Source of the DNA: Clostridiales bacterium | Lineage (GTDB): Bacteria > Acidobacteriota > Aminicenantia > Aminicenantales > UBA8522 | Direction of reading: 5' to 3' | Assembly: GCA_029907205.1 (NCBI GenBank) | Contig: JARYMI010000001.1 | Location: 62,001-126,000, forward strand | DNA: 64,000 bases | In this document: one piece after another, positions 1 to 64,000 of the stretch | Layout of the letters: every line of letters begins with the position of its first letter | Position numbering within the stretch: position 1 is the stretch's first letter | Translations under genes and position numbers: made by a program | The notes under the pieces: model-generated | Databases searched by the model: none | What the model saw: the letters and a program-made list of their open reading frames with translations, nothing else | What the model was told of the DNA's origin: nothing

Positions 1-2157
1 CTCTGGGCGCTGAAATTCGAGGCTGTTCTGGCTGCCGATTTCCTGACCTACCTGCCGCTTCTTTTTCTCAGCCTGACTCCCCTTATGCTCAGCCATTACA
101 TCTCCGCTCCCGATCTTCAGGTGCGGGCAAGGCTATTAGGAGCGGGCGTGGTCCTTGCGGTTGTCTACCTCAAATTCATTCAACTTCGCCGCTGGAGCAA
201 GGAACGCACCCCCCAAAAGCCAGGGCTGTGGCACAGGTTTTTTTCGCTTTCGCCGCGCCGGAAGCTCTTTATTCTTTTCTTCGCTTCGCTCCTCGTTTTT
301 GGCGCCGGCACGCTCCTCTTCATCTCCAGCGGCATCACCCCAGCCGGCGATGAGCCCCACTACCTTCTTATCACCCACAGCCTTCTTCAGGATAGGGATT
401 TCGATTTGGCGAATAATTATGACCACGAGGATTATTCCCGCTACATGAAATATGAGGGGAAGATGAAGCCTCACGCTGTCTGGGGAGCCAGACCGGGAAG
501 CCTTTACTCGGCCCATTCCCCTGGAGTCTCCGTCCTCCTTCTTCCTTTCTATGCCCTCGGGTCTTTGTTCAGGGGCCAGGCTCTTCTCTTTTTCATCCGC
601 TTGGGCCTGAGCGTTTTCGGAGCGCTCCTATCCCTCCAGGTTTACTTATACGCCCGGAGCGAATGGCAGAACGAAAGTCTCGCTCTCTGGCTGTGGTTCT
701 TAACGGCGTTTACCTCGCCCGTTTTCTTCTACTCTATTCATGTTTATCCCGAAGTCATCGTCGCCTTTCTCTCTTTAGCCGTCTTTCGCCTGCTTCGTTT
801 TTCTCCCTCCTTATCCTGGCCCAAGGTTATCGTCTGCAGCCTCTTTCTCGCCTCCTTTATCTGGTTTCACAGCCTGAAGTACATCGCTCTATTTGTCCCT
901 CTCTTTCTCTATGGCCTCTGGATCTTATTCAAAAAAAGCAGGCCGGCCTGGAAAATCGCTCTCTTTGTCATCATCCCCGCCGCGGTGACTTTCCTCTATC
1001 TCGAATTCCAGCATTCTCTCTACGGCTCCTACTCCCTTTCCTCCGCTACCTGGGCAAGGCCCATGACCGGGGAGGAATCTCTCCAGTTCGCCCGCAACCT
1101 CCTTTTCGGCATCCCCTGGCGGTATCGCTGGGAGACCCTGGCCGGCTATTTCTTCGATCAGCGAGACGGCCTCCTCTTCTATGCCCCCCTCTATTTTTTC
1201 GCTTTGCTCGGGGCCTGGGAGATCTGGAGGAGAAAGAAAAAAGCTTTTCTCCTTCTTCTCTTTGTCTCCGCTCCCTACGTGCTCGTCTCGGCCTTTTTGA
1301 CCCAGAGAACCGGTTACGCGCCCCAGGCCAGGCCGCTCGTCTCCGTCATCTGGGCTGTGGCGATTCTCGTGGGCTATTTTCTGGCGTATAACCAGAAAAA
1401 GATATTTGCCTATCTTTTTAACTTCGCCGCCTTCCTGAGCTTCCTTTTCGTCGTCCTTCTCCTTAAGCACCCGCTGAACCTATATCAAGAGACGACCAGG
1501 GGAATCACAGAACGCGGCGGTAGTCTGTTCTATCTGGTGAGCAACATTCGCTTCCGCCTGCCCGATTTCCTTCCCTCTTACCTCAAGGTCGAGGACTGGC
1601 GATGGCTTCCCAATTTCGCCTGGCTGGCCCTCATAGGGCTCTTTGTAGCCGCCTATATTGTCATCAAAAAACGTGATTATTCCCTCAAATCGAGCGCTCA
1701 GGTTCTGGTGGCCGGGGCGGGCCTGTCAATCTTTTTCTTTTGGATCGTGCTCTTTCCTCGCCGGGTCCTCCTTAACCCGATGACTGTGCCCGTTACGTCC
1801 GGAGACCGGGCTATCTTCTACTCTGTCTCCCGGTCAGCCCGGCTGATCGGTCCCGGGAAGTTTCAGCTCCGTGAAGACAACCGCACCTATCGCTTTTATT
1901 TCGTCACCCAAAAACCCGTTGAGGAGCTTCGAATATCGCTCGGCTCGAAAGCCGGCAACTATGAATACAGGCTGAAGATTTTTGACGAGGTATTTTCAAG
2001 CGGCACGACGACCGGGGAAATCATGACCGTGGAGCTTCAGGGACCTCCCCGCTACAAACTCAGGAAGGGCAGTTATTACGAACTGATCCTGGACCTGGGG
2101 AAAGGCCTCGGGGTTCAGACTGAGCTTCAGCCTTACCTTTTCAGCATCGACTTTTAG
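1..2157 (+). CDS. GT-C family membrane glycosyltransferase (5' end outside window)
   Basis: A polytopic membrane protein of the GT-C type, expected to move a sugar from a polyprenyl-phosphate donor onto an envelope acceptor on the outer face of the inner membrane. The frame is open from base 1, so the first ATG at 85 is not a convincing start. The residues encoded by 1-84 align with the interior of the paralogue at 11109-13484, so the true start lies left of the window. After several membrane helices comes an acidic loop with GDEPHYLL and a DLANNY block, the position of the catalytic Asp/Glu in GT-C enzymes. A second shared block is FDQRDGLLFYAPLYF. The last ~110 residues are hydrophilic and probably form an extracytoplasmic beta domain. 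The gene meets the GT2 gene tail to tail with a 4-base overlap. The substrate cannot be named. Confidence 0.85.
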   Translation, partial: LWALKFEAVLAADFLTYLPLLFLSLTPLMLSHYISAPDLQVRARLLGAGVVLAVVYLKFIQLRRWSKERTPQKPGLWHRFFSLSPRRKLFILFFASLLVFGAGTLLFISSGITPAGDEPHYLLITHSLLQDRDFDLANNYDHEDYSRYMKYEGKMKPHAVWGARPGSLYSAHSPGVSVLLLPFYALGSLFRGQALLFFIRLGLSVFGALLSLQVYLYARSEWQNESLALWLWFLTAFTSPVFFYSIHVYPEVIVAFLSLAVFRLLRFSPSLSWPKVIVCSLFLASFIWFHSLKYIALFVPLFLYGLWILFKKSRPAWKIALFVIIPAAVTFLYLEFQHSLYGSYSLSSATWARPMTGEESLQFARNLLFGIPWRYRWETLAGYFFDQRDGLLFYAPLYFFALLGAWEIWRRKKKAFLLLLFVSAPYVLVSAFLTQRTGYAPQARPLVSVIWAVAILVGYFLAYNQKKIFAYLFNFAAFLSFLFVVLLLKHPLNLYQETTRGITERGGSLFYLVSNIRFRLPDFLPSYLKVEDWRWLPNFAWLALIGLFVAAYIVIKKRDYSLKSSAQVLVAGAGLSIFFFWIVLFPRRVLLNPMTVPVTSGDRAIFYSVSRSARLIGPGKFQLREDNRTYRFYFVTQKPVEELRISLGSKAGNYEYRLKIFDEVFSSGTTTGEIMTVELQGPPRYKLRKGSYYELILDLGKGLGVQTELQPYLFSIDF

Positions 2158-2894
2158 CTGAACTGCTCAGACTTCTTAACGCCCCACTTGTGGAGCTTGA
2201 ATTTTACCAGAGTTTTAATGATAGAAAGGCCGTAGACGACGCTGCGCAGAAAACCGATCTGGGAGGCTTCCTCGAAATACCTCGTAGAGATCGGGATTTC
2301 CTGGATGCGCAGGCCGTGGATGGCGGCCTGGGCGATGATTTCCGAATCAAAGACAAAATCGTCAGAATTTAGTTCCAGCTTCACCGTTTCTAAATACCGG
2401 CGGGAATAGGCCCGCAGCCCCGAATGATATTCTGTAAGGGACATGCCGAAAGCCGCGTTCTCGAGGGCGGTGAGGAAAATATTGGCCAGGTATTTCCACC
2501 GGGGCATCCCGCCTTCAAGCGCCCGGCCGTCTAACATCCGAGACCCGAACACGGCATCGCATTCTTCGTTAAGAAGAGGCAGGATTAGCTGGGGGATAAC
2601 CTTGGGGTCGTACTGGTGATCGGGGTGAACCATGATCATGATGTCACCGCCGAGCCTGAGGGCTTCACGGTAGCAGGTTTTCTGATTGCCGCCATAACCC
2701 CGGTTCTTCGAGTGGACAAGGACGCGGAGGCCGAGCTTGCGGGCGAGGCCGACAGTGCCGTCACGGCTGGCGTCATCAACGAGGACAATCTCGTCCACCC
2801 ATTCCCGAGGAATGTCACGGTAAGTCCGCTCGAGAGTTTTTTCAGCGTTGTAAGCCGGCATGACGACGATGACTTTTTTCTTGCGATCTCTCAT
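2154..2894 (-). CDS. Family 2 glycosyltransferase, polyprenyl-phosphate sugar synthase-like (DPM1-like)
   Basis: A 246-residue GT-A fold enzyme of the dolichyl-phosphate mannose synthase group. The N-terminus reads VIVVMPAYNAEKTL, followed by EIVLVDDASRDGT, HSKNRGYGGNQKT and the metal-binding acidic motif around MVHPDHQY. The family transfers a sugar from a nucleotide donor to a polyprenyl phosphate on the cytoplasmic face. There are no membrane helices at the C-terminus, as in short DPM1-type enzymes. Neighbouring GT-C enzymes use polyprenyl-phosphate sugars, so this protein plausibly makes their donor (inference). A TATAAA box at 2919-2924 precedes the start, with a weak -35 at 2942-2947, and GGAAAG lies before the ATG. 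The exact sugar is unknown. Confidence 0.88.
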   Translation of the reverse strand: MRDRKKKVIVVMPAYNAEKTLERTYRDIPREWVDEIVLVDDASRDGTVGLARKLGLRVLVHSKNRGYGGNQKTCYREALRLGGDIMIMVHPDHQYDPKVIPQLILPLLNEECDAVFGSRMLDGRALEGGMPRWKYLANIFLTALENAAFGMSLTEYHSGLRAYSRRYLETVKLELNSDDFVFDSEIIAQAAIHGLRIQEIPISTRYFEEASQIGFLRSVVYGLSIIKTLVKFKLHKWGVKKSEQFS

Positions 2895-3283
2895 GTCTTT
2901 CCGGTCATTTGGTTTTCATTTATACCACATCAGGCGGATTTGTTGAATGAAGATTTTTCTCATTACTTCAATTGGGAAGCCCTCCAGGTCCTCTCCCAGG
3001 TCGTCTCTGCCCAGGTGGCCAACGTAGTCGACCCCAACTTCACGGTGGTAGCAAAATTTCCAAAAAAATACCTCCCCAGCTTGGATACCGCTGGCACAAG
3101 GTAATCGTCAAATAATAAATTCCTGATTATGTACTCAATTTGATTACAATTGTTCGCAAAATGAGTACATTTTAGTAATTTATGCTTACCAACGATTATT
3201 TGATCGCAAAAGTTACACCAAGGGTCTCCTGCTTTTCCCTCGGGTGAAAAGCAAGTTCTTAGCTGATTAGGGGCTTACCTTTT
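2895..3283. other. Intergenic region with nested inverted repeats
   Basis: No convincing gene. The stretch from about 3100 to 3220 is clearly AT-richer than its surroundings. It holds two nested perfect 9-base inverted repeats: an outer pair TCAAATAAT (3108-3116) / ATTATTTGA (3195-3203) and an inner pair ATGTACTCA (3129-3137) / TGAGTACAT (3162-3170). The region is upstream of the GT2 gene and downstream of the GNAT gene, both on the minus strand. On the minus strand, 3104-2923 can be read as about 60 codons without a good start; this may be a decayed coding remnant or chance. Confidence 0.5.
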
Positions 3284-4351
3284 TTATACAAGGATCTCGT
3301 TTGAAGAGCGGACACCGGCCAGGGAGATTTCAGGGTTGAACGTCCATGAGTACATCTGAACGGCCCGGAAATAGGGAAAGAAGTGAGCGCGGTAGAAAGC
3401 TCTCTGGGGATAATATTTTTTGGTCCATTCGACGGCGCCAAGGCAGTCTTTGTCCTTAACATATCGCAAGAATGCCCGGATGAACGAGAGTCGTTCCCCT
3501 GGAGAAAGATTAAGATAAGCCACGTGGTTAATCCAGGCCCAGCGTCCGCTCGTCCGGCCTAAATGGTCGTGGACGATAAAATTGAGGAGCCCTTCGGCCC
3601 GGCCGTTTTTTTCATAGACGAGAGTCTGTGAAACGCCGGGATAAGCTAGCTCCCAGGCCAACTCGTCTCTTTCCCATAGTCTCGGCAGTTCAATTCTTTC
3701 CCGGTAGGAATTAAGCAACTGAAGGCAATCATCGAGGTCGCCTGGCCTGTATTCTCTTGCAGAACCTGTTTCCCTACGCTTTATCCCGCGACTTCCGCCG
3801 ATGAGCCGGATGGCGGCCGTTTCCCACTTCTTGAGCCCCTCAGATGAGGCGGCCCGGTCGAGGTCGAGAACCCGGGCGATCACGTGGAGCTTCTTCATCC
3901 ATTCAAGGCGATGGCCTTCGGCCTGAAGCTTGCGCAGCATCAGAGTCGAACGGTGGCCCGTCTCGAACGTCGCCAGGGCAAAGTCATATTGGTAATGCTG
4001 GTTGAGTCTGAGCGCTTCGCGAATCACGGCCAGAGCCAGCCCCCGGCGCAGCCATTCCTTTCTCGTGACCAGCAGGCAACTCAGCGTCCCGCGAAAGGTC
4101 CTGCCGCGGAACTCAAAGGTGTGGGGAATGTTGGCCAGAAAGGCGACGATTTCATCGCCGCGGTAGGCGGCAATAAGATGATCCCTATGCTCCAGCCGTC
4201 CGAACAGGAACTCAAGAAAAGCAGGGCGGTAAAAGTTCGGAAACGACGACACGCCGTACTCATCGCGCCAGGAAGAATGGGCCATTTTTTCCAGGCCCTC
4301 GAGGTCGCCGCGAAAGGGTTCGATTGAAATTCCTGAAAGAGCTTCTTTCAC
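3284..4351 (-). CDS. GNAT family N-acetyltransferase
   Basis: A 355-residue protein with a GNAT acetyl-CoA-binding core in the first ~160 residues. The signature of motif A is visible as LLVTRKEWLRRGLALAVI (V-x-R-x-x-x-R-x-x-G type), preceded by an edge strand IVAFLANIPHTFEFRGRT. The second half, from about residue 190, contains another acetyltransferase-like stretch (REYRPGDLDDCLQLLN), which suggests a duplicated or two-lobed GNAT as in some peptidyl or aminoglycoside acetyltransferases. The start overlaps the stop of the upstream JAMM gene by 4 bases (ATGA), so the two are probably co-translated. The acceptor is unknown. Confidence 0.75.
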   Translation of the reverse strand: MKEALSGISIEPFRGDLEGLEKMAHSSWRDEYGVSSFPNFYRPAFLEFLFGRLEHRDHLIAAYRGDEIVAFLANIPHTFEFRGRTFRGTLSCLLVTRKEWLRRGLALAVIREALRLNQHYQYDFALATFETGHRSTLMLRKLQAEGHRLEWMKKLHVIARVLDLDRAASSEGLKKWETAAIRLIGGSRGIKRRETGSAREYRPGDLDDCLQLLNSYRERIELPRLWERDELAWELAYPGVSQTLVYEKNGRAEGLLNFIVHDHLGRTSGRWAWINHVAYLNLSPGERLSFIRAFLRYVKDKDCLGAVEWTKKYYPQRAFYRAHFFPYFRAVQMYSWTFNPEISLAGVRSSNEILV

Positions 4352-4785
4352 GACCTGTTCTTGCCGTTTTCTCCAGGCTTGAACGTCTTGAACCTCACTG
4401 GAAGAGCAGCGTTTCTCCGCCAGAACTTGAGCTCGCTTACTTTATAGCTGTTTCGCTTGCGGACGCTCAGTATTCCGACGACCTTGTCTCCGTCCCAGTG
4501 CTGATAATCGTGGTCGGAGATGGTTGGCGGCGCCTGGGGATGAGAATGGATAGACCCGATATACTTGAGGCCGCTTGAAGCCACGATCTTATCGATCGTC
4601 TCATAATCTGGGATGACATAGTCATAGGTCGCTTCAACGACGGGCGGGATGATGATCCGGGCGATTTTGTAGGTCCGGTTGGCCAATCTTTTGCCAAGCA
4701 TTATCCCGTAGACTTCACGGGGATAGGCCCGGCTGGCCCGCCTTTTGAATTTTTTGAGGTCGTACTCGTTGATTAAAAGCTTCAT
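4348..4785 (-). CDS. JAMM/MPN-domain metalloprotease-like protein
   Basis: A single-domain protein of 145 residues with an intact JAMM zinc motif: the glutamate in YPREVYGIMLG, then HSHPQAPPTISDHD, i.e. H-x-H-x7-S-x2-D. Bacterial stand-alone JAMM proteins cleave isopeptide or thiocarboxylate-protein precursors, or act on modified amino acids. The track of the frame extends 26 codons further up to 4863, but the ATG at 4785 is preferred: AGGA sits 9 bases before it and the folded domain begins right there. It overlaps the GNAT gene by ATGA. No ubiquitin-like or E1-like partner is seen nearby, so the substrate is unknown. Confidence 0.8.
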   Translation of the reverse strand: MKLLINEYDLKKFKRRASRAYPREVYGIMLGKRLANRTYKIARIIIPPVVEATYDYVIPDYETIDKIVASSGLKYIGSIHSHPQAPPTISDHDYQHWDGDKVVGILSVRKRNSYKVSELKFWRRNAALPVRFKTFKPGENGKNRS

Positions 4786-5193
4786 GAACAAAATCCTGCC
4801 CTTCGGCCGGGGCCAAAAGGCCTCTGCCCCAGGCAATTCGGTTTGATTTTCGTCCCCTGGCATAAATTCTGGGGAAGCCTATCCCTTATAGCACATCATC
4901 AAGCCTCAGTCAAACGCCCGTATCAGGCAGGAATGGCTCAACACGGGGGGTTGAGGCGGCCGGAATAATCATTTAACTCATTTATTATCAATATCTTATA
5001 TAAGACATGAAGCGGGCTCCTTTTTTTCGATATTTTTTTTAAAAAAACCTGAAATAACTTTATCTTATTGATTTTAAATAAATTATTAGAAGAGCGGCTT
5101 TCAAGGCCCGTTCGGTTGCTTCCAATAGTAAAATGGTGTTAAAATAAATTTTCTTCTTTAAAATAACTACCGTGTCCAGCATGACGTTTTTGG
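4786..5193. other. AT-rich divergent intergenic region
   Basis: A 408-base gap between the minus-strand JAMM gene and the plus-strand SGNH gene. The part from about 4970 to 5100 is very AT-rich, with A and T runs. A possible plus-strand promoter is TTGCTT (5116-5121) and TAAAAT (5140-5145), spacing 18. A possible minus-strand -35 TTGATA occurs in the 4990s. No structured RNA or coding frame is evident. Confidence 0.4.
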
Positions 5194-7242
5194 TTGAAAA
5201 TCATGAACTTTAGCCGATTCTTGCTTTCTTTCCTGATCCTCAGCCTGACTGGGCTTCTCCTTGCCGGCGCACCAAATCAGGAAGAAGAACAAACAGGGCG
5301 GCTTTCTTCTTCCGCTGATCTGGCCGCTCTTTTCAAGGTGCTCAGAGAATTGTGCCAGGATTCCCCATCAGAGTTGGATTTTCTTCCATCCATCGCTAAA
5401 AACAGGTCCGGCCAGACCTGGGCTGTCTGGCAGGAATGGGGAAGAAAGGACAGCCGGTTAAAATTGGCCCAGATCGAGGAGAACCGGATCCTCTCCCTCC
5501 AGAGCATCGGCTGCGGGGTCGGGTCCGACATTTCTCCGCATGTGGCCACAGACGGACTCGATTTGCCGTGGGTGATCTGGGTTAATTATTGTGCCGGGGA
5601 ATATCGAGTCTTTGTCCAGGAACTCACTTCCGGGCGGATGTGGCGTCTCGATGCTACCAATTCCGCCTCGATAGCGAGTCCTCGGCTCGTCTTCGACCAG
5701 GCAGGAAACGCCTGGGCGTTCTGGAACGAAGCTGACACTGAAACGGGCGTGATTGTCTACAGGGTATTTGGCCAAGGCATCTGGTCGCCCCGGCAGATCG
5801 TCCGGCCGAATTCCCGTTATCCTGCTCTGAACCCAGACGTAACCGCTGATTCCAAAGGTTTTATTTGGCTAACCTGGGCAAGCTACGATGGTCACGACTA
5901 TGAGCTCTACGTTGCCCGTTGGAACGGCCAGACCTGGGAGCGAGAGATCAGGCTCACGGATAATCAAGAAAATGACACCTTCCCCGCCATCGGCCGAGGA
6001 AGCCACGGCCGCCAGGCCGTCACCTGGACACGCTCTGGGGAGCTCGGCCATCAAGTTTACATTGCTTCTCTCAAAGAGGGGCGGCCGGAAGGCGAATCGG
6101 CCATGTCTCCGCCGGCCAGCCACATGACGGCTCCTTCCCTTCTGGAGAGCCGCGGACAGACGAACGTCGTCTGGAAGTCATCTGAAGGAATCAAGATCAG
6201 GCCTCTCAAGCCGCGCGATATCCCGGAGGAACACTTCTCCACACCCGCTGCGCCGGCCGGACCTCTTTTCAACCCTTCCCTGGATGAAAATATCTATGTC
6301 TGTTTCGGCGACAGCATCACCTATGGGTACATCGACCGCGAGCCCTATCCGGAATTGGGCTATGTTCCCCGCCTTGATATCATTCTCAAGAAGCATTTTG
6401 GCCCCGCTCTTGCCGTCAACATGGGCATCGGAGGCGAGAACACAATCCTCGCCCTTGCCCGCATCGACAGCGTCATCCGAAGCCAGCGAGCCCGGTTCAT
6501 CCTGATCATGGAGGGAACGAATGACGTTATCACGCCCGGCCTTGCCATGACCACCTCTGCGTTCAACCTGCGGGAGATACTCAGAAGATGCCTTGAGGCC
6601 GGGGTTTATCCCGTGCTCATGACAATCCCGCCGCGGAAGGACTGGCTCGGGGTGATCCAGTACTTTTCAGACAGAATTCTTGAACTCAACAGCCTGATCC
6701 GTCAGATCGTTGTTGACTTTCCCTTATCTTTTGTCGATATATACGAGATCTTCGACAACTACCCGGCTTCCGACGGCGGGCTTCTTGCCGTCCTTTCCAA
6801 CGACCTCAAGCATCCGAGCGCCAAAGGTTACCAGGTCATGGCCGAATCCCTGTTCAACGAAATCAAGAACATTCCCTTCCCTCCTGTTGACATTCAAATC
6901 ACCATCAAATCTTTCAATAACGTCTTTCTTACGCGTCGCGGCACGACCACCGTCGGACAGCCCTCAAAAAAACCGTCTCTTACGGCCGGCTCTTCCGTAG
7001 GGACTTATCTCGCCTGGAAGGACAATCCTAAAATTTTCGACAGGACCCGCATCCAGGGCTACAGAGTCTACAGGAAGGACCGCGCTCATCCTCAAGGCCA
7101 CTTCCGTTGTCTTGCCTTCATTCAATCTCCTCTCGAGTTTTTCGACCCGGGGATCCGCTCGATCGGTCGGTACATCTACGTCATCTCAGCCGTCCGGACG
7201 GACGGCGTCGAAGGGCCCTGCTCCGCCCTCGTCAACGAATAA
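5194..7242 (+). CDS. Secreted beta-propeller / SGNH (GDSL-type) hydrolase fusion
   Basis: A secreted protein of about 680 residues. It begins with a signal peptide (hydrophobic run after MNFSRF, small residues near LLAGA). Residues ~60-335 carry repeated strands with W-x-x-W spacing (WAVWQEW, WVIWVNY, WAFWNEA, WLTWASY), consistent with a beta-propeller. The SGNH hydrolase follows: block I FGDSITYG (~370), block II MGIGGENT, block III GTND (~441-444) and block V DLKHPS with catalytic Asp ~537 and His ~540. The C-terminal ~90 residues look like a fibronectin III-type domain. This family includes carbohydrate esterases and lipases. The start is uncertain: TTG at 5194 or ATG at 5203, neither with a good ribosome site. 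Confidence 0.82.
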   Translation: MKIMNFSRFLLSFLILSLTGLLLAGAPNQEEEQTGRLSSSADLAALFKVLRELCQDSPSELDFLPSIAKNRSGQTWAVWQEWGRKDSRLKLAQIEENRILSLQSIGCGVGSDISPHVATDGLDLPWVIWVNYCAGEYRVFVQELTSGRMWRLDATNSASIASPRLVFDQAGNAWAFWNEADTETGVIVYRVFGQGIWSPRQIVRPNSRYPALNPDVTADSKGFIWLTWASYDGHDYELYVARWNGQTWEREIRLTDNQENDTFPAIGRGSHGRQAVTWTRSGELGHQVYIASLKEGRPEGESAMSPPASHMTAPSLLESRGQTNVVWKSSEGIKIRPLKPRDIPEEHFSTPAAPAGPLFNPSLDENIYVCFGDSITYGYIDREPYPELGYVPRLDIILKKHFGPALAVNMGIGGENTILALARIDSVIRSQRARFILIMEGTNDVITPGLAMTTSAFNLREILRRCLEAGVYPVLMTIPPRKDWLGVIQYFSDRILELNSLIRQIVVDFPLSFVDIYEIFDNYPASDGGLLAVLSNDLKHPSAKGYQVMAESLFNEIKNIPFPPVDIQITIKSFNNVFLTRRGTTTVGQPSKKPSLTAGSSVGTYLAWKDNPKIFDRTRIQGYRVYRKDRAHPQGHFRCLAFIQSPLEFFDPGIRSIGRYIYVISAVRTDGVEGPCSALVNE

Positions 7243-7294
7243 TCCCAGCAGTCTTGAAAAAAGAGAATGCAACTCTTTGGGTGGAAGGGCTATT

Positions 7295-7323
7295 TTTATA
7301 TAACGTGCAAGGTATACTATAAT
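7295..7323 (+). promoter_or_regulatory. Promoter with -10 box directly before a GTG start (leaderless layout)
   Basis: TTTATA at 7295-7300, a 17-base spacer and a perfect TATAAT at 7318-7323, followed by only 6 bases before the GTG start at 7330. Transcription would begin at or next to the start codon. An overlapping TATACT at 7313-7318 is a second possible -10. Confidence 0.5.
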
Positions 7324-7329
7324 TGAAAG

Positions 7330-8232
7330 GTGTTTTCTAAAATTTTCAAGAACAAGGATGGCCTTCTCAAACATGCTCTGAGTTTCCTTGCCTCGCTCGC
7401 CATCCACGCTGTTCTGCTCGCCTTCATGGCCATCCATTTTGTCTCCGTCAAGATCATCGACTTCAAAGAACAAGTCACTGACATCATCATCGCCCCCAGA
7501 CCAAAACTGGAAGCTCCCAAGATCGAGGGCCCGCTTCCGGAGCTTCCCCGGCGAGAGTCCGATTTCCTCGAATTTCTTCCTACGCGGCGACCCAGACCAC
7601 GGGAGGCCGTTGAGGCGGTTGAGGGCATAGCGGGGGAAAAAGGGGCTATGGAGGCCTTGCCAGCCCCCTATCTCGACCCGAAGTTCACCTCAGGGTTCAG
7701 GCTGGATAAACAGCCGGAAGGGCAGGCCAGGATATCGAGCAACAGATTGCGCCTGACTGTTCCCGAGCGCAAACCGGGCGCGATGGAAAGTCAGACAAAA
7801 ATGATTTCGCCACCTAAAGCTGGCGACCTTCGGAAATATGTGTATGCCAGCCCTTCTGGAGCTTCTGGAATCTCCATCGGACTCGGCGCCGGAAGGCGGC
7901 CCAGAAGCGCTCCCTCGAGAAGCCGCTCTGTCCCGCCGGGCGTCCTCAAGATCGACCTTTCGCCCTGGGCCAGGACGGTTATCGAACTCCTCCAGAAAAA
8001 CTGGGCTGTGCCGGCAGCTCAGGGTTTTTCGTCTGATGCCTCCGTCGAGATTGTCATCGTCGTTCTCAAAAGCGGCGCTGTGACGTTCGTTGAAGTCGTT
8101 TCTCCGTCGGAAGATCATGAATTTGACCTGACCGCACGCGAGGCGATCGAGCTAAGCTCGCCGCTGCCCCAGCTTCCCGACAACTTTCCAGCTGATAGCC
8201 TTGAACTTACACTCGTTTTTTCCAAACAATGA
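7330..8232 (+). CDS. TonB/TolA C-terminal-domain protein
   Basis: A 300-residue single-pass inner-membrane protein. One hydrophobic helix (LSFLASLAIHAVLLAFMAI) anchors the N-terminus. A Pro/Glu/Arg-rich linker (residues ~55-200) would span the periplasm, and the last ~95 residues form a TonB_C-like domain (SPWARTVIELLQKNW, then alternating strands VEIVIVVLKSGAV and EFDLTAREAIELSSPLPQLP). TonB proteins pass energy from an ExbB-ExbD motor to outer-membrane receptors; no ExbBD pair is in the window. The GTG start has no clear Shine-Dalgarno and follows a -10 box by 6 bases. Its stop overlaps the next gene by ATGA. Confidence 0.75.
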   Translation: MFSKIFKNKDGLLKHALSFLASLAIHAVLLAFMAIHFVSVKIIDFKEQVTDIIIAPRPKLEAPKIEGPLPELPRRESDFLEFLPTRRPRPREAVEAVEGIAGEKGAMEALPAPYLDPKFTSGFRLDKQPEGQARISSNRLRLTVPERKPGAMESQTKMISPPKAGDLRKYVYASPSGASGISIGLGAGRRPRSAPSRSRSVPPGVLKIDLSPWARTVIELLQKNWAVPAAQGFSSDASVEIVIVVLKSGAVTFVEVVSPSEDHEFDLTAREAIELSSPLPQLPDNFPADSLELTLVFSKQ

Positions 8233-9317
8233 TAAAAACAACCGTCAGGCTGCTCATTTGGTCGGCCATCTTGTGCTCAGGTTTCGCCTCCGACTGGCGC
8301 ACCGAGGTGGCCGCTTTTTTTGCCGTGCAGGCTGACTACGGTGAAGCAGCCAGGTACCTGGATGGCCAGCTGTCTTCTCTGAATGACGAGGACAAACCCG
8401 TGGCCCTGGGCCTGCTTGCTTTTCTTTCCAACCGGCTGGGCGATAAGGAAAGCGAATACAGGCTCCTGGGTGAATATTTCGAGAAATACGGCCCTCTGGA
8501 CATGGCTTATCATTTTCTGCCGCTCTCTGCCCAAAATGCCGTCATCATCTACTTCAGGGAGTGGATTCTCAAGTATCCCTGGGTTCTCAGGGTCGGCTTC
8601 GTCGAATCGAGCATGCCTCAAGCCAGGCCGGCTGCCTCTTCTCCGCCGGCCAAGCTTGTCCTCGGGCTGGAGATGGCCAACGAAGCTTACTATAAGCTTT
8701 TTGAAAACACCACTGTCCTTGAGGGGGGGCAGTTCAGGAGAGGGCATAACTCCGTGAGCCTCGACACAAGTAAGCTCTTCAGGGACTCAGGAGCTCACAC
8801 CTATGTTCTGGAGCTCAAAGCCGGAGACCTTATTGTCAGAAGGAAAGTCACTGTCGATGTCAGGCTTAACGCCTTTGGCGTTGTCGGCAACAAGGCCCCT
8901 CCTTCAGGAAAAATTCCAACATACGTTCTGAAACTGTTCTTGGGAGATGACCTCCTCGCCTTCAGCCGAAAATCTCCGCCCGCAACCCCGCCGATAAAGA
9001 TCGAGATGCCTCAACCGACCGGCGTTTACGACCCGTGGGGCCCCGGCTATCAGAACAAGCCTGAGATCCCGAACACATTTCCCATCCTCGGGATTCCGGC
9101 CCTCATCAACGAGATCATCAAGAGCCTGAAGAAAAAAGACGAAGTGGAGCCGGTGCCTCCCGTCGAGCTGAAGACGGAAATCACTCTCGTTTTTAAGGGA
9201 AAACAAGAAGGGAGCCGGGAAACCGAGATCATCGCCCGGCTGAGGCTCGACCAAAGGGAGATTGAATTTTTCCCTTATTCGTCGGCCCGCAACCCAGACC
9301 GAAGCCCTACGCCTTAG
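8229..9317 (+). CDS. Hypothetical exported protein coupled to the TonB-like gene
   Basis: I do not recognise a family. The 362-residue product starts with a hydrophobic segment (VRLLIWSAILCSGFAS) typical of a signal peptide. Residues ~25-110 are helical with a TPR-like rhythm (AARYLDGQL, EYRLLGEYFEKYG). The middle part (~145-220) looks like a beta-sandwich (KLVLGLEMANEAYYKLFE, TYVLELKAGDLIVRRK). The C-terminal third is Pro-rich, then ends in strands TEITLVFKGKQEG. The start codon overlaps the stop of the TonB-like gene, so a periplasmic partner role is likely (inference). Confidence 0.6.
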   Translation: MIKTTVRLLIWSAILCSGFASDWRTEVAAFFAVQADYGEAARYLDGQLSSLNDEDKPVALGLLAFLSNRLGDKESEYRLLGEYFEKYGPLDMAYHFLPLSAQNAVIIYFREWILKYPWVLRVGFVESSMPQARPAASSPPAKLVLGLEMANEAYYKLFENTTVLEGGQFRRGHNSVSLDTSKLFRDSGAHTYVLELKAGDLIVRRKVTVDVRLNAFGVVGNKAPPSGKIPTYVLKLFLGDDLLAFSRKSPPATPPIKIEMPQPTGVYDPWGPGYQNKPEIPNTFPILGIPALINEIIKSLKKKDEVEPVPPVELKTEITLVFKGKQEGSRETEIIARLRLDQREIEFFPYSSARNPDRSPTP

Positions 9318-9367
9318 GCATCAAACAATACCTTCTTGTTGATTTGACGAAGAGTATCAATTTTCCT

Positions 9368-11047
9368 ATGATAGAGCCCGATTTCAGAAAATTGGAAAAG
9401 AAAGCCTTCTCTGCCCGCTCGATCGTCATCCTTCTCCTCATCCTGACGCTGGCGGCTGTCCTCCGCCTTCAGCACCTCAAAGCTGACCCGCCCCAGCTTC
9501 TCGTCCATCTCTGCCGGAGCGCCGGCATTTATTTCGACGAAGCGATGTACTGTCATAATGCGAGGAACAAGATTCTTTTTGACACCTGGACGTTCGACGA
9601 TTGGAACCCCATCCTCTACAATGCCGTCCTGACGGGGATCTATTATGTCGGGTTTAAAATCTTCGGGATAAGTATCGCCACCGTCAAAGTGACGAATATT
9701 CTCTTTGGTCTGTTGGGCATTATCTTTGTCTATCTGGCCATTCGCCGCTATCTTTCTGAATCTTACGCCCTTGGCCTGAGCTTTCTTTTCTCTCTCGATT
9801 TCTACTGGACGATGTACAACCGCATCGGCCTGCTCGAGAATTTCTCGACGCTGTTTTTCATCATCAGCTTTTATTTTCTCGTAAAATCCAAGGATAAGCG
9901 CGGCGCCATGCCGCTCGTGGGCGTCTCTGTGGCCATGGCCGTTCTATCCAAGTATCTGTTTTTCTACTTTTTTCCGGCCGCCCTGCTGGCCATCCTCTAC
10001 CATTCGTGGAGCGAGAAGCGCTGGCGCCCGGTTGCCCACTTTCTGGCCGGTTTCTTCTCTGTCCTCTTCGTGTGGTTTGTTTCCATCTACCTTCCGCTCT
10101 CTTCGGCCTTCAGGAAAATCGGGTCCGGCTGGATGGAGCTTTCCTGGCCAGAGAATGTGGGCATCTTCTTTTTCAACCTCTACCGAAACAACCTGTCCCG
10201 TTACATGAGCCTCATTCCCTTTTTATTCATCGCCGGCCTCCTTTTTTCAGCCATGGTCATTGTCAGGCTTGTGAAGAAAAACCCGCCGCCGGATGTTCTC
10301 GAGGTCTTTGTTTTCCTGTGGCTCACAGGAACGTTTTTCCAGATGGCCATTCTTAATTACCAGCCCCTGCGCTATTATCTCGTCGTGGTGCCAGGGCTCT
10401 TTTTCGCCCTATCGCTGGCCGTGAAAAACAGAGATTGGCTGAAGGCCAACGCCAAGCCTGTTGCCTTGACTTTTGTTTTCCTCGGTGCTCTTTTTTATAA
10501 ATTCTGGATCGGCCTCGTCAGGCCGCCGTCAGCCTTCTTCGCCTTCAATCACATCGTCCTGAGAATCCCCCTCTATCTCACTTTGGCCCTGATATTCGTC
10601 TTGTGGCTAAGGAAGAGCCGCCAGATGGAAAAAGCAGCCCTCCTCTACGTCCTGGTGTCTCTCGCCCTCGCTTCCCTGTTTGTCTACTATTCTCAATTTT
10701 ACAAAAAACCCTCCTACCAGGTTGAGTCGGCCGCCCGGCGGCTTCGCCTTCTGCCATCCGGGTCAGTGATCATGGGCAATGAGGCTCCTCGTCTTGCCCT
10801 GGAGACGGATTTCAGGTTTTTCGTCGCCTTCCCGGGCTGGTTTAACGATAAAGATCCTTTCAACCAATACCGCCCGACTCACCTCCTCGTCCTGGACAAG
10901 TTCTGGGGAGGAGAGCTCGTATGGATTCAGAAGCGCTTTCCGGAGGTCGCAGCCAACCTCAGGTTGCACCGGCGGTTTCCCGTCTGGGATACAACCGTCT
11001 CTCTCTACAAAGTCAATTATCCCGATAAGCCCGCCGACCACCCGTAG
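9368..11047 (+). CDS. GT39/ArnT-like membrane glycosyltransferase
   Basis: A polytopic membrane protein of 559 residues with about 11-12 predicted helices. The first periplasmic loop contains FDEAMYCHNAR, the acidic motif of PMT/ArnT-type (GT39/GT83) glycosyltransferases that use polyprenyl-phosphate sugars. WNPILYNAVLTGIYYVGF and YNRIGLLENFSTLF are further family-like blocks. It lies between other glycan enzymes. Two starts are possible, TTG at 9344 and ATG at 9368, and neither has a Shine-Dalgarno. TATCAA at 9355-9360 lies 7 bases before the ATG, matching the leaderless layout seen elsewhere here, so I prefer 9368. Confidence 0.85.
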   Translation: MIEPDFRKLEKKAFSARSIVILLLILTLAAVLRLQHLKADPPQLLVHLCRSAGIYFDEAMYCHNARNKILFDTWTFDDWNPILYNAVLTGIYYVGFKIFGISIATVKVTNILFGLLGIIFVYLAIRRYLSESYALGLSFLFSLDFYWTMYNRIGLLENFSTLFFIISFYFLVKSKDKRGAMPLVGVSVAMAVLSKYLFFYFFPAALLAILYHSWSEKRWRPVAHFLAGFFSVLFVWFVSIYLPLSSAFRKIGSGWMELSWPENVGIFFFNLYRNNLSRYMSLIPFLFIAGLLFSAMVIVRLVKKNPPPDVLEVFVFLWLTGTFFQMAILNYQPLRYYLVVVPGLFFALSLAVKNRDWLKANAKPVALTFVFLGALFYKFWIGLVRPPSAFFAFNHIVLRIPLYLTLALIFVLWLRKSRQMEKAALLYVLVSLALASLFVYYSQFYKKPSYQVESAARRLRLLPSGSVIMGNEAPRLALETDFRFFVAFPGWFNDKDPFNQYRPTHLLVLDKFWGGELVWIQKRFPEVAANLRLHRRFPVWDTTVSLYKVNYPDKPADHP

Positions 11048-11071
11048 CAAACGCCTTCCAGCGCTATTCTC

Positions 11072-11101
11072 TTGACAGTGGCGCTCGAGTTTTTTCATAC
11101 T
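11072..11101 (+). promoter_or_regulatory. Promoter, consensus -35, leaderless layout
   Basis: Perfect TTGACA at 11072-11077, an 18-base spacer and CATACT at 11096-11101. The in-frame ATG at 11109 follows the -10 by 7 bases. The earlier ATG at 11103 would lie upstream of the expected transcription start. Confidence 0.65.
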
Positions 11102-11108
11102 CATGGCA

Positions 11109-13484
11109 ATGAACAAGCTCCAGAGCCGGCTGGCAGTCGTTGGCTTCCTTATTCTTTCTTTTGGCGTCGCCCTCTTCTTCAGCCTCTGTCTCCAGAGCCG
11201 CCGCTTCACCATCCTTGACCACACATTTCAGTTTGACTCCGTCTTTTTCCTGCTCTGGACTAGTGTTTCCGCTCTTCTTGTTTTAGCCTGGATTTTTCTC
11301 GCGCGATGGGAAGCCCGGCGGTTCTCCCTCTCTTTGTCTTCGCGGCTTCGGGCAGGGTTCTTGACTTCGCTTCCCCTCGCCTTCTTTCTCCTCTCTCCCT
11401 GGCTTCTTCGCTCTTACTTAACCCGGGACGACTTCAGGTCGAGGCTCCGGCTTCTTGGCCTTTTTGTCCTCGCTGCCGTCGTTTTCTCCAAGCTTTGGAG
11501 CTATGCCCGCCTCAACAGAAACAAGCCATCCTTGCTCGATCGCGCAACGGCAAGATTCGAGTCTTACCCCCTTGGCCGGAAGCTTGTTTTGCTTTTTTTC
11601 ATCGCCTTCCTCATCTATCAAGCCGCCGCCGGCCTTCTCGTCATCCAGGGGACATCATTCACCGGCGACGAGCCCTTTTATCTCCTGACCTCCCACAGCC
11701 TCTTCAAAGACAAAGATATCAACCTGACCAACAACTACGCCCAGAAGGATTATTTTGCCTTCTACTCTAAAAAAGACCATCCTCGCCTGAAGCTGGGAAT
11801 CTACGGACGCTTTGGCCGCAAGGGGCAAGATTATATCTATCCTATCAACCTCCCTGGAATTTCCGTTCTGATGCTTCCGTTCTACTGGCTGAGTCAGTTC
11901 TTCTCCGGTCGCTGGCTCACGTTTATCCTCAAGACGAGCCTCTCGCCCTGGGCGGCGCTTCTCGGTATTCAGCTCTATCTTTACGCCAAAGAGCTCTGGA
12001 AAAAAGAGCGGGTTGCCCTCGGCCTCTGGGCTCTCTATTCTTTCAGCTCACCCGTCTTTTTCTATGCCTGCCATCTTTATCCCGAGGTTCCCATCGCCCT
12101 TTTTTCCCTCTATATCTTCAGAAAAGTGAGCAGCCGCCAGGCTCTATCGGCACCTCATCTTGCTTTCCTCGGCTTTCTTCTCGGCCTTTTTCCCTGGTTC
12201 GGGGTGAAGTACAATTTCATCTTCTGGCCGCTCCTGCTTATTTCCCTTTACTTCCTTATCAAAGAACACCAGGCCAGGCTAAAGAGCCTAGCCTTTCTGT
12301 TTTTCCCCCTATTTTCTACTCTCCTCTTTTACCTTTTCATCTACAGCCTTTACGGCACGCTCTCGCCGGTGGCTGTCTATGAAGGCGTCATGTCTCCTGA
12401 GCAGGTAGAGGCCTTTAAGCAGACGGTCCTGGCCATTCCTCTGCGGGCGAGGATAGACGCTTTCCTGGATTACTTCCTCGACCAGCGCGACGGCCTTCTT
12501 CTTTATTCTCCCGTCTATTTTTTTTCTTTGCTCGGCCTGGTGGAAATCTTCCGCAGGCGAAGGCGGGATTTCTGGTCGTTTCTCCTCATCAGCCTTCCCT
12601 TTCTTCTCAACTACGCCTTCTTCACTCACCGGCAGGGCGCCTCCCCGCAGGGCCGTGTGCTGACTCCCCTGTCCTGGATGGCGGCTGTGGCATTGGGCTA
12701 TTTTCTCGTCCACAACCGGAGCAAGATCTTCTCCTTCGTCTTTGGTCTCGCCGCGGCTTTTGCTTTCGCCATCGCCGGACTGCTTCTCGCCCACCCATCT
12801 TTTCTCTACCAGCCGACCACTCACGAATACACCTCCCGGCCGGCTGACCTCTTCGTCCATCTAAGCAACATGCACTTTTCCCTCCCTCCGCTGCTTCCGT
12901 CATTCATCAAAGTGGATAACACCCGATACTGGCCAAATTATGTGTGGATTCTGGCCATCATCGTTTTTATCCTGGCCTATTCACTCTCCCGCCGAGAAAA
13001 ACCTTGGCCGCGTTCCCTACCAGCTGCCTTTATCTCTGTTGGCCTCACGGTCGGCTTTTTCCTCTGGGTGCTGTATCCGCGGCCGCCGCTTTATCCCGCT
13101 AAGACGATCCGCTATTCTTCCCAGAAAGCGTTGGGATTCTATCTTTTTCCGGTCGGAAAAGGGGTTGTTTCAGGCGAAAAAGGCGATTTCTACCTTCATT
13201 TCGAAAGAACATACAGGTTTATCTTTGGCTCAAGGACGAGGCTGGACAGCGTGCGGTTTGTCTTCGGGTCTGAAAAGGGGGATTACAGCGCGCGTCTGGC
13301 GCTCTTCGACCTTCCTTTCTTCAAGGGGAAAACAGCCTATGAGACGAAAGAAATTCTCCTCGAGCCCGCCGCAGCTTATCCCTTCAAGAGCCTCTATCTC
13401 TATGAGGTCAGCCTCAGCCTCACCCATCATTCCTCAGAATCCATGCTCCTCGAGCCCTATCTTTTCCAGGTTATTCCCCGGTAA
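11109..13484 (+). CDS. GT-C family membrane glycosyltransferase, paralogue of the left-edge gene
   Basis: A 791-residue polytopic membrane protein, clearly paralogous to the gene at 1-2157 along its length. It shares the acidic loop FTGDEPFYLL with INLTNNY, the block LDQRDGLLLYSPVYFF and a ~110-residue hydrophilic C-terminal beta domain (TYRFIFGSRTRLDSVRFVFG). GT-C enzymes use polyprenyl-phosphate sugars on the outer face of the inner membrane. The N-terminus has two helices and then a set of charged loops. The start is moved from ATG 11103 to ATG 11109 because the -10 box ends at 11101. The acceptor and sugar are unknown. Confidence 0.85.
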   Translation: MNKLQSRLAVVGFLILSFGVALFFSLCLQSRRFTILDHTFQFDSVFFLLWTSVSALLVLAWIFLARWEARRFSLSLSSRLRAGFLTSLPLAFFLLSPWLLRSYLTRDDFRSRLRLLGLFVLAAVVFSKLWSYARLNRNKPSLLDRATARFESYPLGRKLVLLFFIAFLIYQAAAGLLVIQGTSFTGDEPFYLLTSHSLFKDKDINLTNNYAQKDYFAFYSKKDHPRLKLGIYGRFGRKGQDYIYPINLPGISVLMLPFYWLSQFFSGRWLTFILKTSLSPWAALLGIQLYLYAKELWKKERVALGLWALYSFSSPVFFYACHLYPEVPIALFSLYIFRKVSSRQALSAPHLAFLGFLLGLFPWFGVKYNFIFWPLLLISLYFLIKEHQARLKSLAFLFFPLFSTLLFYLFIYSLYGTLSPVAVYEGVMSPEQVEAFKQTVLAIPLRARIDAFLDYFLDQRDGLLLYSPVYFFSLLGLVEIFRRRRRDFWSFLLISLPFLLNYAFFTHRQGASPQGRVLTPLSWMAAVALGYFLVHNRSKIFSFVFGLAAAFAFAIAGLLLAHPSFLYQPTTHEYTSRPADLFVHLSNMHFSLPPLLPSFIKVDNTRYWPNYVWILAIIVFILAYSLSRREKPWPRSLPAAFISVGLTVGFFLWVLYPRPPLYPAKTIRYSSQKALGFYLFPVGKGVVSGEKGDFYLHFERTYRFIFGSRTRLDSVRFVFGSEKGDYSARLALFDLPFFKGKTAYETKEILLEPAAAYPFKSLYLYEVSLSLTHHSSESMLLEPYLFQVIPR

Positions 13485-13491
13485 GTAGCGT

Positions 13492-13512
13492 GGGTGATAG
13501 TAATAATCGCCC
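13492..13512 (+). terminator. Possible hairpin after the GT-C gene
   Basis: GGGTGAT (13492-13498) pairs with ATCGCCC (13506-13512), with one G-T pair and a 7-base loop. It starts 7 bases after the stop codon. It is followed by only a scattered T-rich stretch, so termination is uncertain. Confidence 0.3.
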
Positions 13513-13556
13513 GGTTTCGTCTTTAGTACTGAAGGAGGCGAGGAGCCTCAAGCGGC

Positions 13557-13599
13557 TTGACATGATATCACCTTGCTGATATATATAAGGCGAGGTGAT
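13557..13599 (+). promoter_or_regulatory. vapBC promoter and operator
   Basis: Perfect TTGACA (13557-13562), a 17-base spacer and TATATA (13580-13585). An inverted repeat ATCACCT (13567-13573) / AGGTGAT (13593-13599) brackets the -10 box and touches the start codon. This is the usual place for autorepression by a ribbon-helix-helix antitoxin, alone or with its toxin. Confidence 0.65.
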
Positions 13600-13855
13600 G
13601 AGGATGGCCCGCATGACGAGGACGATCATATCGATACCCGAGGACGAAAAGGCGTGGCTTCGAAGCTACGGCCGGCGGCACCGGATCTCGAGTGCCGAGG
13701 TCATCCGCCGGGCGATCAGGGAATTCCGTCGCCTCAAATCCGAGAAAGGCTTCGCAGCCGTGCTCCGAGAAACAGCCGGGGCGTGGACCTCGATGAAGAG
13801 CGACAGCCGAGATCATGTCGACGCGTTGCGCAAAGAATGGGAGCGCGGGACGTGA
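13598..13855 (+). CDS. vapB: VapB-type ribbon-helix-helix antitoxin
   Basis: A basic protein of about 85 residues. The N-terminus RTIISIPEDEKAWLR is the beta strand and first helix of a CopG/RHH DNA-binding fold, followed by SSAEVIRRAIREF as the second helix. The acidic/polar C-terminal part would wrap the toxin. Three closely spaced starts exist (GTG 13595, ATG 13598, ATG 13604); AAGG at 13587-13590 is best spaced for 13598. The stop overlaps the toxin start (GTGA), the classic coupled layout. Confidence 0.8.
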   Translation: MRMARMTRTIISIPEDEKAWLRSYGRRHRISSAEVIRRAIREFRRLKSEKGFAAVLRETAGAWTSMKSDSRDHVDALRKEWERGT

Positions 13856-14232
13856 AGCCGGCGTATCTCCTGGATTCTGTCGTTCTCATCGATCATCTCC
13901 GCGGGATTGAGGCGGCGACGAAATGGATGGGGAAGCTCCGGGACGGCGAGGCCGTCCTCTCTGTAATCACGCGAGCTGAGGTGCTCAGCGGGGGAACGGA
14001 AGCGGAAGCTATCGCCGCTTTGGCGCTATGCAATGAGTTCGAATGTTTGTCTCTGACCAGGGACGACGCGACGAGCGCCGCAGCGTTGAGGAGGAAACAT
14101 GGCTGGAGGCTTCCAGACGCATTCCAGGCTGCCGTGGCGCTCCGGACCGAGCTTAAACTGGTAACCCGGGATCTGCGGGGTTTCGGCGGGATAAAGCACC
14201 CCTTCGTGCTTATTCCCTATAAGCTGGAATGA
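13852..14232 (+). CDS. vapC: VapC-type PIN-domain toxin ribonuclease
   Basis: A 126-residue PIN domain. Acidic residues expected for the metal site are visible: Asp in AYLLDSVVLIDHLRG, Glu in ITRAEVLSG, Asp in WRLPDAFQAA and Asp in KLVTRDLRGFGG. VapC toxins cleave tRNA or rRNA when the antitoxin is degraded. The GTG start at 13852 overlaps the antitoxin stop by four bases. The frame is open further up, to 13573, but that part overlaps the antitoxin and is not PIN-like. Confidence 0.85.
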   Translation: MKPAYLLDSVVLIDHLRGIEAATKWMGKLRDGEAVLSVITRAEVLSGGTEAEAIAALALCNEFECLSLTRDDATSAAALRRKHGWRLPDAFQAAVALRTELKLVTRDLRGFGGIKHPFVLIPYKLE

Positions 14233-14333
14233 AGAGGAAATCAACGAATTTGGCTCCCAGGGCTGACGTTTTGAGCTCGTCTTCTATGAACTCCGACCCA
14301 GCGCAGCCAAAAACCAAATTCTCTGAAATGCCC

Positions 14334-15848
14334 TCATCCTGAAGGCGAAGACCTTTGAGCGCTGTTTTTCTTTTTTCCCATAATTCTTTTTCTGGCAAAA
14401 AGAAACCTGTCGCTCAGGAAAATAAGTAAAAAAATCATCGAGATGATGGCCACACTCTCGATGATCCAGCCAAGGTCAACGGGCTCCGTGAATATGTAGT
14501 TGTAAAAAGGCGGCTTCGCGTACCGGTCAGCGAAGTGAAAAAGCAACATTCTTTTGCTGAAGAAAAAAAGAGATAAAAAGACGACGTAAAAAGCCAGCTT
14601 GGAATAAGAAAACTGTTTCAGGAGGTCTTGAAAAACAAACCCGACAAAGATTAAAAATATCGGGAACAAGGGCAGAAGGAACCGGCCAGGCGGAGAGGCG
14701 CCTCCTCCCAGAATTGTGCTTCCAGCGCAGACAAGATAATACAGAAGTGCGGGCACGAGGAGACTTGAAGTCACTTTTTTGTCTTTTTTAAACGCCCAGT
14801 ACATTCCGAAAAAGAAAAGGATCATCCAACGGTATCTCCAGATGCTGCCTTGACTCGGCGAGAAAAGAAGCCCAAAAAAACCGAGAGGAATGACCTTTGG
14901 GGAAAAGTGAACCCTGCCAAAATATTCGGAAGTGCTGAAAGGAGAAGGATTCCCGGTGAGAGAATAAAAATAATAGAAATAGGGCAAGCTTAAGACAATA
15001 AGCGCAAGGCTTACAAGAAGAAGCCGTTTCCGAGAAGATCCGTATCCCTTATTGTTTATGACAAAGGCCAGAAAGAGCCCTCCAGAGAGGGGAATAAACC
15101 TCTGGTGCAGCCAGGGCAGGAAAACTGTCCCGAGAACGAGCAAACAGTCATTTATCTTTCGCATACGGAATGGGAAAAGGATGCAATTCAAAGCCAGCAA
15201 AAAAAAGAACGCGGCTGAACAACCTGGAAATACTGTGAATGAATACGTGGGAAAGGGAGAATGATAGATTAAAAAAAAGAAGATGAGCACCGCCAGGAAT
15301 GCGGATTTGAACAGGTGATCAGTCAACCGGAAAAGAAGACCGAAATTTAAGGTCATCAACGCCGCGAGCCAGAGGAACGTAAAAAGGAGTTTCCTCGGGA
15401 GAAAAGGAAGACCGACCGGAGAACTTTTTGGGTCGTTGGGAAAAACAATCGAATCAAGTTTATAGGCCGGAAGAAGGAGAAAAGCGACACCGGGCATGTG
15501 GAGAGCATAAATTCCGCCATTAACCGCCAAGAAATAAAAATCGCCAAATTGCCGGCTTTCTGATGAAAGGATCTTTTTCCATACCTCCCTCATTTCTCCT
15601 TTTTCAAACCAGAGATTGGAGAGGTCTAAGTCCCCGTCTGCGGCGAGAGATTGGACCATGCGCATGTATTTGTTCTCGTCTCCCGTAAACTCTCGAGTCG
15701 TCAGGAATCTCCGAAAAACATTCTCGTTGTTGATATCTAAAAAAACCGCTGCAATGAAAAGGACAAAGAAAGCGCATTTGGCCTGTTTCTTCTTGTAAAG
15801 ATTGTCTATCTCGAGAAAAATGCGTTTGACTCTTGGGACTATAGACAA
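14334..15848 (-). CDS. Diverged GT-C-like membrane protein, AT-rich
   Basis: A polytopic membrane protein of 504 residues, distantly related to the two large GT-C paralogues: FTGDENKYMRMVQSL and DLDLSNLWFEKGE match their acidic loop, and ALHMPGVAFLLLPAY matches their following helix. It lacks the C-terminal beta domain. The coding sequence is markedly richer in A and T than its neighbours, with many AAA/TTT codons. Together with the adjoining toxin-antitoxin locus this suggests acquisition from elsewhere (inference). The TTG start at 15848 is weakly supported. Confidence 0.7.
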   Translation of the reverse strand: MSIVPRVKRIFLEIDNLYKKKQAKCAFFVLFIAAVFLDINNENVFRRFLTTREFTGDENKYMRMVQSLAADGDLDLSNLWFEKGEMREVWKKILSSESRQFGDFYFLAVNGGIYALHMPGVAFLLLPAYKLDSIVFPNDPKSSPVGLPFLPRKLLFTFLWLAALMTLNFGLLFRLTDHLFKSAFLAVLIFFFLIYHSPFPTYSFTVFPGCSAAFFFLLALNCILFPFRMRKINDCLLVLGTVFLPWLHQRFIPLSGGLFLAFVINNKGYGSSRKRLLLVSLALIVLSLPYFYYFYSLTGNPSPFSTSEYFGRVHFSPKVIPLGFFGLLFSPSQGSIWRYRWMILFFFGMYWAFKKDKKVTSSLLVPALLYYLVCAGSTILGGGASPPGRFLLPLFPIFLIFVGFVFQDLLKQFSYSKLAFYVVFLSLFFFSKRMLLFHFADRYAKPPFYNYIFTEPVDLGWIIESVAIISMIFLLIFLSDRFLFARKRIMGKKKNSAQRSSPSG

Positions 15849-15923
15849 CAGGATTTACCGCTTCACAGAGATTTCGGCCTCAGGATAGGCACAAACGGAT
15901 TATGTAAAAACCAACCATCATCG

Positions 15924-16946
15924 TCAATACTCCGCAGTGAGCCTGAACCGGGGGTAAGCGTCAAGATCGAGAGAAAGGCCCGTTTTTTTCTTTGTCCTCA
16001 TCTTCTCAACGGCCAAGGCGGCCACCATGGCTGCGTTGTCCGTGCAGAGGGCGGGCGAAGGCACAAAGCCGGCAAGTCCGGATCCGCGGGCCAGCCCGTC
16101 GAAGCGGTCCCGTAGTCTCTTGTTCCTGGCCACTCCGCCGCAGAGAATGAGCGAGGCCGGCTTGAATTTCTCGGCGGCCCTGTCGAGGTTATCCACCAGG
16201 GCGCGCACGACCGCTCCCTCGAAGCCCGCCAGAAAATCTGCCAAGTGGGGATGGCTGGCTGACATTCTTGTCTCGCCGATCAGCCGGAGGGCAGCTGTCT
16301 TAAGACCGCTGAAGCTGAAGTCAAGGCTTGAATCTTTCATTTTAGGCAGGGCAAAAGAAAATTTCTCCGGGTCGCCGGATAGGCCCATCTTTTCGATCAC
16401 CGGCCCTCCCGGATACCCAAGGCCAAGGAATTTGGCAATTTTGTCTAAGGCTTCGCCGGCTGCATCGTCCCTGGTCCGGCCTAAAAGGCGGTAGTGAAGC
16501 CTCTTTTTAAGGAAAAAGAGCGAGGTATGCCCGCCCGAGACAACGAGAGCTACAGCCGGAAGGGGAAGGCCGGGGTTCTCGAGGAAGGCGGCCTCCATGT
16601 GGGCTTCGAGATGATCGATCCCAATAAGCGGCTTATCAAAATAATAGGCCAGGGCCTTGGCGAAAGAGAGGCCGACTAGAAGCGAGCCGATGAGCCCGGG
16701 GCCTTGTGTGACCGCGTAGGCATCGATCCGGTCGAGGGTGAGGTTCGCCCGCCTCAGGCTCTCGCCCACAATATAGCTGATCGAGGTAAGGTGCTGCCGG
16801 GAAGCGAGCTCGGGCACGACCCCGCCGTACGGCGCGTGGATCTCATCCTGAGACAGGACAACGCTGCTGAGGACCCGGCGTTCGCCGGTCAGGACAGCGG
16901 CCGCCGTCTCATCGCAGGATGTTTCGACCCCAAGGACGTGCATCAT
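15924..16946 (-). CDS. tsaD: tRNA N6-adenosine threonylcarbamoyltransferase
   Basis: TsaD transfers the threonylcarbamoyl group to A37 of tRNAs reading ANN codons, working with TsaB and TsaE. The 340-residue protein has the family start VLGVETSCDETAAAV, the metal-binding pair in GIDHLEAHMEA (H-x3-H) and the ASKHA-fold signature LVVSGGHTSL. LILCGGVARNKRLR and PALCTDNAAMVA are the C-terminal nucleotide and metal blocks. Length is normal. Its start overlaps the mtnA stop by four bases, so it is the last gene of lepA-mtnA-tsaD. Confidence 0.97.
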   Translation of the reverse strand: MMHVLGVETSCDETAAAVLTGERRVLSSVVLSQDEIHAPYGGVVPELASRQHLTSISYIVGESLRRANLTLDRIDAYAVTQGPGLIGSLLVGLSFAKALAYYFDKPLIGIDHLEAHMEAAFLENPGLPLPAVALVVSGGHTSLFFLKKRLHYRLLGRTRDDAAGEALDKIAKFLGLGYPGGPVIEKMGLSGDPEKFSFALPKMKDSSLDFSFSGLKTAALRLIGETRMSASHPHLADFLAGFEGAVVRALVDNLDRAAEKFKPASLILCGGVARNKRLRDRFDGLARGSGLAGFVPSPALCTDNAAMVAALAVEKMRTKKKTGLSLDLDAYPRFRLTAEY

Positions 16947-17986
16947 GGACGCTTGCCTCTATCATCCCATGCGGCCAGGCTGCGCCGGTAAGGCGGCCGC
17001 GCGATACCCCGCTCGCTGATGATAGCGGTGATAAGTCGGCCGGGGACGACGTCAAAGGCCGGGTTCCTCACCTTGATATGCGGAAGAGTGATGGGACAGC
17101 CGCCGGCCTGCCTGACTTCCTCTGCGGGCCGCTCTTCGATCGGAATCCCGTCCCCGCTCTCCAGGCTGAAATCGAACGTGCTGAGCGGCGCGGCCACATA
17201 AAAAGGAAGGCGGTGATGCCTGGCGAGGAGGGCGATGGAATACGTGCCAATTTTATTGGCTGCGTCGCCGTTTCGGGCGATTCGGTCGGCGCCGGTGATA
17301 GTTAGGTTGATCTCCCCCTTTTTCATCAGCCAGCCAGCCGTGCTGTCGGTGATGAGCGTCAGCGGAATGCCGAGACGGTCGAGTTCCCAGGCTGTGAGCC
17401 TTGAGCCCTGGAGAAAGGGCCGTGTCTCATCGACAAAAACGTGTATTTTTTTCCCCTCCTCATGGGCAGCACGGATGATCCCGATGGCGGTCCCGTAGCC
17501 GGCTGTGGCCAGGCCACCCGCGTTACAGTGGGTCAGGACCGAATCGCCGTCCTTGATGAGCTCCTTGCCGTTTCGGCCAATCAGTCTGTTTGTTTCGATA
17601 TCCTCTTTCTCCATGGCCAGAGCTTCCTTGAGCAGCCTCTCCTTGAGCGCGTCCAGAGGAAAAGCCTTTGCTTCAGCAACAACCTTTCTCATTCTCTCCA
17701 ACGCCCAGAAAAGGTTGCGGGCCGTCGGCCGGGTCCTGGCCAGACGTTCGGCCGCCTCCTCAAACCTTCTCCCGGCATCCTCTCCCGGCTTGACGCTCGA
17801 AACGCTGAGGACAAGGCCGAAGGCGGCAGCAACTCCGATGGCCGGTGCGCCGCGGATGACCATTTTTTCGATGGCCTCGGCAACCTCTTCCAAGCGCCGG
17901 CACTCCACATAGACTTCTTCGAGCGGCAGCCGGCGCTGGTCAATTATGACCACCCTGTCGTCTTTCCAGGCGATCGTCGGCAACAT
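16943..17986 (-). CDS. mtnA: S-methyl-5-thioribose-1-phosphate isomerase
   Basis: MtnA converts methylthioribose-1-phosphate to methylthioribulose-1-phosphate in methionine salvage. The 347-residue protein shows the family hallmarks VIRGAPAIGVAAAFG, LTHCNAGGLATAGYGTA with the catalytic Cys, VDETRPFLQGSRLTAWE, and GADRIARNGDAANKIGTY with the catalytic Asp. It belongs to the eIF2B-alpha-like superfamily; the Cys and Asp favour MtnA over ribose-1,5-bisphosphate isomerase. No other salvage gene is in the window. It sits 11 bases after lepA and overlaps tsaD. Confidence 0.95.
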   Translation of the reverse strand: MLPTIAWKDDRVVIIDQRRLPLEEVYVECRRLEEVAEAIEKMVIRGAPAIGVAAAFGLVLSVSSVKPGEDAGRRFEEAAERLARTRPTARNLFWALERMRKVVAEAKAFPLDALKERLLKEALAMEKEDIETNRLIGRNGKELIKDGDSVLTHCNAGGLATAGYGTAIGIIRAAHEEGKKIHVFVDETRPFLQGSRLTAWELDRLGIPLTLITDSTAGWLMKKGEINLTITGADRIARNGDAANKIGTYSIALLARHHRLPFYVAAPLSTFDFSLESGDGIPIEERPAEEVRQAGGCPITLPHIKVRNPAFDVVPGRLITAIISERGIARPPYRRSLAAWDDRGKRP

Positions 17987-17997
17987 GACGCTCCTCG

Positions 17998-19788
17998 CTA
18001 TCTAATCTGAAGAAGGGCGAGAAAAGCCTCCTGGGGAACCTCCACCCGGCCGATGACCCTCATTCTCTTCTTTCCCGCCTTCTGCTTCTCTAACAGTTTC
18101 ATTTTCCGGGTGTAATCGCCGCCGTAGAGTTTGGCGATAACATCTTTGCGGAAAGCTTTGATCGTCTCCCGGGCGATGACCCGCTTTCCCAGAGCCGCCT
18201 GAAGCGAGACTTCAAACTGTTGCCGCGGAATAATCCGGCGCAGCCTTTCTACTAACGACTTCCCGAGAGCGTAGGCTTTATCACGATGGACGATGAGCGA
18301 GAGGGCGTCAACCGGCTCCCGGTTGATAAGGATGTCCAGCTTAACGAGCGGCGCTTCCCTGTAGCCGATGAATTCGTAATCCATCGAAGCGTATCCCTGG
18401 GAGAGCGATTTCAACTGGTTGTAAAAATCGAAGACGACCTCGTTGAGGGGCAGGAGGTAGGTCAGAAGCACGCGTTCCGAGCCGATGTACTCGAGCTTTT
18501 TCTGCGAGCCGCGCCGGTTCTCGATGAGCTTCAGGAGAGCGCCGAGGTAGCGGTCAGGCGTGAGAATGATCGCCTCGATGACAGGTTCTTCTATCTTCAG
18601 CAGCTCGTGCGGCCCGGGGAGCTCGGACGGGTTGCGGATCTCGAGCGTTTGTCCTCCTTTCAACACCACCCTGAACCCGACGCTGGGCGCCGTGCTGATG
18701 AGGCTGAGCCCGAACTCCCGTTCCAGCCGCTCCTGGATAATCTCCCTATGGAGGAGGCCGAGAAACCCGGCCCTAAAACCAAGACCGAGGGCGGGCGAAT
18801 TCTCCGGCTCGTACTGGAAAGAGGAATCGTTGAGCCGAAGCTTCTCGAGCGCTTCCCGGAGGTCTTCAATGCTGCTTTCGCCCGCCGGATAAAGCCCGCA
18901 GAAAACCATGGGCTTGGCTTCCCTAAACCCGGGCAGGGCTGAGGCCGCACGACGGTTTCTCTCAGTTACCGTATCGCCGATGCGGGCGTGGCTGAGCTTT
19001 TTTATCCCGGCGATCATGTAGCCTACCTCGCCCGCCGAAAGGCTTGATACCTTGACTGGCTTTGGCGTAAGGTAGCCCAGCTCTTCGACTTCATAAACAG
19101 CCTCGGTGGACATGAGCTCAACCTGGCTTCCTACCCGGACGACTCCGTCGATGAGGCGGAGCAAGACGATGACGCCTCGGTAGGAATCAAACCAGGAATC
19201 GAAGAGGAGCGCCTTTAGGGGGGCTCGCGGATCTCCCCGGGGCGCCGGAATCTTCTCGACGATGGCCTCCAACACCTCGCCGATGTTAAGACCTTTTTTT
19301 GCGCTGACCGGAATCGCCTCGTCCCGGGGCAGGCCGATGATGTTTTCCATCTGCGTGAGAGTCTGCTCGGGGTCTGCCTGGGGGAGGTCAATCTTGTTGA
19401 TGACGGGAACGAGCACAAGGTTGTTCTGAAGAGCCAGGTAGGTGTTGGCCAGAGTTTGCGCCTCCACGCCCTGCGAAGCGTCGATGACAAGCAGGGCCCC
19501 TTCGCAGGCAGCGAGACTCCGGGAGACTTCGTAGGAGAAATCGACATGGCCCGGCGTATCGATCAGGTTGAGGATGAACTCATCGCCCGACGGCCGGACA
19601 TAACGGAGCCTTGCCGTCTGGGCTTTGATCGTGATGCCGCGCTCCCGTTCGAGATCCATTGTGTCAAGGGCCTGATCCCTCAATTCGCGGGCAGACAGAG
19701 CGCCGGTCGCCTCAAGAAAACGGTCAGCGAGCGTAGACTTGCCGTGGTCGATGTGGGCGATGATCGAAAAATTCCGGATTCTATCCAT
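17998..19788 (-). CDS. lepA: Elongation factor 4 (back-translocating GTPase LepA)
   Basis: A 596-residue translational GTPase. [20 protein letters not shown] begins the protein with the P-loop, followed by [13 protein letters not shown] (switch I), [12 protein letters not shown] (switch II) and NKIDLP. The distinctive LepA C-terminal domain ends with [20 protein letters not shown]. The frame is open for 115 more codons to 20133, but that part runs through the structured repeat and lacks homology. The ATG at 19788 gives the standard N-terminus. It heads the lepA-mtnA-tsaD operon. Confidence 0.97.
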
Positions 19789-19868
19789 CGGAAAAGTATG
19801 ATGGCAGAAACGCTCCCGCCAGTCAAACACAAGGAGGTCTCGTAAACACTTCCATTTGTGTAATTCTG

Positions 19869-19993
19869 ATGGGCGCAGGAGGCCGCCCCAGAGCCCCCGT
19901 AGCGGAGGGGGGACCCGTCGGCTTTTCCGACGGGGGGAACCGACGGGACTGGTTCCCTGGGGCCCGGGGGCCAGGGTGGCTTCCTGCGCCCAT
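19869..19993 (+). repeat. Structured palindromic repeat, copy 1
   Basis: A GC-rich 125-base element in the 356-base gap between lepA and tatA. Its ends form an inverted repeat, ATGGGCGCAGGAGGC against GCTTCCTGCGCCCAT, 14 of 15 positions pairing. Inside lies the hairpin CCCGTCGG-CTTTT-CCGACGGG. Over the 73-base core 19891-19963 it matches the reverse complement of copy 2 (55887-56008) at 69 positions. Similarity continues past the right end: 20001-20031 matches copy 2 at 22 of 31 positions. It could be a MITE- or REP-like element or a transcribed structured RNA. Apart from this and the promoter, nothing else is seen in the gap. Confidence 0.8.
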
Positions 19994-20044
19994 CGTGCAG
20001 ATCGCATATTTGGGAACGCTTCCGAATGTCTGCCGTCAGGCGCC

Positions 20045-20073
20045 TTGACTTTTGGGCCCAAGTGAAGTACTTT
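20045..20073 (+). promoter_or_regulatory. Candidate tatA promoter next to repeat copy 1
   Basis: TTGACT (20045-20050), a 17-base spacer and a weak TACTTT (20068-20073). The same TTGACT follows the repeat at copy 2. Just before tatA, CTCCT (20126-20130) can pair with AGGAG (20134-20138) of the ribosome-binding site. Confidence 0.45.
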
Positions 20074-20144
20074 TTGCCTGTAGCGCAGATAACATTCGAG
20101 CCGATTGAGGAGCGCCTGCGGAGAACTCCTCAAAGGAGGTTTCT

Positions 20145-20348
20145 ATGTTTTTATTCGGACCGATCGGGCCGACAGAGCTCCTGCTTATCTTTCTCATAGT
20201 GGTCATTATCTTCGGCGCGCGCCGCCTGCCCGAGCTCGGGAAATCCCTGGGCGAAGGCATCAAGAACTTCCGCAAGTCCATAAGCGGCAAGGATAAAGAC
20301 GCGGGGTCTAACTCCGAAAAGCCTCAGCCCCCGGCCAAGGAAGAATGA
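20145..20348 (+). CDS. tatA: Sec-independent protein translocase TatA/E-type subunit
   Basis: A 67-residue protein with the TatA layout: short periplasmic N-terminus with [10 protein letters not shown], one transmembrane helix ([19 protein letters not shown]), the FGxRRLPELG hinge, an amphipathic helix ([14 protein letters not shown]) and a charged tail. TatA forms the conducting part of the twin-arginine pathway for folded proteins. AAAGGAGG precedes the ATG. No tatC or tatB adjoins it. The stop overlaps the methyltransferase start by ATGA. Confidence 0.92.
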
Positions 20349-21448
20349 GACGGACGCTCGAAAAACTGGCCCAGGAGCGCCAGGAAAAAGAACAAGCATA
20401 TGCTCTCAAGCTTGACGAGATAAAGAAAAAGATTCACTCCCTTGACCGTGCCACTGGTTTCTCGTTTCTTAAAAAACGAAGCCGCGATATCGCCTCAGCC
20501 CGTGACCTCATGGAAGACCTCGCCAACCTGATCGACCTTCAGTCTTCCCTCATGGACGCCAGAGATAGAGAATGGGATGCTCTGGGAAGCAATCATGTCG
20601 GGATGATCTTCAAAAGCATGGAATGGCGCGTGGAAAAGCTCGCCGCTCTCTATGAGGACGTCAAAGCGCTGATGAGGACGTTCCTCCTCCTCAGGGAGAA
20701 GCTCGGTCAGCTTCTCTCTGTCCTTGAAGACAAAAGACTGCCCGAGGCAACCGCGGTCAGGGAAATCCTTGAGCCTCTTGAAGACTGGCGTTACGCAGGC
20801 TTCGAGAACCGCTTCCGCGGCTCTGCCGAGGAAGTGAAGAGCCAACTTGAGGCCTACATTTCTTATTTCCCTAAGGGAGGGAAGGTCGTCGACTTAGGCT
20901 GCGGCCGGGGCGAATTCCTCGAGCTTCTCCGTGATAATGGCTTTGCCGCCGAGGGCATCGACATCAACAGCCAGATGGTCGAGGCCTGCCTTGACAAAGG
21001 CTTGCCCTGCCGTAAGGGCGATCTTCTGGAAGGATTATCTGAATGGGAAGACGCGTCTCTGGACGGGATCTTTTCTTCCCAGGTCATCGAGCACCTGACG
21101 CCCTCCTATTTAAAAAAGCTTGCCGAGCTCTGTTTCCAGAAGCTCGCTTCACCAGGCACGCTCATCTGGGAAACCATCAACCCGGCTTCCGTTTTTGCCC
21201 TCGTCCAGATCTACTACCTCGACCTCTCCCACCAGAAACCCGTGCATCCCCAAGCCCTCAAGTTCATGTTAGAAGCGGCGGGGTTCGATGACGTCGAAAT
21301 CAAGTATTCTTTAAGCCTGGAAACGGAAAAGCTCAAGAACATTCCCGGAGCCGACGAACGCACGTCCATCCTCAACGAGAATATCGACAACCTGAATGAG
21401 CTTCTCTTTGCGCCCCCGAACTATGCTGCCATTGCCAGGAGAAAATAG
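20345..21448 (+). CDS. SAM-dependent methyltransferase with N-terminal coiled coil
   Basis: A 367-residue protein. Residues 1-150 are charged and helical ([20 protein letters not shown]), probably a coiled coil. [19 protein letters not shown] then leads into a class I methyltransferase with motif [16 protein letters not shown], the acidic [11 protein letters not shown] and [10 protein letters not shown]. This combination resembles methyltransferases of polysaccharide capping or O-antigen clusters such as the WbdD type. Translation is coupled to tatA (ATGA), an unusual pairing. The acceptor is unknown. Confidence 0.82.
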
Positions 21449-21450
21449 CC

Positions 21451-22374
21451 ATGCCGCTTTACGCTGGGTTCGACCTTGGCGGAACCCAGGTCAAGTACGG
21501 CCTGCTCGATGAGCGCCACTCCCTTGTTTTCAAGGATAAAAGACCGACCCCGCCCGGCATCAAGGATATGCTCGAGGTCTTTGCCGAGGTCTGGGAAGAC
21601 CTGAAAAAGAATGAGAAAAGAAAAATCATGGCCGTTGGCTTCGGCATCCCCGGCATCTTCAGCCTGAGGGAGCAGAAGATCATTCAGTCCCCGAACGTCC
21701 CCGCTCTCGACGGGTTCGACCTTCGTCCCGCTCTCGGCCGGTTCATCGACGTTCCCTTCTGGATTGATAACGACGCCAACATGGCCGCTTACGGCGAATT
21801 CAAAGCCGGCGCTGGCCGGGGCGTCAGGAATTTAATCCATCTCACCCTCGGCACGGGCGTCGGGTCGGGGATCATTATCGACGGAGAACTTCTCCACGGG
21901 ATGTGCGGGTTTGCGGCGGAGATGGGCCATCTCGTCGTCAACCCTGAGGGAGAAAGGTGCAATTGCGGCTCGCGCGGCTGCCTGGAGACAGAAGCTGCGG
22001 CCGGGCCGATCATCCGGAACTATAGAAAACTCGCCAAATCCCAGGAGCCTCTCACGGCCGAAGATATCGCCGCAAAAGCCCGCCGCGGAGACGTCAACGC
22101 CCGGCGGGCCTATGAGATTGCCGGCGCCTACCTGGGCATCGCTCTCGGCTCGGCCATAAACCTGCTCAACCCCGAGAAAATCCTCGTCGGCGGCGGTATA
22201 ATGGAAAGCGGCGAGCTGATTCTTCCTCGGGCCATCGAGGAAGCCAGGTTTCGATCCTACAAAGCTTCTTTCGCCTGCTGCTCTATCGAAAAAGCCAGTT
22301 TGGGCAATGACGCCGGCCTTATCGGCGCTGCTTCCTGGGCAATGGAGCGGGCAACAAGGAAAACGTCTTTCTAA
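21451..22374 (+). CDS. ROK family sugar kinase (glucokinase-like)
   Basis: A 307-residue ROK protein without a helix-turn-helix, so a kinase and not a repressor. The phosphate-binding FDLGGTQVKYGLLD is at the N-terminus; VGFGIPGI and DNDANMAAYGEF (catalytic Asp) follow; LTLGTGVGSGIIIDGEL is the second phosphate loop; the ROK zinc motif is H-x-n-CNCGSRGCLE with CxCGxxGCxE spacing. Family members phosphorylate glucose, mannose, N-acetylmannosamine or fructose. It begins 2 bases after the methyltransferase stop. The sugar cannot be fixed. Confidence 0.88.
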   Translation: MPLYAGFDLGGTQVKYGLLDERHSLVFKDKRPTPPGIKDMLEVFAEVWEDLKKNEKRKIMAVGFGIPGIFSLREQKIIQSPNVPALDGFDLRPALGRFIDVPFWIDNDANMAAYGEFKAGAGRGVRNLIHLTLGTGVGSGIIIDGELLHGMCGFAAEMGHLVVNPEGERCNCGSRGCLETEAAAGPIIRNYRKLAKSQEPLTAEDIAAKARRGDVNARRAYEIAGAYLGIALGSAINLLNPEKILVGGGIMESGELILPRAIEEARFRSYKASFACCSIEKASLGNDAGLIGAASWAMERATRKTSF

Positions 22375-22395
22375 GAAGGCATAACGAAGAAGGAA

Positions 22396-22426
22396 GGGGA
22401 CGGTTTTCAGGTAAAAAACCGTCCCC
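22396..22426. terminator. Perfect 12-bp hairpin between convergent ROK gene and tRNA-Leu
   Basis: GGGGACGGTTTT (22396-22407) pairs perfectly with AAAACCGTCCCC (22415-22426), with a 7-base loop. It lies just after the ROK gene and just after the 3' end of the minus-strand tRNA-Leu, so it could stop transcription from both sides. Neither side has a strong U tract. Confidence 0.5.
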
Positions 22427-22431
22427 GGACA

Positions 22432-22515
22432 TGCGGAAGGAGGGACTCGAACCCTCACGGCCTTGCGGCCATAAACTCCTGAGGCTTACGCGTCTACCGA
22501 TTCCGCCACTTCCGC
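22432..22515 (-). tRNA. tRNA-Leu (anticodon CAG)
   Basis: An 84-base class II tRNA. The acceptor GCGGAAG pairs with CTTCCGC, the D arm contains GGTAGACGC, the anticodon loop is CTCAGGA (anticodon CAG) on a 5-bp stem, the long variable arm is TGGCCGCAAGGCCG, and the T arm carries GGTTCGAGTCC. CCA is not encoded. Confidence 0.95.
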
Positions 22516-22533
22516 ATGAGCGCAAGCGGCTCT

Positions 22534-22562
22534 ATTATAGCCATCTCCCCCTTAAAGGTAAA
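22534..22562 (-). promoter_or_regulatory. tRNA-Leu promoter
   Basis: On the minus strand, TTTACC (22557-22562), 17-base spacer and perfect TATAAT (22534-22539), 18 bases before the tRNA. Confidence 0.65.
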
Positions 22563-22605
22563 GACAAAGGAGACTGTCCTCGAGGAGGACTGTCCCAAGC
22601 GGCAG

Positions 22606-24255
22606 CTACCACCTCATGATGATGAGAGCCCAAAGAGAAACGGGCTTGCGGATGGCCGGCTGGGCGTTCGTGCTGGCCTTAAAGCGAGCCCCCTCTTTAT
22701 CGAGGTCTGTGCTGATGAACTTATCATAATAGACAGGAAGGTCGAGGAAAAGCCCGACCGCAACCCTTTTCCCGGCCATCAGGCCGAACATCCCGCCGAA
22801 CCAGGATTCCCTCAGGAAATTCTCCCGTTCGGCTTTCTTCACAAAATGATAGACGCTGTCCTCGGCGACATTTGTGCCGTAGAATCTCGTCGTCCAGGAA
22901 AAAACCTGATGACTCCAAACATCCAAGCTCAAGAGTAAACCCCAGCTTTCAAGGAGCGGGAGCTCCAGGTCAGCCTCCGTGAAGTTGATGAAGGTAAAGG
23001 CGTTGCCATAGCTCGACCGTTCCCAGCTCGTCTCCCAGCCGAAATTGGCCCAGCCGGGCGCATAGACCTCCTGCTTCCCCCATGTCTCCCTGTAACCGTA
23101 GTCTTTCCAAAAAAAGCTGGCCGAAGTGCCGATGCGGAAAAACCCGCCCCGGTCAAGTTCAAAATGAAGGATGGGGAGGAGTTCGAGCGCGTAGGCTTTT
23201 TCGCGGTAGAAATCCAGAAGTTCAGTCCCCCCGGTCAGGTACCGCTGTTTGATGAAATCTCCCTCACCCACAACGCAGAACAGAAACTCGGCGTTCCGGA
23301 ATTCAAGGATTTTAAAAAGATTGGAAGAGCGGAGGATCGTTTTGCCCGTCTTTTTCTTATAAGGATTCTGGACGTACTCATTCCGGGCGGCCGAATACCT
23401 GTGCTCATCCCCGTATTCGCTCACCTGGCGGAAGCGAAACCCGAGCTTGTGGTCTTTGAAGTCAGCGCCGAGAACGACGTCGAGCTGAGAAGCTTCGGCT
23501 CGGGTGTAGGCATCCTGCCAGAAGGCGTCGATGTTCGTTTTTGTGCCGAAGATGTGGTTGCAGCCTTGCACGGTTGACCAGCCCCAGTTGTACCTGTTCA
23601 GGCGCAGCTCCTGGCCGTTCTTGACATACTGGAGATAGCCGCTTGGCCTCCCTTCCCGGAAAGATTTGTAGTTGACGATCATCCCGACCGGATTGCGCTT
23701 GATATGGAAGGACATTAAAAAACCCAGAGAAAGCTCTCTGTTTTTCTGGCTGAGCTCTGAAGAAAACGGGATGAGCGACGCGGGCTCCCCGGAGGGGACG
23801 GCCTGACCGGAAGAGCGAAGGCTAAAAGCGTCCAGTTTCGCTGAGACAAGCGGCATAAAGCGGACCGACTTAAATTCGAAGACGTACGGCGCTGTCATGA
23901 TCTCCGGCGACACCCAAGTTCCTTCAAACCCAGCCCGGGCATTCATTCCCTCCGCCAGATTCCCCTCCACCGACTCCTGCGTATTGACATAGGTGGGACT
24001 GGGCGAAATCTCCGGCATATCGAGATGCCCCATCCAGCCGCGCGTTCTAAAGTAAAAGAAAGAGAAGCTCGAGCGGAGGCTGAAAAGCTGAGAATCCTGG
24101 GGATACGTCAGGAATGAATAGTAGGGGTTGGGGCCGGCAAAACGCAGCCTGGCCTCGAGGCCAGAAACGGCGATAAGGCAGAGAAGCGCTGCTACCGCAG
24201 CCTCCAGCCAGCGCACTGTTCTTTTATTGCTTTGAACTGTGTTGTTTTTCATCAT
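22606..24255 (-). CDS. Predicted outer-membrane beta-barrel protein, family unknown
   Basis: A 549-residue exported protein I cannot assign to a family. A signal peptide is visible (WLEAAVAALLCLIAVSGLEA). The mature part has a very high content of aromatic residues and alternating strands (FFYFRTRGWMGHLDM, RFRQVSEYGDEH, ASFFWKDYGYRE) typical of barrels, and it ends in an aromatic residue (IIMRW). A barrel with about 16-22 strands is plausible. GGAG lies 8 bases before the ATG at 24255. It stands alone between tRNA-Leu and a divergent gene. Confidence 0.65.
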   Translation of the reverse strand: MMKNNTVQSNKRTVRWLEAAVAALLCLIAVSGLEARLRFAGPNPYYSFLTYPQDSQLFSLRSSFSFFYFRTRGWMGHLDMPEISPSPTYVNTQESVEGNLAEGMNARAGFEGTWVSPEIMTAPYVFEFKSVRFMPLVSAKLDAFSLRSSGQAVPSGEPASLIPFSSELSQKNRELSLGFLMSFHIKRNPVGMIVNYKSFREGRPSGYLQYVKNGQELRLNRYNWGWSTVQGCNHIFGTKTNIDAFWQDAYTRAEASQLDVVLGADFKDHKLGFRFRQVSEYGDEHRYSAARNEYVQNPYKKKTGKTILRSSNLFKILEFRNAEFLFCVVGEGDFIKQRYLTGGTELLDFYREKAYALELLPILHFELDRGGFFRIGTSASFFWKDYGYRETWGKQEVYAPGWANFGWETSWERSSYGNAFTFINFTEADLELPLLESWGLLLSLDVWSHQVFSWTTRFYGTNVAEDSVYHFVKKAERENFLRESWFGGMFGLMAGKRVAVGLFLDLPVYYDKFISTDLDKEGARFKASTNAQPAIRKPVSLWALIIMRW

Positions 24256-24366
24256 TCGTGGTCTCCTCTATCCAATTTTCCCTCAATTATTTAGTCGTGG
24301 CTCTTGTGGTCCGTGCACACCGGCACTCTATTTAATCACATAAACAAAGATGCTTAGCTCGAGAGC

Positions 24367-24395
24367 TTGACAAATGAGGCTTCTGTTCTTATCTT
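24367..24395 (+). promoter_or_regulatory. Promoter of the eRF1-like gene
   Basis: Perfect TTGACA (24367-24372), 17-base spacer, TATCTT (24390-24395). It predicts a leader of about 140 bases before the ATG at 24541. Confidence 0.6.
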
Positions 24396-24470
24396 AAAGG
24401 GTGCGTGAAAGCGTTTCTCAAACGTTTAAGCCAAGACGAAAAAGGGAACGTGTAGATTAAAAAGGACATC

Positions 24471-24515
24471 AAGAAAGAGTGTGGCTTTCTTTCCAATTGG
24501 CCCTGTTTCAGGGCT
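24471..24515 (+). promoter_or_regulatory. Two hairpins in the leader of the eRF1-like gene
   Basis: AAGAAAG (24471-24477) pairs with CTTTCTT (24485-24491), and GCCCT (24500-24504) with AGGGC (24510-24514). They end 15 bases before the AGGAGG of the next gene. This may be a translational control leader; no known riboswitch was recognised. Confidence 0.35.
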
Positions 24516-24540
24516 AACATAATTTAATAAAGGAGGTTTG

Positions 24541-25680
24541 ATGAAATTCTCTTCGCCGAAACAAATCCAGGCTCTCCTCCGACTTAAGAGCCAAAATTTC
24601 CTGACGACATCCTTTTTCCTTGACACCGACAAGAGCCGACTGACCAAAAAACAAATCACCGTTTTTTTCAAGAACTTGCTCCATCAGGGCCGGACACGGC
24701 TGGAGACACTCGAAGCCGATAGAAGGAAAAAAGATTCGCTGGCCGAGGATCTGGAAAAAATCAGCCGCTTCGGGACTCATGTTCTGCCGGCCTTCACGGC
24801 TCCCGGGCTGGCTCTTTTTTCCTGCGCTGGCGAGAATTTCTGGCAGGAGCTCTCCTTGCCCCGGGCTCCTCGAAACCACATCTTCTTTGACCGGACTCCT
24901 TACGTCAGACCTCTTTCATCAATCATGGACGAATACCACCATATTTGTGCCTTTCTGCTGGACCGCCAGACGGCCCGCTGGTACAGCATCTTCATGGGAG
25001 AAATCTCCCTCCTCGAAACGCTAACCAGCGACGTCCCCAGCCGGGTTAAAGAAGGCGGCTGGCAGGGTTACGAATCAAAGCGTATCGAAAGGCACATCGA
25101 CGCCCATCTTCACGAGCATTTCAAAAAAGCTGCCCAGAAGACTTTCGACCTTTTCAAGAGAGACCGGTTCGACTGGCTTTTCCTTGGTTCGAAAGAAGAA
25201 TACCGACCGGACATCGAACCTCTTCTCCATCCCTACCTGCGGGAGCGCCTGAAAGGCTGGATCAAGACAAATTCGAATGATTCAGGGGACAAGATTCTCA
25301 AACAGTCCATCGAGATCGAGACAAAATTAAGGCAAGAGGAGGAAAAGGCTTTGGTGCAATCGCTCATAACGGCGCTGGAAAAAGGCGGCCGCGCCGTTTC
25401 GGGTGTAAGGGAAGTCCTAAGAAAATTGAACGCCGCTGAAGTCCAGGCTCTGGTCGTCACCCGGAATTTCTCCGCCGAAGGACGGGCCTGTCCCAAATGC
25501 CGCTTCCTCTATGTCAATGAGATCCAGTGTCCTGTCTGTAACGTCAAGACAGAAAAAGTCCAGGACATCATCCACGAAAGCGTCCATTCGGCCATGGACA
25601 AGAAGTGCCAGGTCCGCTACATCACCTCGCCTTCCCGGCTTGACCGATTCGGGAAAATCGGCGCTCTCTTGAGATATTAA
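24541..25680 (+). CDS. Bacterial eRF1-like (BaeRF/VLRF1-like) protein with zinc-binding tail
   Basis: A 379-residue protein resembling bacterial/archaeal eRF1-domain proteins. Residues ~1-130 form an N-terminal domain. Around residue 165, GGWQGYESKRIERHIDAHLH occupies the place of the GGQ-like peptidyl-hydrolase loop and its following helix. An eRF1 domain-2/3-like fold follows (FDWLFLGSKEEYRPDIEP). The C-terminus has a four-Cys zinc motif, CPKC and CPVC separated by 10 residues. Family members release nascent chains from stalled or split ribosomes or are uncharacterised. AGGAGG before ATG 24541 fixes the start. The loop is not a standard GGQ, so catalysis is uncertain. Confidence 0.65.
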   Translation: MKFSSPKQIQALLRLKSQNFLTTSFFLDTDKSRLTKKQITVFFKNLLHQGRTRLETLEADRRKKDSLAEDLEKISRFGTHVLPAFTAPGLALFSCAGENFWQELSLPRAPRNHIFFDRTPYVRPLSSIMDEYHHICAFLLDRQTARWYSIFMGEISLLETLTSDVPSRVKEGGWQGYESKRIERHIDAHLHEHFKKAAQKTFDLFKRDRFDWLFLGSKEEYRPDIEPLLHPYLRERLKGWIKTNSNDSGDKILKQSIEIETKLRQEEEKALVQSLITALEKGGRAVSGVREVLRKLNAAEVQALVVTRNFSAEGRACPKCRFLYVNEIQCPVCNVKTEKVQDIIHESVHSAMDKKCQVRYITSPSRLDRFGKIGALLRY

Positions 25681-25684
25681 TTTT

Positions 25685-28600
25685 TTAGGCGGCCTTTCTA
25701 AAAGAAATCTTTTCAAAAAGACTGTAAATAATCGGAATAACAAACAGCGTCAGGAAGGTCGTGGCGGCTAGCCCGCCGACGACGGCGATGGCCATCGGCG
25801 CTCTCATCTCAGCGCCTTCAGACGTGCTCAGGGCCATGGGCAACATCCCCAGAATCGTGGACAAGGCAGTCAGGAGGACGGCCCGCAACCGGGTTACAGC
25901 TCCCTGGACGACGGCCTCGGCGGCAGCCACTCCACGGCGCCTCAACTGGTTGATGTAATCGATCATCACGATGCCGTTGTTGACGGCGATGCCGGCGAGG
26001 AGAACGACGCCGATAAGCACGGGCAGGTTGATTGACCTGCCGCTGACAAGAAGTGCCAGCACGACACCAATGAGAGCAAGAGGGATCGTGAACATGATGA
26101 TAAAAGGATGTCGGAATGACTCGAACTGGGAAGCCATGACCATGTATGTTAAAAGCACCGCCAAGGCAAAGGCTCCAGCCAGGACGAGAAAAGCCTCCTG
26201 CATCTGCTCGTAAGCGCCGCCGAATTCCAGGAAGTATCCAGAAGGAAGCTGTTTTTCGACCGGCGCAATCCGTTTCTTGATATCCCTGACGACGCTGCCT
26301 AAGTCGCGGCCGGCGATGTTTGCCGTCACGGAAATGCGACGCGACTGGCTTTCCCGTGTGATCTGGATGGGCCCTTCTCCTTTGGTGATCGTGGCCACCT
26401 GGTTCAAGTAAACAACTTTGTTAAGCGGCGTAACAAGAGGGATACTGGCGATTTCGGCGAGACTATTCCTGTATTCCTCCTGGAAGCGGACGCGGACATC
26501 GATCTCTTCGCTTTCCTCCCTGTAACGGGTAGCGACCCGGCCCAGCGTCGCTGTCTGGACGGCGTTGGCGACCTGGCTAACCATAAGGCCGAGCTTGGCG
26601 ACTCTCTCCCGGTCGACCTTGATTTGATACTCGGGCTTTCCCTGGGATAGGCTATGGGTTACGTCCCTCAGCCCCTCGATGTCCTGAATTCTGGCCACGA
26701 TGCTGTCGCCGATTTCTTTCATTATCGCGAGCTCTTTTCCGAAAATTTTGATTTCGACAGGAGATTGAGCGCCTGTCATCATCTGGCTCATGTCGATAGC
26801 TTCGAACTTGACGTTTTCCAAGCGGGGCAGCATACGGCGGATTTTTTCCAGGATTTCCGCGTCGCTGAGGTTTCTGTGTTTCTGATTCACCAGGCCAACC
26901 CAGAGAATTCCTTCATGAGGCCCGGCGTTGCTGAAGCTCGAGGCCGTGTCGCTGGGGTCTTCTTCGGCCCCTGATCCCGCCTGAGCCGTGACGATCTTGA
27001 TCTCGGGCTGCTGCATCATCAAGTTCTCGACGAGCGTGAGCACGCGGTTTGTCTCCTCAAGAGCCGTGCCGATGGGCATCTTTACCTTGAGGAGGATCAT
27101 GCCTTGGTCCATGTTAGGCATGAACTCTGTACCCAAAAAGGGTACAATCGCCAGGGACAGGACAAAGACGCCCAGCGCCCCGCCCAGAACCCACCAGCGC
27201 CGCTGGAGAGCGCGACTGAGCCAGCCGCGATAAAGCTCTCTCGTTTTTTCAAACTGAAAACGTTTCTGGCGCCGGTCGCCCTCAACTTTAGGGTCCATAG
27301 TCTGGCTGGGGTTGTTCGCGCTCCGGGGTCTAAACAGAAAAGATGAAAGCATGGGAACGATTGTCAGGGCTACAAAAAGAGAAGAAAGGAGAGAAAAGGC
27401 AATGGCCAGGGCCAGTCCTCGGGTGAGCTTTCCGGTGATGCCCTGAGCAAAAACGACCGGAAAGAAGACGACGATGGTCGTTAAGGTCGAGGCGGTGATG
27501 GCCATGCCGACTTCAGAGGCCCCTAAGATGGCTGCCTTCTTTCTGTCCCTCCCTTCCTCGATGTGTCGGAACGTGTTCTCGATGACAACGATCGCGTTAT
27601 CGACGAGCATCCCCACGCCGAGAGTCAGCCCTCCGAGCGTCAGTAGGTTAAGGGTATATCCAGCAAGATAAAAGGCGATAAAAGTCGTTATAACGGAAAG
27701 AGGAACGGCGATGGCGATCGTCAGGGTCGGACGCCAGTTCCTCAGGAACAGGAAGATGAGGAGGATAGCCAGGATACCACCCTGGACAGCGTTACTCGCT
27801 GTCCGGCTTGCCACCCGGGTGATCATCTCGGACTGGTCCATGGCGACAAAGAATTCGATGTCTGGCGGCAGGATCCTCTTGATCTTTTCTAGCTCCTTTT
27901 TGACCTCGTTGCCAGCGATGGCCGTGTTGGCGCCCGAGCGCTTGTTCACGATCAGAAAAACCCCCTGTTGTTTCTGAATCCGGCCGACGTAGCGGGTTTC
28001 TTTCATCGTGTCCTTGATTTCGGCGATATCGGCAAGGAAAATCGGCTCTCCAGTGGCCGTGTTGCCGATGACTACCCGGCCGATATCCTGGAGAGACTCG
28101 AACTCGCCCAGCGTCCTGACCAGATAATCAGCATGGCGCTCGACGACGTAGCCGGCCGGCAAGTTCACGCTCTCCAACGCCAGAGCTGCCAGGACGCGGT
28201 CGAGGGAGAGGTTTCGCGCCTCGAGCGACGCTTTGTTGATCCCCACCAAGATTTCCCTGACTTCTGTGGAGAAGACCCGGGCCGAAGCCACGCCGTCTAT
28301 CCTTTCCAGCCGGGGAGCCACATCGTCTTCGATCAATTTCTGGAGCTCGACGGTCGGCATGTTGGCCGTAATGCCGTAAAAGATAATCGGCATCATAGCC
28401 AGGTTGAACTTGACCACCAACGGGTCGCTTGCCTCTGCCGGAAGGTAAGCCTTGTACAGGCCGACCTGGTCCCGGATGTCCTGGGCGGCGAAATCAAGGT
28501 TCGTGCCCCACTCAAACTCAACCATGATCACCGAGGCCCCCTCCATTGTGTTGGAAGAGACCTTTTTCACACGGTTCACAGAGCTGATGATTTGCTCGAC

Positions 28601-28798
28601 CGGCTTGGTGATGGTCTTCTCGATGTCTTCAGAGGAAGCTCCCCGATACGACGTGATCACGGAAACCGTGGGGTATTCGATGTCTGGGAATAAATCCAAA
28701 CCCAAGCGGGAAAAAGCGATAAAACCGACGACAACCAGGATCATGGCGACCATGGAGGTCGTCACCCGGCGGTTGACGGAATATTCTGGTATCTTCAT
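25685..28798 (-). CDS. RND efflux transporter permease (HAE1/AcrB type)
   Basis: A 1037-residue inner-membrane transporter of the resistance-nodulation-division superfamily, driven by protons and exporting through TolC. It has the usual layout: helix 1 at the N-terminus, a large periplasmic loop, helices 2-6, a second loop and helices 8-12. Motifs seen include TITKPVEQIISSVNRVKKVS, GGLTLGVGMLVDNAIVVIEN with the conserved helix-4 acidic residues, and GVVLLAGIAVNNGIVMIDYI. Acidic residues in helix 4 favour drug or lipid export over metal export. It overlaps the adaptor gene by ATGA and is last in a tetR-tolC-adaptor-permease operon. Confidence 0.95.
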   Translation of the reverse strand: MKIPEYSVNRRVTTSMVAMILVVVGFIAFSRLGLDLFPDIEYPTVSVITSYRGASSEDIEKTITKPVEQIISSVNRVKKVSSNTMEGASVIMVEFEWGTNLDFAAQDIRDQVGLYKAYLPAEASDPLVVKFNLAMMPIIFYGITANMPTVELQKLIEDDVAPRLERIDGVASARVFSTEVREILVGINKASLEARNLSLDRVLAALALESVNLPAGYVVERHADYLVRTLGEFESLQDIGRVVIGNTATGEPIFLADIAEIKDTMKETRYVGRIQKQQGVFLIVNKRSGANTAIAGNEVKKELEKIKRILPPDIEFFVAMDQSEMITRVASRTASNAVQGGILAILLIFLFLRNWRPTLTIAIAVPLSVITTFIAFYLAGYTLNLLTLGGLTLGVGMLVDNAIVVIENTFRHIEEGRDRKKAAILGASEVGMAITASTLTTIVVFFPVVFAQGITGKLTRGLALAIAFSLLSSLFVALTIVPMLSSFLFRPRSANNPSQTMDPKVEGDRRQKRFQFEKTRELYRGWLSRALQRRWWVLGGALGVFVLSLAIVPFLGTEFMPNMDQGMILLKVKMPIGTALEETNRVLTLVENLMMQQPEIKIVTAQAGSGAEEDPSDTASSFSNAGPHEGILWVGLVNQKHRNLSDAEILEKIRRMLPRLENVKFEAIDMSQMMTGAQSPVEIKIFGKELAIMKEIGDSIVARIQDIEGLRDVTHSLSQGKPEYQIKVDRERVAKLGLMVSQVANAVQTATLGRVATRYREESEEIDVRVRFQEEYRNSLAEIASIPLVTPLNKVVYLNQVATITKGEGPIQITRESQSRRISVTANIAGRDLGSVVRDIKKRIAPVEKQLPSGYFLEFGGAYEQMQEAFLVLAGAFALAVLLTYMVMASQFESFRHPFIIMFTIPLALIGVVLALLVSGRSINLPVLIGVVLLAGIAVNNGIVMIDYINQLRRRGVAAAEAVVQGAVTRLRAVLLTALSTILGMLPMALSTSEGAEMRAPMAIAVVGGLAATTFLTLFVIPIIYSLFEKISFRKAA

Positions 28799-29910
28799 GG
28801 CTTGACCTCACCGATGATATTGACGGTTGCCCCTTCCTCCAGGCCGAAGTTGCCCTCGACGATGACCTCATCGCCTTCGGCAAGGCCGCTCGTGATCTCA
28901 ACCATGGTTGCGTTCTGGAGGCCGAGAACAACTTCGCGCTTAACCGCCTTGCCGTCCTCGACGACGAAGAGGTATTTGTTCGAGAGAATGGCTTTCTGAG
29001 GAACGACGAGGGCATCTTCATGGGTGCTGATTTCAAAAGCAATCTCTCCGAAAGTCCCGGGCCGGAGCACAAGGTCCGGGTTGTCGACAGCAACTTCAAC
29101 GCCAAACTTTTTGGTCAACGGGTCAGCAGCGAGGTTGATAACAGTGATTGTCCCGCGGAACTCATGCTCCGGAAGCGAAGGCACCCTGAGGATGGCCGGC
29201 TGCCCTTTCTTGACACGCGTGATTTCTGACGGCGATACATCAACACGAATCTTGATCCGCGAGAAATCGACGAGCGTGAGCACGCCGCCGCTTCCTCCCG
29301 AGAATGCCCCCATCATCGGGTTGATGACATCCCCGACGTCGGCGTTCTTCGACGCGATGATGCCGCTGAAGGGAGCCTTCATGATGGCCACATTAAGGCT
29401 GTGTCTGGCCAGGTTGACTGCGGCCTGCGCCTGGTCAAGCTGCGCCTTCGAAGCGTCAAAGGCTAGCCGGACCTGCTCATACTGCTGGTCTGAGACGGCT
29501 TTTTCCTTGAAAAGGCGCTCCATCCGGTCCAGGTTGGTCCGGGAGTCGTTGTACCTGGCCTGGGCTACAGCGAAAGCGGCCTCGGCCTGTTTGAGCTGAA
29601 GCTCGATGGCCTGCGTGTCAAGCTCGGCCAGGACCTGGCCTTTGGCCACGCGATCGCCCTCGTTGACATAGATTCGGGCGATTTTTCCACCCGTATCGGG
29701 AGTGATGTTGATTCTTTGCCAGGCCTCGAGGGTCCCCGTGTAGAAGAGCTTCTCTGATATTCTCTGCTTCTTGACTTTGAACACTTTAACCGGCGCAGCT
29801 CCAAACGTTTCCGAGGCAGCCTCTTCTTTCTTCTGCGGCCGGCAAGACGACAAAACAGCCACGCCCAGAGAAAAAACCAACATGATGCTTAGGTTCTTGA
29901 CTCTTGTCAT
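28795..29910 (-). CDS. RND periplasmic adaptor lipoprotein (membrane fusion protein)
   Basis: A 371-residue HlyD/AcrA-type adaptor linking the permease to the outer-membrane channel. A lipoprotein signal is seen (MLVFSLGVAVLSSC, lipobox LSSC). Then come the barrel-sandwich half (GGKIARIYVNEGDRVAKGQV), a helical hairpin (AEAAFAVAQARYNDSR), the returning lipoyl half (APFSGIIASKNADVGDVI) and a beta barrel. AAGGAG lies 8 bases before the ATG at 29910; the eight codons further upstream are not needed. Confidence 0.92.
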   Translation of the reverse strand: MTRVKNLSIMLVFSLGVAVLSSCRPQKKEEAASETFGAAPVKVFKVKKQRISEKLFYTGTLEAWQRINITPDTGGKIARIYVNEGDRVAKGQVLAELDTQAIELQLKQAEAAFAVAQARYNDSRTNLDRMERLFKEKAVSDQQYEQVRLAFDASKAQLDQAQAAVNLARHSLNVAIMKAPFSGIIASKNADVGDVINPMMGAFSGGSGGVLTLVDFSRIKIRVDVSPSEITRVKKGQPAILRVPSLPEHEFRGTITVINLAADPLTKKFGVEVAVDNPDLVLRPGTFGEIAFEISTHEDALVVPQKAILSNKYLFVVEDGKAVKREVVLGLQNATMVEITSGLAEGDEVIVEGNFGLEEGATVNIIGEVKP

Positions 29911-29930
29911 TTCGATCTCCTTCTTCCGAC

Positions 29931-31268
29931 TCACTCAGACTCTTTCCAACCCTGGCCCACAGCCCTTTCCAGTTGGGCCAGAGAAACTGTGTATTCATAC
30001 AAAGCTTGCAAATAATTGATCCGTGCCTCACTAAGGGCCACCTGGGCCGAATCGACATCGAGAATGGTGGCCAAACCCTCGGTGTAATTGAGCTCGGCCA
30101 CCCTCACGCTCTCCAGGGCCTGTTCGATGTTCTTCTCCTGGGAAAGAAGGGACTCCCTGGCCTGGTTGAGGGTTAAGACAGCCGATTCCACCTCAAACTT
30201 GATTCTGTCGATAAGGCCCTTCTCTGTGTGCTCGACCTCCCGGATCATGGCCTCCGACTCGGCCACGCGAGCCGATGTGGAAAAACCGTTAAAAATGGGG
30301 ATGTTCAGGACGAGGTTGAAAGAATAAAAGCTCTGCCAGTTATCTTTCTTAAAATTGAACAGATCAGCCCAGTAGCTGTAATTCCCGGCGACGGCCACAG
30401 TGGGCAGGCCGGCTGCCCGGGCGATCTTCACCATCTCCTGGGCCATTTTTTTCTGGTAATTGACCTGGCTGAGCTCGGGCCTGTTCGTTAGCGCTTTGGC
30501 CAAACTCTCCTCCAAGCTGATCTCAGCCGGCGTGTAGGTCATCTCGCCGATGATCTCAACAGGCTGGGCGAGGTCCAGCCCAAGGAGAGTCTTGAGGTTG
30601 AGCTCGGCCACGGCGAGGTTGTTCCTGGCCTGGAGGACAGAAGGTTTCAAGTTGGCCACGCGGACTTCCGCCCGCAACAGGTCCAGCCGGGAAGCGATCC
30701 CGACTTCGTACATATTCCTGACGTTCCGGGAAAGTTTTTCGGCTAAGCTGAGGGCCTCTTCCGAGACTTCGACGAGCTTCCTGGCCAGCAAGTAACCGTA
30801 ATAACCTCGCTTGACGTTAAAGACCGTCTCCTGGCTAGTCTGTCTTACTGATTCCTGGGTGGAGAAGAGGTTGTATCTGGCCTGCTTGTAGCCGGCGGTC
30901 AACCGGCCTCCTGTGAACAGGGGAAGCGTAAACGAAAATGAGAACTGGTAGTCTTTGGTGAAGTCGATGGCCACTCTCTGGGGCCTGCCGCCGGGGATGA
31001 ACGACGGGAACTCGAGGATGAAAACCTTCTCGTCGAGGTTCTGCTGGGCTGAAGCGTTCAGGCTGGGGAAGAACTGGGCAGCGGCCTGCCTGAGCCTGGA
31101 TTGCGAGGCCTCAACTCTGTCCTGCGAAGCCAGGTAAAAAGGATTCTGGGAGAGGGCCAGGCTGATGCTCTTTTCTAACGTAAGTGTCAGCCTTTCCTGA
31201 GCGTGGGCAAGCGGCCCTGCCGCCAACACCAGCCAGGCGATCATCATCGCAACGGTCTTTTTCATCAT
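29931..31268 (-). CDS. TolC family outer-membrane efflux protein
   Basis: A 445-residue outer-membrane channel component. A signal peptide ending in AHA precedes the mature protein. Two repeats of the TolC fold are seen: the first with LEKSISLALSQNP and QAAAQFFPSLNAS, the second with SLEESLAKALTNRPEL and RAAGLPTVAVAGNY. Long amphipathic helices (YTEGLATILDVDSAQVALSEA) form the periplasmic tunnel. AAGGAG precedes two adjacent ATG codons (31268 and 31265), so the start may be either. It overlaps the tetR stop. Confidence 0.92.
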   Translation of the reverse strand: MMKKTVAMMIAWLVLAAGPLAHAQERLTLTLEKSISLALSQNPFYLASQDRVEASQSRLRQAAAQFFPSLNASAQQNLDEKVFILEFPSFIPGGRPQRVAIDFTKDYQFSFSFTLPLFTGGRLTAGYKQARYNLFSTQESVRQTSQETVFNVKRGYYGYLLARKLVEVSEEALSLAEKLSRNVRNMYEVGIASRLDLLRAEVRVANLKPSVLQARNNLAVAELNLKTLLGLDLAQPVEIIGEMTYTPAEISLEESLAKALTNRPELSQVNYQKKMAQEMVKIARAAGLPTVAVAGNYSYWADLFNFKKDNWQSFYSFNLVLNIPIFNGFSTSARVAESEAMIREVEHTEKGLIDRIKFEVESAVLTLNQARESLLSQEKNIEQALESVRVAELNYTEGLATILDVDSAQVALSEARINYLQALYEYTVSLAQLERAVGQGWKESE

Positions 31269-31954
31269 CTGTCTCCTTTCCCGATTTCGTCTTTTCCCTT
31301 AAATCCCTCAAGCATCAAAGCATGGATGAAATTGGTGGCGTCTCGGACGCTGTATGTTTTATCGCGCCAGAAGCGGATTTGACAATAGCCCCAAAGAATT
31401 GCTTCCAGGAAAGTGACGGCGTTCTCGACGTCCACTCTTCGGAATTCTCCGGAGGCCATGCCTTCTCTCAGAATGTCAGCCACGCCGTCGAGGATTTCTC
31501 TCCGCTTGGCCTTGAGCCGGTCAATAAATTGCCTGTCCTTCTTCGACACAGAGTCTTTCTCGTTGACGACCAAGATCCTCATTTTCTCCACGAACGAGCG
31601 GTCCATCATTAACATGCGAGAAATATTCCGTTTTTCCTGGTTTGATTGCAGATAAAATCGAATGCCCCGTTTGAGTTTATCAGCGGCGCCGATCTTGAGA
31701 GTCTTGATTCTTGCCAGTTCCTGGTTCATCTCCTCAAAGAAATTCTCCAGAACTTCGAAGACGAGCTCGCCTTTGCCCCGGAAATAATGGTAGAGCGTGG
31801 CTTTTGAAAACGCTGCCTCTCGGGCGACGTCATCCATGGTCATGGCGCTCGTGCCTTTCTCAACGACGACCCTTTCGGCTGCCTGGAGGATGAGACGGCG
31901 GTATTCCTGCCGCCGCCGTTCCTCTCTCTCACGCCTGATATCGCTTTTTTGCAT
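31265..31954 (-). CDS. TetR/AcrR family transcriptional regulator
   Basis: A 229-residue repressor. The N-terminal helix-turn-helix is clear: ILQAAERVVVEKGTSAMTMD then VAREAAFSKATLYHYF. The C-terminal helical domain would bind a ligand and dimerise. It is the first gene of the efflux operon, AGGAG precedes the ATG, and its stop overlaps tolC. A dyad sits about 30-60 bases upstream, so it probably controls its own operon and perhaps the divergent gene at 32106. Confidence 0.92.
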   Translation of the reverse strand: MQKSDIRREREERRRQEYRRLILQAAERVVVEKGTSAMTMDDVAREAAFSKATLYHYFRGKGELVFEVLENFFEEMNQELARIKTLKIGAADKLKRGIRFYLQSNQEKRNISRMLMMDRSFVEKMRILVVNEKDSVSKKDRQFIDRLKAKRREILDGVADILREGMASGEFRRVDVENAVTFLEAILWGYCQIRFWRDKTYSVRDATNFIHALMLEGFKGKDEIGKGDR

Positions 31955-31983
31955 GTCTCCTGCCTCATCCTTAACTTATTGGT

Positions 31984-32011
31984 TTATTGAAAGAACCGGA
32001 AGGTTCAATAA
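31984..32011. promoter_or_regulatory. Operator-like dyads for the TetR regulator
   Basis: GAACC (31993-31997) / GGTTC (32002-32006) with spacer GGAA, and an overlapping pair TTATTGAA (31984-31991) / TTCAATAA (32004-32011). This is the kind of palindrome bound by AcrR-type repressors. It lies upstream of tetR on the minus strand and between divergent genes. Confidence 0.55.
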
Positions 32012-32058
32012 ATAAACTGAAAAGTATAAGCTAAACAGAATAGCAGAGTCCTTTGAGC

Positions 32059-32087
32059 TTGTCAAGGGCGCGCCAAAAAAGTAGAAT
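32059..32087 (+). promoter_or_regulatory. Promoter of the exported protein at 32106
   Basis: TTGTCA (32059-32064), 17-base spacer, TAGAAT (32082-32087); the ATG follows 18 bases later. Confidence 0.6.
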
Positions 32088-32105
32088 ACTCTTGACCTTG
32101 GAAAA

Positions 32106-32834
32106 ATGGACGTGAAGGCAAAAAAGAGTGTTTCCTGTTTTCATGTTGGGTTGCTCGCTTTTGCTCTTCTTCTCGCCCGGATGGCGGGAAGTCACGTTTC
32201 AGGCCATGGCCAAGATCCTCCTCTCTGGTGGGAAATTATTATGGATTTGGGGGCGCAAGGAGAGTACCGGCTCGAGGGGGGAGAGGGACGTTTCATCGGA
32301 ACCTATGCGTTCGCCGTCCGCTGGCTGGGCTCAATGGAGCGCGACGACGACGACTATCTCCTTTACCCCCTCGACTGCGAGCTTCGCGCCTGGGACGCGC
32401 GGGAAACGGCTTCAGCCTCGAATGCAGACAAATTCAATACGACAAGTGACTTCAAGGACCGGCCCTCCTTTATCTTCAATTACATCTTCCGGAAGGGCAA
32501 TGAACTCCACCTCGACTTTATCGTCAACGGAATCGTCATTCCCCAGGCCGAAGCCCAGGAAAAAATCCTCCTCCTCTTCCCCTCTTCAGCAGAGAACAAC
32601 CAGCGCGATAGCGAAATGAGCTACAACAATTTCGTGACCAAGGGTTCCAACCGCATCGCCTTAGAAGAGACAGAAATCTACGCCGGCCCCCTGGAAAGGA
32701 CCTACTCCTGGACCTGGAAGAATCAAAAGTGGATGATGAAGCAGAAGCAAACGATCTTTACCTCTCACGTCCACGAAGTCGACGTCAAGCTGGTCATCAT
32801 CCCCCACAAGGCCCGGGAGGGCAAAACCTACTAA
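32106..32834 (+). CDS. Hypothetical exported protein
   Basis: A 242-residue protein of unknown family. A hydrophobic segment at residues ~12-28 (FHVGLLAFALLLARMAG) suggests a signal peptide or anchor. The rest is rich in beta strands and aromatic residues (GRFIGTYAFAVRWLGSMERD, SFIFNYIFRKGNELHLDFI) and ends in a Lys/His-rich tail. It is a single gene divergent from the efflux operon and shares its intergenic region with the operator dyads, so joint regulation is possible. Confidence 0.6.
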   Translation: MDVKAKKSVSCFHVGLLAFALLLARMAGSHVSGHGQDPPLWWEIIMDLGAQGEYRLEGGEGRFIGTYAFAVRWLGSMERDDDDYLLYPLDCELRAWDARETASASNADKFNTTSDFKDRPSFIFNYIFRKGNELHLDFIVNGIVIPQAEAQEKILLLFPSSAENNQRDSEMSYNNFVTKGSNRIALEETEIYAGPLERTYSWTWKNQKWMMKQKQTIFTSHVHEVDVKLVIIPHKAREGKTY

Positions 32835-32843
32835 ATAGATGAG

Positions 32844-32862
32844 TTCTATATAAAATATAGAA
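32844..32862. terminator. AT-rich hairpin between convergent genes
   Basis: TTCTATA (32844-32850) pairs with TATAGAA (32856-32862), loop of 5. It lies 9 bases after the stop of the exported protein. The stem is weak and there is no clear T run after it. Confidence 0.25.
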
Positions 32863-32959
32863 AAAGTAAATTATATTCCCAAATCGGCATACCGCCTCTC
32901 CCCATTGCCGACATTCTACTGCCGTTCAACAAGACCTGGCTCAACAGGCGGCCCGACCC

Positions 32960-33862
32960 TCAGGCGCGAGGGTGATACTTCTCGTAGACCTGACGAAGCC
33001 TGTCCCGGCTGACATGGGTGTAAATCTGGGTGGTCGTGATCTGGCTGTGCCCTAACATCATCTGGACTGACCGGAGGTCAGCTCCTCTCTCTAAAAGATG
33101 GGTGGCAAAGGAGTGACGGAGGATGTGAGGGCTGATTCTGGCTGACAGGCCGGCCCGGCAGGCATATTCCCTGAGAAGCTTCCACACACCCTGGCGAGTG
33201 AACGGATTGCCAAGGCGGGTGAGGAAGAGGGCTGCCTGGTTTTTTTTGTCAAGCTGAGGCCTGACTCTGGACAAATACTCGCGAGTTGCTGAAGCCGCGG
33301 ACTTGCCCAAGGGGACGACTCTTTCCTTGCCGCCCTTTCCGCGGCAGACAAGAAAGCCATCTTCCAAGTTGAGGTCAGCCGGCCTGAGCTGGGTGAGCTC
33401 TGAAACGCGCAACCCGGCAGCATAAAGGACTTCGATCATAGCCCTGTCACGGAGTCCATGAGGCTCGTGTGCGTCCGGCTGGCTGAGAAGCTTCTCTACC
33501 TCAGCCACGGTCAGGAATTTGGGCAACGCAAACCACATTCTTGGCGAGGCTAAATTTGCTGTCGGGTCTTTCTTAATCAGCCCGTCGAGGAGAAGAAATT
33601 TGTGGAACGATTTCAGGGAGGAAATCAGCCTGGCCAGAGACCGCGCCTGGAGACCGGCCCGGCTTTGCTCATGGATAAAGCGCGTGATCGTCTCCTCCCC
33701 TGCTTTAGTCCAGTCGATGTTTTCTTTTTTCAGGAAGAGAAGAAATTTCTTCAGATCCCGGCCGTAGGACAGGATTGTATTGGCGGCAAGCGCTTTTTCC
33801 ACAGATAAGAAATCAAGGAAGAGCCGCACGACTTCCTCGGCCGAGGAGAGAGGCTTCTTCAT
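32960..33862 (-). CDS. xerD: Tyrosine recombinase XerC/XerD
   Basis: A 300-residue site-specific recombinase that resolves chromosome dimers at dif. The SAM-like N-terminal domain (FLSVEKALAANTILSYGRDL) precedes the catalytic domain. Catalytic residues are all visible: Arg in YAAGLRVSELT, Lys in CRGKGGKERVVPL, HILRHSFATHLLERGADLR (H-x-x-R), GHSQITTTQIY with the second His, and the nucleophile Tyr in QIYTHV. The start at 33862 is supported by an ATGA overlap with the upstream MBL gene. XerD is slightly favoured over XerC; the two cannot be separated with certainty. Confidence 0.92.
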   Translation of the reverse strand: MKKPLSSAEEVVRLFLDFLSVEKALAANTILSYGRDLKKFLLFLKKENIDWTKAGEETITRFIHEQSRAGLQARSLARLISSLKSFHKFLLLDGLIKKDPTANLASPRMWFALPKFLTVAEVEKLLSQPDAHEPHGLRDRAMIEVLYAAGLRVSELTQLRPADLNLEDGFLVCRGKGGKERVVPLGKSAASATREYLSRVRPQLDKKNQAALFLTRLGNPFTRQGVWKLLREYACRAGLSARISPHILRHSFATHLLERGADLRSVQMMLGHSQITTTQIYTHVSRDRLRQVYEKYHPRA

Positions 33863-34479
33863 CCCAGGAAAGGGTTCGATTCTTTTTCCTCGCCGACAGT
33901 GGTCCATGGGCCGTGTCCCGGAAGGACGACGGTTTCGGGAGGAAGCGTGAGAATCTTGCTCTTTATCGATTCCTCGAGGTCCCGAGTCGAACCGCCGGGC
34001 ATGTCGGTGCGGCCGACTCCACCGCAGAACAGTGTATCACCCGAAAAGAGGATGCCGTCACCGAGGAAGCTGACGCTGCCAGGCGTGTGTCCGGGCGTGT
34101 GGATGACGCGCAAGCTCGACCTGCCGATGGCGATGGTCTCTCCGTCCTGAAGAAAACGGTCTGCGGGCGGCGATTCTCTGGCTCCGAGGAAAAAGCTCAG
34201 CTCAAACTGCTGGATTTTCTCCAACAGAGAGCTATCCAGAGTATGGATATAAAGAGGAATTCTGAATTTCTCCTTGACATCCTTGTTGGCGCCGATGTGG
34301 TCGATGTGTCCGTGGGTGTTCAGAATGAGGATGGGCTTAAGGCCGAATTCCATGATGACAGGAAAAATCCGGTCGGCCTCGGCTCCGGGGTCGATGACCG
34401 CGCACTCCAGCGTTTCCTTGCAGGAAACGAGGTAACAGTTGGTATCTAAAGGCCCGACCACGACCAGCTTGTAGTCCAT
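33859..34479 (-). CDS. MBL-fold metallo-hydrolase (glyoxalase II-like)
   Basis: A 206-residue metallo-beta-lactamase-fold hydrolase. LNTHGHIDHIGAN is the H-x-H-x-D-H metal motif; HTPGHTPGSVSFLG, FSGDTLFCGGVGRTD and VLPGHGPWT supply the remaining ligands. Relatives act as hydroxyacylglutathione hydrolases or related thioesterases. The N-terminus VVGPLDTNCYLV is typical. Longer frames start at 34503 or 34605, but a promoter at 34499-34527 would start transcription near 34491, so ATG 34479 is chosen. It is followed by xerD with a 4-base overlap. Confidence 0.88.
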   Translation of the reverse strand: MDYKLVVVGPLDTNCYLVSCKETLECAVIDPGAEADRIFPVIMEFGLKPILILNTHGHIDHIGANKDVKEKFRIPLYIHTLDSSLLEKIQQFELSFFLGARESPPADRFLQDGETIAIGRSSLRVIHTPGHTPGSVSFLGDGILFSGDTLFCGGVGRTDMPGGSTRDLEESIKSKILTLPPETVVLPGHGPWTTVGEEKESNPFLG

Positions 34480-34498
34480 CGCTTCTTTCTTGCTGCTT

Positions 34499-34527
34499 AT
34501 CATAAATCCAACCCCCTTCTTAGTCAA
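34499..34527 (-). promoter_or_regulatory. Promoter of the MBL-xerD operon
   Basis: Minus strand TTGACT (34522-34527), 17-base spacer, TATGAT (34499-34504). Predicted start near 34491, twelve or so bases before ATG 34479. Confidence 0.6.
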
Positions 34528-34557
34528 GAACATCGCGGACAGCCGCAAGCCCCTTTC

Positions 34558-34586
34558 TTGTCTTTTGGGGCGAGAGCCACTATAAT
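34558..34586 (+). promoter_or_regulatory. Consensus promoter with leaderless layout
   Basis: TTGTCT (34558-34563), 17-base spacer, perfect TATAAT (34581-34586). The ATG of the methyltransferase at 34594 follows after 7 bases, so the mRNA would begin at or one base from the start codon. No Shine-Dalgarno is present. Confidence 0.65.
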
Positions 34587-34593
34587 CCAGCCA

Positions 34594-35388
34594 ATGAGCG
34601 AGCAACCCTGGCAGGTCCGGCTGGCCGCAAAGTCCATCAAGAAAAAAGACAAGTTGAGGCTCCTCGAGATGAGCCTTCCTTTTCTTCCCTCAAGAGTTGC
34701 TCTCGACCTCGGCTGCGGCCAGGGCACTCTGAGCTATTTTGTCCGTCAAAAGGGAGGTTTCTGGGTCAGCGCCGACGAAGACATGGCCAACCTCAAAGAA
34801 GCTCAAGGGCTGCTGGGGTCGGGCGTCATCCAGCTCACGGGCGGCCATCTTCCCTTCAAAGATCGGGCTTTCGACCTGGCCCTCTGCCTTGATTACCTCG
34901 AGCACGTGGAAGCTGATGACAGAGCACTCAGGGAGCTCGCCCGGGTCCTCAAGAACGGGGGCGAAACCATCCTGGTTACACCTCACACGGGGAAATTTTT
35001 TTTCCTTCATAAACTGCGTTCAGCTCTCGGGCTCAAGCTGGAAGATTTTGGACATAAGAGGGAGGGCTACGCAACCCGAGACCTCGAAGACAAGCTAAAG
35101 CGAGCCGGGCTCAGGACCGCAAGAAAAGTGACGTACTCCCGCTTTTTCTCTGAATTTCTGGAGCTCATCCTCAACGCCATCTACATAAAAGTCCTTGCCA
35201 GAAAGCCTGTCGAGAAAAAGCGGGACGGGCATATCCGGCCTTCCTCCGGCGAAGAGTTCAAAGCCCAGCAGAAAACCTTTGCTCTTTACTCTCTCGTCTA
35301 TCCGCTTGTCTGGCTGTTCTCCCGGCTCGATAAGCTTCTTTTCTTCCTCCCGGGTTACAGCCTGATGGTCTGGGCACGCAAGCTATGA
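34594..35388 (+). CDS. Class I SAM-dependent methyltransferase
   Basis: A 264-residue methyltransferase. Motif I is ALDLGCGQGTLSYFV, the acidic end of beta 2 is SADEDMANL, and LALCLDYLEHVEADD and LKNGGETILVTPH are motifs II and III. The C-terminal third has basic and hydrophobic helices (YSLVYPLVWLFSRLDKLLFFL), suggesting membrane association and a lipid or quinone-like substrate (inference). First gene of a three-gene operon with an MPN-like gene and AMMECR1, linked by ATGA overlaps. The start at 34594 rather than 34558 follows from the promoter position. Confidence 0.85.
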   Translation: MSEQPWQVRLAAKSIKKKDKLRLLEMSLPFLPSRVALDLGCGQGTLSYFVRQKGGFWVSADEDMANLKEAQGLLGSGVIQLTGGHLPFKDRAFDLALCLDYLEHVEADDRALRELARVLKNGGETILVTPHTGKFFFLHKLRSALGLKLEDFGHKREGYATRDLEDKLKRAGLRTARKVTYSRFFSEFLELILNAIYIKVLARKPVEKKRDGHIRPSSGEEFKAQQKTFALYSLVYPLVWLFSRLDKLLFFLPGYSLMVWARKL

Positions 35389-35831
35389 ATTCTGGCTTAC
35401 GCCCAAATCTTAGTTCTGGTATAATTAAAAAAGTGGATGCTTATCTTTCCGAGGAAGCGCTCCTTGACCTTGAGGGACAGGCTCTCGACCTGTTATCACA
35501 GAAAACCTCCGGTCTTCTTCTCGGCCACAAAAGAGGCCCGCGCTTTTTTGTGGAAAAAACATTTGCCTGCCGGCTAAGCTTCTTCTCATCGCTCAAGAAT
35601 TACAGAGCTCTTGACAATCATTTCGGCGGCAGGATCGTCGGCTTTTATTCCTTTCATTCAACCCCTCAAAAAAGGCGTCAGCTTTGCCGGCCTTTTGCCT
35701 GCGGAAAGCTCTACCTCGAAATCCGGCCCGGACGGAATAAGCTGGCCATGAAACCTTCGGTCATCGACTATAAGAACTCGTTTGTTTTCCGGCCTCTCCC
35801 GCTTCTTCTCCCGCGGAAGGAAAGGACATGA
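35385..35831 (+). CDS. Degenerate MPN/JAB-like protein (tentative)
   Basis: A 148-residue protein of uncertain family. TSGLLLGHKRGPRFFVEKTFA and GGRIVGFYSFHSTPQ resemble the core strands of an MPN/JAB domain (compare GIMLG and GSIHSHP in the gene at 4348), but the H-x-H-P-x6-S-x2-D site is absent, so a metalloprotease activity is unlikely. Two starts are possible: ATG 35385, coupled by ATGA to the methyltransferase, or in-frame GTG 35433, which follows a perfect TATAAT (35420-35425) by exactly 7 bases. Its stop overlaps the AMMECR1 gene. Confidence 0.55.
   Translation: MNSGLRPNLSSGIIKKVDAYLSEEALLDLEGQALDLLSQKTSGLLLGHKRGPRFFVEKTFACRLSFFSSLKNYRALDNHFGGRIVGFYSFHSTPQKRRQLCRPFACGKLYLEIRPGRNKLAMKPSVIDYKNSFVFRPLPLLLPRKERT
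35420..35425 (+). promoter_or_regulatory. Internal -10 box, leaderless layout for GTG 35433
   Basis: Perfect TATAAT, 7 bases before an in-frame GTG. The -35 region (TTACGC, 35397-35402) is poor, so activity is uncertain. Confidence 0.35.
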
Positions 35832-36376
35832 GCGAGCTTCTGGACAAAGACGAACAGCAGTTTCTCCTGAGCCTAGCCCGCCGGACGATCGAACACTACT
35901 TGAAAACAGGAGAGCCGCCGACCGTCGAGGCTGTGGAAAACAAAAAGCTTCAGGAGAAACGGGGGGCTTTTGTCACTCTCAAAGCCGGGGGGGAGCTCCG
36001 CGGCTGCATCGGCTACCCCCTGCCTATCAAGCCCCTCTATGAAACAATCATCGATATGGCCATAGCCGCTTCGACCCAGGACTATCGCTTTGCTCCGCTC
36101 ACGCCCGATGAGCTTCCCCGGACCAGGATTGAAATCTCAGTGCTCAGTCTTCCCCAGCCGGTCACCAACATATCCGACATCGAAGTTGGAAAACATGGGA
36201 TCATCGTTTCCAAGGGATTCCACAAAGGCCTTCTTCTTCCTCAAGTTCCTGTTGAGTACGGTTGGGACCGGGAGACGTTCCTCCGCCACGGTTGTTTGAA
36301 GGCGGGCCTTGACGAAGACGAATGGAAGAGGGGGGTGCAGATCGAAATCTTCTCCGCTCAGGTTTTTTCGGAGTGA
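35828..36376 (+). CDS. AMMECR1 domain protein (AmmeMemoRadiSam system protein A type)
   Basis: A 182-residue AMMECR1-family protein. The invariant LRGCIGY segment is present as GGELRGCIGYPLP, followed by DYRFAPLTPDELPRTRIEIS, GIIVSKGFHKGLLLPQVPVE and WDRETFLRHGCLKAGL, all typical. In bacteria this domain often accompanies a Memo-like protein and a radical SAM enzyme; neither adjoins it here. It closes the methyltransferase/MPN-like operon with an ATGA overlap. The biochemical role is unknown. Confidence 0.92.
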   Translation: MSELLDKDEQQFLLSLARRTIEHYLKTGEPPTVEAVENKKLQEKRGAFVTLKAGGELRGCIGYPLPIKPLYETIIDMAIAASTQDYRFAPLTPDELPRTRIEISVLSLPQPVTNISDIEVGKHGIIVSKGFHKGLLLPQVPVEYGWDRETFLRHGCLKAGLDEDEWKRGVQIEIFSAQVFSE

Positions 36377-36435
36377 AACCCGATGCTCTTTCGGTCGTCA
36401 CGAAAGAAAACCAATTCCCTTCCTTCCGGAACCTC

Positions 36436-37872
36436 TCACGCCGCCCGAGCCAGGAAATAATCGGCCACGCGGATTCCGCACTTGTCGGGGTTCAAACACC
36501 TGACGATCGTTCTCCTGAATTTTCCTGTCTCCACCTCGATATCAGAGAGGTCAACGACCTCTCCGTCAACCATGCGTCCAGTTGAATCGGCGATTAGCTT
36601 TACTTCCGGCCTCAATTGAAAGGCGGCATGAGGATTTGCTTCGAAGACTATGCCTATTTCTCCACTGTCCAGGACAACAAGAGACCCGACCGGGTATGCA
36701 CCGATCATGCTGGCGAAAGCCCGAAGAAAAGTCGGGTTGAACTCGTCCCCGCTTTTCTCCCTCATATCATTCAGCGCCTCCTCCCGCGTGAGCGCCTGAG
36801 GCCGGTAAACGCGCGGGGTGGTGATGGCATCAAAGTAATCGACAATTTTCACAATCTTGCTGAAGATGTTGGACGTGCTTTTCCTGAGATACCGAGGATA
36901 CTCGCTCATATCAGCTTTGAGATGGTGCTCCAGGGCGACCTGCACGGCTCGCAACGGCAGGCGTCGAGCGCTTTTGAGCTCGATCAGCTTTTCCGCTCCG
37001 TGCTGAACATGCCTTTCAACGACGGCGCGTTCTTCGCCGGTAAGCTGGGAGGGCTTATCTAAGATCTCTTTGGGAACATCGAGCTTACCCACGTCGTGGA
37101 GAAAGGCGCTTATGCCCAGATCCAGAAGCTCTTCTCTAGTCAATCCCAGACGCCGGCCAAGGGCGACGGCCAGGATGCAGACATTGATGGAATGATTCAG
37201 CGTGTAATCATCATGGTTCTTGATGTTGGTCAGCCCGTAAACGAACGATTCGTCATCCAGAATATGATTGAAAATCGACTGCATCCAGCGCTTCATCAGG
37301 TTAAAGTTCACAGAGGCGCCCTGCTTTTGTTTCTCAAACGCTTCTTTCAAAAGATGGATGCCGGCGAAGTACATTCGCACTGCGCTCTTCTCCCGGCTCA
37401 CATTCAGCTCAACGGGGGCTATCTTCTCAACAAGGATATGGTCGATGCGTTCTCTGTCCATGGCCTCGATAACCTGGTCGCAAGCGCCCTTTGAAGGGAG
37501 GTCTTTTCTCAGCAGAATGCGCATGAAGCGTTGAAGTTCGTCCTCTTGCATCTCGGGAGAGAAGGAGATTGCGGCGATCTCCTTAGTCTGAAAGTCCGCG
37601 CAGAGCGATTTGAAAATGTGGTAGTTCGAATAGTCAAACTTAACGCGGACGCCGTTCACTAAAATCGCATTCTGCCGCACGCGGAGGACGATTTCCCCTT
37701 CCGTTTCCAAAGCCCCCTTTAAGGCGGAATAGAGCTGTGTGAATTGGTCCTGGACAATCTGATTGCCAAAATCGTAGACCTTGCCAATCTTGAGAACAGC
37801 AAAAGTGCGAAGGAGCAAATGGACGAGCTCTTTCTGAGCCAGGCCAGTTTTTTCCTGTGTCATCTGTTCCAA
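36436..37872 (-). CDS. HD-GYP-like phosphohydrolase with N-terminal shared module (cassette 1, gene 2)
   Basis: A 478-residue protein. Residues ~1-150 form a module also found in the three other cassette proteins (F-x-x-LKIGKVYDFG, then VLRVRQNAILVNGV). From ~210 comes an HD-GYP-like domain: LNHSINVCILA, FLHDVGKLDVPKEIL (HD), ERHVQHG (His), ALEHHLKADMSEYP (HH, with EYP in place of GYP) and IVDYFDAIT (Asp). Metal ligands look intact, so hydrolysis of a cyclic dinucleotide is possible, but the altered loop makes the substrate uncertain. The C-terminus (YPVGSLVVLDSGEIGIV) is a small beta domain. Probable TTG start with AAGGA seven bases before; begins 4 bases after the HEAT gene. Confidence 0.85.
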   Translation of the reverse strand: MEQMTQEKTGLAQKELVHLLLRTFAVLKIGKVYDFGNQIVQDQFTQLYSALKGALETEGEIVLRVRQNAILVNGVRVKFDYSNYHIFKSLCADFQTKEIAAISFSPEMQEDELQRFMRILLRKDLPSKGACDQVIEAMDRERIDHILVEKIAPVELNVSREKSAVRMYFAGIHLLKEAFEKQKQGASVNFNLMKRWMQSIFNHILDDESFVYGLTNIKNHDDYTLNHSINVCILAVALGRRLGLTREELLDLGISAFLHDVGKLDVPKEILDKPSQLTGEERAVVERHVQHGAEKLIELKSARRLPLRAVQVALEHHLKADMSEYPRYLRKSTSNIFSKIVKIVDYFDAITTPRVYRPQALTREEALNDMREKSGDEFNPTFLRAFASMIGAYPVGSLVVLDSGEIGIVFEANPHAAFQLRPEVKLIADSTGRMVDGEVVDLSDIEVETGKFRRTIVRCLNPDKCGIRVADYFLARAA

Positions 37873-37876
37873 TTTA

Positions 37877-39649
37877 TTATCCTTGATCGCCTGGGCCGAG
37901 TCCCTTTGGGCCGGAACTCGCCAATGCTTTGCGGCAAGCCTCGCTGACCTTCCTGTTCGAGCTTTTCACTCCTTGCCTCAAGATTTCCAGCGCTTCCGGG
38001 GTTCCCACGCGACTCAAAGCTTCCACAGCGCACAGCTTGGTCAGGAACCGACTTTTTCCCGCGAAAAGCCCAGGCTTCTCCATAGCCCGGCGCACCGCCT
38101 CGAGAGCCTCTGGGTCGCCGCTCCGGACCAGGAAGCTGAGGATGGCTATTCTGCGTTTTGGCCCGAACAGGAGAAATTGCCGAGACTGGATGATCTTGAT
38201 TATCCTTTTAAGAACCTCCTTCTTCCCAGGCCAACGAAGCTGTTCAGCAGCTGCCGTGCCGACGTCTTCATCTTTATCCTGAACAAAGGCAAGCAGGATC
38301 CTCTGCGCGAGAGGCTCGCAAGAAGAGCCGAGAGTTCCGACTGCGGCCAGCCTGATTTCCTCGTTTGTGTACGTGCTCAAGGCGGCCAGGCAGGTCAAAG
38401 CCCGTTGACTCGGATGTCGTCCGAGCAGGCTAATGATTTCCCGGGTGATCGCCGGCTTTCCATCCCGGAGCTGGTGGGCGAGGATATCGACATTTTCCTG
38501 GCTGATCTCCTCGAGGTAGTCGACGGCCGCACGACGAGTCCCGGCTTCCTGGGTTTCATCCAAAAGTTCTGTTGCCAGGGAGACGGACTCGCTTCCCAGA
38601 AACCCGAAATAATCCAAGAGAGCAGAGAGGGAATCGAAGTTTTTGCGGCCGATCGATTCACGGACCAGGTCGATACTCCGTCCTCTCTTAACCTCCTCCA
38701 GGAACTTGTCAACCTCCGCCGCCTTTCCTGGATTCTCCTCCGAAAAAAGATGGCGAAGCTCATAGACCTGTCTCAACAAATGGACCGCGTGGGAGAACTT
38801 GCCCTCCTGGATGAGTTCACGGTGATGACGCTCGAGGAACTTGAGTACCGAGACGATACGCTCAGGCCTTTCCTCAAGCGACAGGAGTTCGAAGATCATA
38901 TCGTGGAATTCAATTTCCGGGGGAGATTGGCGAGCCTTCGTCAGCATGAAATCAATCATCTCTTTTTCTTCATTTTCAAGCGCGGTCATAAGCTCGGCAT
39001 AATCCTTTCCCTCTTCCTGTTCCATGAGCCCAAGCGACATTCTCTTGGCCTGGATATCCCTCAGGTCGTCAGGCGAAAGTTCGATCTGACCGCTGAAGAG
39101 CCTATGCCTATCGACGAAGAAATCAAAAGGCTGCCTGGTGAAGATATCTATTTTAGCCAGCAGATGTTCATCCGGCGCGTAGATTCGGATGCTCGAAAAA
39201 TCCTTCTTCCAAATGGAAATAACGACATCACTTTCCTCCAGGGGCAAGAGTGATGTTTCGCGGATGACATCGAGAAGTTCGCGGAGCTCGTGCTTGTCGA
39301 TCCCCTTGAGGATGGCGAATTTTTGCATGCCGTCTTTATGGAAAAGGTAGGGCAGGCTCTTGGGCAGATGTTCCTCCTTCAGGACGACCTCCCCATCCAT
39401 GAGAAAAGCGTTTTCTTGAACATCCACCTCAAGCTCCTCGCGGCCCGCAAAATATTCCCTCAATTTCGCATAAAGCTCATCGACGAATTTGACAGCCGTA
39501 GAATGATGGGGAGGAAAAAGTTTGAGGGAGGTCACGGCGTGGCTGAAGAGGAGAAAAATCTCCTTGACGATTTTGACCCCGGCTTTATCTGGGGCCTCGC
39601 CCGAGCCCCCTGAATCAGCTACCTGAATGCGCTCTTCCTCTCCTGACAT
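37877..39649 (-). CDS. HEAT-repeat protein with N-terminal shared module (cassette 1, gene 1)
   Basis: A 590-residue cytoplasmic protein. Residues ~25-140 are the shared module (HAVTSLKLFPPHHSTAVKF, VDVQENAFLMDGE). The middle is helical. From ~335 the sequence is built of HEAT-like alpha repeats (AAVDYLEEISQENVDILAHQ, EIRLAAVGTLGSSCEP, DVGTAAAEQLRWPGKKEVLK, CAVEALSRVGTPEALEILRQ). HEAT arrays are scaffolds for protein contacts. GGAG lies 5 bases before the ATG. The next gene, an HD-GYP-like protein, starts 4 bases downstream, so the two products probably act together. Confidence 0.82.
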   Translation of the reverse strand: MSGEEERIQVADSGGSGEAPDKAGVKIVKEIFLLFSHAVTSLKLFPPHHSTAVKFVDELYAKLREYFAGREELEVDVQENAFLMDGEVVLKEEHLPKSLPYLFHKDGMQKFAILKGIDKHELRELLDVIRETSLLPLEESDVVISIWKKDFSSIRIYAPDEHLLAKIDIFTRQPFDFFVDRHRLFSGQIELSPDDLRDIQAKRMSLGLMEQEEGKDYAELMTALENEEKEMIDFMLTKARQSPPEIEFHDMIFELLSLEERPERIVSVLKFLERHHRELIQEGKFSHAVHLLRQVYELRHLFSEENPGKAAEVDKFLEEVKRGRSIDLVRESIGRKNFDSLSALLDYFGFLGSESVSLATELLDETQEAGTRRAAVDYLEEISQENVDILAHQLRDGKPAITREIISLLGRHPSQRALTCLAALSTYTNEEIRLAAVGTLGSSCEPLAQRILLAFVQDKDEDVGTAAAEQLRWPGKKEVLKRIIKIIQSRQFLLFGPKRRIAILSFLVRSGDPEALEAVRRAMEKPGLFAGKSRFLTKLCAVEALSRVGTPEALEILRQGVKSSNRKVSEACRKALASSGPKGLGPGDQG

Positions 39650-39672
39650 GCGGCTCCGTTCCGCGTAAAAAA

Positions 39673-39701
39673 ACTCTAACCCATGTAGGGAAGAAAGTCA
39701 A
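39673..39701 (-). promoter_or_regulatory. Promoter of HEAT/HD cassette 1
   Basis: Minus strand TTGACT (39696-39701), 17-base spacer, TAGAGT (39673-39678), 23 bases before the ATG. Confidence 0.5.
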
Positions 39702-39730
39702 ACCCAAATTGTCCGGGGGATTGGAACGGC

Positions 39731-40525
39731 CTACTTCGTCTTTTTTTTCAACGCCTCAAGTTCCGCCTGGGCCTCTTTTTTATAATCTTCGCACTTCGAT
39801 GAGGTCACCTGGAGTTCCAGGACTTTTTCGAATTCCTGCTTAGCCAGGTCGCGCTTTTTCAGGGAAAGGTAGGTCCGCCCAAGCTCGAGATGATGGTTCG
39901 TGTACTCAGGCCGCAGGTCCACGGCCTTCTTGAGGGCCTGTTCGGATTCCTCGAACGATCCCTTTGGAATGCTGCCGTAAATGATACCGCCTAAAAAGCG
40001 CTGGGCCCCGCCGATCTCGGCCATCCTCCGATGCCAGCGTCCAAGGGCGTGATAGGCATAATCGTTGGTATTATCCAGCTCGATGGCCTTCTCGATCTCG
40101 GCCTTGATAACCTTGGACATGTCGATCTGTTCTTTCTTGCCCAGCGTCAGCGCGTACTTACCCATGGCCGCAGAAAAGTAAAAGTGGCCCCAGGTGTCGT
40201 TGGGATTGGCTTTGACCGCCTTCCGGCCGTAGCTCTCTGCCTCTTTGTACAGCTTTCTCTGTTTTTCTTGCCAGCCGGGCTCATTCTGGCTGATCCGGTC
40301 GGCCACGTCGACGCACGACCGGGACAGCTTCCAGAGAGCCTCGTAGTTAGCGGGGTCGGCTTCCACAGCGAGCCTGTAAGCCTCCAAAGCTCTGGCGTCA
40401 TCAAACTGGGCATAATACTCGTCGCCCTGGCGGATGTAATCTTCCGCAGTCTGAGCGCAGAGAAAAGCGGCAGTGACGACAAAGGACATCCAAATGATGA
40501 CTTTAAAGATCGATGACCCTTTCAA
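39731..40525 (-). CDS. Exported TPR-repeat protein
   Basis: A 264-residue protein with a signal peptide (FKVIIWMSFVVTAAFLCAQT). TPR units follow: EDYIRQGDEYYAQFDDARAL, ALEAYRLAVEADPANYEALW, AEIEKAIELDNTNDYAYHAL and ALKKAVDLRPEYTNHHLELG. The layout resembles the RMD1-like TPR family. It probably acts as a periplasmic scaffold. The TTG start has a strong AAGGAGG about five bases upstream. It stands alone between the DUF374 and HEAT genes. Confidence 0.8.
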   Translation of the reverse strand: MKGSSIFKVIIWMSFVVTAAFLCAQTAEDYIRQGDEYYAQFDDARALEAYRLAVEADPANYEALWKLSRSCVDVADRISQNEPGWQEKQRKLYKEAESYGRKAVKANPNDTWGHFYFSAAMGKYALTLGKKEQIDMSKVIKAEIEKAIELDNTNDYAYHALGRWHRRMAEIGGAQRFLGGIIYGSIPKGSFEESEQALKKAVDLRPEYTNHHLELGRTYLSLKKRDLAKQEFEKVLELQVTSSKCEDYKKEAQAELEALKKKTK

Positions 40526-40581
40526 GTTGCCCTCCTTGTCAAAATTGATCAGCGCTTTGCCCGCATATATACCATAAAACG

Positions 40582-41241
40582 CTATCCCTTTTCAAAATAA
40601 CGGTCGGCTGCAGCATCAAGCCTCGAGAGAAGGATTTCGAGCTTCCGGCGTTCTTCCTCGAAATCCTGTTCATCCTGAGTGGCCATCACCCGAATCGGTG
40701 GACCGAAGACGGCCACGATCCGGGAGAACGGATAGAACAATAAAAAATGATCCCAGCTCCCAAGGAACCTTTTCAGGGAAGCTGAAAAAGAAAAAGGCAC
40801 CAGAAATGCGCCTGTTTCCTGGGCTAATTTCAGGCAACCGGGCTTGAGAAACCGGTCCGGGCCTTTCGGGCCGTCCGGGATGATGATGAGCTCGCCGCCC
40901 TGCCGGAGTTCGCTTTTCATCTCGTTCCAGGCACGGACAACAGCGTGGGAGCCCGAGCCCCTGAGAATGCGAAAGCCCCAGCCAGAAGCGATCTGGGCGA
41001 TGATCTCGCCATCCTTGCTCGGACTTACCAACGCGGCGATCCCGCGCCTGCGGAAGAAATAAAGGGCGAAGAGAAGACGGCCGTGCCAGGTCAACAGGAT
41101 AACCGGCCTCCCTTCTCTTCTCAGCTTATTGTATTCTTGATCGCCGATAACAGCGGTCCGGCATGTCCCGGCCCACAGCCGCAGAAGAGCTCTTCCCAGG
41201 ATCCCGATGGCCTTCCAGCGCAGCCTTTCCCGCAGCGACAT
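40582..41241 (-). CDS. DUF374 lysophospholipid acyltransferase-like protein
   Basis: A 219-residue protein of the DUF374 branch of the LPLAT superfamily. The HX4D-like block is LLTWHGRLLFALYFF, followed by VSPSKDGEIIAQIASGWGF, LRGSGSHAV and IIPDGPKGPDRFLKPG, all diagnostic for DUF374. Relatives may acylate a lipid A or Kdo-lipid-like acceptor. The -10 box TATCAT (41250-41255) is 8 bases before the ATG and no ribosome site is seen. Confidence 0.88.
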   Translation of the reverse strand: MSLRERLRWKAIGILGRALLRLWAGTCRTAVIGDQEYNKLRREGRPVILLTWHGRLLFALYFFRRRGIAALVSPSKDGEIIAQIASGWGFRILRGSGSHAVVRAWNEMKSELRQGGELIIIPDGPKGPDRFLKPGCLKLAQETGAFLVPFSFSASLKRFLGSWDHFLLFYPFSRIVAVFGPPIRVMATQDEQDFEEERRKLEILLSRLDAAADRYFEKG

Positions 41242-41249
41242 TGTCCCTA

Positions 41250-41278
41250 ATGATACCCCATTTGCCGCTTAAACTGAA
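41250..41278 (-). promoter_or_regulatory. Promoter with leaderless layout before the DUF374 gene
   Basis: Minus strand TTCAGT (41273-41278), 17-base spacer, TATCAT (41250-41255), then 8 bases to ATG 41241. Confidence 0.5.
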
Positions 41279-41286
41279 GAGCTAAG

Positions 41287-42672
41287 TTAATGGGAGGATT
41301 GACGGAGCTTCTCCAGGAGAAACCCGGCCACGAACCCGGCCAGGCTCAGGCCCAGGCCGTAAGGGACCGAGTTTGGCCAGGCGGGGAGTCCCGCAGGAAA
41401 AATCTTCAACTCAGAGAGGAAGCTCGCCAGAGCGAACCCACCTCCCAGCGCCAGGCTCAGGCCTCCGGCCAAGGGGATTTTTTTCTTGAAAATAAACATG
41501 GCCATCCCGGGAATAAAAAGACCTTCGGTCATTATCTCGGAAGCGAGCCCGATCGTCCTGAGAATGCTCTGAAACCGTGTGGCGACAACAAAAGCCAGCG
41601 TGGCCACGATAAAAGTGGCTATCCGTCCAGCCAGGACCAGGCCGTCCCCTGCCTCCCGGCTGGGGACGAAGATTCGCTGGTAAATGTCCCGGGTCAGGGT
41701 CAGTGCTCCTGTGTTGATGGCCGTATCCATGGTCGAAAGAATGGCTGCCGCAACGGCCACGAACAGAAGCGCTCCCAAAACCGGAGCGATGCTCCCGGCG
41801 ATGAATTCGGCAAGAAGCGGCGAGGCAAGAGCCCGGAAAGAAAAAAGAGGACGGGCCAGGATTCCTATAACCACGACAAGCCCGTAGAGAAAGACAAAGG
41901 CGGCTGCTGTGATGAAGAGGCCCTGCCGGGCTTTTTCTGCCGTCCGGGCCGCTTGAACTCGCTGCCAGGCGATAGGAGAAATCGTCCAGGCCAGAGTAAA
42001 GGAAAGGGTTATGAGCAAGTTTTTTTTGATGTCGAAAAAAAAATCTACCCCGCAAAAAGCGGCTTCGAAAGAAGAAGACCGCAAGAGAAAGACGGCCAGG
42101 CCGACCATCCCAGCGGAAAGAAACAAGCACTGGAAGCTATCCGTGAAAGCAACAGAGCGCAGGCCTCCGCTCACAAGATAAACAATGACGACAGCCGTGC
42201 CCAGGGCAAGGCTCCAGAAATAGGACACCCCAAGGAAAGGCTTGAAGAAATTCCCCGCTGCTACCATCTGCGAGGAAGCCAGGACGACCATGTACCAGAA
42301 GATCAGGCCAGACGCCAGGTGGCGGACGGCCTTTCCGTAATGGAGCTCAATAAGGTCAGGAAGGGTCAAGATGGGAAGCCGGCGGATGGGTCCTGCCAGG
42401 AGAAAAGCAAAAATGAGCACCGTGAGGAGTGCCGGAACACCCACCAGCCAGACGGCGCTCACGCCGACCCGGTAGGCCTCGTCTGTCGTGACGAGGATGG
42501 AAGTGGCGCCAAACCAAGAAGCTGTCAGAGAAAGAAAAACAAGCCGGGCCGAAAGCGAACGCGAAGCCAAGAAGAAATCCTCCAGGCTTTTCATCCGGCG
42601 CGAGAACTTCAGCCCGAGGAAAAGGAGGATGGCGAAATAGACGCCGAGGAAGGCAAAGAATTCGGGCTTCAT
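41287..42672 (-). CDS. Sodium:solute symporter family protein
   Basis: A 461-residue transporter of the SSS family with about 12-13 membrane helices. EDFFLASRSLSARLVFLSLTASWFG is split here: EDFFLASRSL begins the typical block, and ASWFGATSILVTTDEAYRVG forms helix 2 with the Na+-site residues. YLVSGGLRSVAFTDSFQ is the other diagnostic block. AAAILSTMDTAINTGALTLT matches the helix-9 Na2 site. The substrate is unknown. TATAAA lies 8 bases before the ATG and no Shine-Dalgarno is present. Confidence 0.9.
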   Translation of the reverse strand: MKPEFFAFLGVYFAILLFLGLKFSRRMKSLEDFFLASRSLSARLVFLSLTASWFGATSILVTTDEAYRVGVSAVWLVGVPALLTVLIFAFLLAGPIRRLPILTLPDLIELHYGKAVRHLASGLIFWYMVVLASSQMVAAGNFFKPFLGVSYFWSLALGTAVVIVYLVSGGLRSVAFTDSFQCLFLSAGMVGLAVFLLRSSSFEAAFCGVDFFFDIKKNLLITLSFTLAWTISPIAWQRVQAARTAEKARQGLFITAAAFVFLYGLVVVIGILARPLFSFRALASPLLAEFIAGSIAPVLGALLFVAVAAAILSTMDTAINTGALTLTRDIYQRIFVPSREAGDGLVLAGRIATFIVATLAFVVATRFQSILRTIGLASEIMTEGLFIPGMAMFIFKKKIPLAGGLSLALGGGFALASFLSELKIFPAGLPAWPNSVPYGLGLSLAGFVAGFLLEKLRQSSH

Positions 42673-42680
42673 CGGCTGGA

Positions 42681-42709
42681 TTTATAGCAGAAAACGAGGG
42701 GCTGGTAAA
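42681..42709 (-). promoter_or_regulatory. Promoter with leaderless layout before the symporter
   Basis: Minus strand TTTACC (42704-42709), 17-base spacer, TATAAA (42681-42686), then 8 bases to ATG 42672. The -35 is identical to that of tRNA-Leu. Confidence 0.55.
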
Positions 42710-42809
42710 CAATGGAAGCATTTCTTAAGCCTCTTTTACCCCAACGCCAGTTTTGATAAACTACCGACACGACGGTTTTGACGGAGATTTCGACCATCCA
42801 CGTGAGTTC

Positions 42810-43814
42810 GTGAGAGCACTCATCACTGGCGCCAGCGGGTTTATCGGCGGCCATCTGGCCGAGGGATTATGTCGCCGGGGCTATGATGTTTTCTGTCTTG
42901 TTCGAAAGACAAGCCTTGTTTCTCATCTGAGACACCTGCCGGTGAGGTTCGTTATCGGAGATCTGAGGGACGCCTCCTCGCTCCGTGCTGCTGTCCGGGG
43001 TATGGATTATGTCTTCCATCTGGCAGGCGTCATCACCTCCCTGGACCGGCAGGAATATGAGGCGGTCAACGTTCAGGGCACCCGGAAGCTTGTCCACGCC
43101 ATTCTTGGAGAGGCTATTGGCCTCAAGCGCTTTGTTTTCGTCTCAAGTATTAGCGCCGCGGGACCGAGTCCCGAGGGTCGAGCCCTTAGCGAAGCGGATG
43201 AGCCCCGGCCAATTTCAGAATACGGCCGGAGCAAGCTTGCAGCCGAGCGCATCGTCCTCGAGGCCGGGAGCAAGCTTCCGGTAGCGGTCGTCAGGCCGCC
43301 TAATGTGTTGGGACCCTGGCAGCGAGAGCTCCAGGAATCTGTCAGGCTGATCCGCCGGCGAATCGTCCCGGTCGTGGGAAACGGCCGCCCTCAAACCAGT
43401 CTCGCCGATGTCGCTGATGTCGTGGAGGCTTTGGCCCTCTGCGCCGAGAACCCGAGGGCTCTTGGTGAAATATACTTCATCACGGACGGAAAGGCTTACG
43501 CCTGGCGAGAGATCGTAGCGGCTGCTATCCGGGAGCTGGGGCTGCGCCCGCCGTTTCTTAAGGTTCCGTTCGCCGTTCAGTATGCGGCTTCGTCGATCGA
43601 AGAAGGGACAGCCCGGCGGCAACGCCGGGCCCCCCGGCTGACCAGAGAGCAAGTCCTGGCAGTCCGGAAGTACTACTGGATCTACGATGGGACAAAAATT
43701 CGCCGTGAGCTCGGCTTCAAACCAGTTTGGGACATGCCGGGTTCTATCCGCCGGACTGTGCAGTGGATGCTCCGCCAGGAAGGGAGAGTTTCAGGAGAGA
43801 CTGGTTCGACATGA
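42810..43814 (+). CDS. NAD(P)-dependent epimerase/dehydratase, extended SDR (1 of 3)
   Basis: A 334-residue extended short-chain dehydrogenase. The Rossmann motif ALITGASGFIGGHLAEGL stands at the N-terminus, DYVFHLAGVITS and VFVSSISAAG follow, and the catalytic Tyr-Lys pair is YGRSK. VVRPPNVLGPW is the substrate-side block. Family members modify nucleotide sugars or act as 3-beta-hydroxysteroid-type dehydrogenases. The GTG at 42810 begins just before the Rossmann strand; the frame continues up to a TTG at 42753 without homology. First gene of a tight cluster; overlaps the PAP2 gene by ATGA. Confidence 0.85.
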   Translation: MRALITGASGFIGGHLAEGLCRRGYDVFCLVRKTSLVSHLRHLPVRFVIGDLRDASSLRAAVRGMDYVFHLAGVITSLDRQEYEAVNVQGTRKLVHAILGEAIGLKRFVFVSSISAAGPSPEGRALSEADEPRPISEYGRSKLAAERIVLEAGSKLPVAVVRPPNVLGPWQRELQESVRLIRRRIVPVVGNGRPQTSLADVADVVEALALCAENPRALGEIYFITDGKAYAWREIVAAAIRELGLRPPFLKVPFAVQYAASSIEEGTARRQRRAPRLTREQVLAVRKYYWIYDGTKIRRELGFKPVWDMPGSIRRTVQWMLRQEGRVSGETGST

Positions 43815-44728
43815 ACGAATACAAGCCCATCTACATCCTCGGCCTGCCCGTCAGAACCATAGACGCGGCAATGCTCGGGGGGCTCATCTTTTTCCTTCTT
43901 CTGGCCGCCGTTTTTTCGGGCCGCCTCGACAACCCGCTTTTCCTTATCGGGAAAGGCTTGCTTGCAGGTTGCCTCTACATCGGGTCAATCCTCTGGCTCA
44001 CTCGCCTGAGGACCAAAACTCTCCGCTTTCTCGTTCGTACGGCGTCCGTCCAATTCATGTTTCTCTTGGAATATTTCATGGCCCGAGACCTTCAGCTCAT
44101 CTTCTTCTCTTGGAATGACCGTCTCGTTCTCGTTTGGGAGAAGGCTCTCTTCGGGGGCCAGCCCCTCGTCTGGATCCAGAATCTCTACTCTCCGATGCTC
44201 ACGGAATGGATGATGTTTGTCTATATCGTTTACATTGTGATTTACCCCGTCCTCGGCGCCGTCATCTTTTTCCAAAAAGGAGAACAAGCCAATGAGGATT
44301 ATCTTTTTCACCTGGGCGCGGCCAACCTCCTCTGTGGCCTGGGGTTTGTTGTGTTCCCGGTGGCCGGCCCGCTTCGCTTTGAAGAAGCCCGCAGCCTTCT
44401 GACCGTTCCCTTTGAGGGAGGCTTTTTCACTCAGGTTAGCGAGATCCTTCGGTCGACCGTCCATGCTCCTGGCGGCACAATCCCAAGCCCCCATTGCGCC
44501 GCGGCCACAGTTATGTGGATCATGGCCTGGCGCTACGCCCGGCGAGAGTTTTTCTTATTGGCTCCGGTCATCCTCTCTCTCTATGTATCGACGGTCTACG
44601 GACGGTTCCATTACGCGTCTGACTCGATCATTGGCATCCTGGCGGGATTCCTGGTTCTGGCCGCCGGGCCAACTCTTGTCCGCGGCTGGAACCGCGTGGC
44701 CGATAGCCACATCGGGAGGCGCCGATGA
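43811..44728 (+). CDS. PAP2-superfamily membrane phosphatase/phosphotransferase
   Basis: A 305-residue integral membrane protein. The PAP2 active-site blocks are seen late in the protein: GGTIPSPHCAAATVMW (block 2, with the first His) and YVSTVYGRFHYASDSIIG (block 3, R-x4-H-x3-D type). The layout with six or more helices and VYIVYIVIYPVLGA resembles inositol-phosphorylceramide-synthase-like enzymes, which transfer a phospho-head group between lipids. It may dephosphorylate or transfer phosphate on a lipid intermediate. The start at 43811 gives an ATGA overlap with the first epimerase, and its stop overlaps the second epimerase. Confidence 0.85.
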   Translation: MNEYKPIYILGLPVRTIDAAMLGGLIFFLLLAAVFSGRLDNPLFLIGKGLLAGCLYIGSILWLTRLRTKTLRFLVRTASVQFMFLLEYFMARDLQLIFFSWNDRLVLVWEKALFGGQPLVWIQNLYSPMLTEWMMFVYIVYIVIYPVLGAVIFFQKGEQANEDYLFHLGAANLLCGLGFVVFPVAGPLRFEEARSLLTVPFEGGFFTQVSEILRSTVHAPGGTIPSPHCAAATVMWIMAWRYARREFFLLAPVILSLYVSTVYGRFHYASDSIIGILAGFLVLAAGPTLVRGWNRVADSHIGRRR

Positions 44729-45726
44729 ACTCAGTCTTTATCACCGGCGCTAACGGATTTATCGGGTCGAACCTCTGCCGCCACTTTCTCAACCGGGGCG
44801 TCCGAGTCTACGGCTTTGTCAGGGAGACCTCCAACCTCCGCTTCCTCGAAGGGCTTGATGTTTGCCTCATCCGCGGAGACCTCAGAGAGACAGCGAAGAT
44901 CAGGATCCCGGACGACGTTTCATCCGTCGTTCATTCGGCCTCTGTTGTATCTGATGAGGCGGGGGAGAAAGCCTGCGAGATGAATATTTTTCACGCAACC
45001 GTCAACTTTGTCCGGAAGCTTCAGGCTACGGGGGTCCCTCTGCGGCGATTCGTCTATCTGTCCACAGCCCTTGTCCTTGGATATAACGGAGTCGGAATCT
45101 CAGAGGAGCGGCCGGGCGAGGGTGCTGAATTTCTCCCTTACACAAGGCAAAAGAAGCGCACAGAACGGTTTCTCCTGTCCGAGCACGAAGAGAGGGGGTT
45201 TCCCGTTGTCGTCCTCCGCCCAGGAGATGTTTACGGACCTAACGACCGCACGACCTGCGCTCAAATCCTCAGGGGGTGCGAGCGGGGTGTTCCCCTGATC
45301 GTCGGACACGGCCAGTGGCGTTTTGGATATTGTTATGTAGAAAACCTCTGCCGGGTCGTTGAGTTGGCCATAAGCACAGAAGGAATCGAGGGCCGCGCTT
45401 ACACCATCACCAACGGAGAGCTGCCGACGTGGCGTGATTTTTTCGAGGCCATTCAGAAAAGGCTGGGCAAGCGGCAGCGCGTCTACATCCCTGTCTGGTT
45501 CGCCTTTGCCGTGGCCAGGATGATGGAGGGTTTCCAGAGAGTTTTTCCCGGTTACCAGCCGCCCCTGAATTATTACCGGATCAAGAGGATTACAACAGAG
45601 ACAACATACGACATTTCCAGGACTGTGGCCGAGCTTGGCTTCAGGCCGGATGATAATTTCGAGGCTCAGATTGCCCAGATTATGAACTGGTATCTCCAGG
45701 AGAGAAAGAATGGATATCTGGCTTGA
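44725..45726 (+). CDS. NAD(P)-dependent epimerase/dehydratase, extended SDR (2 of 3)
   Basis: A 333-residue extended SDR. Rossmann motif VFITGANGFIGSNLCRHFL, then VVHSASVVSDEAGEKA, FVYLSTALVLGYNG and the Tyr-Lys pair in LPYTRQKKRTERFLL. VVLRPGDVYGPNDRTT is the substrate-side block. Long helices in the last third (WFAFAVARMMEGFQRVF) are hydrophobic, as in sterol- or lipid-type SDRs. Overlaps both neighbours. Confidence 0.85.
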   Translation: MNSVFITGANGFIGSNLCRHFLNRGVRVYGFVRETSNLRFLEGLDVCLIRGDLRETAKIRIPDDVSSVVHSASVVSDEAGEKACEMNIFHATVNFVRKLQATGVPLRRFVYLSTALVLGYNGVGISEERPGEGAEFLPYTRQKKRTERFLLSEHEERGFPVVVLRPGDVYGPNDRTTCAQILRGCERGVPLIVGHGQWRFGYCYVENLCRVVELAISTEGIEGRAYTITNGELPTWRDFFEAIQKRLGKRQRVYIPVWFAFAVARMMEGFQRVFPGYQPPLNYYRIKRITTETTYDISRTVAELGFRPDDNFEAQIAQIMNWYLQERKNGYLA

Positions 45727-46414
45727 ACGGGCAGCGGGCTCAGGCTTCGCGACGGCTCTTATCACTGTCGAAGTGAGCCTGGCCTTAACCTTTCTGGCTA
45801 CAGTCCTTCATTTCCGCCGGCTCCGGCGCGGGCGACTGGACCTGGAAGCTGTCCTCCTTTATTTCATTTTTTTCTTCTCTCTTCTCTTTGCCATACCGTG
45901 TCTGATCGCTGTCCTGGCGGCTCCTCAGCCCGCAGCTCTACTCTCTTCGCTCGGTTTGGCTTTAGGCCGGACGCGGCTGGGTCTTCTCATCCTGGCGGCG
46001 GGAATCCCGGTCGCGATAGCCTCCGGGCTTATTGGCTCGCGCAACCCGGGAATGCAACGGTTGTACCCGTTCTCCAAAAAAGCTTGCGTAAACCTCATGA
46101 CTTTCGTGCTTTACGAGAGCTCTTATTTTATTTTCTATTATTTGGCCTGGGAATTCGCCTTTCGCGGCCTCCTCTTTTTCCCTTTTGTCCCCGCTATCGG
46201 TCTCCTGCCAGCGTTAGCCATGCAGACCACTGCTTCGACTCTCTATCACATCGGCCATCCCGATTCAGAAGTCTTCGCCGCCTTCGCGGCCGGGTTCGCT
46301 TTTGGGCTCATCGCCTATGCCACCCATTCCATCCTCTACACAACGGTCCTCCATGCTGCGGCCGGCATCAGCACCGATACTTTTCTCTATCTTCGGACAA
46401 GGAGCAAGGCTTGA
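45710..46414 (+). CDS. CPBP family intramembrane protease-like protein
   Basis: A 234-residue membrane protein with about six to seven helices. The CPBP/CAAX motif is seen as LAWEFAFRGLLFF (Glu and Arg), followed by a conserved His region STLYHIGHPDSE and AYATHSILYTTVLHAAAG. Classic members have a double Glu; here there is one. Members act as CAAX-prenyl or bacteriocin-related proteases or have unknown roles. GGAG lies 7 bases before the ATG, which overlaps the preceding epimerase gene by 17 bases. Confidence 0.78.
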   Translation: MDIWLERAAGSGFATALITVEVSLALTFLATVLHFRRLRRGRLDLEAVLLYFIFFFSLLFAIPCLIAVLAAPQPAALLSSLGLALGRTRLGLLILAAGIPVAIASGLIGSRNPGMQRLYPFSKKACVNLMTFVLYESSYFIFYYLAWEFAFRGLLFFPFVPAIGLLPALAMQTTASTLYHIGHPDSEVFAAFAAGFAFGLIAYATHSILYTTVLHAAAGISTDTFLYLRTRSKA

Positions 46415-47496
46415 GGATACTGGTTACCGGAGCCACGGGTTTTGTCGGTGCAGTCCTGATGCCGCTGTTGGTCGCTCGCTACGGAGAAGAAGCAATCTCG
46501 GCCTTCGTCATGCCCGAAGATAAAATCCCTTCCTCGTGGATGGGGACCGAAGTCCGGGTTTTCGAAGGCGATATCGCCGACGCCAACGCTGTCCAGGCCG
46601 CTGTTGAGGGCAAAACCCATGTCGTCCATATGGCCGGGTTTATCTCCTACTGGAAAGGGGAAGCTCGGCAGCTCCAGCATGTCAATGTTGACGGCGTCCG
46701 CCGGGTGGTTGAAGCCTGTCTCAGGAGCGCGGTCCGTCGACTCATTCATATCTCCTCGGTGGGCGCTGTCGGCTTTCACCGGAATGGACGTCTGGCCGAT
46801 GAGATGACTCCCTTTAACTGGCCGCCGGCGATCCTCTACATGGCTTCCAAAAGGAAAGGCCAGGACATCGTCGAACAGGCGGTCAAGGAGCGGGGACTCC
46901 CGGCCGTCATCCTCAACCCTGCCTCGATCATCGGGCCCGGCGATCACAACCCGGCTACACCGCACAACGAGCTTTACCGACGAGTTTGCTGCCGCCGTCT
47001 CATCGGTTCTTTCGCCGGCGGGCTGGCTTTGGTCGACGTCCGTGACCTTTCGGCCATCATCCTGAAGGCTCTTGAAGGATGGGGAAAGGACGGCGAGAGC
47101 TACAATGTGGTCGGTGCCAACCTCAGCTACGCCGAGGTTGTCCGTCTCATCAGCCAGGCTTGCGGCCGCAAGGCCTATCCGGTCCGCCTTCCGGCCTTTT
47201 TTGTAACTCTTGCAGGGATAGCTTCTGAGCAGATCATCCGGCTGAGCGGCCGGAGACCGTTGCTCACAGCCGCGTACGGGCGGTTGAGTGGTTGGACAGC
47301 CTATTACGACAATGCGAAGAGCCGGGCTGCGTTCGACCACGCGTACATCGATGCCCAGACGTCCCTCAGAGACGGGTGGGAGTATTTCCACGATACCTTC
47401 GGCTGCGGGGGCAAGCTCAGAGTCCAAAAAAGACATTTTGTGGCTCAAAAAAGATTAATGGGGCAAAAAAAAGGATGTAAGAATGATCTTTCTTAA
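46411..47496 (+). CDS. NAD(P)-dependent epimerase/dehydratase, extended SDR (3 of 3)
   Basis: A 361-residue extended SDR with ILVTGATGFVGAVLMPLL at the N-terminus, HVVHMAGFISYWKGEA, LIHISSVGAVGF and the catalytic pair in LYMASKRKG. VILNPASIIGPGDHNP follows. The TTG start at 46411 overlaps the CPBP stop (TTGA) and has AAGGAG six bases upstream. The frame stays open to 45898, but that part is the shadow of the CPBP gene. It resembles the third SDR type seen next to lipid or isoprenoid genes; the substrate is unknown. Confidence 0.85.
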   Translation: MRILVTGATGFVGAVLMPLLVARYGEEAISAFVMPEDKIPSSWMGTEVRVFEGDIADANAVQAAVEGKTHVVHMAGFISYWKGEARQLQHVNVDGVRRVVEACLRSAVRRLIHISSVGAVGFHRNGRLADEMTPFNWPPAILYMASKRKGQDIVEQAVKERGLPAVILNPASIIGPGDHNPATPHNELYRRVCCRRLIGSFAGGLALVDVRDLSAIILKALEGWGKDGESYNVVGANLSYAEVVRLISQACGRKAYPVRLPAFFVTLAGIASEQIIRLSGRRPLLTAAYGRLSGWTAYYDNAKSRAAFDHAYIDAQTSLRDGWEYFHDTFGCGGKLRVQKRHFVAQKRLMGQKKGCKNDLS

Positions 47497-47554
47497 ACAA
47501 AATCAAGCAGATGCCGTGGTGCCACCTCACAAAACGGACAAGAGAATGCACACA

Positions 47555-48229
47555 ATGAAAGACTTATTCTTGGCTGCTTGCCTATGCTTTTTGTGGGCGC
47601 GCGCTTTTCTGTGGACAGCCACTCTCTATTCTCCACAGCAAGTGGCCCAGAACATCGAAAAGAGGCTCGCTTCGCTCCGGTCGCTCCAGGCCGATTTTGA
47701 ACAGGCCTACTTTTCATCGTCCATATCCACGCCCCTCAAGGAAAAAGGGAAGGTCTACTTCCAAAAACCTGACCTCATGCGCTGGGAATATCTTGAGCCC
47801 GAGGAATACGTCTATCTCTACAAAAAAGGCCTGTCCCTGGCCTATTTTCCTGAGGACAACCAGCTTTTCCGCCGTGTCCTAACTCCGGAAGAAAAGGAGT
47901 CCGAGCTCTTCACCCTGCTCCTGGGTCAGGCCAGCCTCGAAGCGAGCTACACCGTCGAGCCGGCTTCCTTTCCATCAGAAAAAAAGGACCCTTTGCAGAT
48001 AAAGCTGGTTCCTAAACAGGGGGGGAACATTTCGTACATCCTGCTCGAAGCGGACGAAAAGACTTGGCTCGTCCAAAAGTTCATCCTCTTTGACTCGGCA
48101 GGAAACAAGCAGGAATTCCACTTCAGCCGGATCAGGCCAAACCCCCGGCTTCCTGCCAACATTTTCGAGCTGGATATCCCTCCCGACTGCGAAATCATCG
48201 ACGATTATCTCCCCATCAAGAATGATTAA
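47555..48229 (+). CDS. lolA: Outer-membrane lipoprotein carrier protein LolA-like
   Basis: A periplasmic chaperone that carries lipoproteins from the LolCDE complex to the outer membrane. After a signal sequence (LFLAACLCFLWARAF), the mature part shows the family pattern LASLRSLQADFEQAYF, KEKGKVYFQKPDLMRWEYLE and TWLVQKFILFDSAGNKQEFHFS. Length is normal at 224 residues. The ATG at 47555 begins the signal peptide directly; the frame extends up to 47483, overlapping the epimerase. A LolB partner is not seen. Confidence 0.85.
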   Translation: MKDLFLAACLCFLWARAFLWTATLYSPQQVAQNIEKRLASLRSLQADFEQAYFSSSISTPLKEKGKVYFQKPDLMRWEYLEPEEYVYLYKKGLSLAYFPEDNQLFRRVLTPEEKESELFTLLLGQASLEASYTVEPASFPSEKKDPLQIKLVPKQGGNISYILLEADEKTWLVQKFILFDSAGNKQEFHFSRIRPNPRLPANIFELDIPPDCEIIDDYLPIKND

Positions 48230-48269
48230 ACTATTCTTTTGCCGCTTCGTATAAACGATTGAGGGCAGG

Positions 48270-48845
48270 ATGTCCTCGATGAATGAAGAACAGGACAAGG
48301 AACTTATCCGGCGCACCCTCCAGGGTGAGACAAAGGCGTTCGAAATTCTCGTCCGGAAATACCAGCAATCCATCATGAACTACATCGGTAGGATGGTCAG
48401 AGAGCGGGAAACGGCTATCGATTTTACCCAGGATGTCTTCGTCAGGGCCTACTCTTCTCTCCGTTCCTTCGACCCGACGCACAAGTTCACGACCTGGCTG
48501 TTCAGGATTGCCTCAAACCTCGTCATCGACCACTGGCGAAAGAAGAAGATCCAGGCGCTGTCCTTAAGCGAACCTGCAGATGAAGACAGGGGGCCAGCGC
48601 TCGACATCCCGGATAACGAGCCGTCGGTTGCCCGGAAGTTCGAACTGGCGGAATTGAGGCGCCGGATCGAAAAGGCCTTAGAGAGGCTGCCCACCTCCCA
48701 GCGGGAGCTTTTCATCTGGCGGCACGTCAACGGGTTGAGCTACGAAGAAATGGCGGAAATCAAAAGCCTTCCCCTGGGGACTGTCAAGAACCGCGTCTAC
48801 CAGGCCAAGGAGACGATCCGCCGGCTTTTGGAGGAATCATCATGA
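48270..48845 (+). CDS. RNA polymerase ECF sigma factor
   Basis: A 191-residue extracytoplasmic-function sigma factor. Region 2 is FEILVRKYQQSIMNYIGRMV with DFTQDVFVRAYSSLRSF and WLFRIASNLVIDHWRKKK. Region 4 is LPTSQRELFIWRHVNGLSYE with LGTVKNRVYQAKETIRRLL. It is followed with ATGA overlap by a zinc-type anti-sigma factor, so it is probably held inactive at the membrane until a signal. TATAAA at 48250-48255 may be its -10 box. ATG 48270 or 48279 may be used. Confidence 0.93.
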   Translation: MSSMNEEQDKELIRRTLQGETKAFEILVRKYQQSIMNYIGRMVRERETAIDFTQDVFVRAYSSLRSFDPTHKFTTWLFRIASNLVIDHWRKKKIQALSLSEPADEDRGPALDIPDNEPSVARKFELAELRRRIEKALERLPTSQRELFIWRHVNGLSYEEMAEIKSLPLGTVKNRVYQAKETIRRLLEESS

Positions 48846-49420
48846 GGTGCCTCAACGCCGCTGAGATTTACGCCTATCTTGAAAACGACCTCCTCCCTGA
48901 ACGGAGGGCAGATATCGACGAACACTTGGATTTATGCGCAAAGTGCCGCCAGGCAATCGAAGAGAGGCGCCACCTGACTGAGGCCGCTTTAAGCCTGCCG
49001 AACCTCGAAGTCCCGCATGACTTAGCCCGCCGGGTCATGGCCAAAATCTCATCTCCGGCCCCCTCTTTGCCGGTTTGGCTAACTGCCTTTATCGTGGGAT
49101 TGTCTTCTCTCGGCCTCCTCTCATTCCTCCTCATCCTTTCGGGAGGAAAGGGCGCGATTACAATCCTGGCAGGGTTCAATCATGCTGTCCTGGTCTATCT
49201 AAAAAACTCGATTGTATGGCTGGCCAAAGCTATGACCCTCCTAACTTCAGCCTGGAAGGCTATCCAGACCCTTGCTTTGGCCTTTTTCAAGGGGATTTCT
49301 CTGCTGACGACTCTCACGAGCCCTGGGGTTCAGGCCTTGATACTGACCATGACCCTGGCGGCGCTCATCAGCCTTTATCTGGCGTTTAAGAAGATACTTC
49401 TGCAAGGAGAAAAAACATGA
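48842..49420 (+). CDS. Anti-sigma factor with zf-HC2 domain
   Basis: A 192-residue membrane protein. The N-terminal anti-sigma zinc finger is DEHLDLCAKC (H-x3-C-x2-C) with ADIDEH before it. Hydrophobic segments follow at ~75-105 and ~115-190, which is more membrane than in the usual single-pass anti-sigma. It overlaps the sigma gene by ATGA and the bactofilin-like gene by ATGA, so all three are coupled. Confidence 0.88.
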   Translation: MRCLNAAEIYAYLENDLLPERRADIDEHLDLCAKCRQAIEERRHLTEAALSLPNLEVPHDLARRVMAKISSPAPSLPVWLTAFIVGLSSLGLLSFLLILSGGKGAITILAGFNHAVLVYLKNSIVWLAKAMTLLTSAWKAIQTLALAFFKGISLLTTLTSPGVQALILTMTLAALISLYLAFKKILLQGEKT

Positions 49421-50325
49421 AGAACAAACTCCTTGGGCTCTTTATCGGGCTTTGCCTTTGCGGAGGCCTGTCGCCGCTCTGCGGCCGGGAAAACATCAGC
49501 GTCAAGGAAGATGTCTTTGTGGCCAAGGACGAAGTCCAGGACAACATCATCAGCTTTGGAGGAAACGTGACCGTCGAGGGCAGGGTTAAAGAAAACATCG
49601 TCGCTTTCGGCGGGACGATCACCCTGAGCGGTGAGGTTGGCGACACCGTCGTCGGCATCGGTTCAGTGATTACCCTGCACTCTACTACCGTCATCAAAGG
49701 CGACCTGGTCTCGCTGGGCGGCGTCCTCAACAAAGAGCCTGGCTGCGTCATCCAGGGCGATACCGTCTACTTCAAATCATCGGAGTTTCTGTCCAGGATT
49801 TTCCGAGGTGGCCTATTCTCCGTCCCGCTTCTCCCGATTATTTTGATCCTCAAGCTGCTCCTGATGTTCATATGGCTTCTTCTGGCCCTGGTCGTGGCCG
49901 GCGTTTTCCCCCGCCAGCTCGCTCTCGCTTCCTCCCAGGTTCGCGTCTCCTTCTGGCCGGTCGTTGGCACGGGCGCCCTTTCCCTGATCATGTTCGTCAC
50001 CCTCATTCTCTTTTCGGCCTTCCTCTCGCTCATCCTGATCGGGATTCCCTTCCTGCTTTTTCTTATTGCCGTCGGCCTGGCCATTAAGATATTCGGTCAG
50101 GTCGTCTTATTCCATTTCTTCGGCGAGAGCCTAGGCAAGGCTTTGGGCATCCGCGCGCCGGCTCCGCTATTGGCTGTCGTCCTTGGCCTCATCGTCGTCA
50201 GCCTCATCACTTTCATCCCCTTCGTCGGGTTTCTCTTCTCCTTCTGCCTTAGCCTTATTGCCTGGGGTGTCGTCATCCGGACAAAATTCGGCTCAACAGA
50301 GAACTGGTTCAGGAGAAAAGCCTGA
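49417..50325 (+). CDS. Bactofilin-like beta-repeat protein with membrane helices
   Basis: A 302-residue exported or membrane protein. After a signal sequence, residues ~30-120 consist of a bactofilin/polymer-forming beta repeat (NIISFGGNVTVEGRVKENIV, VAFGGTITLSGEVGDTVV, KGDLVSLGGVLNKEPGCVIQ). Four or five membrane helices follow (~135-290). This architecture is often found beside ECF sigma and anti-sigma genes and may sense or respond to envelope stress (inference). Third gene of the coupled operon. Confidence 0.82.
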   Translation: MKNKLLGLFIGLCLCGGLSPLCGRENISVKEDVFVAKDEVQDNIISFGGNVTVEGRVKENIVAFGGTITLSGEVGDTVVGIGSVITLHSTTVIKGDLVSLGGVLNKEPGCVIQGDTVYFKSSEFLSRIFRGGLFSVPLLPIILILKLLLMFIWLLLALVVAGVFPRQLALASSQVRVSFWPVVGTGALSLIMFVTLILFSAFLSLILIGIPFLLFLIAVGLAIKIFGQVVLFHFFGESLGKALGIRAPAPLLAVVLGLIVVSLITFIPFVGFLFSFCLSLIAWGVVIRTKFGSTENWFRRKA

Positions 50326-50348
50326 ATTCGGGGTAAAAAGACTCTTGT

Positions 50349-50906
50349 TTAGAGCTCGAGGATTTCTTTCTCTTTGGCGGCGGCCATCTCTTCTGTCTTC
50401 TTCGTGTACTCGTCCATGATTTTCTGAAGCTGCTCCAACCCGCTGAACTTGTCGTCCTCTGTGATCTTTTTGTCCTTTTCCAGTTTTTCGATCTCGTCCT
50501 TGCTTTCACGGCGCATGTTCCGCAGGGCTGTCTTCTCCTCTTCTAACATTTTCTTCACGCGCCTTGCCATTTCCCGGCGGCGTTCTTCGTCGAGAGGAGG
50601 TATGGGGACTTTCAGAATTTTCCCGTCGTTGATGGGATTAAGGCCCAGGTCCGCTGACCGGATGGCTTTGTCGAGCGTGTCTAAAAGTGAAGGATCCCAC
50701 GGCTGGACGGTTATCAGCGTGGGGTCGGGAATGCCCAACGTGGCCACCTGGTTGATGGGCGTGAGTGTTCCGTAGTACTCAACCCTGATGTCTTCGAAGA
50801 GGCTGATGTTGGCCCGCCCCGTCCTCAACCTGCTCAAATCCTTGCGGAAGTGCTCGAGCGAGACTTTCATCCGTTTCTCAAGTTCCCTCAAAACCTCTTT
50901 GACCAT
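50349..50906 (-). CDS. frr: Ribosome recycling factor
   Basis: Frr splits the terminated ribosome together with EF-G. The 185-residue protein is full length: LEHFRKDLSRLRTGRANISL, VEYYGTLTPINQVATLGIPD, LTEERRREM-like PPLDEERRREMARRVKKMLE, and NMRRESKDEIEKLEKDKKIT. Last gene of the rplM-rpsI-rpsB-tsf-pyrH-frr group. Confidence 0.97.
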   Translation of the reverse strand: MVKEVLRELEKRMKVSLEHFRKDLSRLRTGRANISLFEDIRVEYYGTLTPINQVATLGIPDPTLITVQPWDPSLLDTLDKAIRSADLGLNPINDGKILKVPIPPLDEERRREMARRVKKMLEEEKTALRNMRRESKDEIEKLEKDKKITEDDKFSGLEQLQKIMDEYTKKTEEMAAAKEKEILEL

Positions 50907-50941
50907 CGTCGTTCTTCTCCCCTATCCGGCTTTATCGAATG

Positions 50942-51664
50942 TTACGAGCGAACCCAGGTCCCGACTTGCTGGCCGAGGACCGCCTTCCTGATGTTTCCTT
51001 TTTTATTCAAGTTGAAGACAACAATGGGCAAGCTGTTATCCTTGCACAGGGAGATGGCCGTGGAGTCCATCACCTTGAGGCCTTTCTTGATGACGTCGAG
51101 ATAGCTGATCTCCGCATACTTCCTGGCCTTTTTATCGAGCATCGGGTCGGCGCTATAAACCCCGTCCACTTTCGTTGCTTTCAGAATCACCTGCGCCTTG
51201 ATCTCCAGGGCGCGCAGCGCGGCAGCGGTGTCGGTCGTGAAATAAGGGCTGCCGATCCCAGCGCTGAAAATGACCACGCGTCCTTTGTCCAGATGCCTGA
51301 TGACCCGGCGTCGGATGAACGGCTCGGCCAAGGCCTTAATTTCGACGGCTGAAACATGGCGGCTGAAGAGGCCTTCCTGTTCCAGCGCTTCCTGGAGGGC
51401 GATGCCGTTGATGACGGTGGCCAGAAGCCCCATCTGGTCAGCAGCAGCCCGATCCATGCCCGCATCAATTCCCTGCTTGCCGCGGAAGATGTTCCCGCCG
51501 CCAATCATGATGGCGACCTGAACTCCTAAGCCGTGGACTTCTTTAACCTCCCGGGCGACGGACCGGGCGCTCTCGAAGTCGATGCCATAGGAGAGCTTCC
51601 CAAGCAGGGATTCCCCCGAGAGTTTGAGGAGAATCCTCTTGTAGGCCGGAGCTGGATTGGCCAT
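50942..51664 (-). CDS. pyrH: Uridylate kinase
   Basis: PyrH makes UDP from UMP and ATP. The 240-residue protein starts [15 protein letters not shown], has [31 protein letters not shown] and [20 protein letters not shown], all typical of the bacterial hexameric enzyme. ATG 51664 is preferred to TTG 51679, which would overlap the tsf stop. It lies between tsf and frr as usual. Confidence 0.97.
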
Positions 51665-51675
51665 TGGTCGATCTA

Positions 51676-52272
51676 TCAATCTTTGCCCAGCTCAAACCGG
51701 GCAAACCTTCTGACTCTGATGTTTTCCCCGATCTTGGCGATATAAGAGGCGATGAGCTGCTGGACGGTTATCTTATCGTCTCTTATGTAGGGCTGCTGCA
51801 GAAGGCAGACTTCCTCGTAAAACTTCTTCAGCTTGCCCTCAACAATCTTCTCGATGATCTGAGGCGGCTTTTGCATATCCTTCAGCTGAGCCCTGATGAT
51901 CTCCCTTTCTTCCTCGAGCTCGGCTGGCGGGATCTCCTCGGCCGAAACAAAACGGGGGCTGGCGGCCGCGATCTGCATGGCGATGTTCTTAACCAACTCT
52001 CTGAACTCTTCGTTACGAGCCACAAAATCAGATTCGCAGTTAACCTCCACGAGCACACCTAACTTCCCGTCAAGATGGATGTAGGACTGGACAAGCCCCT
52101 GAGTCGTTTCCCGGCTCATCTTCTCTTTGGCCCGGGCATAGCCTTTTTTTCTCAGGATGGCAATGGCCTTGTCGATGTCTCCCTGGCTTTCCTGGAGCGC
52201 TTCTCTGCACTCCATGACTCCGATTCCGGTCCTCTGCCGGAGCTCTTTTACCATTTCTGCTGGTATCTCCAT
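51676..52272 (-). CDS. tsf: Elongation factor Ts
   Basis: EF-Ts recharges EF-Tu by releasing GDP. The N-terminal UBA-like helix block is [19 protein letters not shown] and the core TDFVAR-type site is [18 protein letters not shown]. At 198 residues it is of the short class, as in Thermus, lacking part of the coiled coil and second core. The ATG at 52272 has AAGGAT upstream; the longer frame to 52359 overlaps rpsB. Confidence 0.97.
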
Positions 52273-52276
52273 CCTT

Positions 52277-53080
52277 CTATCCTTTCGTGTCTGAGCGAAG
52301 CTTCTCTTTTTCCGTTGATGGCACGGCCAAAGGGGAGAGGACGGCCTCCCCGGCTGCACCCTCTTCTCTTTTTTCAGCCTCGAGCCCTTTCTCCAGACGG
52401 CTCTTTTTCCCTTCGATGACCGCCTCGGCGATTTTAGAGCTGAATAGCTCGATCGCCCTCACGGCGTCGTCATTGCCGGGAATCGGATAATCTATATTCT
52501 CAGGATTTCCGTTGGTGTCGACGACAGCGACAATCGGAATCCCAAGCTTTTGGGCTTCCTGGATGGCGATCTCCTCTTTGGCCGAATCGACAACAAACAT
52601 GGCGCCGGGGAGGCTCGTCATGTTCTTGATCCCGCCCAGGTTCTTGGCCAGCTTTCTGTAAAATTTCTCCATCTTGGACTGGTCTTTCTTGGAGAGCAAC
52701 TCCCAACGGCCGTCTTCCTTCATCTCCTCGAGTTCGATGAGTTTTTCGACGCTGCCCCTGATCACAGAGAAGTTGGTTAGAAGTCCTCCCAGCCAGCGCT
52801 GGTTGACGTAGCTGCATTCACAGCGGGTCGCCGCTTCCCTGATGATGTCCTGAGCCTGCTTTTTCGTGCCAACAAAAAGGATGTCCTTTTCCCCTTCAGC
52901 GATGCTCCGGACGAACTGGAGCGCTTCCTTGAAGATTTTGATCGTCTTCTGCAAGTCGACGATGTAGATGCCGTTTCGTTGGCCGAAGATGTACTCCCTC
53001 ATTTTGGGATTCCACCGTTTTGTCTGGTGACCAAAATGAACGCCTGCCTCCAAAAGTTCTTTCATCGTTACGGATACCAA
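52277..53080 (-). CDS. rpsB: 30S ribosomal protein S2
   Basis: A 267-residue S2. The TTG at 53080 is chosen because the product then begins [19 protein letters not shown], matching the start of E. coli S2, and AAGGGAGG lies about six bases before it. [32 protein letters not shown] and [16 protein letters not shown] are family blocks. The tail (~235-267) is charged and extends beyond the core. Four bases separate it from tsf. Confidence 0.97.
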
Positions 53081-53093
53081 GTTCAGCCCTCCC

Positions 53094-53498
53094 TTATCTC
53101 TTGTGGTACTGCGGTGCTTTTCTCGCGCCCAGAAGTCCGTATTTCTTCCGCTCTTTGATCCGAGAATCCCTGGTGAGCAGGCCAGCATTTTTCAAGGCCG
53201 GCTTGAGTTCCCTGTTGAATTCAACCAGCGCCCGGGCGATCCCGAGCCTGACAGCCTCGGCCTGGCCCCTGATTCCTCCCCCCCTGACGCGCATAAAGAC
53301 ATCAAACTTGTTCTCGGTATCCGTCAGGGCAAGCGGCTGGCGGATGAGGTATTTATGGGTATCCAGACGAAAATACTCGGCAAACGGACGCGGCTTTTTG
53401 TCCACGATCAACGTCATATCTCCCTTCCCCGAGCGCAAAAAGACTCTGGCCACGGATGATTTTCGTTTTCCTGTTCCATAATACTGGATTAAGCTCAA
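53094..53498 (-). CDS. rpsI: 30S ribosomal protein S9
   Basis: A 134-residue S9. The TTG at 53498 is preceded by AGGAGG with 4 bases between. It gives the expected N-terminus ending [38 protein letters not shown] and [20 protein letters not shown], then YHKR at the C-terminus, reach into the decoding centre. The open frame continues up to 53621 through the end of rplM without homology. Confidence 0.97.
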
Positions 53499-53506
53499 GA
53501 TTCCTC

Positions 53507-53935
53507 CTAAAACTGGTATTCGCGGGGGTTCTGGGCTTGGTGAGGGTGATCGGGACCGCGGTAGATTTTCAGTTTTTTGAATACGCGGCGCCCTAACTTG
53601 TTCTTGGGGATCATCCCCCAAACTGCTCGGCGGATGACCTCTTCAGGCTTATCCCTGAGGAGGTCCTGGAGCTTTTCGCTCTTCAAGCCGCCCGGATATC
53701 CCGAATGGGAATAGTAAATTTTCTCTTCTGCTTTCCTGCCGGTCAGCCGTATTTTTTCGGCGTTGACCACGATGACGAAGTCGCCGGTGTCGCAGTGCTC
53801 GGCAAACTGCGGCTTGCTCTTGCCGCGCAGCAGAGTCGCCACTTGAGTGGCCAGACGACCTAAAACTCTCCCCTCGGCGTTGACCAGCCACCATTTCTTT
53901 TCGACGTCATCCTCTTTAGGGACAAAAGTTTTCAT
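53507..53935 (-). CDS. rplM: 50S ribosomal protein L13
   Basis: A 142-residue L13, one of the early-assembling 50S proteins. [35 protein letters not shown] and [20 protein letters not shown] are family blocks. GAGGA precedes ATG 53935. First gene of the ribosomal operon, driven by the promoter at 53988-54016. Confidence 0.97.
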
Positions 53936-53987
53936 CCGTATTTTCCTCAGCAGCCAAGGATTTATTAAAAAACAAAAATGATGGAAT

Positions 53988-54016
53988 AAAATACTAAATA
54001 TTGAGCCGGTTGTCAA
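53988..54016 (-). promoter_or_regulatory. Promoter of the rplM operon
   Basis: Minus strand perfect TTGACA (54011-54016), 17-base spacer, TATTTT (53988-53993); leader of about 45 bases. Confidence 0.6.
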
Positions 54017-54096
54017 CCTTGAGCTAGCCGGGGCATGGGCCTGATGACGCGTCTATCTTGCTAGTTACGACGATGTTAGCCCGGCACAGGAGCTTA

Positions 54097-54771
54097 TCAA
54101 TTCATCCAGAGCCTTCGGCCGCGGCGCCTTGAGAAGCCCCGAATGAGGACAAAGCCGGCGAGAAACCCGCCAACATGGGCAAACCAGGCCACTCCCCCGC
54201 CCAGGCCAAGGTTCAGCACCTGGGCTAAAAACCAGAAGCCGAGGACATAAACAGCGGGAATGGGAACAACCCGGATAAAGACAAAAAGGAAAACCAGGGT
54301 CATGACCCTGGCACCCGGAAAAAGGAGGAGATAAGCACCGAGCACGCCGGCGACAGCTCCGCTGGCGCCGATCATCGGCACGCGGGAATTCGGGTTGAAG
54401 GCGATTTGCGTCAAGCTCGCGGCCAGCCCAGCCAGGAGATAGAAAAAGACAAATCGGAAAGAGCCAAGATAATCTTCGACGTTGTTGCCGAAGATCCAGA
54501 GATAGAGCATGTTTCCCAAGATATGGAACACGCTTCCATGAAGGAACATCGACGTCAGCAGGGTCAAGGCTGGTGAAAGCCGAGGGAGATACGGCAACGA
54601 CTGAAAATGTGTGATCTCGTAGGGAATGAGGCCCATTTTTTGGACGTAATAGACCAACCCTTCATGGGAAAAGGCCTGGGCAAGAAAGATCAGCACGTTC
54701 GAGGCGATGAGGAGGATCGTGACGGCCGGAAACCGCCGCGTGGGGTTCTCATCCCGCAGCGGAAGAAACAT
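54097..54771 (-). CDS. Rhomboid family intramembrane serine protease
   Basis: A 224-residue six-helix membrane protein. Catalytic Ser in IGASGAVAGVLGAYLLL (GxSG) and His in WFAHVGGFLAGF are present, along with FLHGSVFHILGNMLYLWIFG in helix 2. Rhomboids cleave substrate membrane segments. ATG 54771 lies 3 bases after the stop of the TPR lipoprotein, so they are probably co-transcribed. Confidence 0.93.
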   Translation of the reverse strand: MFLPLRDENPTRRFPAVTILLIASNVLIFLAQAFSHEGLVYYVQKMGLIPYEITHFQSLPYLPRLSPALTLLTSMFLHGSVFHILGNMLYLWIFGNNVEDYLGSFRFVFFYLLAGLAASLTQIAFNPNSRVPMIGASGAVAGVLGAYLLLFPGARVMTLVFLFVFIRVVPIPAVYVLGFWFLAQVLNLGLGGGVAWFAHVGGFLAGFVLIRGFSRRRGRRLWMN

Positions 54772-54774
54772 TCA

Positions 54775-55764
54775 TCAATCGATCCTGGCCAGTTCCTTCT
54801 CCAGCCGCGCTTTTTCCATGGCTCTTTTTCTGATTTCCTGAAACTTCTCAAGCCATCGGTCCGCTTCAGCGACATGCCGGCTTGCCCTCTCCGGGTAAAC
54901 GTGAGCGAAAATATTCCTGTGGACGAGGTTGATGTACGCATACGTATCGGGATAAGAGGGGTCGATCTCAGCAGCTTTCAACAACGCCTTTTCGCTTTCA
55001 ATGCCGAGTTTTTCTCTCTCCTGCAGGGATAATATATTTTGCAGGCGATAGCCTTTTGAAAAACGATTCACCCCGATCGTGTAATAGATCTCGGCATTGT
55101 CAGGATCCAGTTCGAGGCGCCTCTTTTGAAATTCTAAAGCTTTATCAAAATCAGGCACAGGCGTTATCATGTCGTAATAATTGGCCATGTACGCGTACGC
55201 CTGGGGGGTTTCCGGGTCGAGCTCAATCCTCCGCAGGTACATCGCTTCAACCTTGCTCTTCAGCTCCTGCTTTTCACCTGCGTATCTTTTGTAGAATTCG
55301 GCGACAACGTAATAGTTGTCCATGTTCGTCGGTTCAAGCTCAAGGATCTTCAGGTAGTACTTCTCGGCCGACTCGAAGTTCCTCATCCTGTCATACATGT
55401 CTCCTAAGGAATAGATGACCTGTTTGTTCGTCGGATCGAACTCATAGGCCTTGGTCAGCGCTTCCAGGGCTTTGTTCGCGGTCAGGAGGTTATCGGCCGA
55501 TTCATCGTGGGGCTTGTAGCGACTCTTATGGCTTTCCCCTAGAAATCGGTAGGCGTCGACCATGGCCGGGTTGTACTTCAGCGTGTTCTCGTACTCGCTT
55601 ATCGCTTTGCTGAATTTGCCGCTTTCAAAAAAATGGTTGGCCTTGGAAAAATGATAATTCGCCCGCAGCCGGTTTACATTCAGCTTCTGGCAGGACGCAA
55701 AGGTCAGCATGAACGCCAGCGCCAGAAGCCCGATAACCACAACGGCGGCTTTTTTCTTTCTCAT
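54775..55764 (-). CDS. TPR-repeat lipoprotein
   Basis: A 329-residue protein with a lipoprotein signal (ALAFMLTFASCQK, lipobox FASC). TPR-like helices occupy the mature part: FSKAISEYENTLKYNPAMVD, ALTKAYEFDPTNKQVIYSLG, SAEKYYLKILELEPTNMDNY, LEFQKRRLELDPDNAEIYYT. Likely an outer- or inner-membrane scaffold of the periplasm. AAGGAGG lies before the ATG. The promoter follows repeat copy 2. Confidence 0.87.
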   Translation of the reverse strand: MRKKKAAVVVIGLLALAFMLTFASCQKLNVNRLRANYHFSKANHFFESGKFSKAISEYENTLKYNPAMVDAYRFLGESHKSRYKPHDESADNLLTANKALEALTKAYEFDPTNKQVIYSLGDMYDRMRNFESAEKYYLKILELEPTNMDNYYVVAEFYKRYAGEKQELKSKVEAMYLRRIELDPETPQAYAYMANYYDMITPVPDFDKALEFQKRRLELDPDNAEIYYTIGVNRFSKGYRLQNILSLQEREKLGIESEKALLKAAEIDPSYPDTYAYINLVHRNIFAHVYPERASRHVAEADRWLEKFQEIRKRAMEKARLEKELARID

Positions 55765-55816
55765 CTCAGCCTCCTTAATTCGTCAAGTCATCCGATGATG
55801 TCAAAGAGAAATTCAA

Positions 55817-55844
55817 TGTATAATAGAAGGCGGGTTTAAGTCAA
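55817..55844 (-). promoter_or_regulatory. Promoter of the TPR lipoprotein next to repeat copy 2
   Basis: Minus strand TTGACT (55839-55844), 16-base spacer, TATACA (55817-55822). Lies 34 bases downstream of the conserved flank of the repeat in the direction of transcription. Confidence 0.55.
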
Positions 55845-55886
55845 GAACAAGATGCTCGTAAGCATCCCCAATTATTTGATTCAGTT

Positions 55887-56008
55887 GGGTGCAGGAGGCT
55901 GCCCCTTGCCCCCGCGCCCCGGGGAACCAGTCCCGTCGCTTCACCCCGTCGGAGAAGCCGACGGGTCCCCCCTCCGCTACGGGGGCTCCAGGGCAGCCCC
56001 CTACACCC
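55887..56008 (-). repeat. Structured palindromic repeat, copy 2
   Basis: A 122-base GC-rich element between der and the TPR lipoprotein gene. On the minus strand it matches copy 1 (19869-19993); core 55916-55988, 69 of 73 positions equal. Outer arms GGGTGCAGGAGGCT / AGCCCCCTACACCC pair at 12 of 14 positions, and the inner hairpin CCCGTCGG / CCGACGGG is kept. The downstream flank has GATGCT-TACG-AGCATC, a perfect small hairpin (55852-55867). The element lies in the same orientation relative to the downstream promoter as copy 1. Confidence 0.8.
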
Positions 56009-56048
56009 GCCTCAAAGATCATTTGTTTTGACATGCCTCCAAGAAATA

Positions 56049-57362
56049 TTAGCTCTGTCTCATCCTAAGGCGCAGCGGAGTCCCCTGGAACCCAAACTTC
56101 TTCCTGAGGAGCTGGAGGAAGAATTTTTCGTAGGCGGGCAGGAGAGCCGCCGGCCGGTGGACAAACAAAAGGAATGTCGGCGGCCGGATTCCCTGCTGGG
56201 TCATGTACTTGATTTTGAGTCTCCTCCTGCTCTTTGTGAGTGGCGGATGAGTGGCGTTGACCCAGGCCAGAAAGTCATTGAGGCGCGGAGTATCCACTCG
56301 CGTGGAAGCAGAAGTATAGACTTCTTCGGCCAGGTCAAGGATGTTGACCACTCTTTTACCCGTCAGGGCGGAGACGGCGATGACCGGCGCATACTCGACA
56401 AAGGACATCCTGCGGCTGATTGCCTCCCTCGCGCCATCCGCCGTCACCCCTGCATGCACCAGGTCCCATTTGTTGACGGCCAGGATGAGCGGCTTCCCGG
56501 ACTTGTGGGCAAGATGAGCGATGGCCAGATCCTGGCGAGTCGGGAATTCGCAGGCGTCCAGGACCTGACAGAGGACGTCGGCCCGAGCAATGTTCTTTTT
56601 CGCTTTCAGGATACTCGCCTTTTCTCTTTCATCCCTGGTCCGGCTGAGCTTTCGGATGCCGGCCGTGTCGATGAGGCAAAAGACTTTTTTGTCCCGAACG
56701 ACCAGGGTGTCCGTGCTGTCGCGGGTCGTTCCCGGAGCGCTGTCAGTGATCAGGCGGTCCTCGCCGCAGAGCCGGTTGATAAGGGAGGATTTGCCTACAT
56801 TAATCCGGCCGATGATGGCCACCCGGATGGCCTGGGAGAGCTCCTTTTCAGCCGGGGCTCCGGGAAGAAGCCGAGCCAGCTCATCCTCCAGCGCGTCCAG
56901 GTTTCTCCTGTGCTCAGCAGAAACAGCAAAGATCGACCCAACCTTTAGCCGGTTATGGAAATCTCCGCTCTTTGCTTCCTGCGCTTCTGAATCCACCTTG
57001 TTAACGACAGCCACAAGCGGCTTGCCAAGCTTCTTCAATTGCCAAAAGAGCTCCTCTTCGGCCGGCAGCAACTCCCGTCTTCCGTCGAGGACGAAGAGGA
57101 TGATATCGGCCTTTTTTGCCGAGAGCCAAGCTCTTTCCATAACGGCTGGGGAAAGAGGCTCGGCCGAGGAATCAGCCAGCCCTCCCGTGTCGGTGAGGAT
57201 GAACGCTTTCCCGCTCAACACACACACGGCTGAGACAGAGTCGCGGGTCATGCCGGGCAATGAATGGACCAGGGACTTCTTCCGGCGAAGGAGCCGGTTA
57301 AACAGGGTTGATTTCCCGACGTTGGGAAATCCCGCGATGACCACCTGAGGCAAACGTTTCAT
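56049..57362 (-). CDS. der: Ribosome assembly GTPase Der (EngA)
   Basis: A 437-residue protein with two tandem GTPase domains and a KH-like C-terminus, required for 50S assembly. First G domain: VIAGFPNVGKSTLFNRLL, DTGGLAD, NKVD. Second: AIIGRINVGKSSLINRLC, DTAGIRK, NKWDL. The KH-like end reads IKYMTQQGIRPPTFLLFVH. Full length. Part of a minus-strand run with the GerMN and amidase genes. Confidence 0.97.
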   Translation of the reverse strand: MKRLPQVVIAGFPNVGKSTLFNRLLRRKKSLVHSLPGMTRDSVSAVCVLSGKAFILTDTGGLADSSAEPLSPAVMERAWLSAKKADIILFVLDGRRELLPAEEELFWQLKKLGKPLVAVVNKVDSEAQEAKSGDFHNRLKVGSIFAVSAEHRRNLDALEDELARLLPGAPAEKELSQAIRVAIIGRINVGKSSLINRLCGEDRLITDSAPGTTRDSTDTLVVRDKKVFCLIDTAGIRKLSRTRDEREKASILKAKKNIARADVLCQVLDACEFPTRQDLAIAHLAHKSGKPLILAVNKWDLVHAGVTADGAREAISRRMSFVEYAPVIAVSALTGKRVVNILDLAEEVYTSASTRVDTPRLNDFLAWVNATHPPLTKSRRRLKIKYMTQQGIRPPTFLLFVHRPAALLPAYEKFFLQLLRKKFGFQGTPLRLRMRQS

Positions 57363-57395
57363 GAAGGCAAATTTCCGCAGGGCTTATGGTTGAAC

Positions 57396-57974
57396 CTACT
57401 CTGAGTTCAGGGAGTAAAGAGGCAGAAAAGCTCTGCTCAGGTTAATATGCCCCCCCAGAGTCTCTTTTTCTTCGCCCTCAACGAGGATGAAGACTCTCTT
57501 TATCGGCCTAAAATTAAAGGCCAGCGAGTTGACGACGGAATAGACCGTGGCCAGCTCGGCCGAAGACCCGGACAGATGCTTATCCATGATATCCCTGGAA
57601 AAATCTACGTAGGCCACTCCTTCTCTTGTGATGAAGAGCTGTCTCAACCTGGTCTCGGGAGGAAAAGGCGACAGATATCCCCGCTCTGAGCCTTTGATAA
57701 GCTCTTCGACAACTCGCTTGGCTTCCTCGGCGACCGAGGCTGAGGCCAGAATCTCCCTCGTTTCAGAGTGGAGAAGGCTATCCTGCTCTGACGGAAAGAA
57801 AAGGGTAACGAACTTCGTCTCTGTTGGCGGACCCGGTTCAGGTGTCACGGACGGAGGAGGCATTTCTGCCGATGCCTTTATTCTCTCCCCGCCGCCTCCC
57901 CGGAAAAAAACAAGCGCCAGGATGAGGAGCAGAGCGGCGGAAAATCCCAAAAAAATCCATCTCTTCGTGTCCAT
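57396..57974 (-). CDS. GerMN-domain protein
   Basis: A 192-residue protein with an N-terminal membrane helix (WIFLGFSAALLLILALVFF), a Pro-rich linker and a GerMN domain from ~55 (FVTLFFPSEQDSLLHSETRE, VVEELIKGSERGYLSPFPPE, GVAYVDFSRDIMDKH). GerMN domains occur in spore germination and cell-wall proteins; here, without sporulation genes in view, a cell-wall role with the upstream amidase is likely. It follows the amidase by 14 bases. Confidence 0.85.
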   Translation of the reverse strand: MDTKRWIFLGFSAALLLILALVFFRGGGGERIKASAEMPPPSVTPEPGPPTETKFVTLFFPSEQDSLLHSETREILASASVAEEAKRVVEELIKGSERGYLSPFPPETRLRQLFITREGVAYVDFSRDIMDKHLSGSSAELATVYSVVNSLAFNFRPIKRVFILVEGEEKETLGGHINLSRAFLPLYSLNSE

Positions 57975-57988
57975 GGAACGATCAAACC

Positions 57989-58813
57989 TCAGCCGGCAAT
58001 TTTTAGATACCGGACCAGCCCTCGATAAATGGCCTCAGCAACGTTGCTCTGGAAGCTTTCTTTTACCAAGTCTTTTTCCTCTTCCGGGTTGGAGATGAAG
58101 GCCACCTCAACCAGCACAGCCGGGCAGGCCACACCCGTCAGGACCTTGAACGGCGCCTGCTTGATGCCGCGGTTCGCCGTCCCCAGAAGGGAGTTGAGCT
58201 CATCCTGAATGATTTCAGCCAGGCTCTGGCTCTGTTTGAGGTAGGCCGACTGGGCCATATCCCACAGGATCATCCTGATTTCATCCTGATCCTCATCGGC
58301 CAGCGGCTTTGAGAGGTCGGCCGAATTGTTCTCCAGATAAGCCAGCCGACGTGCTTCTTCATCCGTGGCATTCAGGCTGAGGAAAAAGGTCTCCGAGCCG
58401 CGGGCGTTTCGCCTGTAAGAGCTGTTCGTATGGATGCTGATAAAGAGGTCGGACTTATGGTTGTTGGCTATGGCCGCCCTGTTTTCGAGCGAGACCTCAG
58501 TATCCTTATCCCTGGTCAACTCCACGCGCAAAGCCAGGCTTCGTTCAATGACCGCTTTGAGCTTGAGGGCGACGGCCAGAGTGATGTCCTTCTCCAAGGC
58601 CCCAAACTTGCCTTTGGCTCCGCTTTCAAGCCCTCCGTGGCCCGGGTCAATGACAATAACTTTAAGTCTTTTGGCAGGCGATTGATCAACCTGTGCGGGC
58701 GGCGCAGCCATGGGTTTTAGTTCAGGCGGAGAGAGCGCGACGGCGAGAAAGGAGAAAAAGAGAAAGACACCGAGGATGAGCTTCAGCGGCTTTATCTCGT
58801 TAGGGCCCGTCAC
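57989..58813 (-). CDS. N-acetylmuramoyl-L-alanine amidase (Amidase_3)
   Basis: A 274-residue cell-wall amidase that cleaves the bond between muramic acid and the stem peptide. After an N-terminal hydrophobic anchor or signal come VIVIDPGHGGLESGAKGKFG (zinc His), LTRDKDTEVSLENRAAIANN (zinc Glu region), DLFISIHTNSSYRRNARGSE (second His) and VLVEVAFISNPEEEKDL (catalytic Glu). No SPOR, AMIN or LysM domain is seen. GTG start at 58813. Confidence 0.93.
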   Translation of the reverse strand: MTGPNEIKPLKLILGVFLFFSFLAVALSPPELKPMAAPPAQVDQSPAKRLKVIVIDPGHGGLESGAKGKFGALEKDITLAVALKLKAVIERSLALRVELTRDKDTEVSLENRAAIANNHKSDLFISIHTNSSYRRNARGSETFFLSLNATDEEARRLAYLENNSADLSKPLADEDQDEIRMILWDMAQSAYLKQSQSLAEIIQDELNSLLGTANRGIKQAPFKVLTGVACPAVLVEVAFISNPEEEKDLVKESFQSNVAEAIYRGLVRYLKIAG

Positions 58814-58833
58814 TTCTTCTCAATCTCGAATCA

Positions 58834-59181
58834 TGGTGGAGGCGGCGGGAATCGAACCCGCGTCCGAGGACATTCAGCAGCAAGCCTCTACATGCATATC
58901 CTCTTCTTTGTTCTCGTCGAGCGGCACCCGAAGAGGAAGGGCGCCGCCAAACCAGCCCCGAAAATGCTTCGCTCACCAGGTTCAGGGCGCGCCAGGTTCG
59001 CTATCCTGCTCATCGACGCTTCCCGGGAACCGCAGGAGAATCCCCGAGAAACGGCATGCCTATCTCTTAGGCAGCGACTGGCAGTGCTTCTGCACTTACT
59101 TGGGTCCACCGTTTTACGAGGTGGATGGAATCTCGACATGCAGCTTGTGCCTCACTATCCCCGTCGAATCCGTTCGCCCCC
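58834..59181 (-). ncRNA. ssrA: Transfer-messenger RNA (tmRNA)
   Basis: A 348-base one-piece tmRNA. The 5' end GGGGGCG-AACGGATTCGACGG and the 3' end GGTTCGATTCCCGCCGCC-TCCACCA form the alanine-tRNA-like domain, acceptor GGGGGCG against CGCCTCC with one G-U pair. CCA is encoded. The tag frame resumes at GCA (59093-59091) and reads AEALPVAA then TAA (ends 59067). The tag is short but ends in the usual hydrophobic VAA. The region between holds the pseudoknot domains. SmpB is not in the window. Confidence 0.97.
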
Positions 59182-59195
59182 ATCCTTAGGTTTTT

Positions 59196-59225
59196 ATTAT
59201 AGACAAGGTATTCCGAGATTGTCAA
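59196..59225 (-). promoter_or_regulatory. tmRNA promoter
   Basis: Minus strand perfect TTGACA (59220-59225), 18-base spacer and perfect TATAAT (59196-59201), 14 bases before the mature 5' end. Confidence 0.85.
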
Positions 59226-59236
59226 ATTGGAGACAG

Positions 59237-60532
59237 TTAAATGAAGGGCAGGTATTTTTTCCCTTCGCCGAACGGGTTCAGGGCCGCTTGGATGGCGACC
59301 TCGCTCTTTCGCTCCGCCAGGTCGAGCCACTCCCTTCTGTCGGGCGGGTCGACGACCTCCACCTGCGGACAGAATATATCCTGCGAGTTTGCCTTCCTGA
59401 CCACGGCCACCCGGCCGTCAGCGAGCGAGACGATCGTGCCAGCCGGCCAAACTCCCATAATCCGATAGAAACTATCTAAATACTCGGGATCGAAGAAAGA
59501 GCCCTTTTGCCGGGCCATGACTTCATAAATCCGGAGCGGGGTGAAAAATTCTCGCGAAGCTCTTTTCTGGTACATTTCGTCATAGATGTCACAGACAGAG
59601 ATAAGGAGCGTCGCCGGATGGGGCCGCCGCGGGAAAGTGAGCCGCGACCGGCTTTTAAGGCCGCAGCCAAAACTATGCTCGAACGCCACGACCGCCGGGA
59701 GCTGTCCGAGCGATTCTCTCTGGGGAAGCAGCATCTCTGCCCCGAGGAGAGCGTGCCCCAGCCGCCGGGCCTCGTCATCTCTATCTTGCGCCAGTCTGCC
59801 GACATCGTGAAAGAGCCCGGCCAAGCCGATGTCCAAGACTTCGTCTCTGGGAAAACCAAGACGCGAGGAAAAGAACATGGCCAGGATGGCCGTGTTGAGG
59901 AGGTGGAGAAAAATCAGGCGATCCTTCTGCCGGACGGCAAAAATGCTCAGCAGCTCCTGATGCGACCCCCAAAAATTTTCCAACAAGCTGAAGACAAGAA
60001 ACCTGGCTTCCACCGGGTCTAACTTTTCCTTCGCCAGGATCTTCTCGACCGATTGAGAAAGGGCCGCCACCGAAAACTCATACTGCCTGGCCCGGGAACC
60101 CGGGCCTTTTTCCGCCGCTGCCCGAGGGGCTTCGATCTTTCCCGCCCGGATGTTCTCGATGCCCTCAAGCGTCAGGTACTCATAAGCATCGCCGATGGCC
60201 TGGCCCCGGGGAAGAGAAAGATAGCCGATAAATTTGGTCCACTCATCCTCTCTCAGGGCCCGATGAAGCCACACCCTCTCGACGCCGCGGTCCTCGAGAT
60301 AGGTGAGCAGAGGCCTCAGCTTCTGGCTCAGGTCGAAAAAGATTTCTTTCCCGCAGGCTACTTCACCTTCGACGACGCCAACGGTCAGCTCTTCCTGATC
60401 CTGGAAGATTTCCTGGAGCGCCTGGAAAGATTTGCCCACGAATTCCTTGAACCGGGGATGCTCGATTGAATAAATCTTCCCGGCCTGGATGGCCGAGGTG
60501 AAATCAGTCAAGAATTGTCTAAGCTTGTCCAA
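59237..60532 (-). CDS. HD-domain protein with N-terminal shared module (cassette 2, gene 2)
   Basis: A 431-residue protein paralogous to the one at 36436-37872. Residues ~1-120 are the shared module (DFTSAIQAGKIYSIEHPRFK, LTVGVVEGEVACGKE). The HD domain begins at ~205: LHLLNTAILAMFFS, LAGLFHDVGRLAQD (HD), GHALLGAEML, VVAFEHSFGC, ISVCDIYDEM. The second His of the HH pair is replaced by Ser and the GYP loop is missing, so it may be inactive or altered. The C-terminus (VWPAGTIVSLADGRVAVV) matches its paralogue. TTG start, overlapping the HEAT gene by 14 bases. Confidence 0.82.
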   Translation of the reverse strand: MDKLRQFLTDFTSAIQAGKIYSIEHPRFKEFVGKSFQALQEIFQDQEELTVGVVEGEVACGKEIFFDLSQKLRPLLTYLEDRGVERVWLHRALREDEWTKFIGYLSLPRGQAIGDAYEYLTLEGIENIRAGKIEAPRAAAEKGPGSRARQYEFSVAALSQSVEKILAKEKLDPVEARFLVFSLLENFWGSHQELLSIFAVRQKDRLIFLHLLNTAILAMFFSSRLGFPRDEVLDIGLAGLFHDVGRLAQDRDDEARRLGHALLGAEMLLPQRESLGQLPAVVAFEHSFGCGLKSRSRLTFPRRPHPATLLISVCDIYDEMYQKRASREFFTPLRIYEVMARQKGSFFDPEYLDSFYRIMGVWPAGTIVSLADGRVAVVRKANSQDIFCPQVEVVDPPDRREWLDLAERKSEVAIQAALNPFGEGKKYLPFI

Positions 60533-62453
60533 GGCTCCATTTCTCCAGCAGGCCGGTTGCCTTCCGGCGCAACGTTCTATTCCAGAAAAATCTCCGCTGG
60601 CTCAACCTGGCGATATGCTCGGCTGCCTCCCGCAGCTCGAGGTCAGCGGCGATTCTCAGGTGCTCGAGGAGAACCCTGTTTCTCAGTCCGAAAGGCGAGG
60701 GTTTAAGAAAAAACATCTTCAGGGCTTTTTTCCTGCTCCCTTCTTCTTTCTTCAGGATGATCAAGGCCTCTTTTTTCTGCGAAAAATCGCCCTTGCGGAG
60801 GACCGCGAAGAGGAAATCTTCGTCACAGGCTGACAAATGCCTCATGGCTCGCAGCGACTTGAGCTTGATCAAGCGGTCGCCCAGGCCAAATATGTTCTTC
60901 AGCGTGGCCAGCGAAAGCGGGGAATCAACCTCAGCCAGGGTTTCGGCCATTCTCTCAAGAAAACGGCGGTCGGACTTCCTCTGCTCGAGGCTCAGGTTGA
61001 AGTAAAAAATCCCGTCGGAAAAAAGCTGGAAAAACGTCCGCAAGATCGTGGGCGTCACCTTGTTCTCCTCGAAAATGGTCTCGAGGTAATAATTGACCCC
61101 TAAGGCGCTCCGGGGCAAACGCTTAACGAAGTAGGTGAGCTCCGGACTATCTTCCCCCTTGAGAACGCTTTTTTCGATGAAGTCGGTCAGGTCGGCTCTG
61201 ATTTTTCCAAAAAGGGGCTCGGCTGAGAGGGTATCGGCTTTTTTCTCAAGGAGCTCGAAAAGGGATTTCAGGAATTCAAGATCTCTGTCCCTGGTGATGC
61301 TCTCCCATTCCTCAAGGACCGCAGCGAGCAGGCCTGAGGCGGCTTCTTTTCTCGGGTCAGAAGCGAGGACATTCAAGAGCATCGAGCGATAGTTCCTGCA
61401 GAGAAGCTCGCGATCAAGGACTGGCTTTTTGCGGGCTGAAATCTCGCGGAGAACCCCGGAAAATGCCTCCCTGAAGGAGAGGGGGAGAGAAGCCGGCCAG
61501 CCACCGGCCATGAATTCCTCAATCCTCTTCCTGAAGTGCGGCGATTGTTCGAGCAAGGCCGCGTTTCGGCAGGCTTCCTCCTTTAGGCAACCTGCCACCC
61601 TCAGGCATTTTTCCGAACCCAACAGCCGAGAGAAAATATCCAGGCTCGCGGTATCGAATTGACCGCCTGAAGCCATTTCTCTTAGAAGCAAAGAGGCCAA
61701 GTCCTGATCTCTTGCTCCGGCAGCAATCCCCCTCAACTCGCAAAGTTTGTCTTCTTCTTTGATGGACCTTTCCCTGAGGATTTTCCTTGCTGTTTCGAAG
61801 GCACACCTCTGGTACTCTTCTTCAGCCTCGGTTTTCAAGCAGGCAAAGAATCGGCCAAAATCTTCAAGCTGCTCCTTGTCTTCTACAATCCTGGCCAGGT
61901 TGATTTCGCCGATGACGCGAGAATAAGATGCTGCCACCTGGCGGATTTTTTGGGGATCTTGGTGCCTGACAGATTCAGAGAGCAGGTAAGTCCAGACATC
62001 TTTGATTTCATAGCCTTCGCCGGCCAGAAGCTCTGAATAATCCAACTCTTCAATGGCAAAGGGAAGGATTTTTTCTTTTTCCAAAAGGTAACGGATTCCG
62101 CCCGCCCTGGCGATTTCTTGGGGTGTGAGCGACAGAAAGCCGATCAGAGTTTGCCAATCCTCGATCGTTGCGTCTTCCCTCGCCTCAAGGCTCAGTATCC
62201 GGCGGATGTGGAATAGATGAGCCACCTCCTCCCAGAGCTTGTCTTTTTCCCAAGTCTTGCCGTCTACCACCACCGAGTGAGGAGTGAAAGCGATTTTCAA
62301 GCCCGGAGAGAATTTCTGGAGAACGTCCATTTTCTCCTTGAGGTCCTTAATTGATTGCAAAAAGGCGGGATGTTCTTTGGGATAAAGAGAGGCGCTCTTG
62401 AGCGCTAGCCTGAAGCTCCTGAGGAAATCCTGGAGAGCCTCTTCTTTATTCAT
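60519..62453 (-). CDS. HEAT-type alpha-helical protein with N-terminal shared module (cassette 2, gene 1)
   Basis: A 644-residue helical protein. Residues ~1-125 are the shared module (LRSFRLALKSASLYPKEHPA, IAFTPHSVVVDGK, WQTLIGFLSLTPQE). The remainder is helical with repeat-like stretches (ISARKKPVLDRELLCRNYRS, ATLKNIFGLGDRLIKLKSLR, AMRHLSACDEDFLFAVLRKG), ending in HEAT-like helices. It precedes the HD gene exactly as in cassette 1 and overlaps it by 14 bases. ATG 62453. An extended -10 promoter lies upstream. Confidence 0.78.
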   Translation of the reverse strand: MNKEEALQDFLRSFRLALKSASLYPKEHPAFLQSIKDLKEKMDVLQKFSPGLKIAFTPHSVVVDGKTWEKDKLWEEVAHLFHIRRILSLEAREDATIEDWQTLIGFLSLTPQEIARAGGIRYLLEKEKILPFAIEELDYSELLAGEGYEIKDVWTYLLSESVRHQDPQKIRQVAASYSRVIGEINLARIVEDKEQLEDFGRFFACLKTEAEEEYQRCAFETARKILRERSIKEEDKLCELRGIAAGARDQDLASLLLREMASGGQFDTASLDIFSRLLGSEKCLRVAGCLKEEACRNAALLEQSPHFRKRIEEFMAGGWPASLPLSFREAFSGVLREISARKKPVLDRELLCRNYRSMLLNVLASDPRKEAASGLLAAVLEEWESITRDRDLEFLKSLFELLEKKADTLSAEPLFGKIRADLTDFIEKSVLKGEDSPELTYFVKRLPRSALGVNYYLETIFEENKVTPTILRTFFQLFSDGIFYFNLSLEQRKSDRRFLERMAETLAEVDSPLSLATLKNIFGLGDRLIKLKSLRAMRHLSACDEDFLFAVLRKGDFSQKKEALIILKKEEGSRKKALKMFFLKPSPFGLRNRVLLEHLRIAADLELREAAEHIARLSQRRFFWNRTLRRKATGLLEKWSLGQA

Positions 62454-62478
62454 CTTTCATGGTGCAGCCAACTTTTTT

Positions 62479-62487
62479 ATTATATCA
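62479..62487 (-). promoter_or_regulatory. Extended -10 promoter of HEAT/HD cassette 2
   Basis: Minus strand TGATATAAT (TGn plus perfect TATAAT at 62479-62484), 25 bases before ATG 62453; no clear -35, as allowed for extended -10 promoters. Confidence 0.55.
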
Positions 62488-62613
62488 AATTCAGTGAATT
62501 AGGGGGACGCCATACGTAATAAACTTAATTTTGGCGCAATTCCGGTTAGCCTTTGCCCTCATTTCCCTAGTGCAATCAAGGGGGATTATAAGGTCAGGCG
62601 GCTTTGAGAGGAA

Positions 62614-62691
62614 TGGCGGGGCCGACGAGACTTGAACTCGCGACCTCTGGCGTGACAGGCCAGCGTTCTAACCAAACTGAACTACGACCCC
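62614..62691 (-). tRNA. tRNA-Asp (anticodon GTC)
   Basis: Acceptor GGGGTCG pairs with CGGCCCC (one G-U). D arm GTTCAGTTTGGTTAGAAC, anticodon loop CTGTCAC (GTC) on a 5-bp stem CTGGC/GCCAG, T arm GCGAGTTCAAGTCTCGT. The discriminator G and CCA are encoded (CCA at 62614-62616). Confidence 0.95.
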
Positions 62692-62707
62692 GCCGGAGGG
62701 TAAAAAA

Positions 62708-62736
62708 ATTATAATCGGAACAGCGATGCTTTGCAA
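62708..62736 (-). promoter_or_regulatory. tRNA-Asp promoter
   Basis: Minus strand TTGCAA (62731-62736), 17-base spacer, perfect TATAAT (62708-62713), 16 bases before the tRNA. Confidence 0.75.
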
Positions 62737-62816
62737 TCCCTCGGGCAACGCCCCCAAGCTCTGTAATTAAATTTGGATCATCTCCCGATCAGTTGAATGG
62801 AATGTGTATAATTATC

Positions 62817-62900
62817 ATGCTTGAAAAAGAGATTGGACATCCGGTATCTCCAATGGAGAGTAGAAATATCACGTCTCTATGGCCTACAAACAAGAAATAG
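62817..62900 (+). CDS. Possible 27-residue ORF before the radical SAM gene
   Basis: A short frame starting MLEKEIGHPVSP and ending SLWPTNKK, 12 bases before the radical SAM start. It could be a peptide substrate, but there is no ribosome-binding site and no Cys. A TATAAT at 62807-62812 ends 4 bases before its ATG, so transcription would probably start within or after that codon. More likely part of the leader than a gene. Confidence 0.2.
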   Translation: MLEKEIGHPVSPMESRNITSLWPTNKK

Positions 62901-62912
62901 GTTAGATTATGA

Positions 62913-63926
62913 ATGATGAAAAAATTCTATGTTCAGTGGCATCTGCTCGATCGCTGCCAGCTCCGTTGCCAGCATTGCTACCAGGAAGATTTCTCCGCAA
63001 AGGGAGAATTATCTTGGGACGAGCTCCTGATAGTTGCTCAGAATCTTTTAGCCACGATGGAAAAATGGGCGGCAAAACTCGAAGTAGCCCTGACGGGCGG
63101 TGAACCATTTCTTCAAAAAGAACTTCCCGAACTTTTAGCCATGCTCAATTCATCGCCTCAGGTGGCGGAAATCAGCATCATTACCAACGGCCTCATCTTT
63201 CCTTCGTGGACTAAGGACCTAAAGTCCCGGTCCAAGTTTAAAGGGTTCAAAATCTCCGTTGACGGGACGGCGGCCCGGACAAATGATTTGATTAGAGGTG
63301 AAGGTGCCTTCTTAAAGGTAATGGAGGGAATGAAAAAACTGAAGAGTTTAGGTCTTCCCTTCATCATCATTTTTACGGCGATGAAAAGAAACTGGCAGGA
63401 GGCAGCGCAGCTTTTCGAGTTAGCTAAAGAAACGGGGGCAGCTGGATTTATCATTGAAAGATTCATTCCCTTAGGACAAGGGAAGGACAAAACCAGCGAG
63501 GTTCTTTCTGGAGAGGAATTTTGGCTTCTGTGGCAGCAAATTCTCAGCCGTTGCGGCCTGGAGGCGGAGCCCGAAGAACTTATTCCTTACCGAGCCATTA
63601 AAGTTGAAATTGGCCGAGGCGGCCGGTACCGCGTCTATGGCTCGGAATGCATCGTTCCCCAGGATGGAATGGCCTTGATGCCGGACGGCACCGTTTTTCC
63701 TTGCCGCCGATTCCCTGTCCCCATAGGTAACCTTCTCCAAACGTCGCTCGATGAAATCTGGCAAACATTAGCCCTGCTTAAAGATTTGAGGAATAAAGAG
63801 AAGTTCGAGGGCCGCTGCCGTCTCTGCCCAGTAAGCAATTGCTTCGGTTGCCGGGCCATGGCCTATGCTCTGACTGGCAACCCTTTGACCGCTGACCCTC
63901 ATTGCTGGCTCTCACCTATCTCATAA
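62913..63926 (+). CDS. Radical SAM protein with SPASM-type C-terminus
   Basis: A 337-residue radical SAM enzyme. The cluster motif is DRCQLRCQHCYQ (C-x3-C-x2-C), followed by ALTGGEPFLQ (SAM binding), IITNGLIF and KISVDG. A Cys-rich SPASM-like tail binds one or more further Fe-S clusters: SECIVPQDGMAL, GTVFPCRRFPVPIGNL, CRLCPVSNCFGCRAMAY and DPHCW. The tail resembles NirJ/AhbC/PqqE-type enzymes, which act on haem precursors or peptides. No haem or PQQ genes adjoin it. ATG 62913 is used; a second ATG at 62916 is possible. Confidence 0.9.
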   Translation: MMKKFYVQWHLLDRCQLRCQHCYQEDFSAKGELSWDELLIVAQNLLATMEKWAAKLEVALTGGEPFLQKELPELLAMLNSSPQVAEISIITNGLIFPSWTKDLKSRSKFKGFKISVDGTAARTNDLIRGEGAFLKVMEGMKKLKSLGLPFIIIFTAMKRNWQEAAQLFELAKETGAAGFIIERFIPLGQGKDKTSEVLSGEEFWLLWQQILSRCGLEAEPEELIPYRAIKVEIGRGGRYRVYGSECIVPQDGMALMPDGTVFPCRRFPVPIGNLLQTSLDEIWQTLALLKDLRNKEKFEGRCRLCPVSNCFGCRAMAYALTGNPLTADPHCWLSPIS

Positions 63927-63933
63927 TTTGATT

Positions 63934-64000
63934 TTAGATGAGGGAGTCAAGAAGGGTCATCTTGTCTTCGTAATCGATAAAGAGGCTGGCTTTGCCTTTG
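63934..64000 (-). CDS. C-terminal fragment of a gene entering from the right edge
   Basis: On the minus strand 64000-63934 is open and ends ASLFIDYEDKMTLLDSLI with TAA (63934-63936). The composition is protein-like, but only about 21 residues are visible and no family can be named. It would be convergent with the radical SAM gene. Confidence 0.4.
   Translation of the reverse strand, partial: KGKASLFIDYEDKMTLLDSLI

Follow-up and report, generated by a model that had tools for sequence, protein, structure and literature searches.

TnGBS and ISLre2 elements settle upstream of sigma-A promoters so that the -35 box is 15-17 bp away, most often 16 bp from the right end; some ISKra4 elements keep the same spacing, and have promoters on both sides where their inverted repeats are nearly perfect or complementary (PMC3942029). 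The direct repeats of these groups are 8 or 9 bp long (Guerillot et al. 2014, PMC3942029). We analysed a repeat between lepA and tatA that shares with TnGBS/ISLre2 (p-MULT 3) and promoter-targeting ISKra4 (p-MULT 4) the 16-bp spacing to the -35 box, as well as direct repeats of 8-9 bp and promoters on both sides if the inverted repeats are alike (PMC3942029). It differs from all three in being a MITE of about 180 bp without a transposase gene, for which no matching autonomous copy was found, and from TnGBS/ISLre2 in its host order, where none of 94 genomes had an ISLre2 match (NF033529) above cut-off.

Like bacterial MITEs in general (e.g. MITEAba12), the element is short, non-coding and intergenic, with terminal inverted repeats and target duplications. 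Unlike them, its interior rather than its ends is best conserved, and this interior is common to MITEs with different ends and from different phyla. Rickettsia palindromic elements are also palindromic and about 100-150 bp long, and the in-frame passage of one Elusimicrobia copy through a protein gene (L155) is a further likeness; they are not known to be alike in sequence.

We observed dispersed copies, shared ends, target duplications, a promoter spacing, a conserved core and its wide distribution, and a promoter-targeting MITE with an exchangeable interior and probably a three-way-junction core very probably explains the lepA-tatA repeat. In the proposed course of events, a MITE of about 182 bp entered the intergenic region from which lepA and tatA are divergently transcribed. 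Its ends, of the GGAAGCATCTC... family, would make 9-bp target duplications and direct insertion, in either orientation, to sites where the -35 box of a sigma-70-type promoter follows at about 16 bp. The interior would be one of several exchangeable ones, here a palindrome around a conserved core.

The lepA-tatA element and its copies in the genome

The window, which is the whole stretch of 64,000 nucleotides analysed, holds a MITE copy of 182 bp at 19842-20023 in the intergenic region of the divergent lepA and tatA genes, bounded by its terminal repeats and target duplication (Table 1). A sequence-only reading had described a structured repeat at 19869-20073, and this extent was not borne out. 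The conserved 31-base flank that it had noticed does exist; it is the right terminal inverted repeat, and the left flank is its matching partner. The TTGACT box is likewise present, outside the element and no part of it. The palindrome with an inner perfect hairpin (CCCGTCGG / CCGACGGG) was found as described: arms 19868-19888 and 19974-19994 are 90% complementary, and the RNA fold reaches -97.6 kcal/mol (z = -6.5), with 0 of 200 shuffles equally stable. The second copy, on the opposite strand near 55.9 kb, was recovered by blastn (82% over 156 columns, E 3e-37). The window also contains a solitary family end, where no core and no partner end were seen; a TTGACA box lies immediately downstream of it, and a plus-strand ORF at 24538 follows.

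Table 1. Features of the lepA-tatA element and related sites in the window
Feature	Position	Strand	Basis or remark
Left target-site duplication, GGAGGTCTC	19833..19841	+	Decayed, 6/9 identical to right copy
Left terminal inverted repeat (GTAAACACTTCC...)	19842..19867	+	7/11 against consensus GGAAGCATCTC
Left palindrome arm, partner of right arm	19868..19891	+	Complementarity, RNA fold
81-nt conserved core	19892..19972	+	Core alignment, covariation
Core parts: junction strand GTAGCGGAGGGGGG; variable hairpin CCCGTCGG..CCGACGGG	within 19892..19972	+	
Core part: invariant hairpin GGGGAACC-GACGGGACT-GGTTCCCC, in the tatA copy ..GGTTCCCT	within 19892..19972	+	
Right palindrome arm	19973..19994	+	Complementarity, RNA fold
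Right terminal inverted repeat (...GGGAACGCTTCC)	19995..20023	+	8/11 against consensus
Right target-site duplication, GAATGTCTG	20024..20032	+	Flank comparison
-35-like TTGACT, lepA side, 15 bp beyond left end	19821..19826	-	Likely targeted promoter
-35-like TTGACT, tatA side, 21 bp beyond right end	20045..20050	+	-10-like TACTTT at 20068-20073
Copy 2, 183 bp	55858..56040	-	Bounds converted from locus L020; -35-like TTGACT 13 bp from copy-2 end
Solitary family end, 1 mismatch to terminal repeat pattern	24335..24355	-	Pattern search

The copy at lepA-tatA is old, since its duplication (GGAGGTCTC / GAATGTCTG) matches at 6 of 9 positions only; its terminal repeats match the consensus at 7/11 and 8/11. 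The sequence-only reading had suggested recent mobility, and was right about the kind of element (dispersed copies, terminal inverted repeats, target duplications) and not about the age of this copy. In a search for lepA in four genomes of the family, the sole strong match was a 102-residue stretch with 70% identity on contig C184 of G001, and an empty site was not found.

Counting copies across the genome had been proposed together with that reading. The source genome assembly (G000; 3.26 Mb, 132 contigs, 92.75% complete) gave 57 blast pieces, which resolved into 40 distinct core-bearing copies once weaker places were fetched and the core placed; two of these are cut by contig ends, and L053 repeats L030. 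The core is also present in relatives. An alignment of 30 own-genome copies revealed a near-invariant centre, arms that vary yet stay complementary, and matching terminal repeats. One copy (L050) has about 116 extra bases inside the core. The terminal repeats of the family, GGAAGCATCTC.../...GAGATGCTTCC, are imperfect, and GGAAGCATCTC-type ends occur in most of the 38 copies that have both flanks. A search of the genome with the terminal repeat pattern returned 62 matches, and the reversed control returned none.

Target duplications and promoters were examined in these 38 copies, the two cut ones being dropped; the terminal repeats served to define the ends. The 9-bp flanks match at a mean of 4.47 of 9 positions, compared with 2.29 for mismatched pairs (0/20,000 permutations). 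At the set ends, two copies have perfect 9/9 duplications (L002, GCCATTTTC; L047, GCTGTTCCG), and those of L003 and L023 are perfect by eye once shifted by one base. In its own genome the element is thus dispersed and multicopy, has terminal inverted repeats at both ends and a 9-bp target duplication, and contains no internal transposase gene.

Like REPINs and BIMEs, the copies are numerous, intergenic and folding palindromes; unlike them, they have 8-9 bp target duplications and no tie to RAYT genes. That they are REP/REPIN sequences moved by a RAYT (TnpA_REP, Y1) transposase would fit the high-copy intergenic palindromes with a GTAG/ATAG motif and, in Saccharicenans, the short tandem arrays that lie between convergent genes. 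However, target duplications of 8 or 9 bp are present, and duplications of this length are untypical of Y1 enzymes. PF01797 does not track the core either (found in 31 of the 38 core-bearing genomes and in 44 of the 56 others), and the single PF01797 gene of the own genome, a 147-aa frame, lies on a contig (C106) without a listed copy. We rejected this explanation for lack of co-occurrence of PF01797 with the core, and consider it very improbable.

Position relative to promoters

Promoters were scored as TTGACA, 15-19 bases and TATAAT, running outward from both ends; this score and its cut-off were picked after the 30-copy alignment had been seen, so that 15 copies lacking an intact core (here called coreless) form the only fresh test. 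A score of at least 7 was reached in 24 of 38 right and 14 of 38 left flanks; for random stretches taken at these loci, the share at 7.0 or above is about 3%. The -35 box lies at exactly 16 bp in 13 of the 38 copies (8 right and 5 left flanks), for which the binomial p is 2.8e-14 against a flat expectation over 60 positions. At 15-17 bp the number rises to 20 of 38, all distinct, with 13 on the right and 7 on the left (binomial p = 0.26). By this simple score, a promoter at 15-17 bp is absent in 18 of the 38 core-bearing copies.

The coreless set came from 20 fetched loci off the list of core copies, of which 15 had two ends and five were dropped. None of the 15 elements kept an intact core between its paired ends. 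At least two (L364, L375) resemble deletion remnants of core-bearing copies, and other coreless elements have a different interior. A second folded interior, CACGGCGCGTCCCCTTCCGTCC...CCCCGTGGGGAACCCCTTACGCTGCGGGCGG, lies between the same ends at L366, L369, L376 and L378 of the own genome, at L369 only partly. The interiors of elements with these ends look exchangeable. In the fresh test, a promoter scoring at least 7 was found at 15-17 bp from one end in 11 of 15 coreless elements, and at exactly 16 bp in 8 of 15 (6 right, 2 left). Their 9-bp duplications range up to 9/9, in L362. The same spacing occurs with the same ends and other interiors, and therefore the position reflects an insertion preference. 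The 11 of 15 at 15-17 bp further indicate that it is the ends with their transposase that confer targeting, and not the core.

These results bear on a host regulatory element, an RNA or a protein site held upstream of promoters by selection. The fixed -35 spacing and the strongly conserved core are what such an element would show, but the spacing is unchanged in the 11 of 15 elements with the same ends and other interiors, both orientations occur, target duplications are present, and in the Elusimicrobia genome G095 the core-bearing elements have no preference for promoters (a score of at least 7.3 in 4 of 74 flanks). We rejected this explanation on the ground that the spacing tracks the ends and not the core, and hold it improbable. 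A promoter-carrying element was rejected as well, with the boxes lying beyond the ends. The sequence-only reading had argued for one or the other from the position before a promoter; the promoters are outside the element. It had also set copies in random orientation with target duplications only against its own proposal; orientation and duplications are of that kind, but the choice of target is non-random.

For a MITE inserted by preference near promoters, TTGACT is target DNA. At lepA-tatA, the lepA -35 box (15 bp, with a weak -10) fits better than the tatA -35 box (21 bp). In 112 copies from other genomes, we found no clear promoter peak relative to the stem ends; promoters scoring at least 7.3 are frequent there (29 of 224 flanks), and stem ends are perhaps a poor guide to element ends.

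The putative mover

The mover would be a transposase of the TnGBS/ISLre2/ISKra4 type (p-MULT 3/4), judging from insertion specificity and duplication length. This superfamily is named because the match in spacing and duplication to the published elements (PMC3942029) is close; by this analogy we infer the kind of transposase. Searches with PF06782 and PF00872 (own genome only), NF033572 and NF033529 found no autonomous element with the same ends, in an assembly that is 92.75% complete. PF06782 had no match in the own genome, and the control for that search was equally silent.

Several candidate sources were rejected. The own genome has one IS256 (PF00872) and one ISH6-type transposase; the ends of the IS256 looked different by eye, and those of the ISH6-type gene differ. 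Full ISKra4 elements were over cut-off in 2 of 94 genomes of the order (G050, G090), with different ends, GGGCCTGCGTCATA, that do not match. The ORFs between paired copies (L147, L177, L186) and over both L155 copies are by eye ordinary genes, and no transposase was found among them.

ISH6-type transposases (NF041731, 437 and 408 bits) were seen at L091:198-1517 (-), on contig C77 of the own genome, and at L093:1429-2748 (+). Both genes sit in bacterial genomes of the own order. The ISH6 family is reported almost exclusively from archaea (PMC3942029).

The conserved core and its distribution

Across 42 diverse copies of the 81-nt core, drawn from Aminicenantes, Elusimicrobia and CPR bacteria, 26 columns never vary. 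The core probably forms a three-way junction. The junction model would consist of the variable arms, a strand (A/G)TAGCGGA(G)GGGG, a variable hairpin, and the invariant hairpin GGGGAACC-GACGGGACT-GGTTCCCC. The variable hairpin shows compensatory changes. The covariation score was 0.222, compared with 0.111 in shuffled alignments (0/500) and 0.075-0.126 with slid partners, the relatedness of the copies not being removed; this test used a hand-set arm pairing and so leans towards our structure. Two of five covariation measures were not above shuffles (pairs changed on both sides, 233/500; further pair types, 447/500). Arm cells pair at 59% only, and one fixed alignment cannot follow arms of unequal length. 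RNAalifold on alignment A1 gave a local hairpin instead of the arm pairing, and the covariance model R1 was built on the RNAalifold structure. Selection on the core, as the sequence-only reading had implied, is supported by the invariant columns across phyla and the covarying stems, the latter from the covariance analysis it had proposed.

With Rfam 15, only a tmRNA and two tRNAs match in the window, and seven loci searched at E up to 5 gave weak matches only, all under the gathering score. A known RNA was rejected, no Rfam family having been found. The tmRNA gene lies at 58834-59181 (-) with 180 bits. We found no paper printing any of six core pieces, and a listing-level search of the literature found none on such elements in these bacterial groups.

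A search with the core found it in 38 of 94 genomes and 12 of 35 genera of the order, with at most nine places scored per genome. Among named genomes, the exact core pattern occurs in at least 91 stretches, mostly in Candidatus Aminicenantes among the matches listed; Elusimicrobia, Yanofskybacteria, Woykebacteria, Taylorbacteria and one Bacteroides bin are also among these. The covariance model gave at least 93 and at least 17 copies in two Elusimicrobia, at least 25 and at least 5 in two Yanofskybacteria, at least one each in the Woyke-, Taylor- and Bacteroides bins, and 10-44, again as lower bounds, in five genomes of the Aminicenantes order. The genome with at least 93 copies measures 2.3 Mb, and the one with at least 25 measures 0.7 Mb. 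The single-copy bins are weak evidence, and misbinning is possible because the Woykebacteria copy shares flanks with one Yanofskybacteria copy and the Bacteroides copy has Aminicenantes-like ends. The core had no match in phages or plasmids and its pattern none in viral contigs, and on this basis a phage or plasmid origin was rejected.

The ends around the core differ among genomes. In G095, the elements are 132-136 bp long with ends GWAARGGTTTAGC (both ends were scored in 37 of 41 fetched copies), and their 8-bp duplications are perfect in 25 of 37 (mean 6.97, compared with 2.27). Within the single genome G088 the core is flanked in part by GGAAGCATCTC-like and in part by CTAATACAAACGCA-like ends, and the ends in G030 are of the CTAATACAAACGCA-like type. 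No shared offset of target duplications was found in G030, G088 and G060 (best mean 0.54). At least three end families therefore share this core, and for two of them duplications, of different length, are proven.

Two further arrangements were observed. In Saccharicenans-type genomes, two to three core copies form short same-strand arrays between convergent genes (L075, L077, L078, L120), spaced by about 145 bp in L075 and L120, perhaps reflecting a different mode of spread. One Elusimicrobia copy (L155:5509-5622) is part of an open 380-aa ORF that by eye looks like a sugar-nucleotide epimerase, and the frame continues through the copy, whose 133 bp together with the 8-bp duplication make 47 codons.

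The core could be merely what remains of a single ancestral MITE after divergence of its ends, with functionless complementarity maintained by template-switch (quasi-palindrome) repair. Palindromes are known to self-correct, and the arms indeed vary among copies yet stay complementary. However, self-correction fails to account for the many best-conserved letters that are unpaired or in the invariant hairpin, and two different end families share the core in G088. We regard a relic as unlikely. A further alternative is that an inert core has been passed between palindromes by recombination.

We infer instead that the core does something. Its folded strand may take part in a sequence-specific interaction for which the core is retained, a reading that we prefer because some of the highest conservation is at unpaired letters and the core occurs in otherwise different MITE families. 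It is possible, if not quite probable, that the 81-nt core is an independent functional module, as an RNA or an extruded DNA hairpin, read by a protein of many phyla. On this view, at least three MITE families, unlike in their ends and target rules, would have captured it and spread it among Aminicenantes, Elusimicrobia and CPR bacteria.

Promoter-targeted transposition is here extended to MITEs, in a group with no ISLre2-type enzyme and few ISKra4 found, which explains why such repeats stand ahead of genes and yet are not regulators. The analysis also exposes a conserved folded core common to different mini-transposons of distant bacteria. If the core is a functional module, it would be of use to every mini-transposon in which it sits; it might, for instance, bring the ends into contact or protect the element from transcription. 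This raises the testable question of whether a non-coding core aids the spread of mini-transposons.

Follow-up and report, generated by a model that had tools for sequence, protein, structure and literature searches.

HEAT-repeat proteins and HD-GYP proteins that begin with a similar N-terminal module are encoded as a tightly linked gene pair and are inherited together. A module-bearing gene is located directly upstream, on the same strand, in 104 of the 105 module HD-GYP genes of the fetched loci, whereas this is the case for only one of the 55 module-less HD-GYP genes, and the trees of the two partners are congruent. The conserved pair points to a two-part switch for cyclic-dinucleotide signalling. 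In the window, i.e., the whole stretch of 64,000 nucleotides that was analysed, two such pairs are present, which are termed cassette 1 and cassette 2.

Organization of the gene pair

Cassette 1 consists of two genes on the minus strand, the HEAT gene first and the HD gene second. Gene 1 (37877..39649, minus strand) encodes the module-HEAT protein (P0002) of 590 aa and has GGAG ahead of its ATG; gene 2 (36436..37872, minus strand) encodes the module-HD-GYP protein (P0001) of 478 aa from a TTG start. The two genes are separated by exactly 4 bases (TAA, then TAAA, then TTG), and a Shine-Dalgarno-like AAGGA (37880..37884, minus strand) lies within the 3' end of gene 1, 7 nt upstream of the TTG, which makes this start credible. 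The gap and the start codon given in the preliminary description are borne out by these features. The assignment of the two genes to HEAT and HD-GYP-like proteins also agrees with Pfam: HEAT_2 reaches 80 bits against a cut-off of 27.7, in five stretches of the HEAT protein, and HD_5 reaches 80.6 bits against a cut-off of 27.2 in the HD protein.

In the HEAT protein, the N-terminal module (residues ~24-161; 39167..39580, minus strand), delimited by profile comparison and AlphaFold2, is followed by a low-confidence stretch (residues 171-240) and further helices in the AlphaFold2 model, and then by the HEAT-repeat solenoid (residues ~341-578; 37916..38629, minus strand), which is recognized by Pfam HEAT_2, AlphaFold2 and Foldseek. 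The alpha-solenoid of the model has Foldseek matches to HEAT-like alphaReps and the PP2A A subunit. The HD protein consists of the N-terminal module (residues ~12-153; 37414..37839, minus strand), delimited in the same way, the HD-GYP catalytic domain (residues ~208-390; 36703..37251, minus strand) and a C-terminal small beta domain (residues ~395-478; 36439..36690, minus strand), which is predicted by AlphaFold2 and has no family match. The models, computed from orthologue alignments, have mean pLDDT values of 88 (HD) and 84 (HEAT), with values of mostly 80-96 within the module.

By Pfam and Foldseek, the HEAT protein has the same solenoid as bacterial HEAT-repeat proteins (HEAT_2, PBS lyase HEAT-like; alphaRep), and its likeness to the PP2A scaffold subunit, an enzyme-holding scaffold, is one of analogy. 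Unlike these proteins, it carries the N-terminal module and has a constant HD-GYP partner, and unlike the PBS lyase HEAT-like proteins and PP2A it has no lyase or phosphatase link. A role in anti-phage defence was considered and rejected, as its sole support in PADLOC was a partial match of the HEAT repeats to HEAT-ARM_XIII; the HD protein had no PADLOC match. A paper on HEAT repeats in C. perfringens was likewise set aside because it concerns a different, unrelated locus.

The shared N-terminal module

The similarity of the two N-terminal regions, noticed in the preliminary description, is substantiated by profile comparison. Profiles built from the N-terminal parts of 36 HD and 34 HEAT orthologues match in hhalign with a probability of 97.8 % (E 1.1e-12; 129 columns, 16 % identity). 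All six pairings of the four cassette proteins, the alignment that had been proposed as a check, give 96-98 %, and both proteins of cassette 2 carry the same module as the cassette 1 pair. Negative-control comparisons of the module with the HD domain, the HEAT repeats or the middle region stay below 2 %, ruling out chance similarity. When full-length profiles are compared, only HD residues 8-149 and HEAT residues 19-156 align, and the module is ~140 residues long in both proteins. AlphaFold2 predicts the element order H-H-E-E-H-E-H-H-E in both, with one short strand more in the HEAT protein. Judged by sequence profiles and predicted topology, the two regions are homologous and do not have unrelated folds.

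A typical pattern of the module is K-x-Y/F-x-P-x-H/N ... L/V-x-I-x-x-N-x-F ... G-I-x-x-L-x-F-x-x-G-L-x-x-x-E-L-x-x-F. An aromatic-rich helix, S-L-P-F-F-F-F-K-D-G, is strongly conserved in the HEAT module, and almost no residues are invariant across the modules of both partners. No Pfam or NCBIfam family matches over its cut-off within residues ~1-200 of the HD protein or ~1-340 of the HEAT protein; 40 module members gave only single-member chance matches in the two collections, and no described domain fits. Searches of PDB sequences yielded no match across the whole domain; the listed Octarellin and cytochrome trimer were rejected as sums of weak sub-matches arising by chance.

The HD-GYP catalytic site

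The HD protein matches solved HD-GYP proteins (phmmer E 2e-21 to 4mcw; Foldseek TM 0.7 to the 9rbz domain). PmGH has eight metal ligands including E185, and the HD protein matches the seven shared ones, H227, H259, D260, H288, H316, H317 and D345 (pattern H-HD-H-HH-D); in addition, its D221, K263 and R354 match D183, K225 and R314 of PmGH (PMC4159591). The metal site, which had been thought to look intact, is complete in these seven ligands, and all seven are retained in 77 of the 85 pairs compared. The position of E185, the eighth ligand, which marks the trinuclear subfamily only, is Tyr223 in 36 of 36 close relatives, placing the HD protein in the Y/F subfamily with a probably binuclear site.

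The earlier reading of GYP as EYP (residues 324-326) is true of the cassette 1 copy, but on sequence comparison it is a minor local change in a family that is mostly GYP: EYP is confined to this copy among the 36 relatives compared, GYP being present in 33 of the 36 and in 74 of the 85 pairs. In PmGH, G284A causes no substantial loss of activity, and GYP alanine mutants stayed active (PMC4159591). Given this tolerance and the retained metal ligands, the HD protein of cassette 1 is predicted to be active, with c-di-GMP as the most likely substrate. Cassette 2 comprises a module-HEAT-type protein (P0004, 644 aa; 60519..62453, minus strand) and a module-HD protein (P0003, 431 aa; 59237..60532, minus strand) with a degenerate catalytic site. 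The latter has lost the HH pair and GYP (EHS...) and is predicted to be inactive for this reason, its orthologues elsewhere (L066, L067, L069) being intact.

Pairing and co-inheritance of the partners

The pairing counts are based on every fetched locus that had 2 kb or more of upstream sequence; the last 20 loci were chosen partly for two adjacent module matches, and the earlier counts, based on loci fetched by HD similarity, show the same pattern as the full set. The lone miss among the module HD-GYP genes (L253) is an over-long ORF overlapping its HEAT gene, an ORF-start artefact, and the lone exception among the module-less genes (L027) corresponds to the latter half of a module-HD gene that is split. 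Thus, the partners are found together, not mostly apart. The search for conserved gene order that had been suggested gives HEAT then HD in all 85 pairs without exception; in 80 of them the genes either overlap (by 4 bases in 19 cases) or are separated by no more than 25 bp.

In the HD-domain tree, module HD-GYPs are separate from the sampled module-less HD-GYPs, one split gene excepted. The trees of the two partners are congruent over the 85 pairs (r = 0.94, compared with at most 0.13 in 500 permutations) and have 55 of 82 splits in common. Where double HEAT-HD pairs occur in tandem (L247, L248, L249, L262, L044), each keeps its own partner lineage. Inter-protein covariation across the 85 pairs (Neff 64) shows enrichment at the HEAT module. 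As this enrichment is equally strong against the HD domain and the HD module, and subtype differences dominate the signal, it does not count as evidence of contact. In some cases a module-HEAT gene is found with no HD-GYP partner, suggesting that the HEAT protein can have other partners.

Distribution and genomic context

Of 59 relatives, nearly all encode a full-length homologue of the HD protein. According to named records, the group belongs to Candidatus Aminicenantes, and pairs also occur in Gemmatimonadetes, Nitrospirae, Omnitrophota, Acidobacteria and a 'Clostridia' MAG. In the scan of genome contigs, a single-protein query gave no match and an alignment-based query found homologues. By module-profile search, 24 of 25 close relatives carry the module, as do 85 of 247 genomes of the phylum, and 75 of 118 and 79 of 198 sampled genomes of the phyla of a Nitrospirae MAG and a 'Deltaproteobacteria' MAG, respectively. 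By these frequencies, the system is common in environmental bacteria.

The genome has three pairs: cassettes 1 and 2, both on contig C44, and one on contig C66, whose HD and HEAT proteins are 48 % and 33 % identical to those of cassette 1. The widespread Aminicenantes copy is located, in several families, in the neighbourhood rhaB-rhaA-HEAT-HD-(alpha-L-rhamnosidase)-(aminotransferase)-AP-superfamily phosphodiesterases, and the C66 copy is also accompanied by rhaB, rhaA and phosphodiesterase genes. In the rhamnose-locus copies (L030, L034-L036, L038, L044, L045, L048, L050, L052, L056, L065, L068, L195), the pair is flanked by rhamnose isomerase/kinase genes on one side and, at many loci, by an alpha-L-rhamnosidase gene on the other, and AP-superfamily phosphodiesterase genes are often downstream. 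Cassettes 1 and 2 and the pairs of other phyla have no rhamnose-type neighbours. Since cassette 1 is also without them and its closest copies are found in two sampled relatives only (G021, 75 %; G003, 71 %), sequence comparison identifies it as a lineage-specific paralogue of the rhamnose-operon copy.

The module-HEAT unit also occurs in larger proteins. Single chains with the order GGDEF-AAA-module-HEAT, frequently with two tandem modules, are found in Aminicenantes, Gemmatimonadota, another bacterium and genomes of the 'Deltaproteobacteria' phylum, and their GGDEF motif is intact where checked (RYAGDEF, RYGGDEF or similar). Examples of 1180-1535 aa combine GGDEF, a STAND-like AAA domain, one or two modules and HEAT repeats (L180:7053-10625, L228:1147-5244, L229:4956-9563, L256:579-4847, L257:4219-8502, L278:3050-7393 and 7896-12176, L279:4039-8334, L280:570-4112). 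A module-HEAT protein with cNMP-binding and PilZ domains was seen once (L277:7014-12056), and by eye a 1164-aa module protein (L255:6202-9696) opens with a PilZ-like stretch. The genome with cassettes 1 and 2 itself has five GGDEF and five PilZ matches over cut-off.

Possible mechanism and alternatives

The pair probably constitutes an obligate two-subunit cyclic-dinucleotide phosphodiesterase, in which the HEAT subunit docks via the paired modules and controls or places the enzyme; from the sequences and gene order we infer the heterodimerisation, the control by the HEAT subunit, the substrate and the signal. Coupled translation would allow both subunits to be made together, and the homologous N-terminal modules would pair to form a pseudo-symmetric HEAT/HD-GYP heterodimer. 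The HEAT solenoid would sense or bind something and thereby set or localise the phosphodiesterase activity. In such a complex, the module pair would take the role of the GAF domain and linker helix of PmGH, which homodimerises via these elements and whose N-terminal part alone makes a dimer (PMC4159591).

The main rival is that the module is a ligand sensor and that both proteins sense the same ligand separately, perhaps as homodimers, being co-regulated without a heterodimer. The usual regulators of HD-GYP proteins are N-terminal sensory domains (GAF, PAS, REC), and the GAF-dependent homodimer of PmGH and the strongly conserved aromatic helix of the HEAT module are in line with this idea. A shared ligand pocket, however, would not be expected to have almost no invariant residues across partners, and in the sample the module keeps to HEAT and HD-GYP proteins, unlike the output range of PAS or GAF domains; separate sensing is hence rated as rather unlikely. 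The rhaB-rhaA-HEAT-HD-(alpha-L-rhamnosidase) context of the main Aminicenantes copy, seen in several families and including the C66 paralogue, would instead fit a cassette serving polysaccharide or rhamnose metabolism, with the HD domain hydrolysing another phosphoester or nucleotide and the HEAT protein as its subunit. This is improbable, given that cassettes 1 and 2 and the pairs of other phyla lack such neighbours, that the residues with which HD-GYP domains hydrolyse cyclic dinucleotides are retained, and that GGDEF and PilZ domains occur in one chain with the module-HEAT unit. A conserved operon does not by itself show contact, and the two proteins might act independently, the module having been duplicated long ago and the genes merely being co-transcribed; the near-perfect pairing across phyla, the congruent trees in which tandem paralogues keep their partners, and the two modules per chain in GGDEF-AAA proteins make this very improbable.

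Most work on HD-GYP enzymes concerns single proteins fused to a sensor. Under the favoured two-subunit reading, a large HD-GYP branch seems to work only with a co-inherited second subunit that has a domain in common with the enzyme, and the system would explain many 'hypothetical HEAT repeat' genes. A broader possibility, put forward tentatively, is that the module is a dedicated pairing domain of a class of unrecognised cyclic-dinucleotide complexes in multiple phyla, in which HEAT scaffolds unite synthesis (GGDEF-AAA), breakdown (HD-GYP) and reading (PilZ) of the messenger. If so, such complexes would provide local, private second-messenger pools.

Relation to known systems

The HD protein has the same catalytic domain as PmGH (4mcw), PA4781 (4r8z) and DvhD (9rbz), including the seven shared ligands and the catalytic D/K pair, but differs from them in that an unnamed module occupies the N-terminus in place of GAF, REC or PAS, that a HEAT partner gene is obligate, and that the protein has a C-terminal beta domain and, in this copy, EYP. 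Its HD-GYP fold is also like that of Bd1817 (3tm8), an unconventional HD-GYP protein of Bdellovibrio with its own N-terminal region (Foldseek, 333 columns); Bd1817 is inactive, and the tyrosine of its GYP motif is missing (PMC4159591). The N-terminal domain of Bd1817 is not supported as a counterpart of the module, as the Foldseek superposition has an rmsd of 16 A over most of the chain, and a profile of the HD N-terminal region plus linker had no match to Bd1817 or any solved protein. Control of a c-di-GMP enzyme by a partner protein has a functional parallel in SiaC-SiaD (PMC8457831). The comparison concerns function and not domains; SiaD is a diguanylate cyclase, unlike the HD-GYP protein here.

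In a collection of open-access papers searched for HEAT repeats together with HD-GYP, GGDEF/c-di-GMP, or phosphodiesterase/diguanylate cyclase/scaffold, a pair of this type is not described. Family and literature searches agree with the earlier remark that no named system has this layout. The parts are of known kinds, whereas for the module and the obligate arrangement of two subunits this collection has apparently no description.

Other genes near module-bearing genes

In an Acidobacteriota family (L246, L264, L260, L265), a module-HEAT gene without an HD-GYP partner lies by a gene for a small HD-domain hydrolase; some loci of this family (f32) also have, by eye, a gene resembling PAS-type sensors near the module-HEAT gene. 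PAS-GGDEF genes are located near pairs of the cassette 2 type (L066:3988-4923, L188:8729-9664, L187:2693-3622, L191:2-964, L192:8174-9160), 10 bp upstream of the pair in L066 and L188. The GGDEF motif of all five is degenerate, and the site of the HD partner is also degenerate in three of the five loci.
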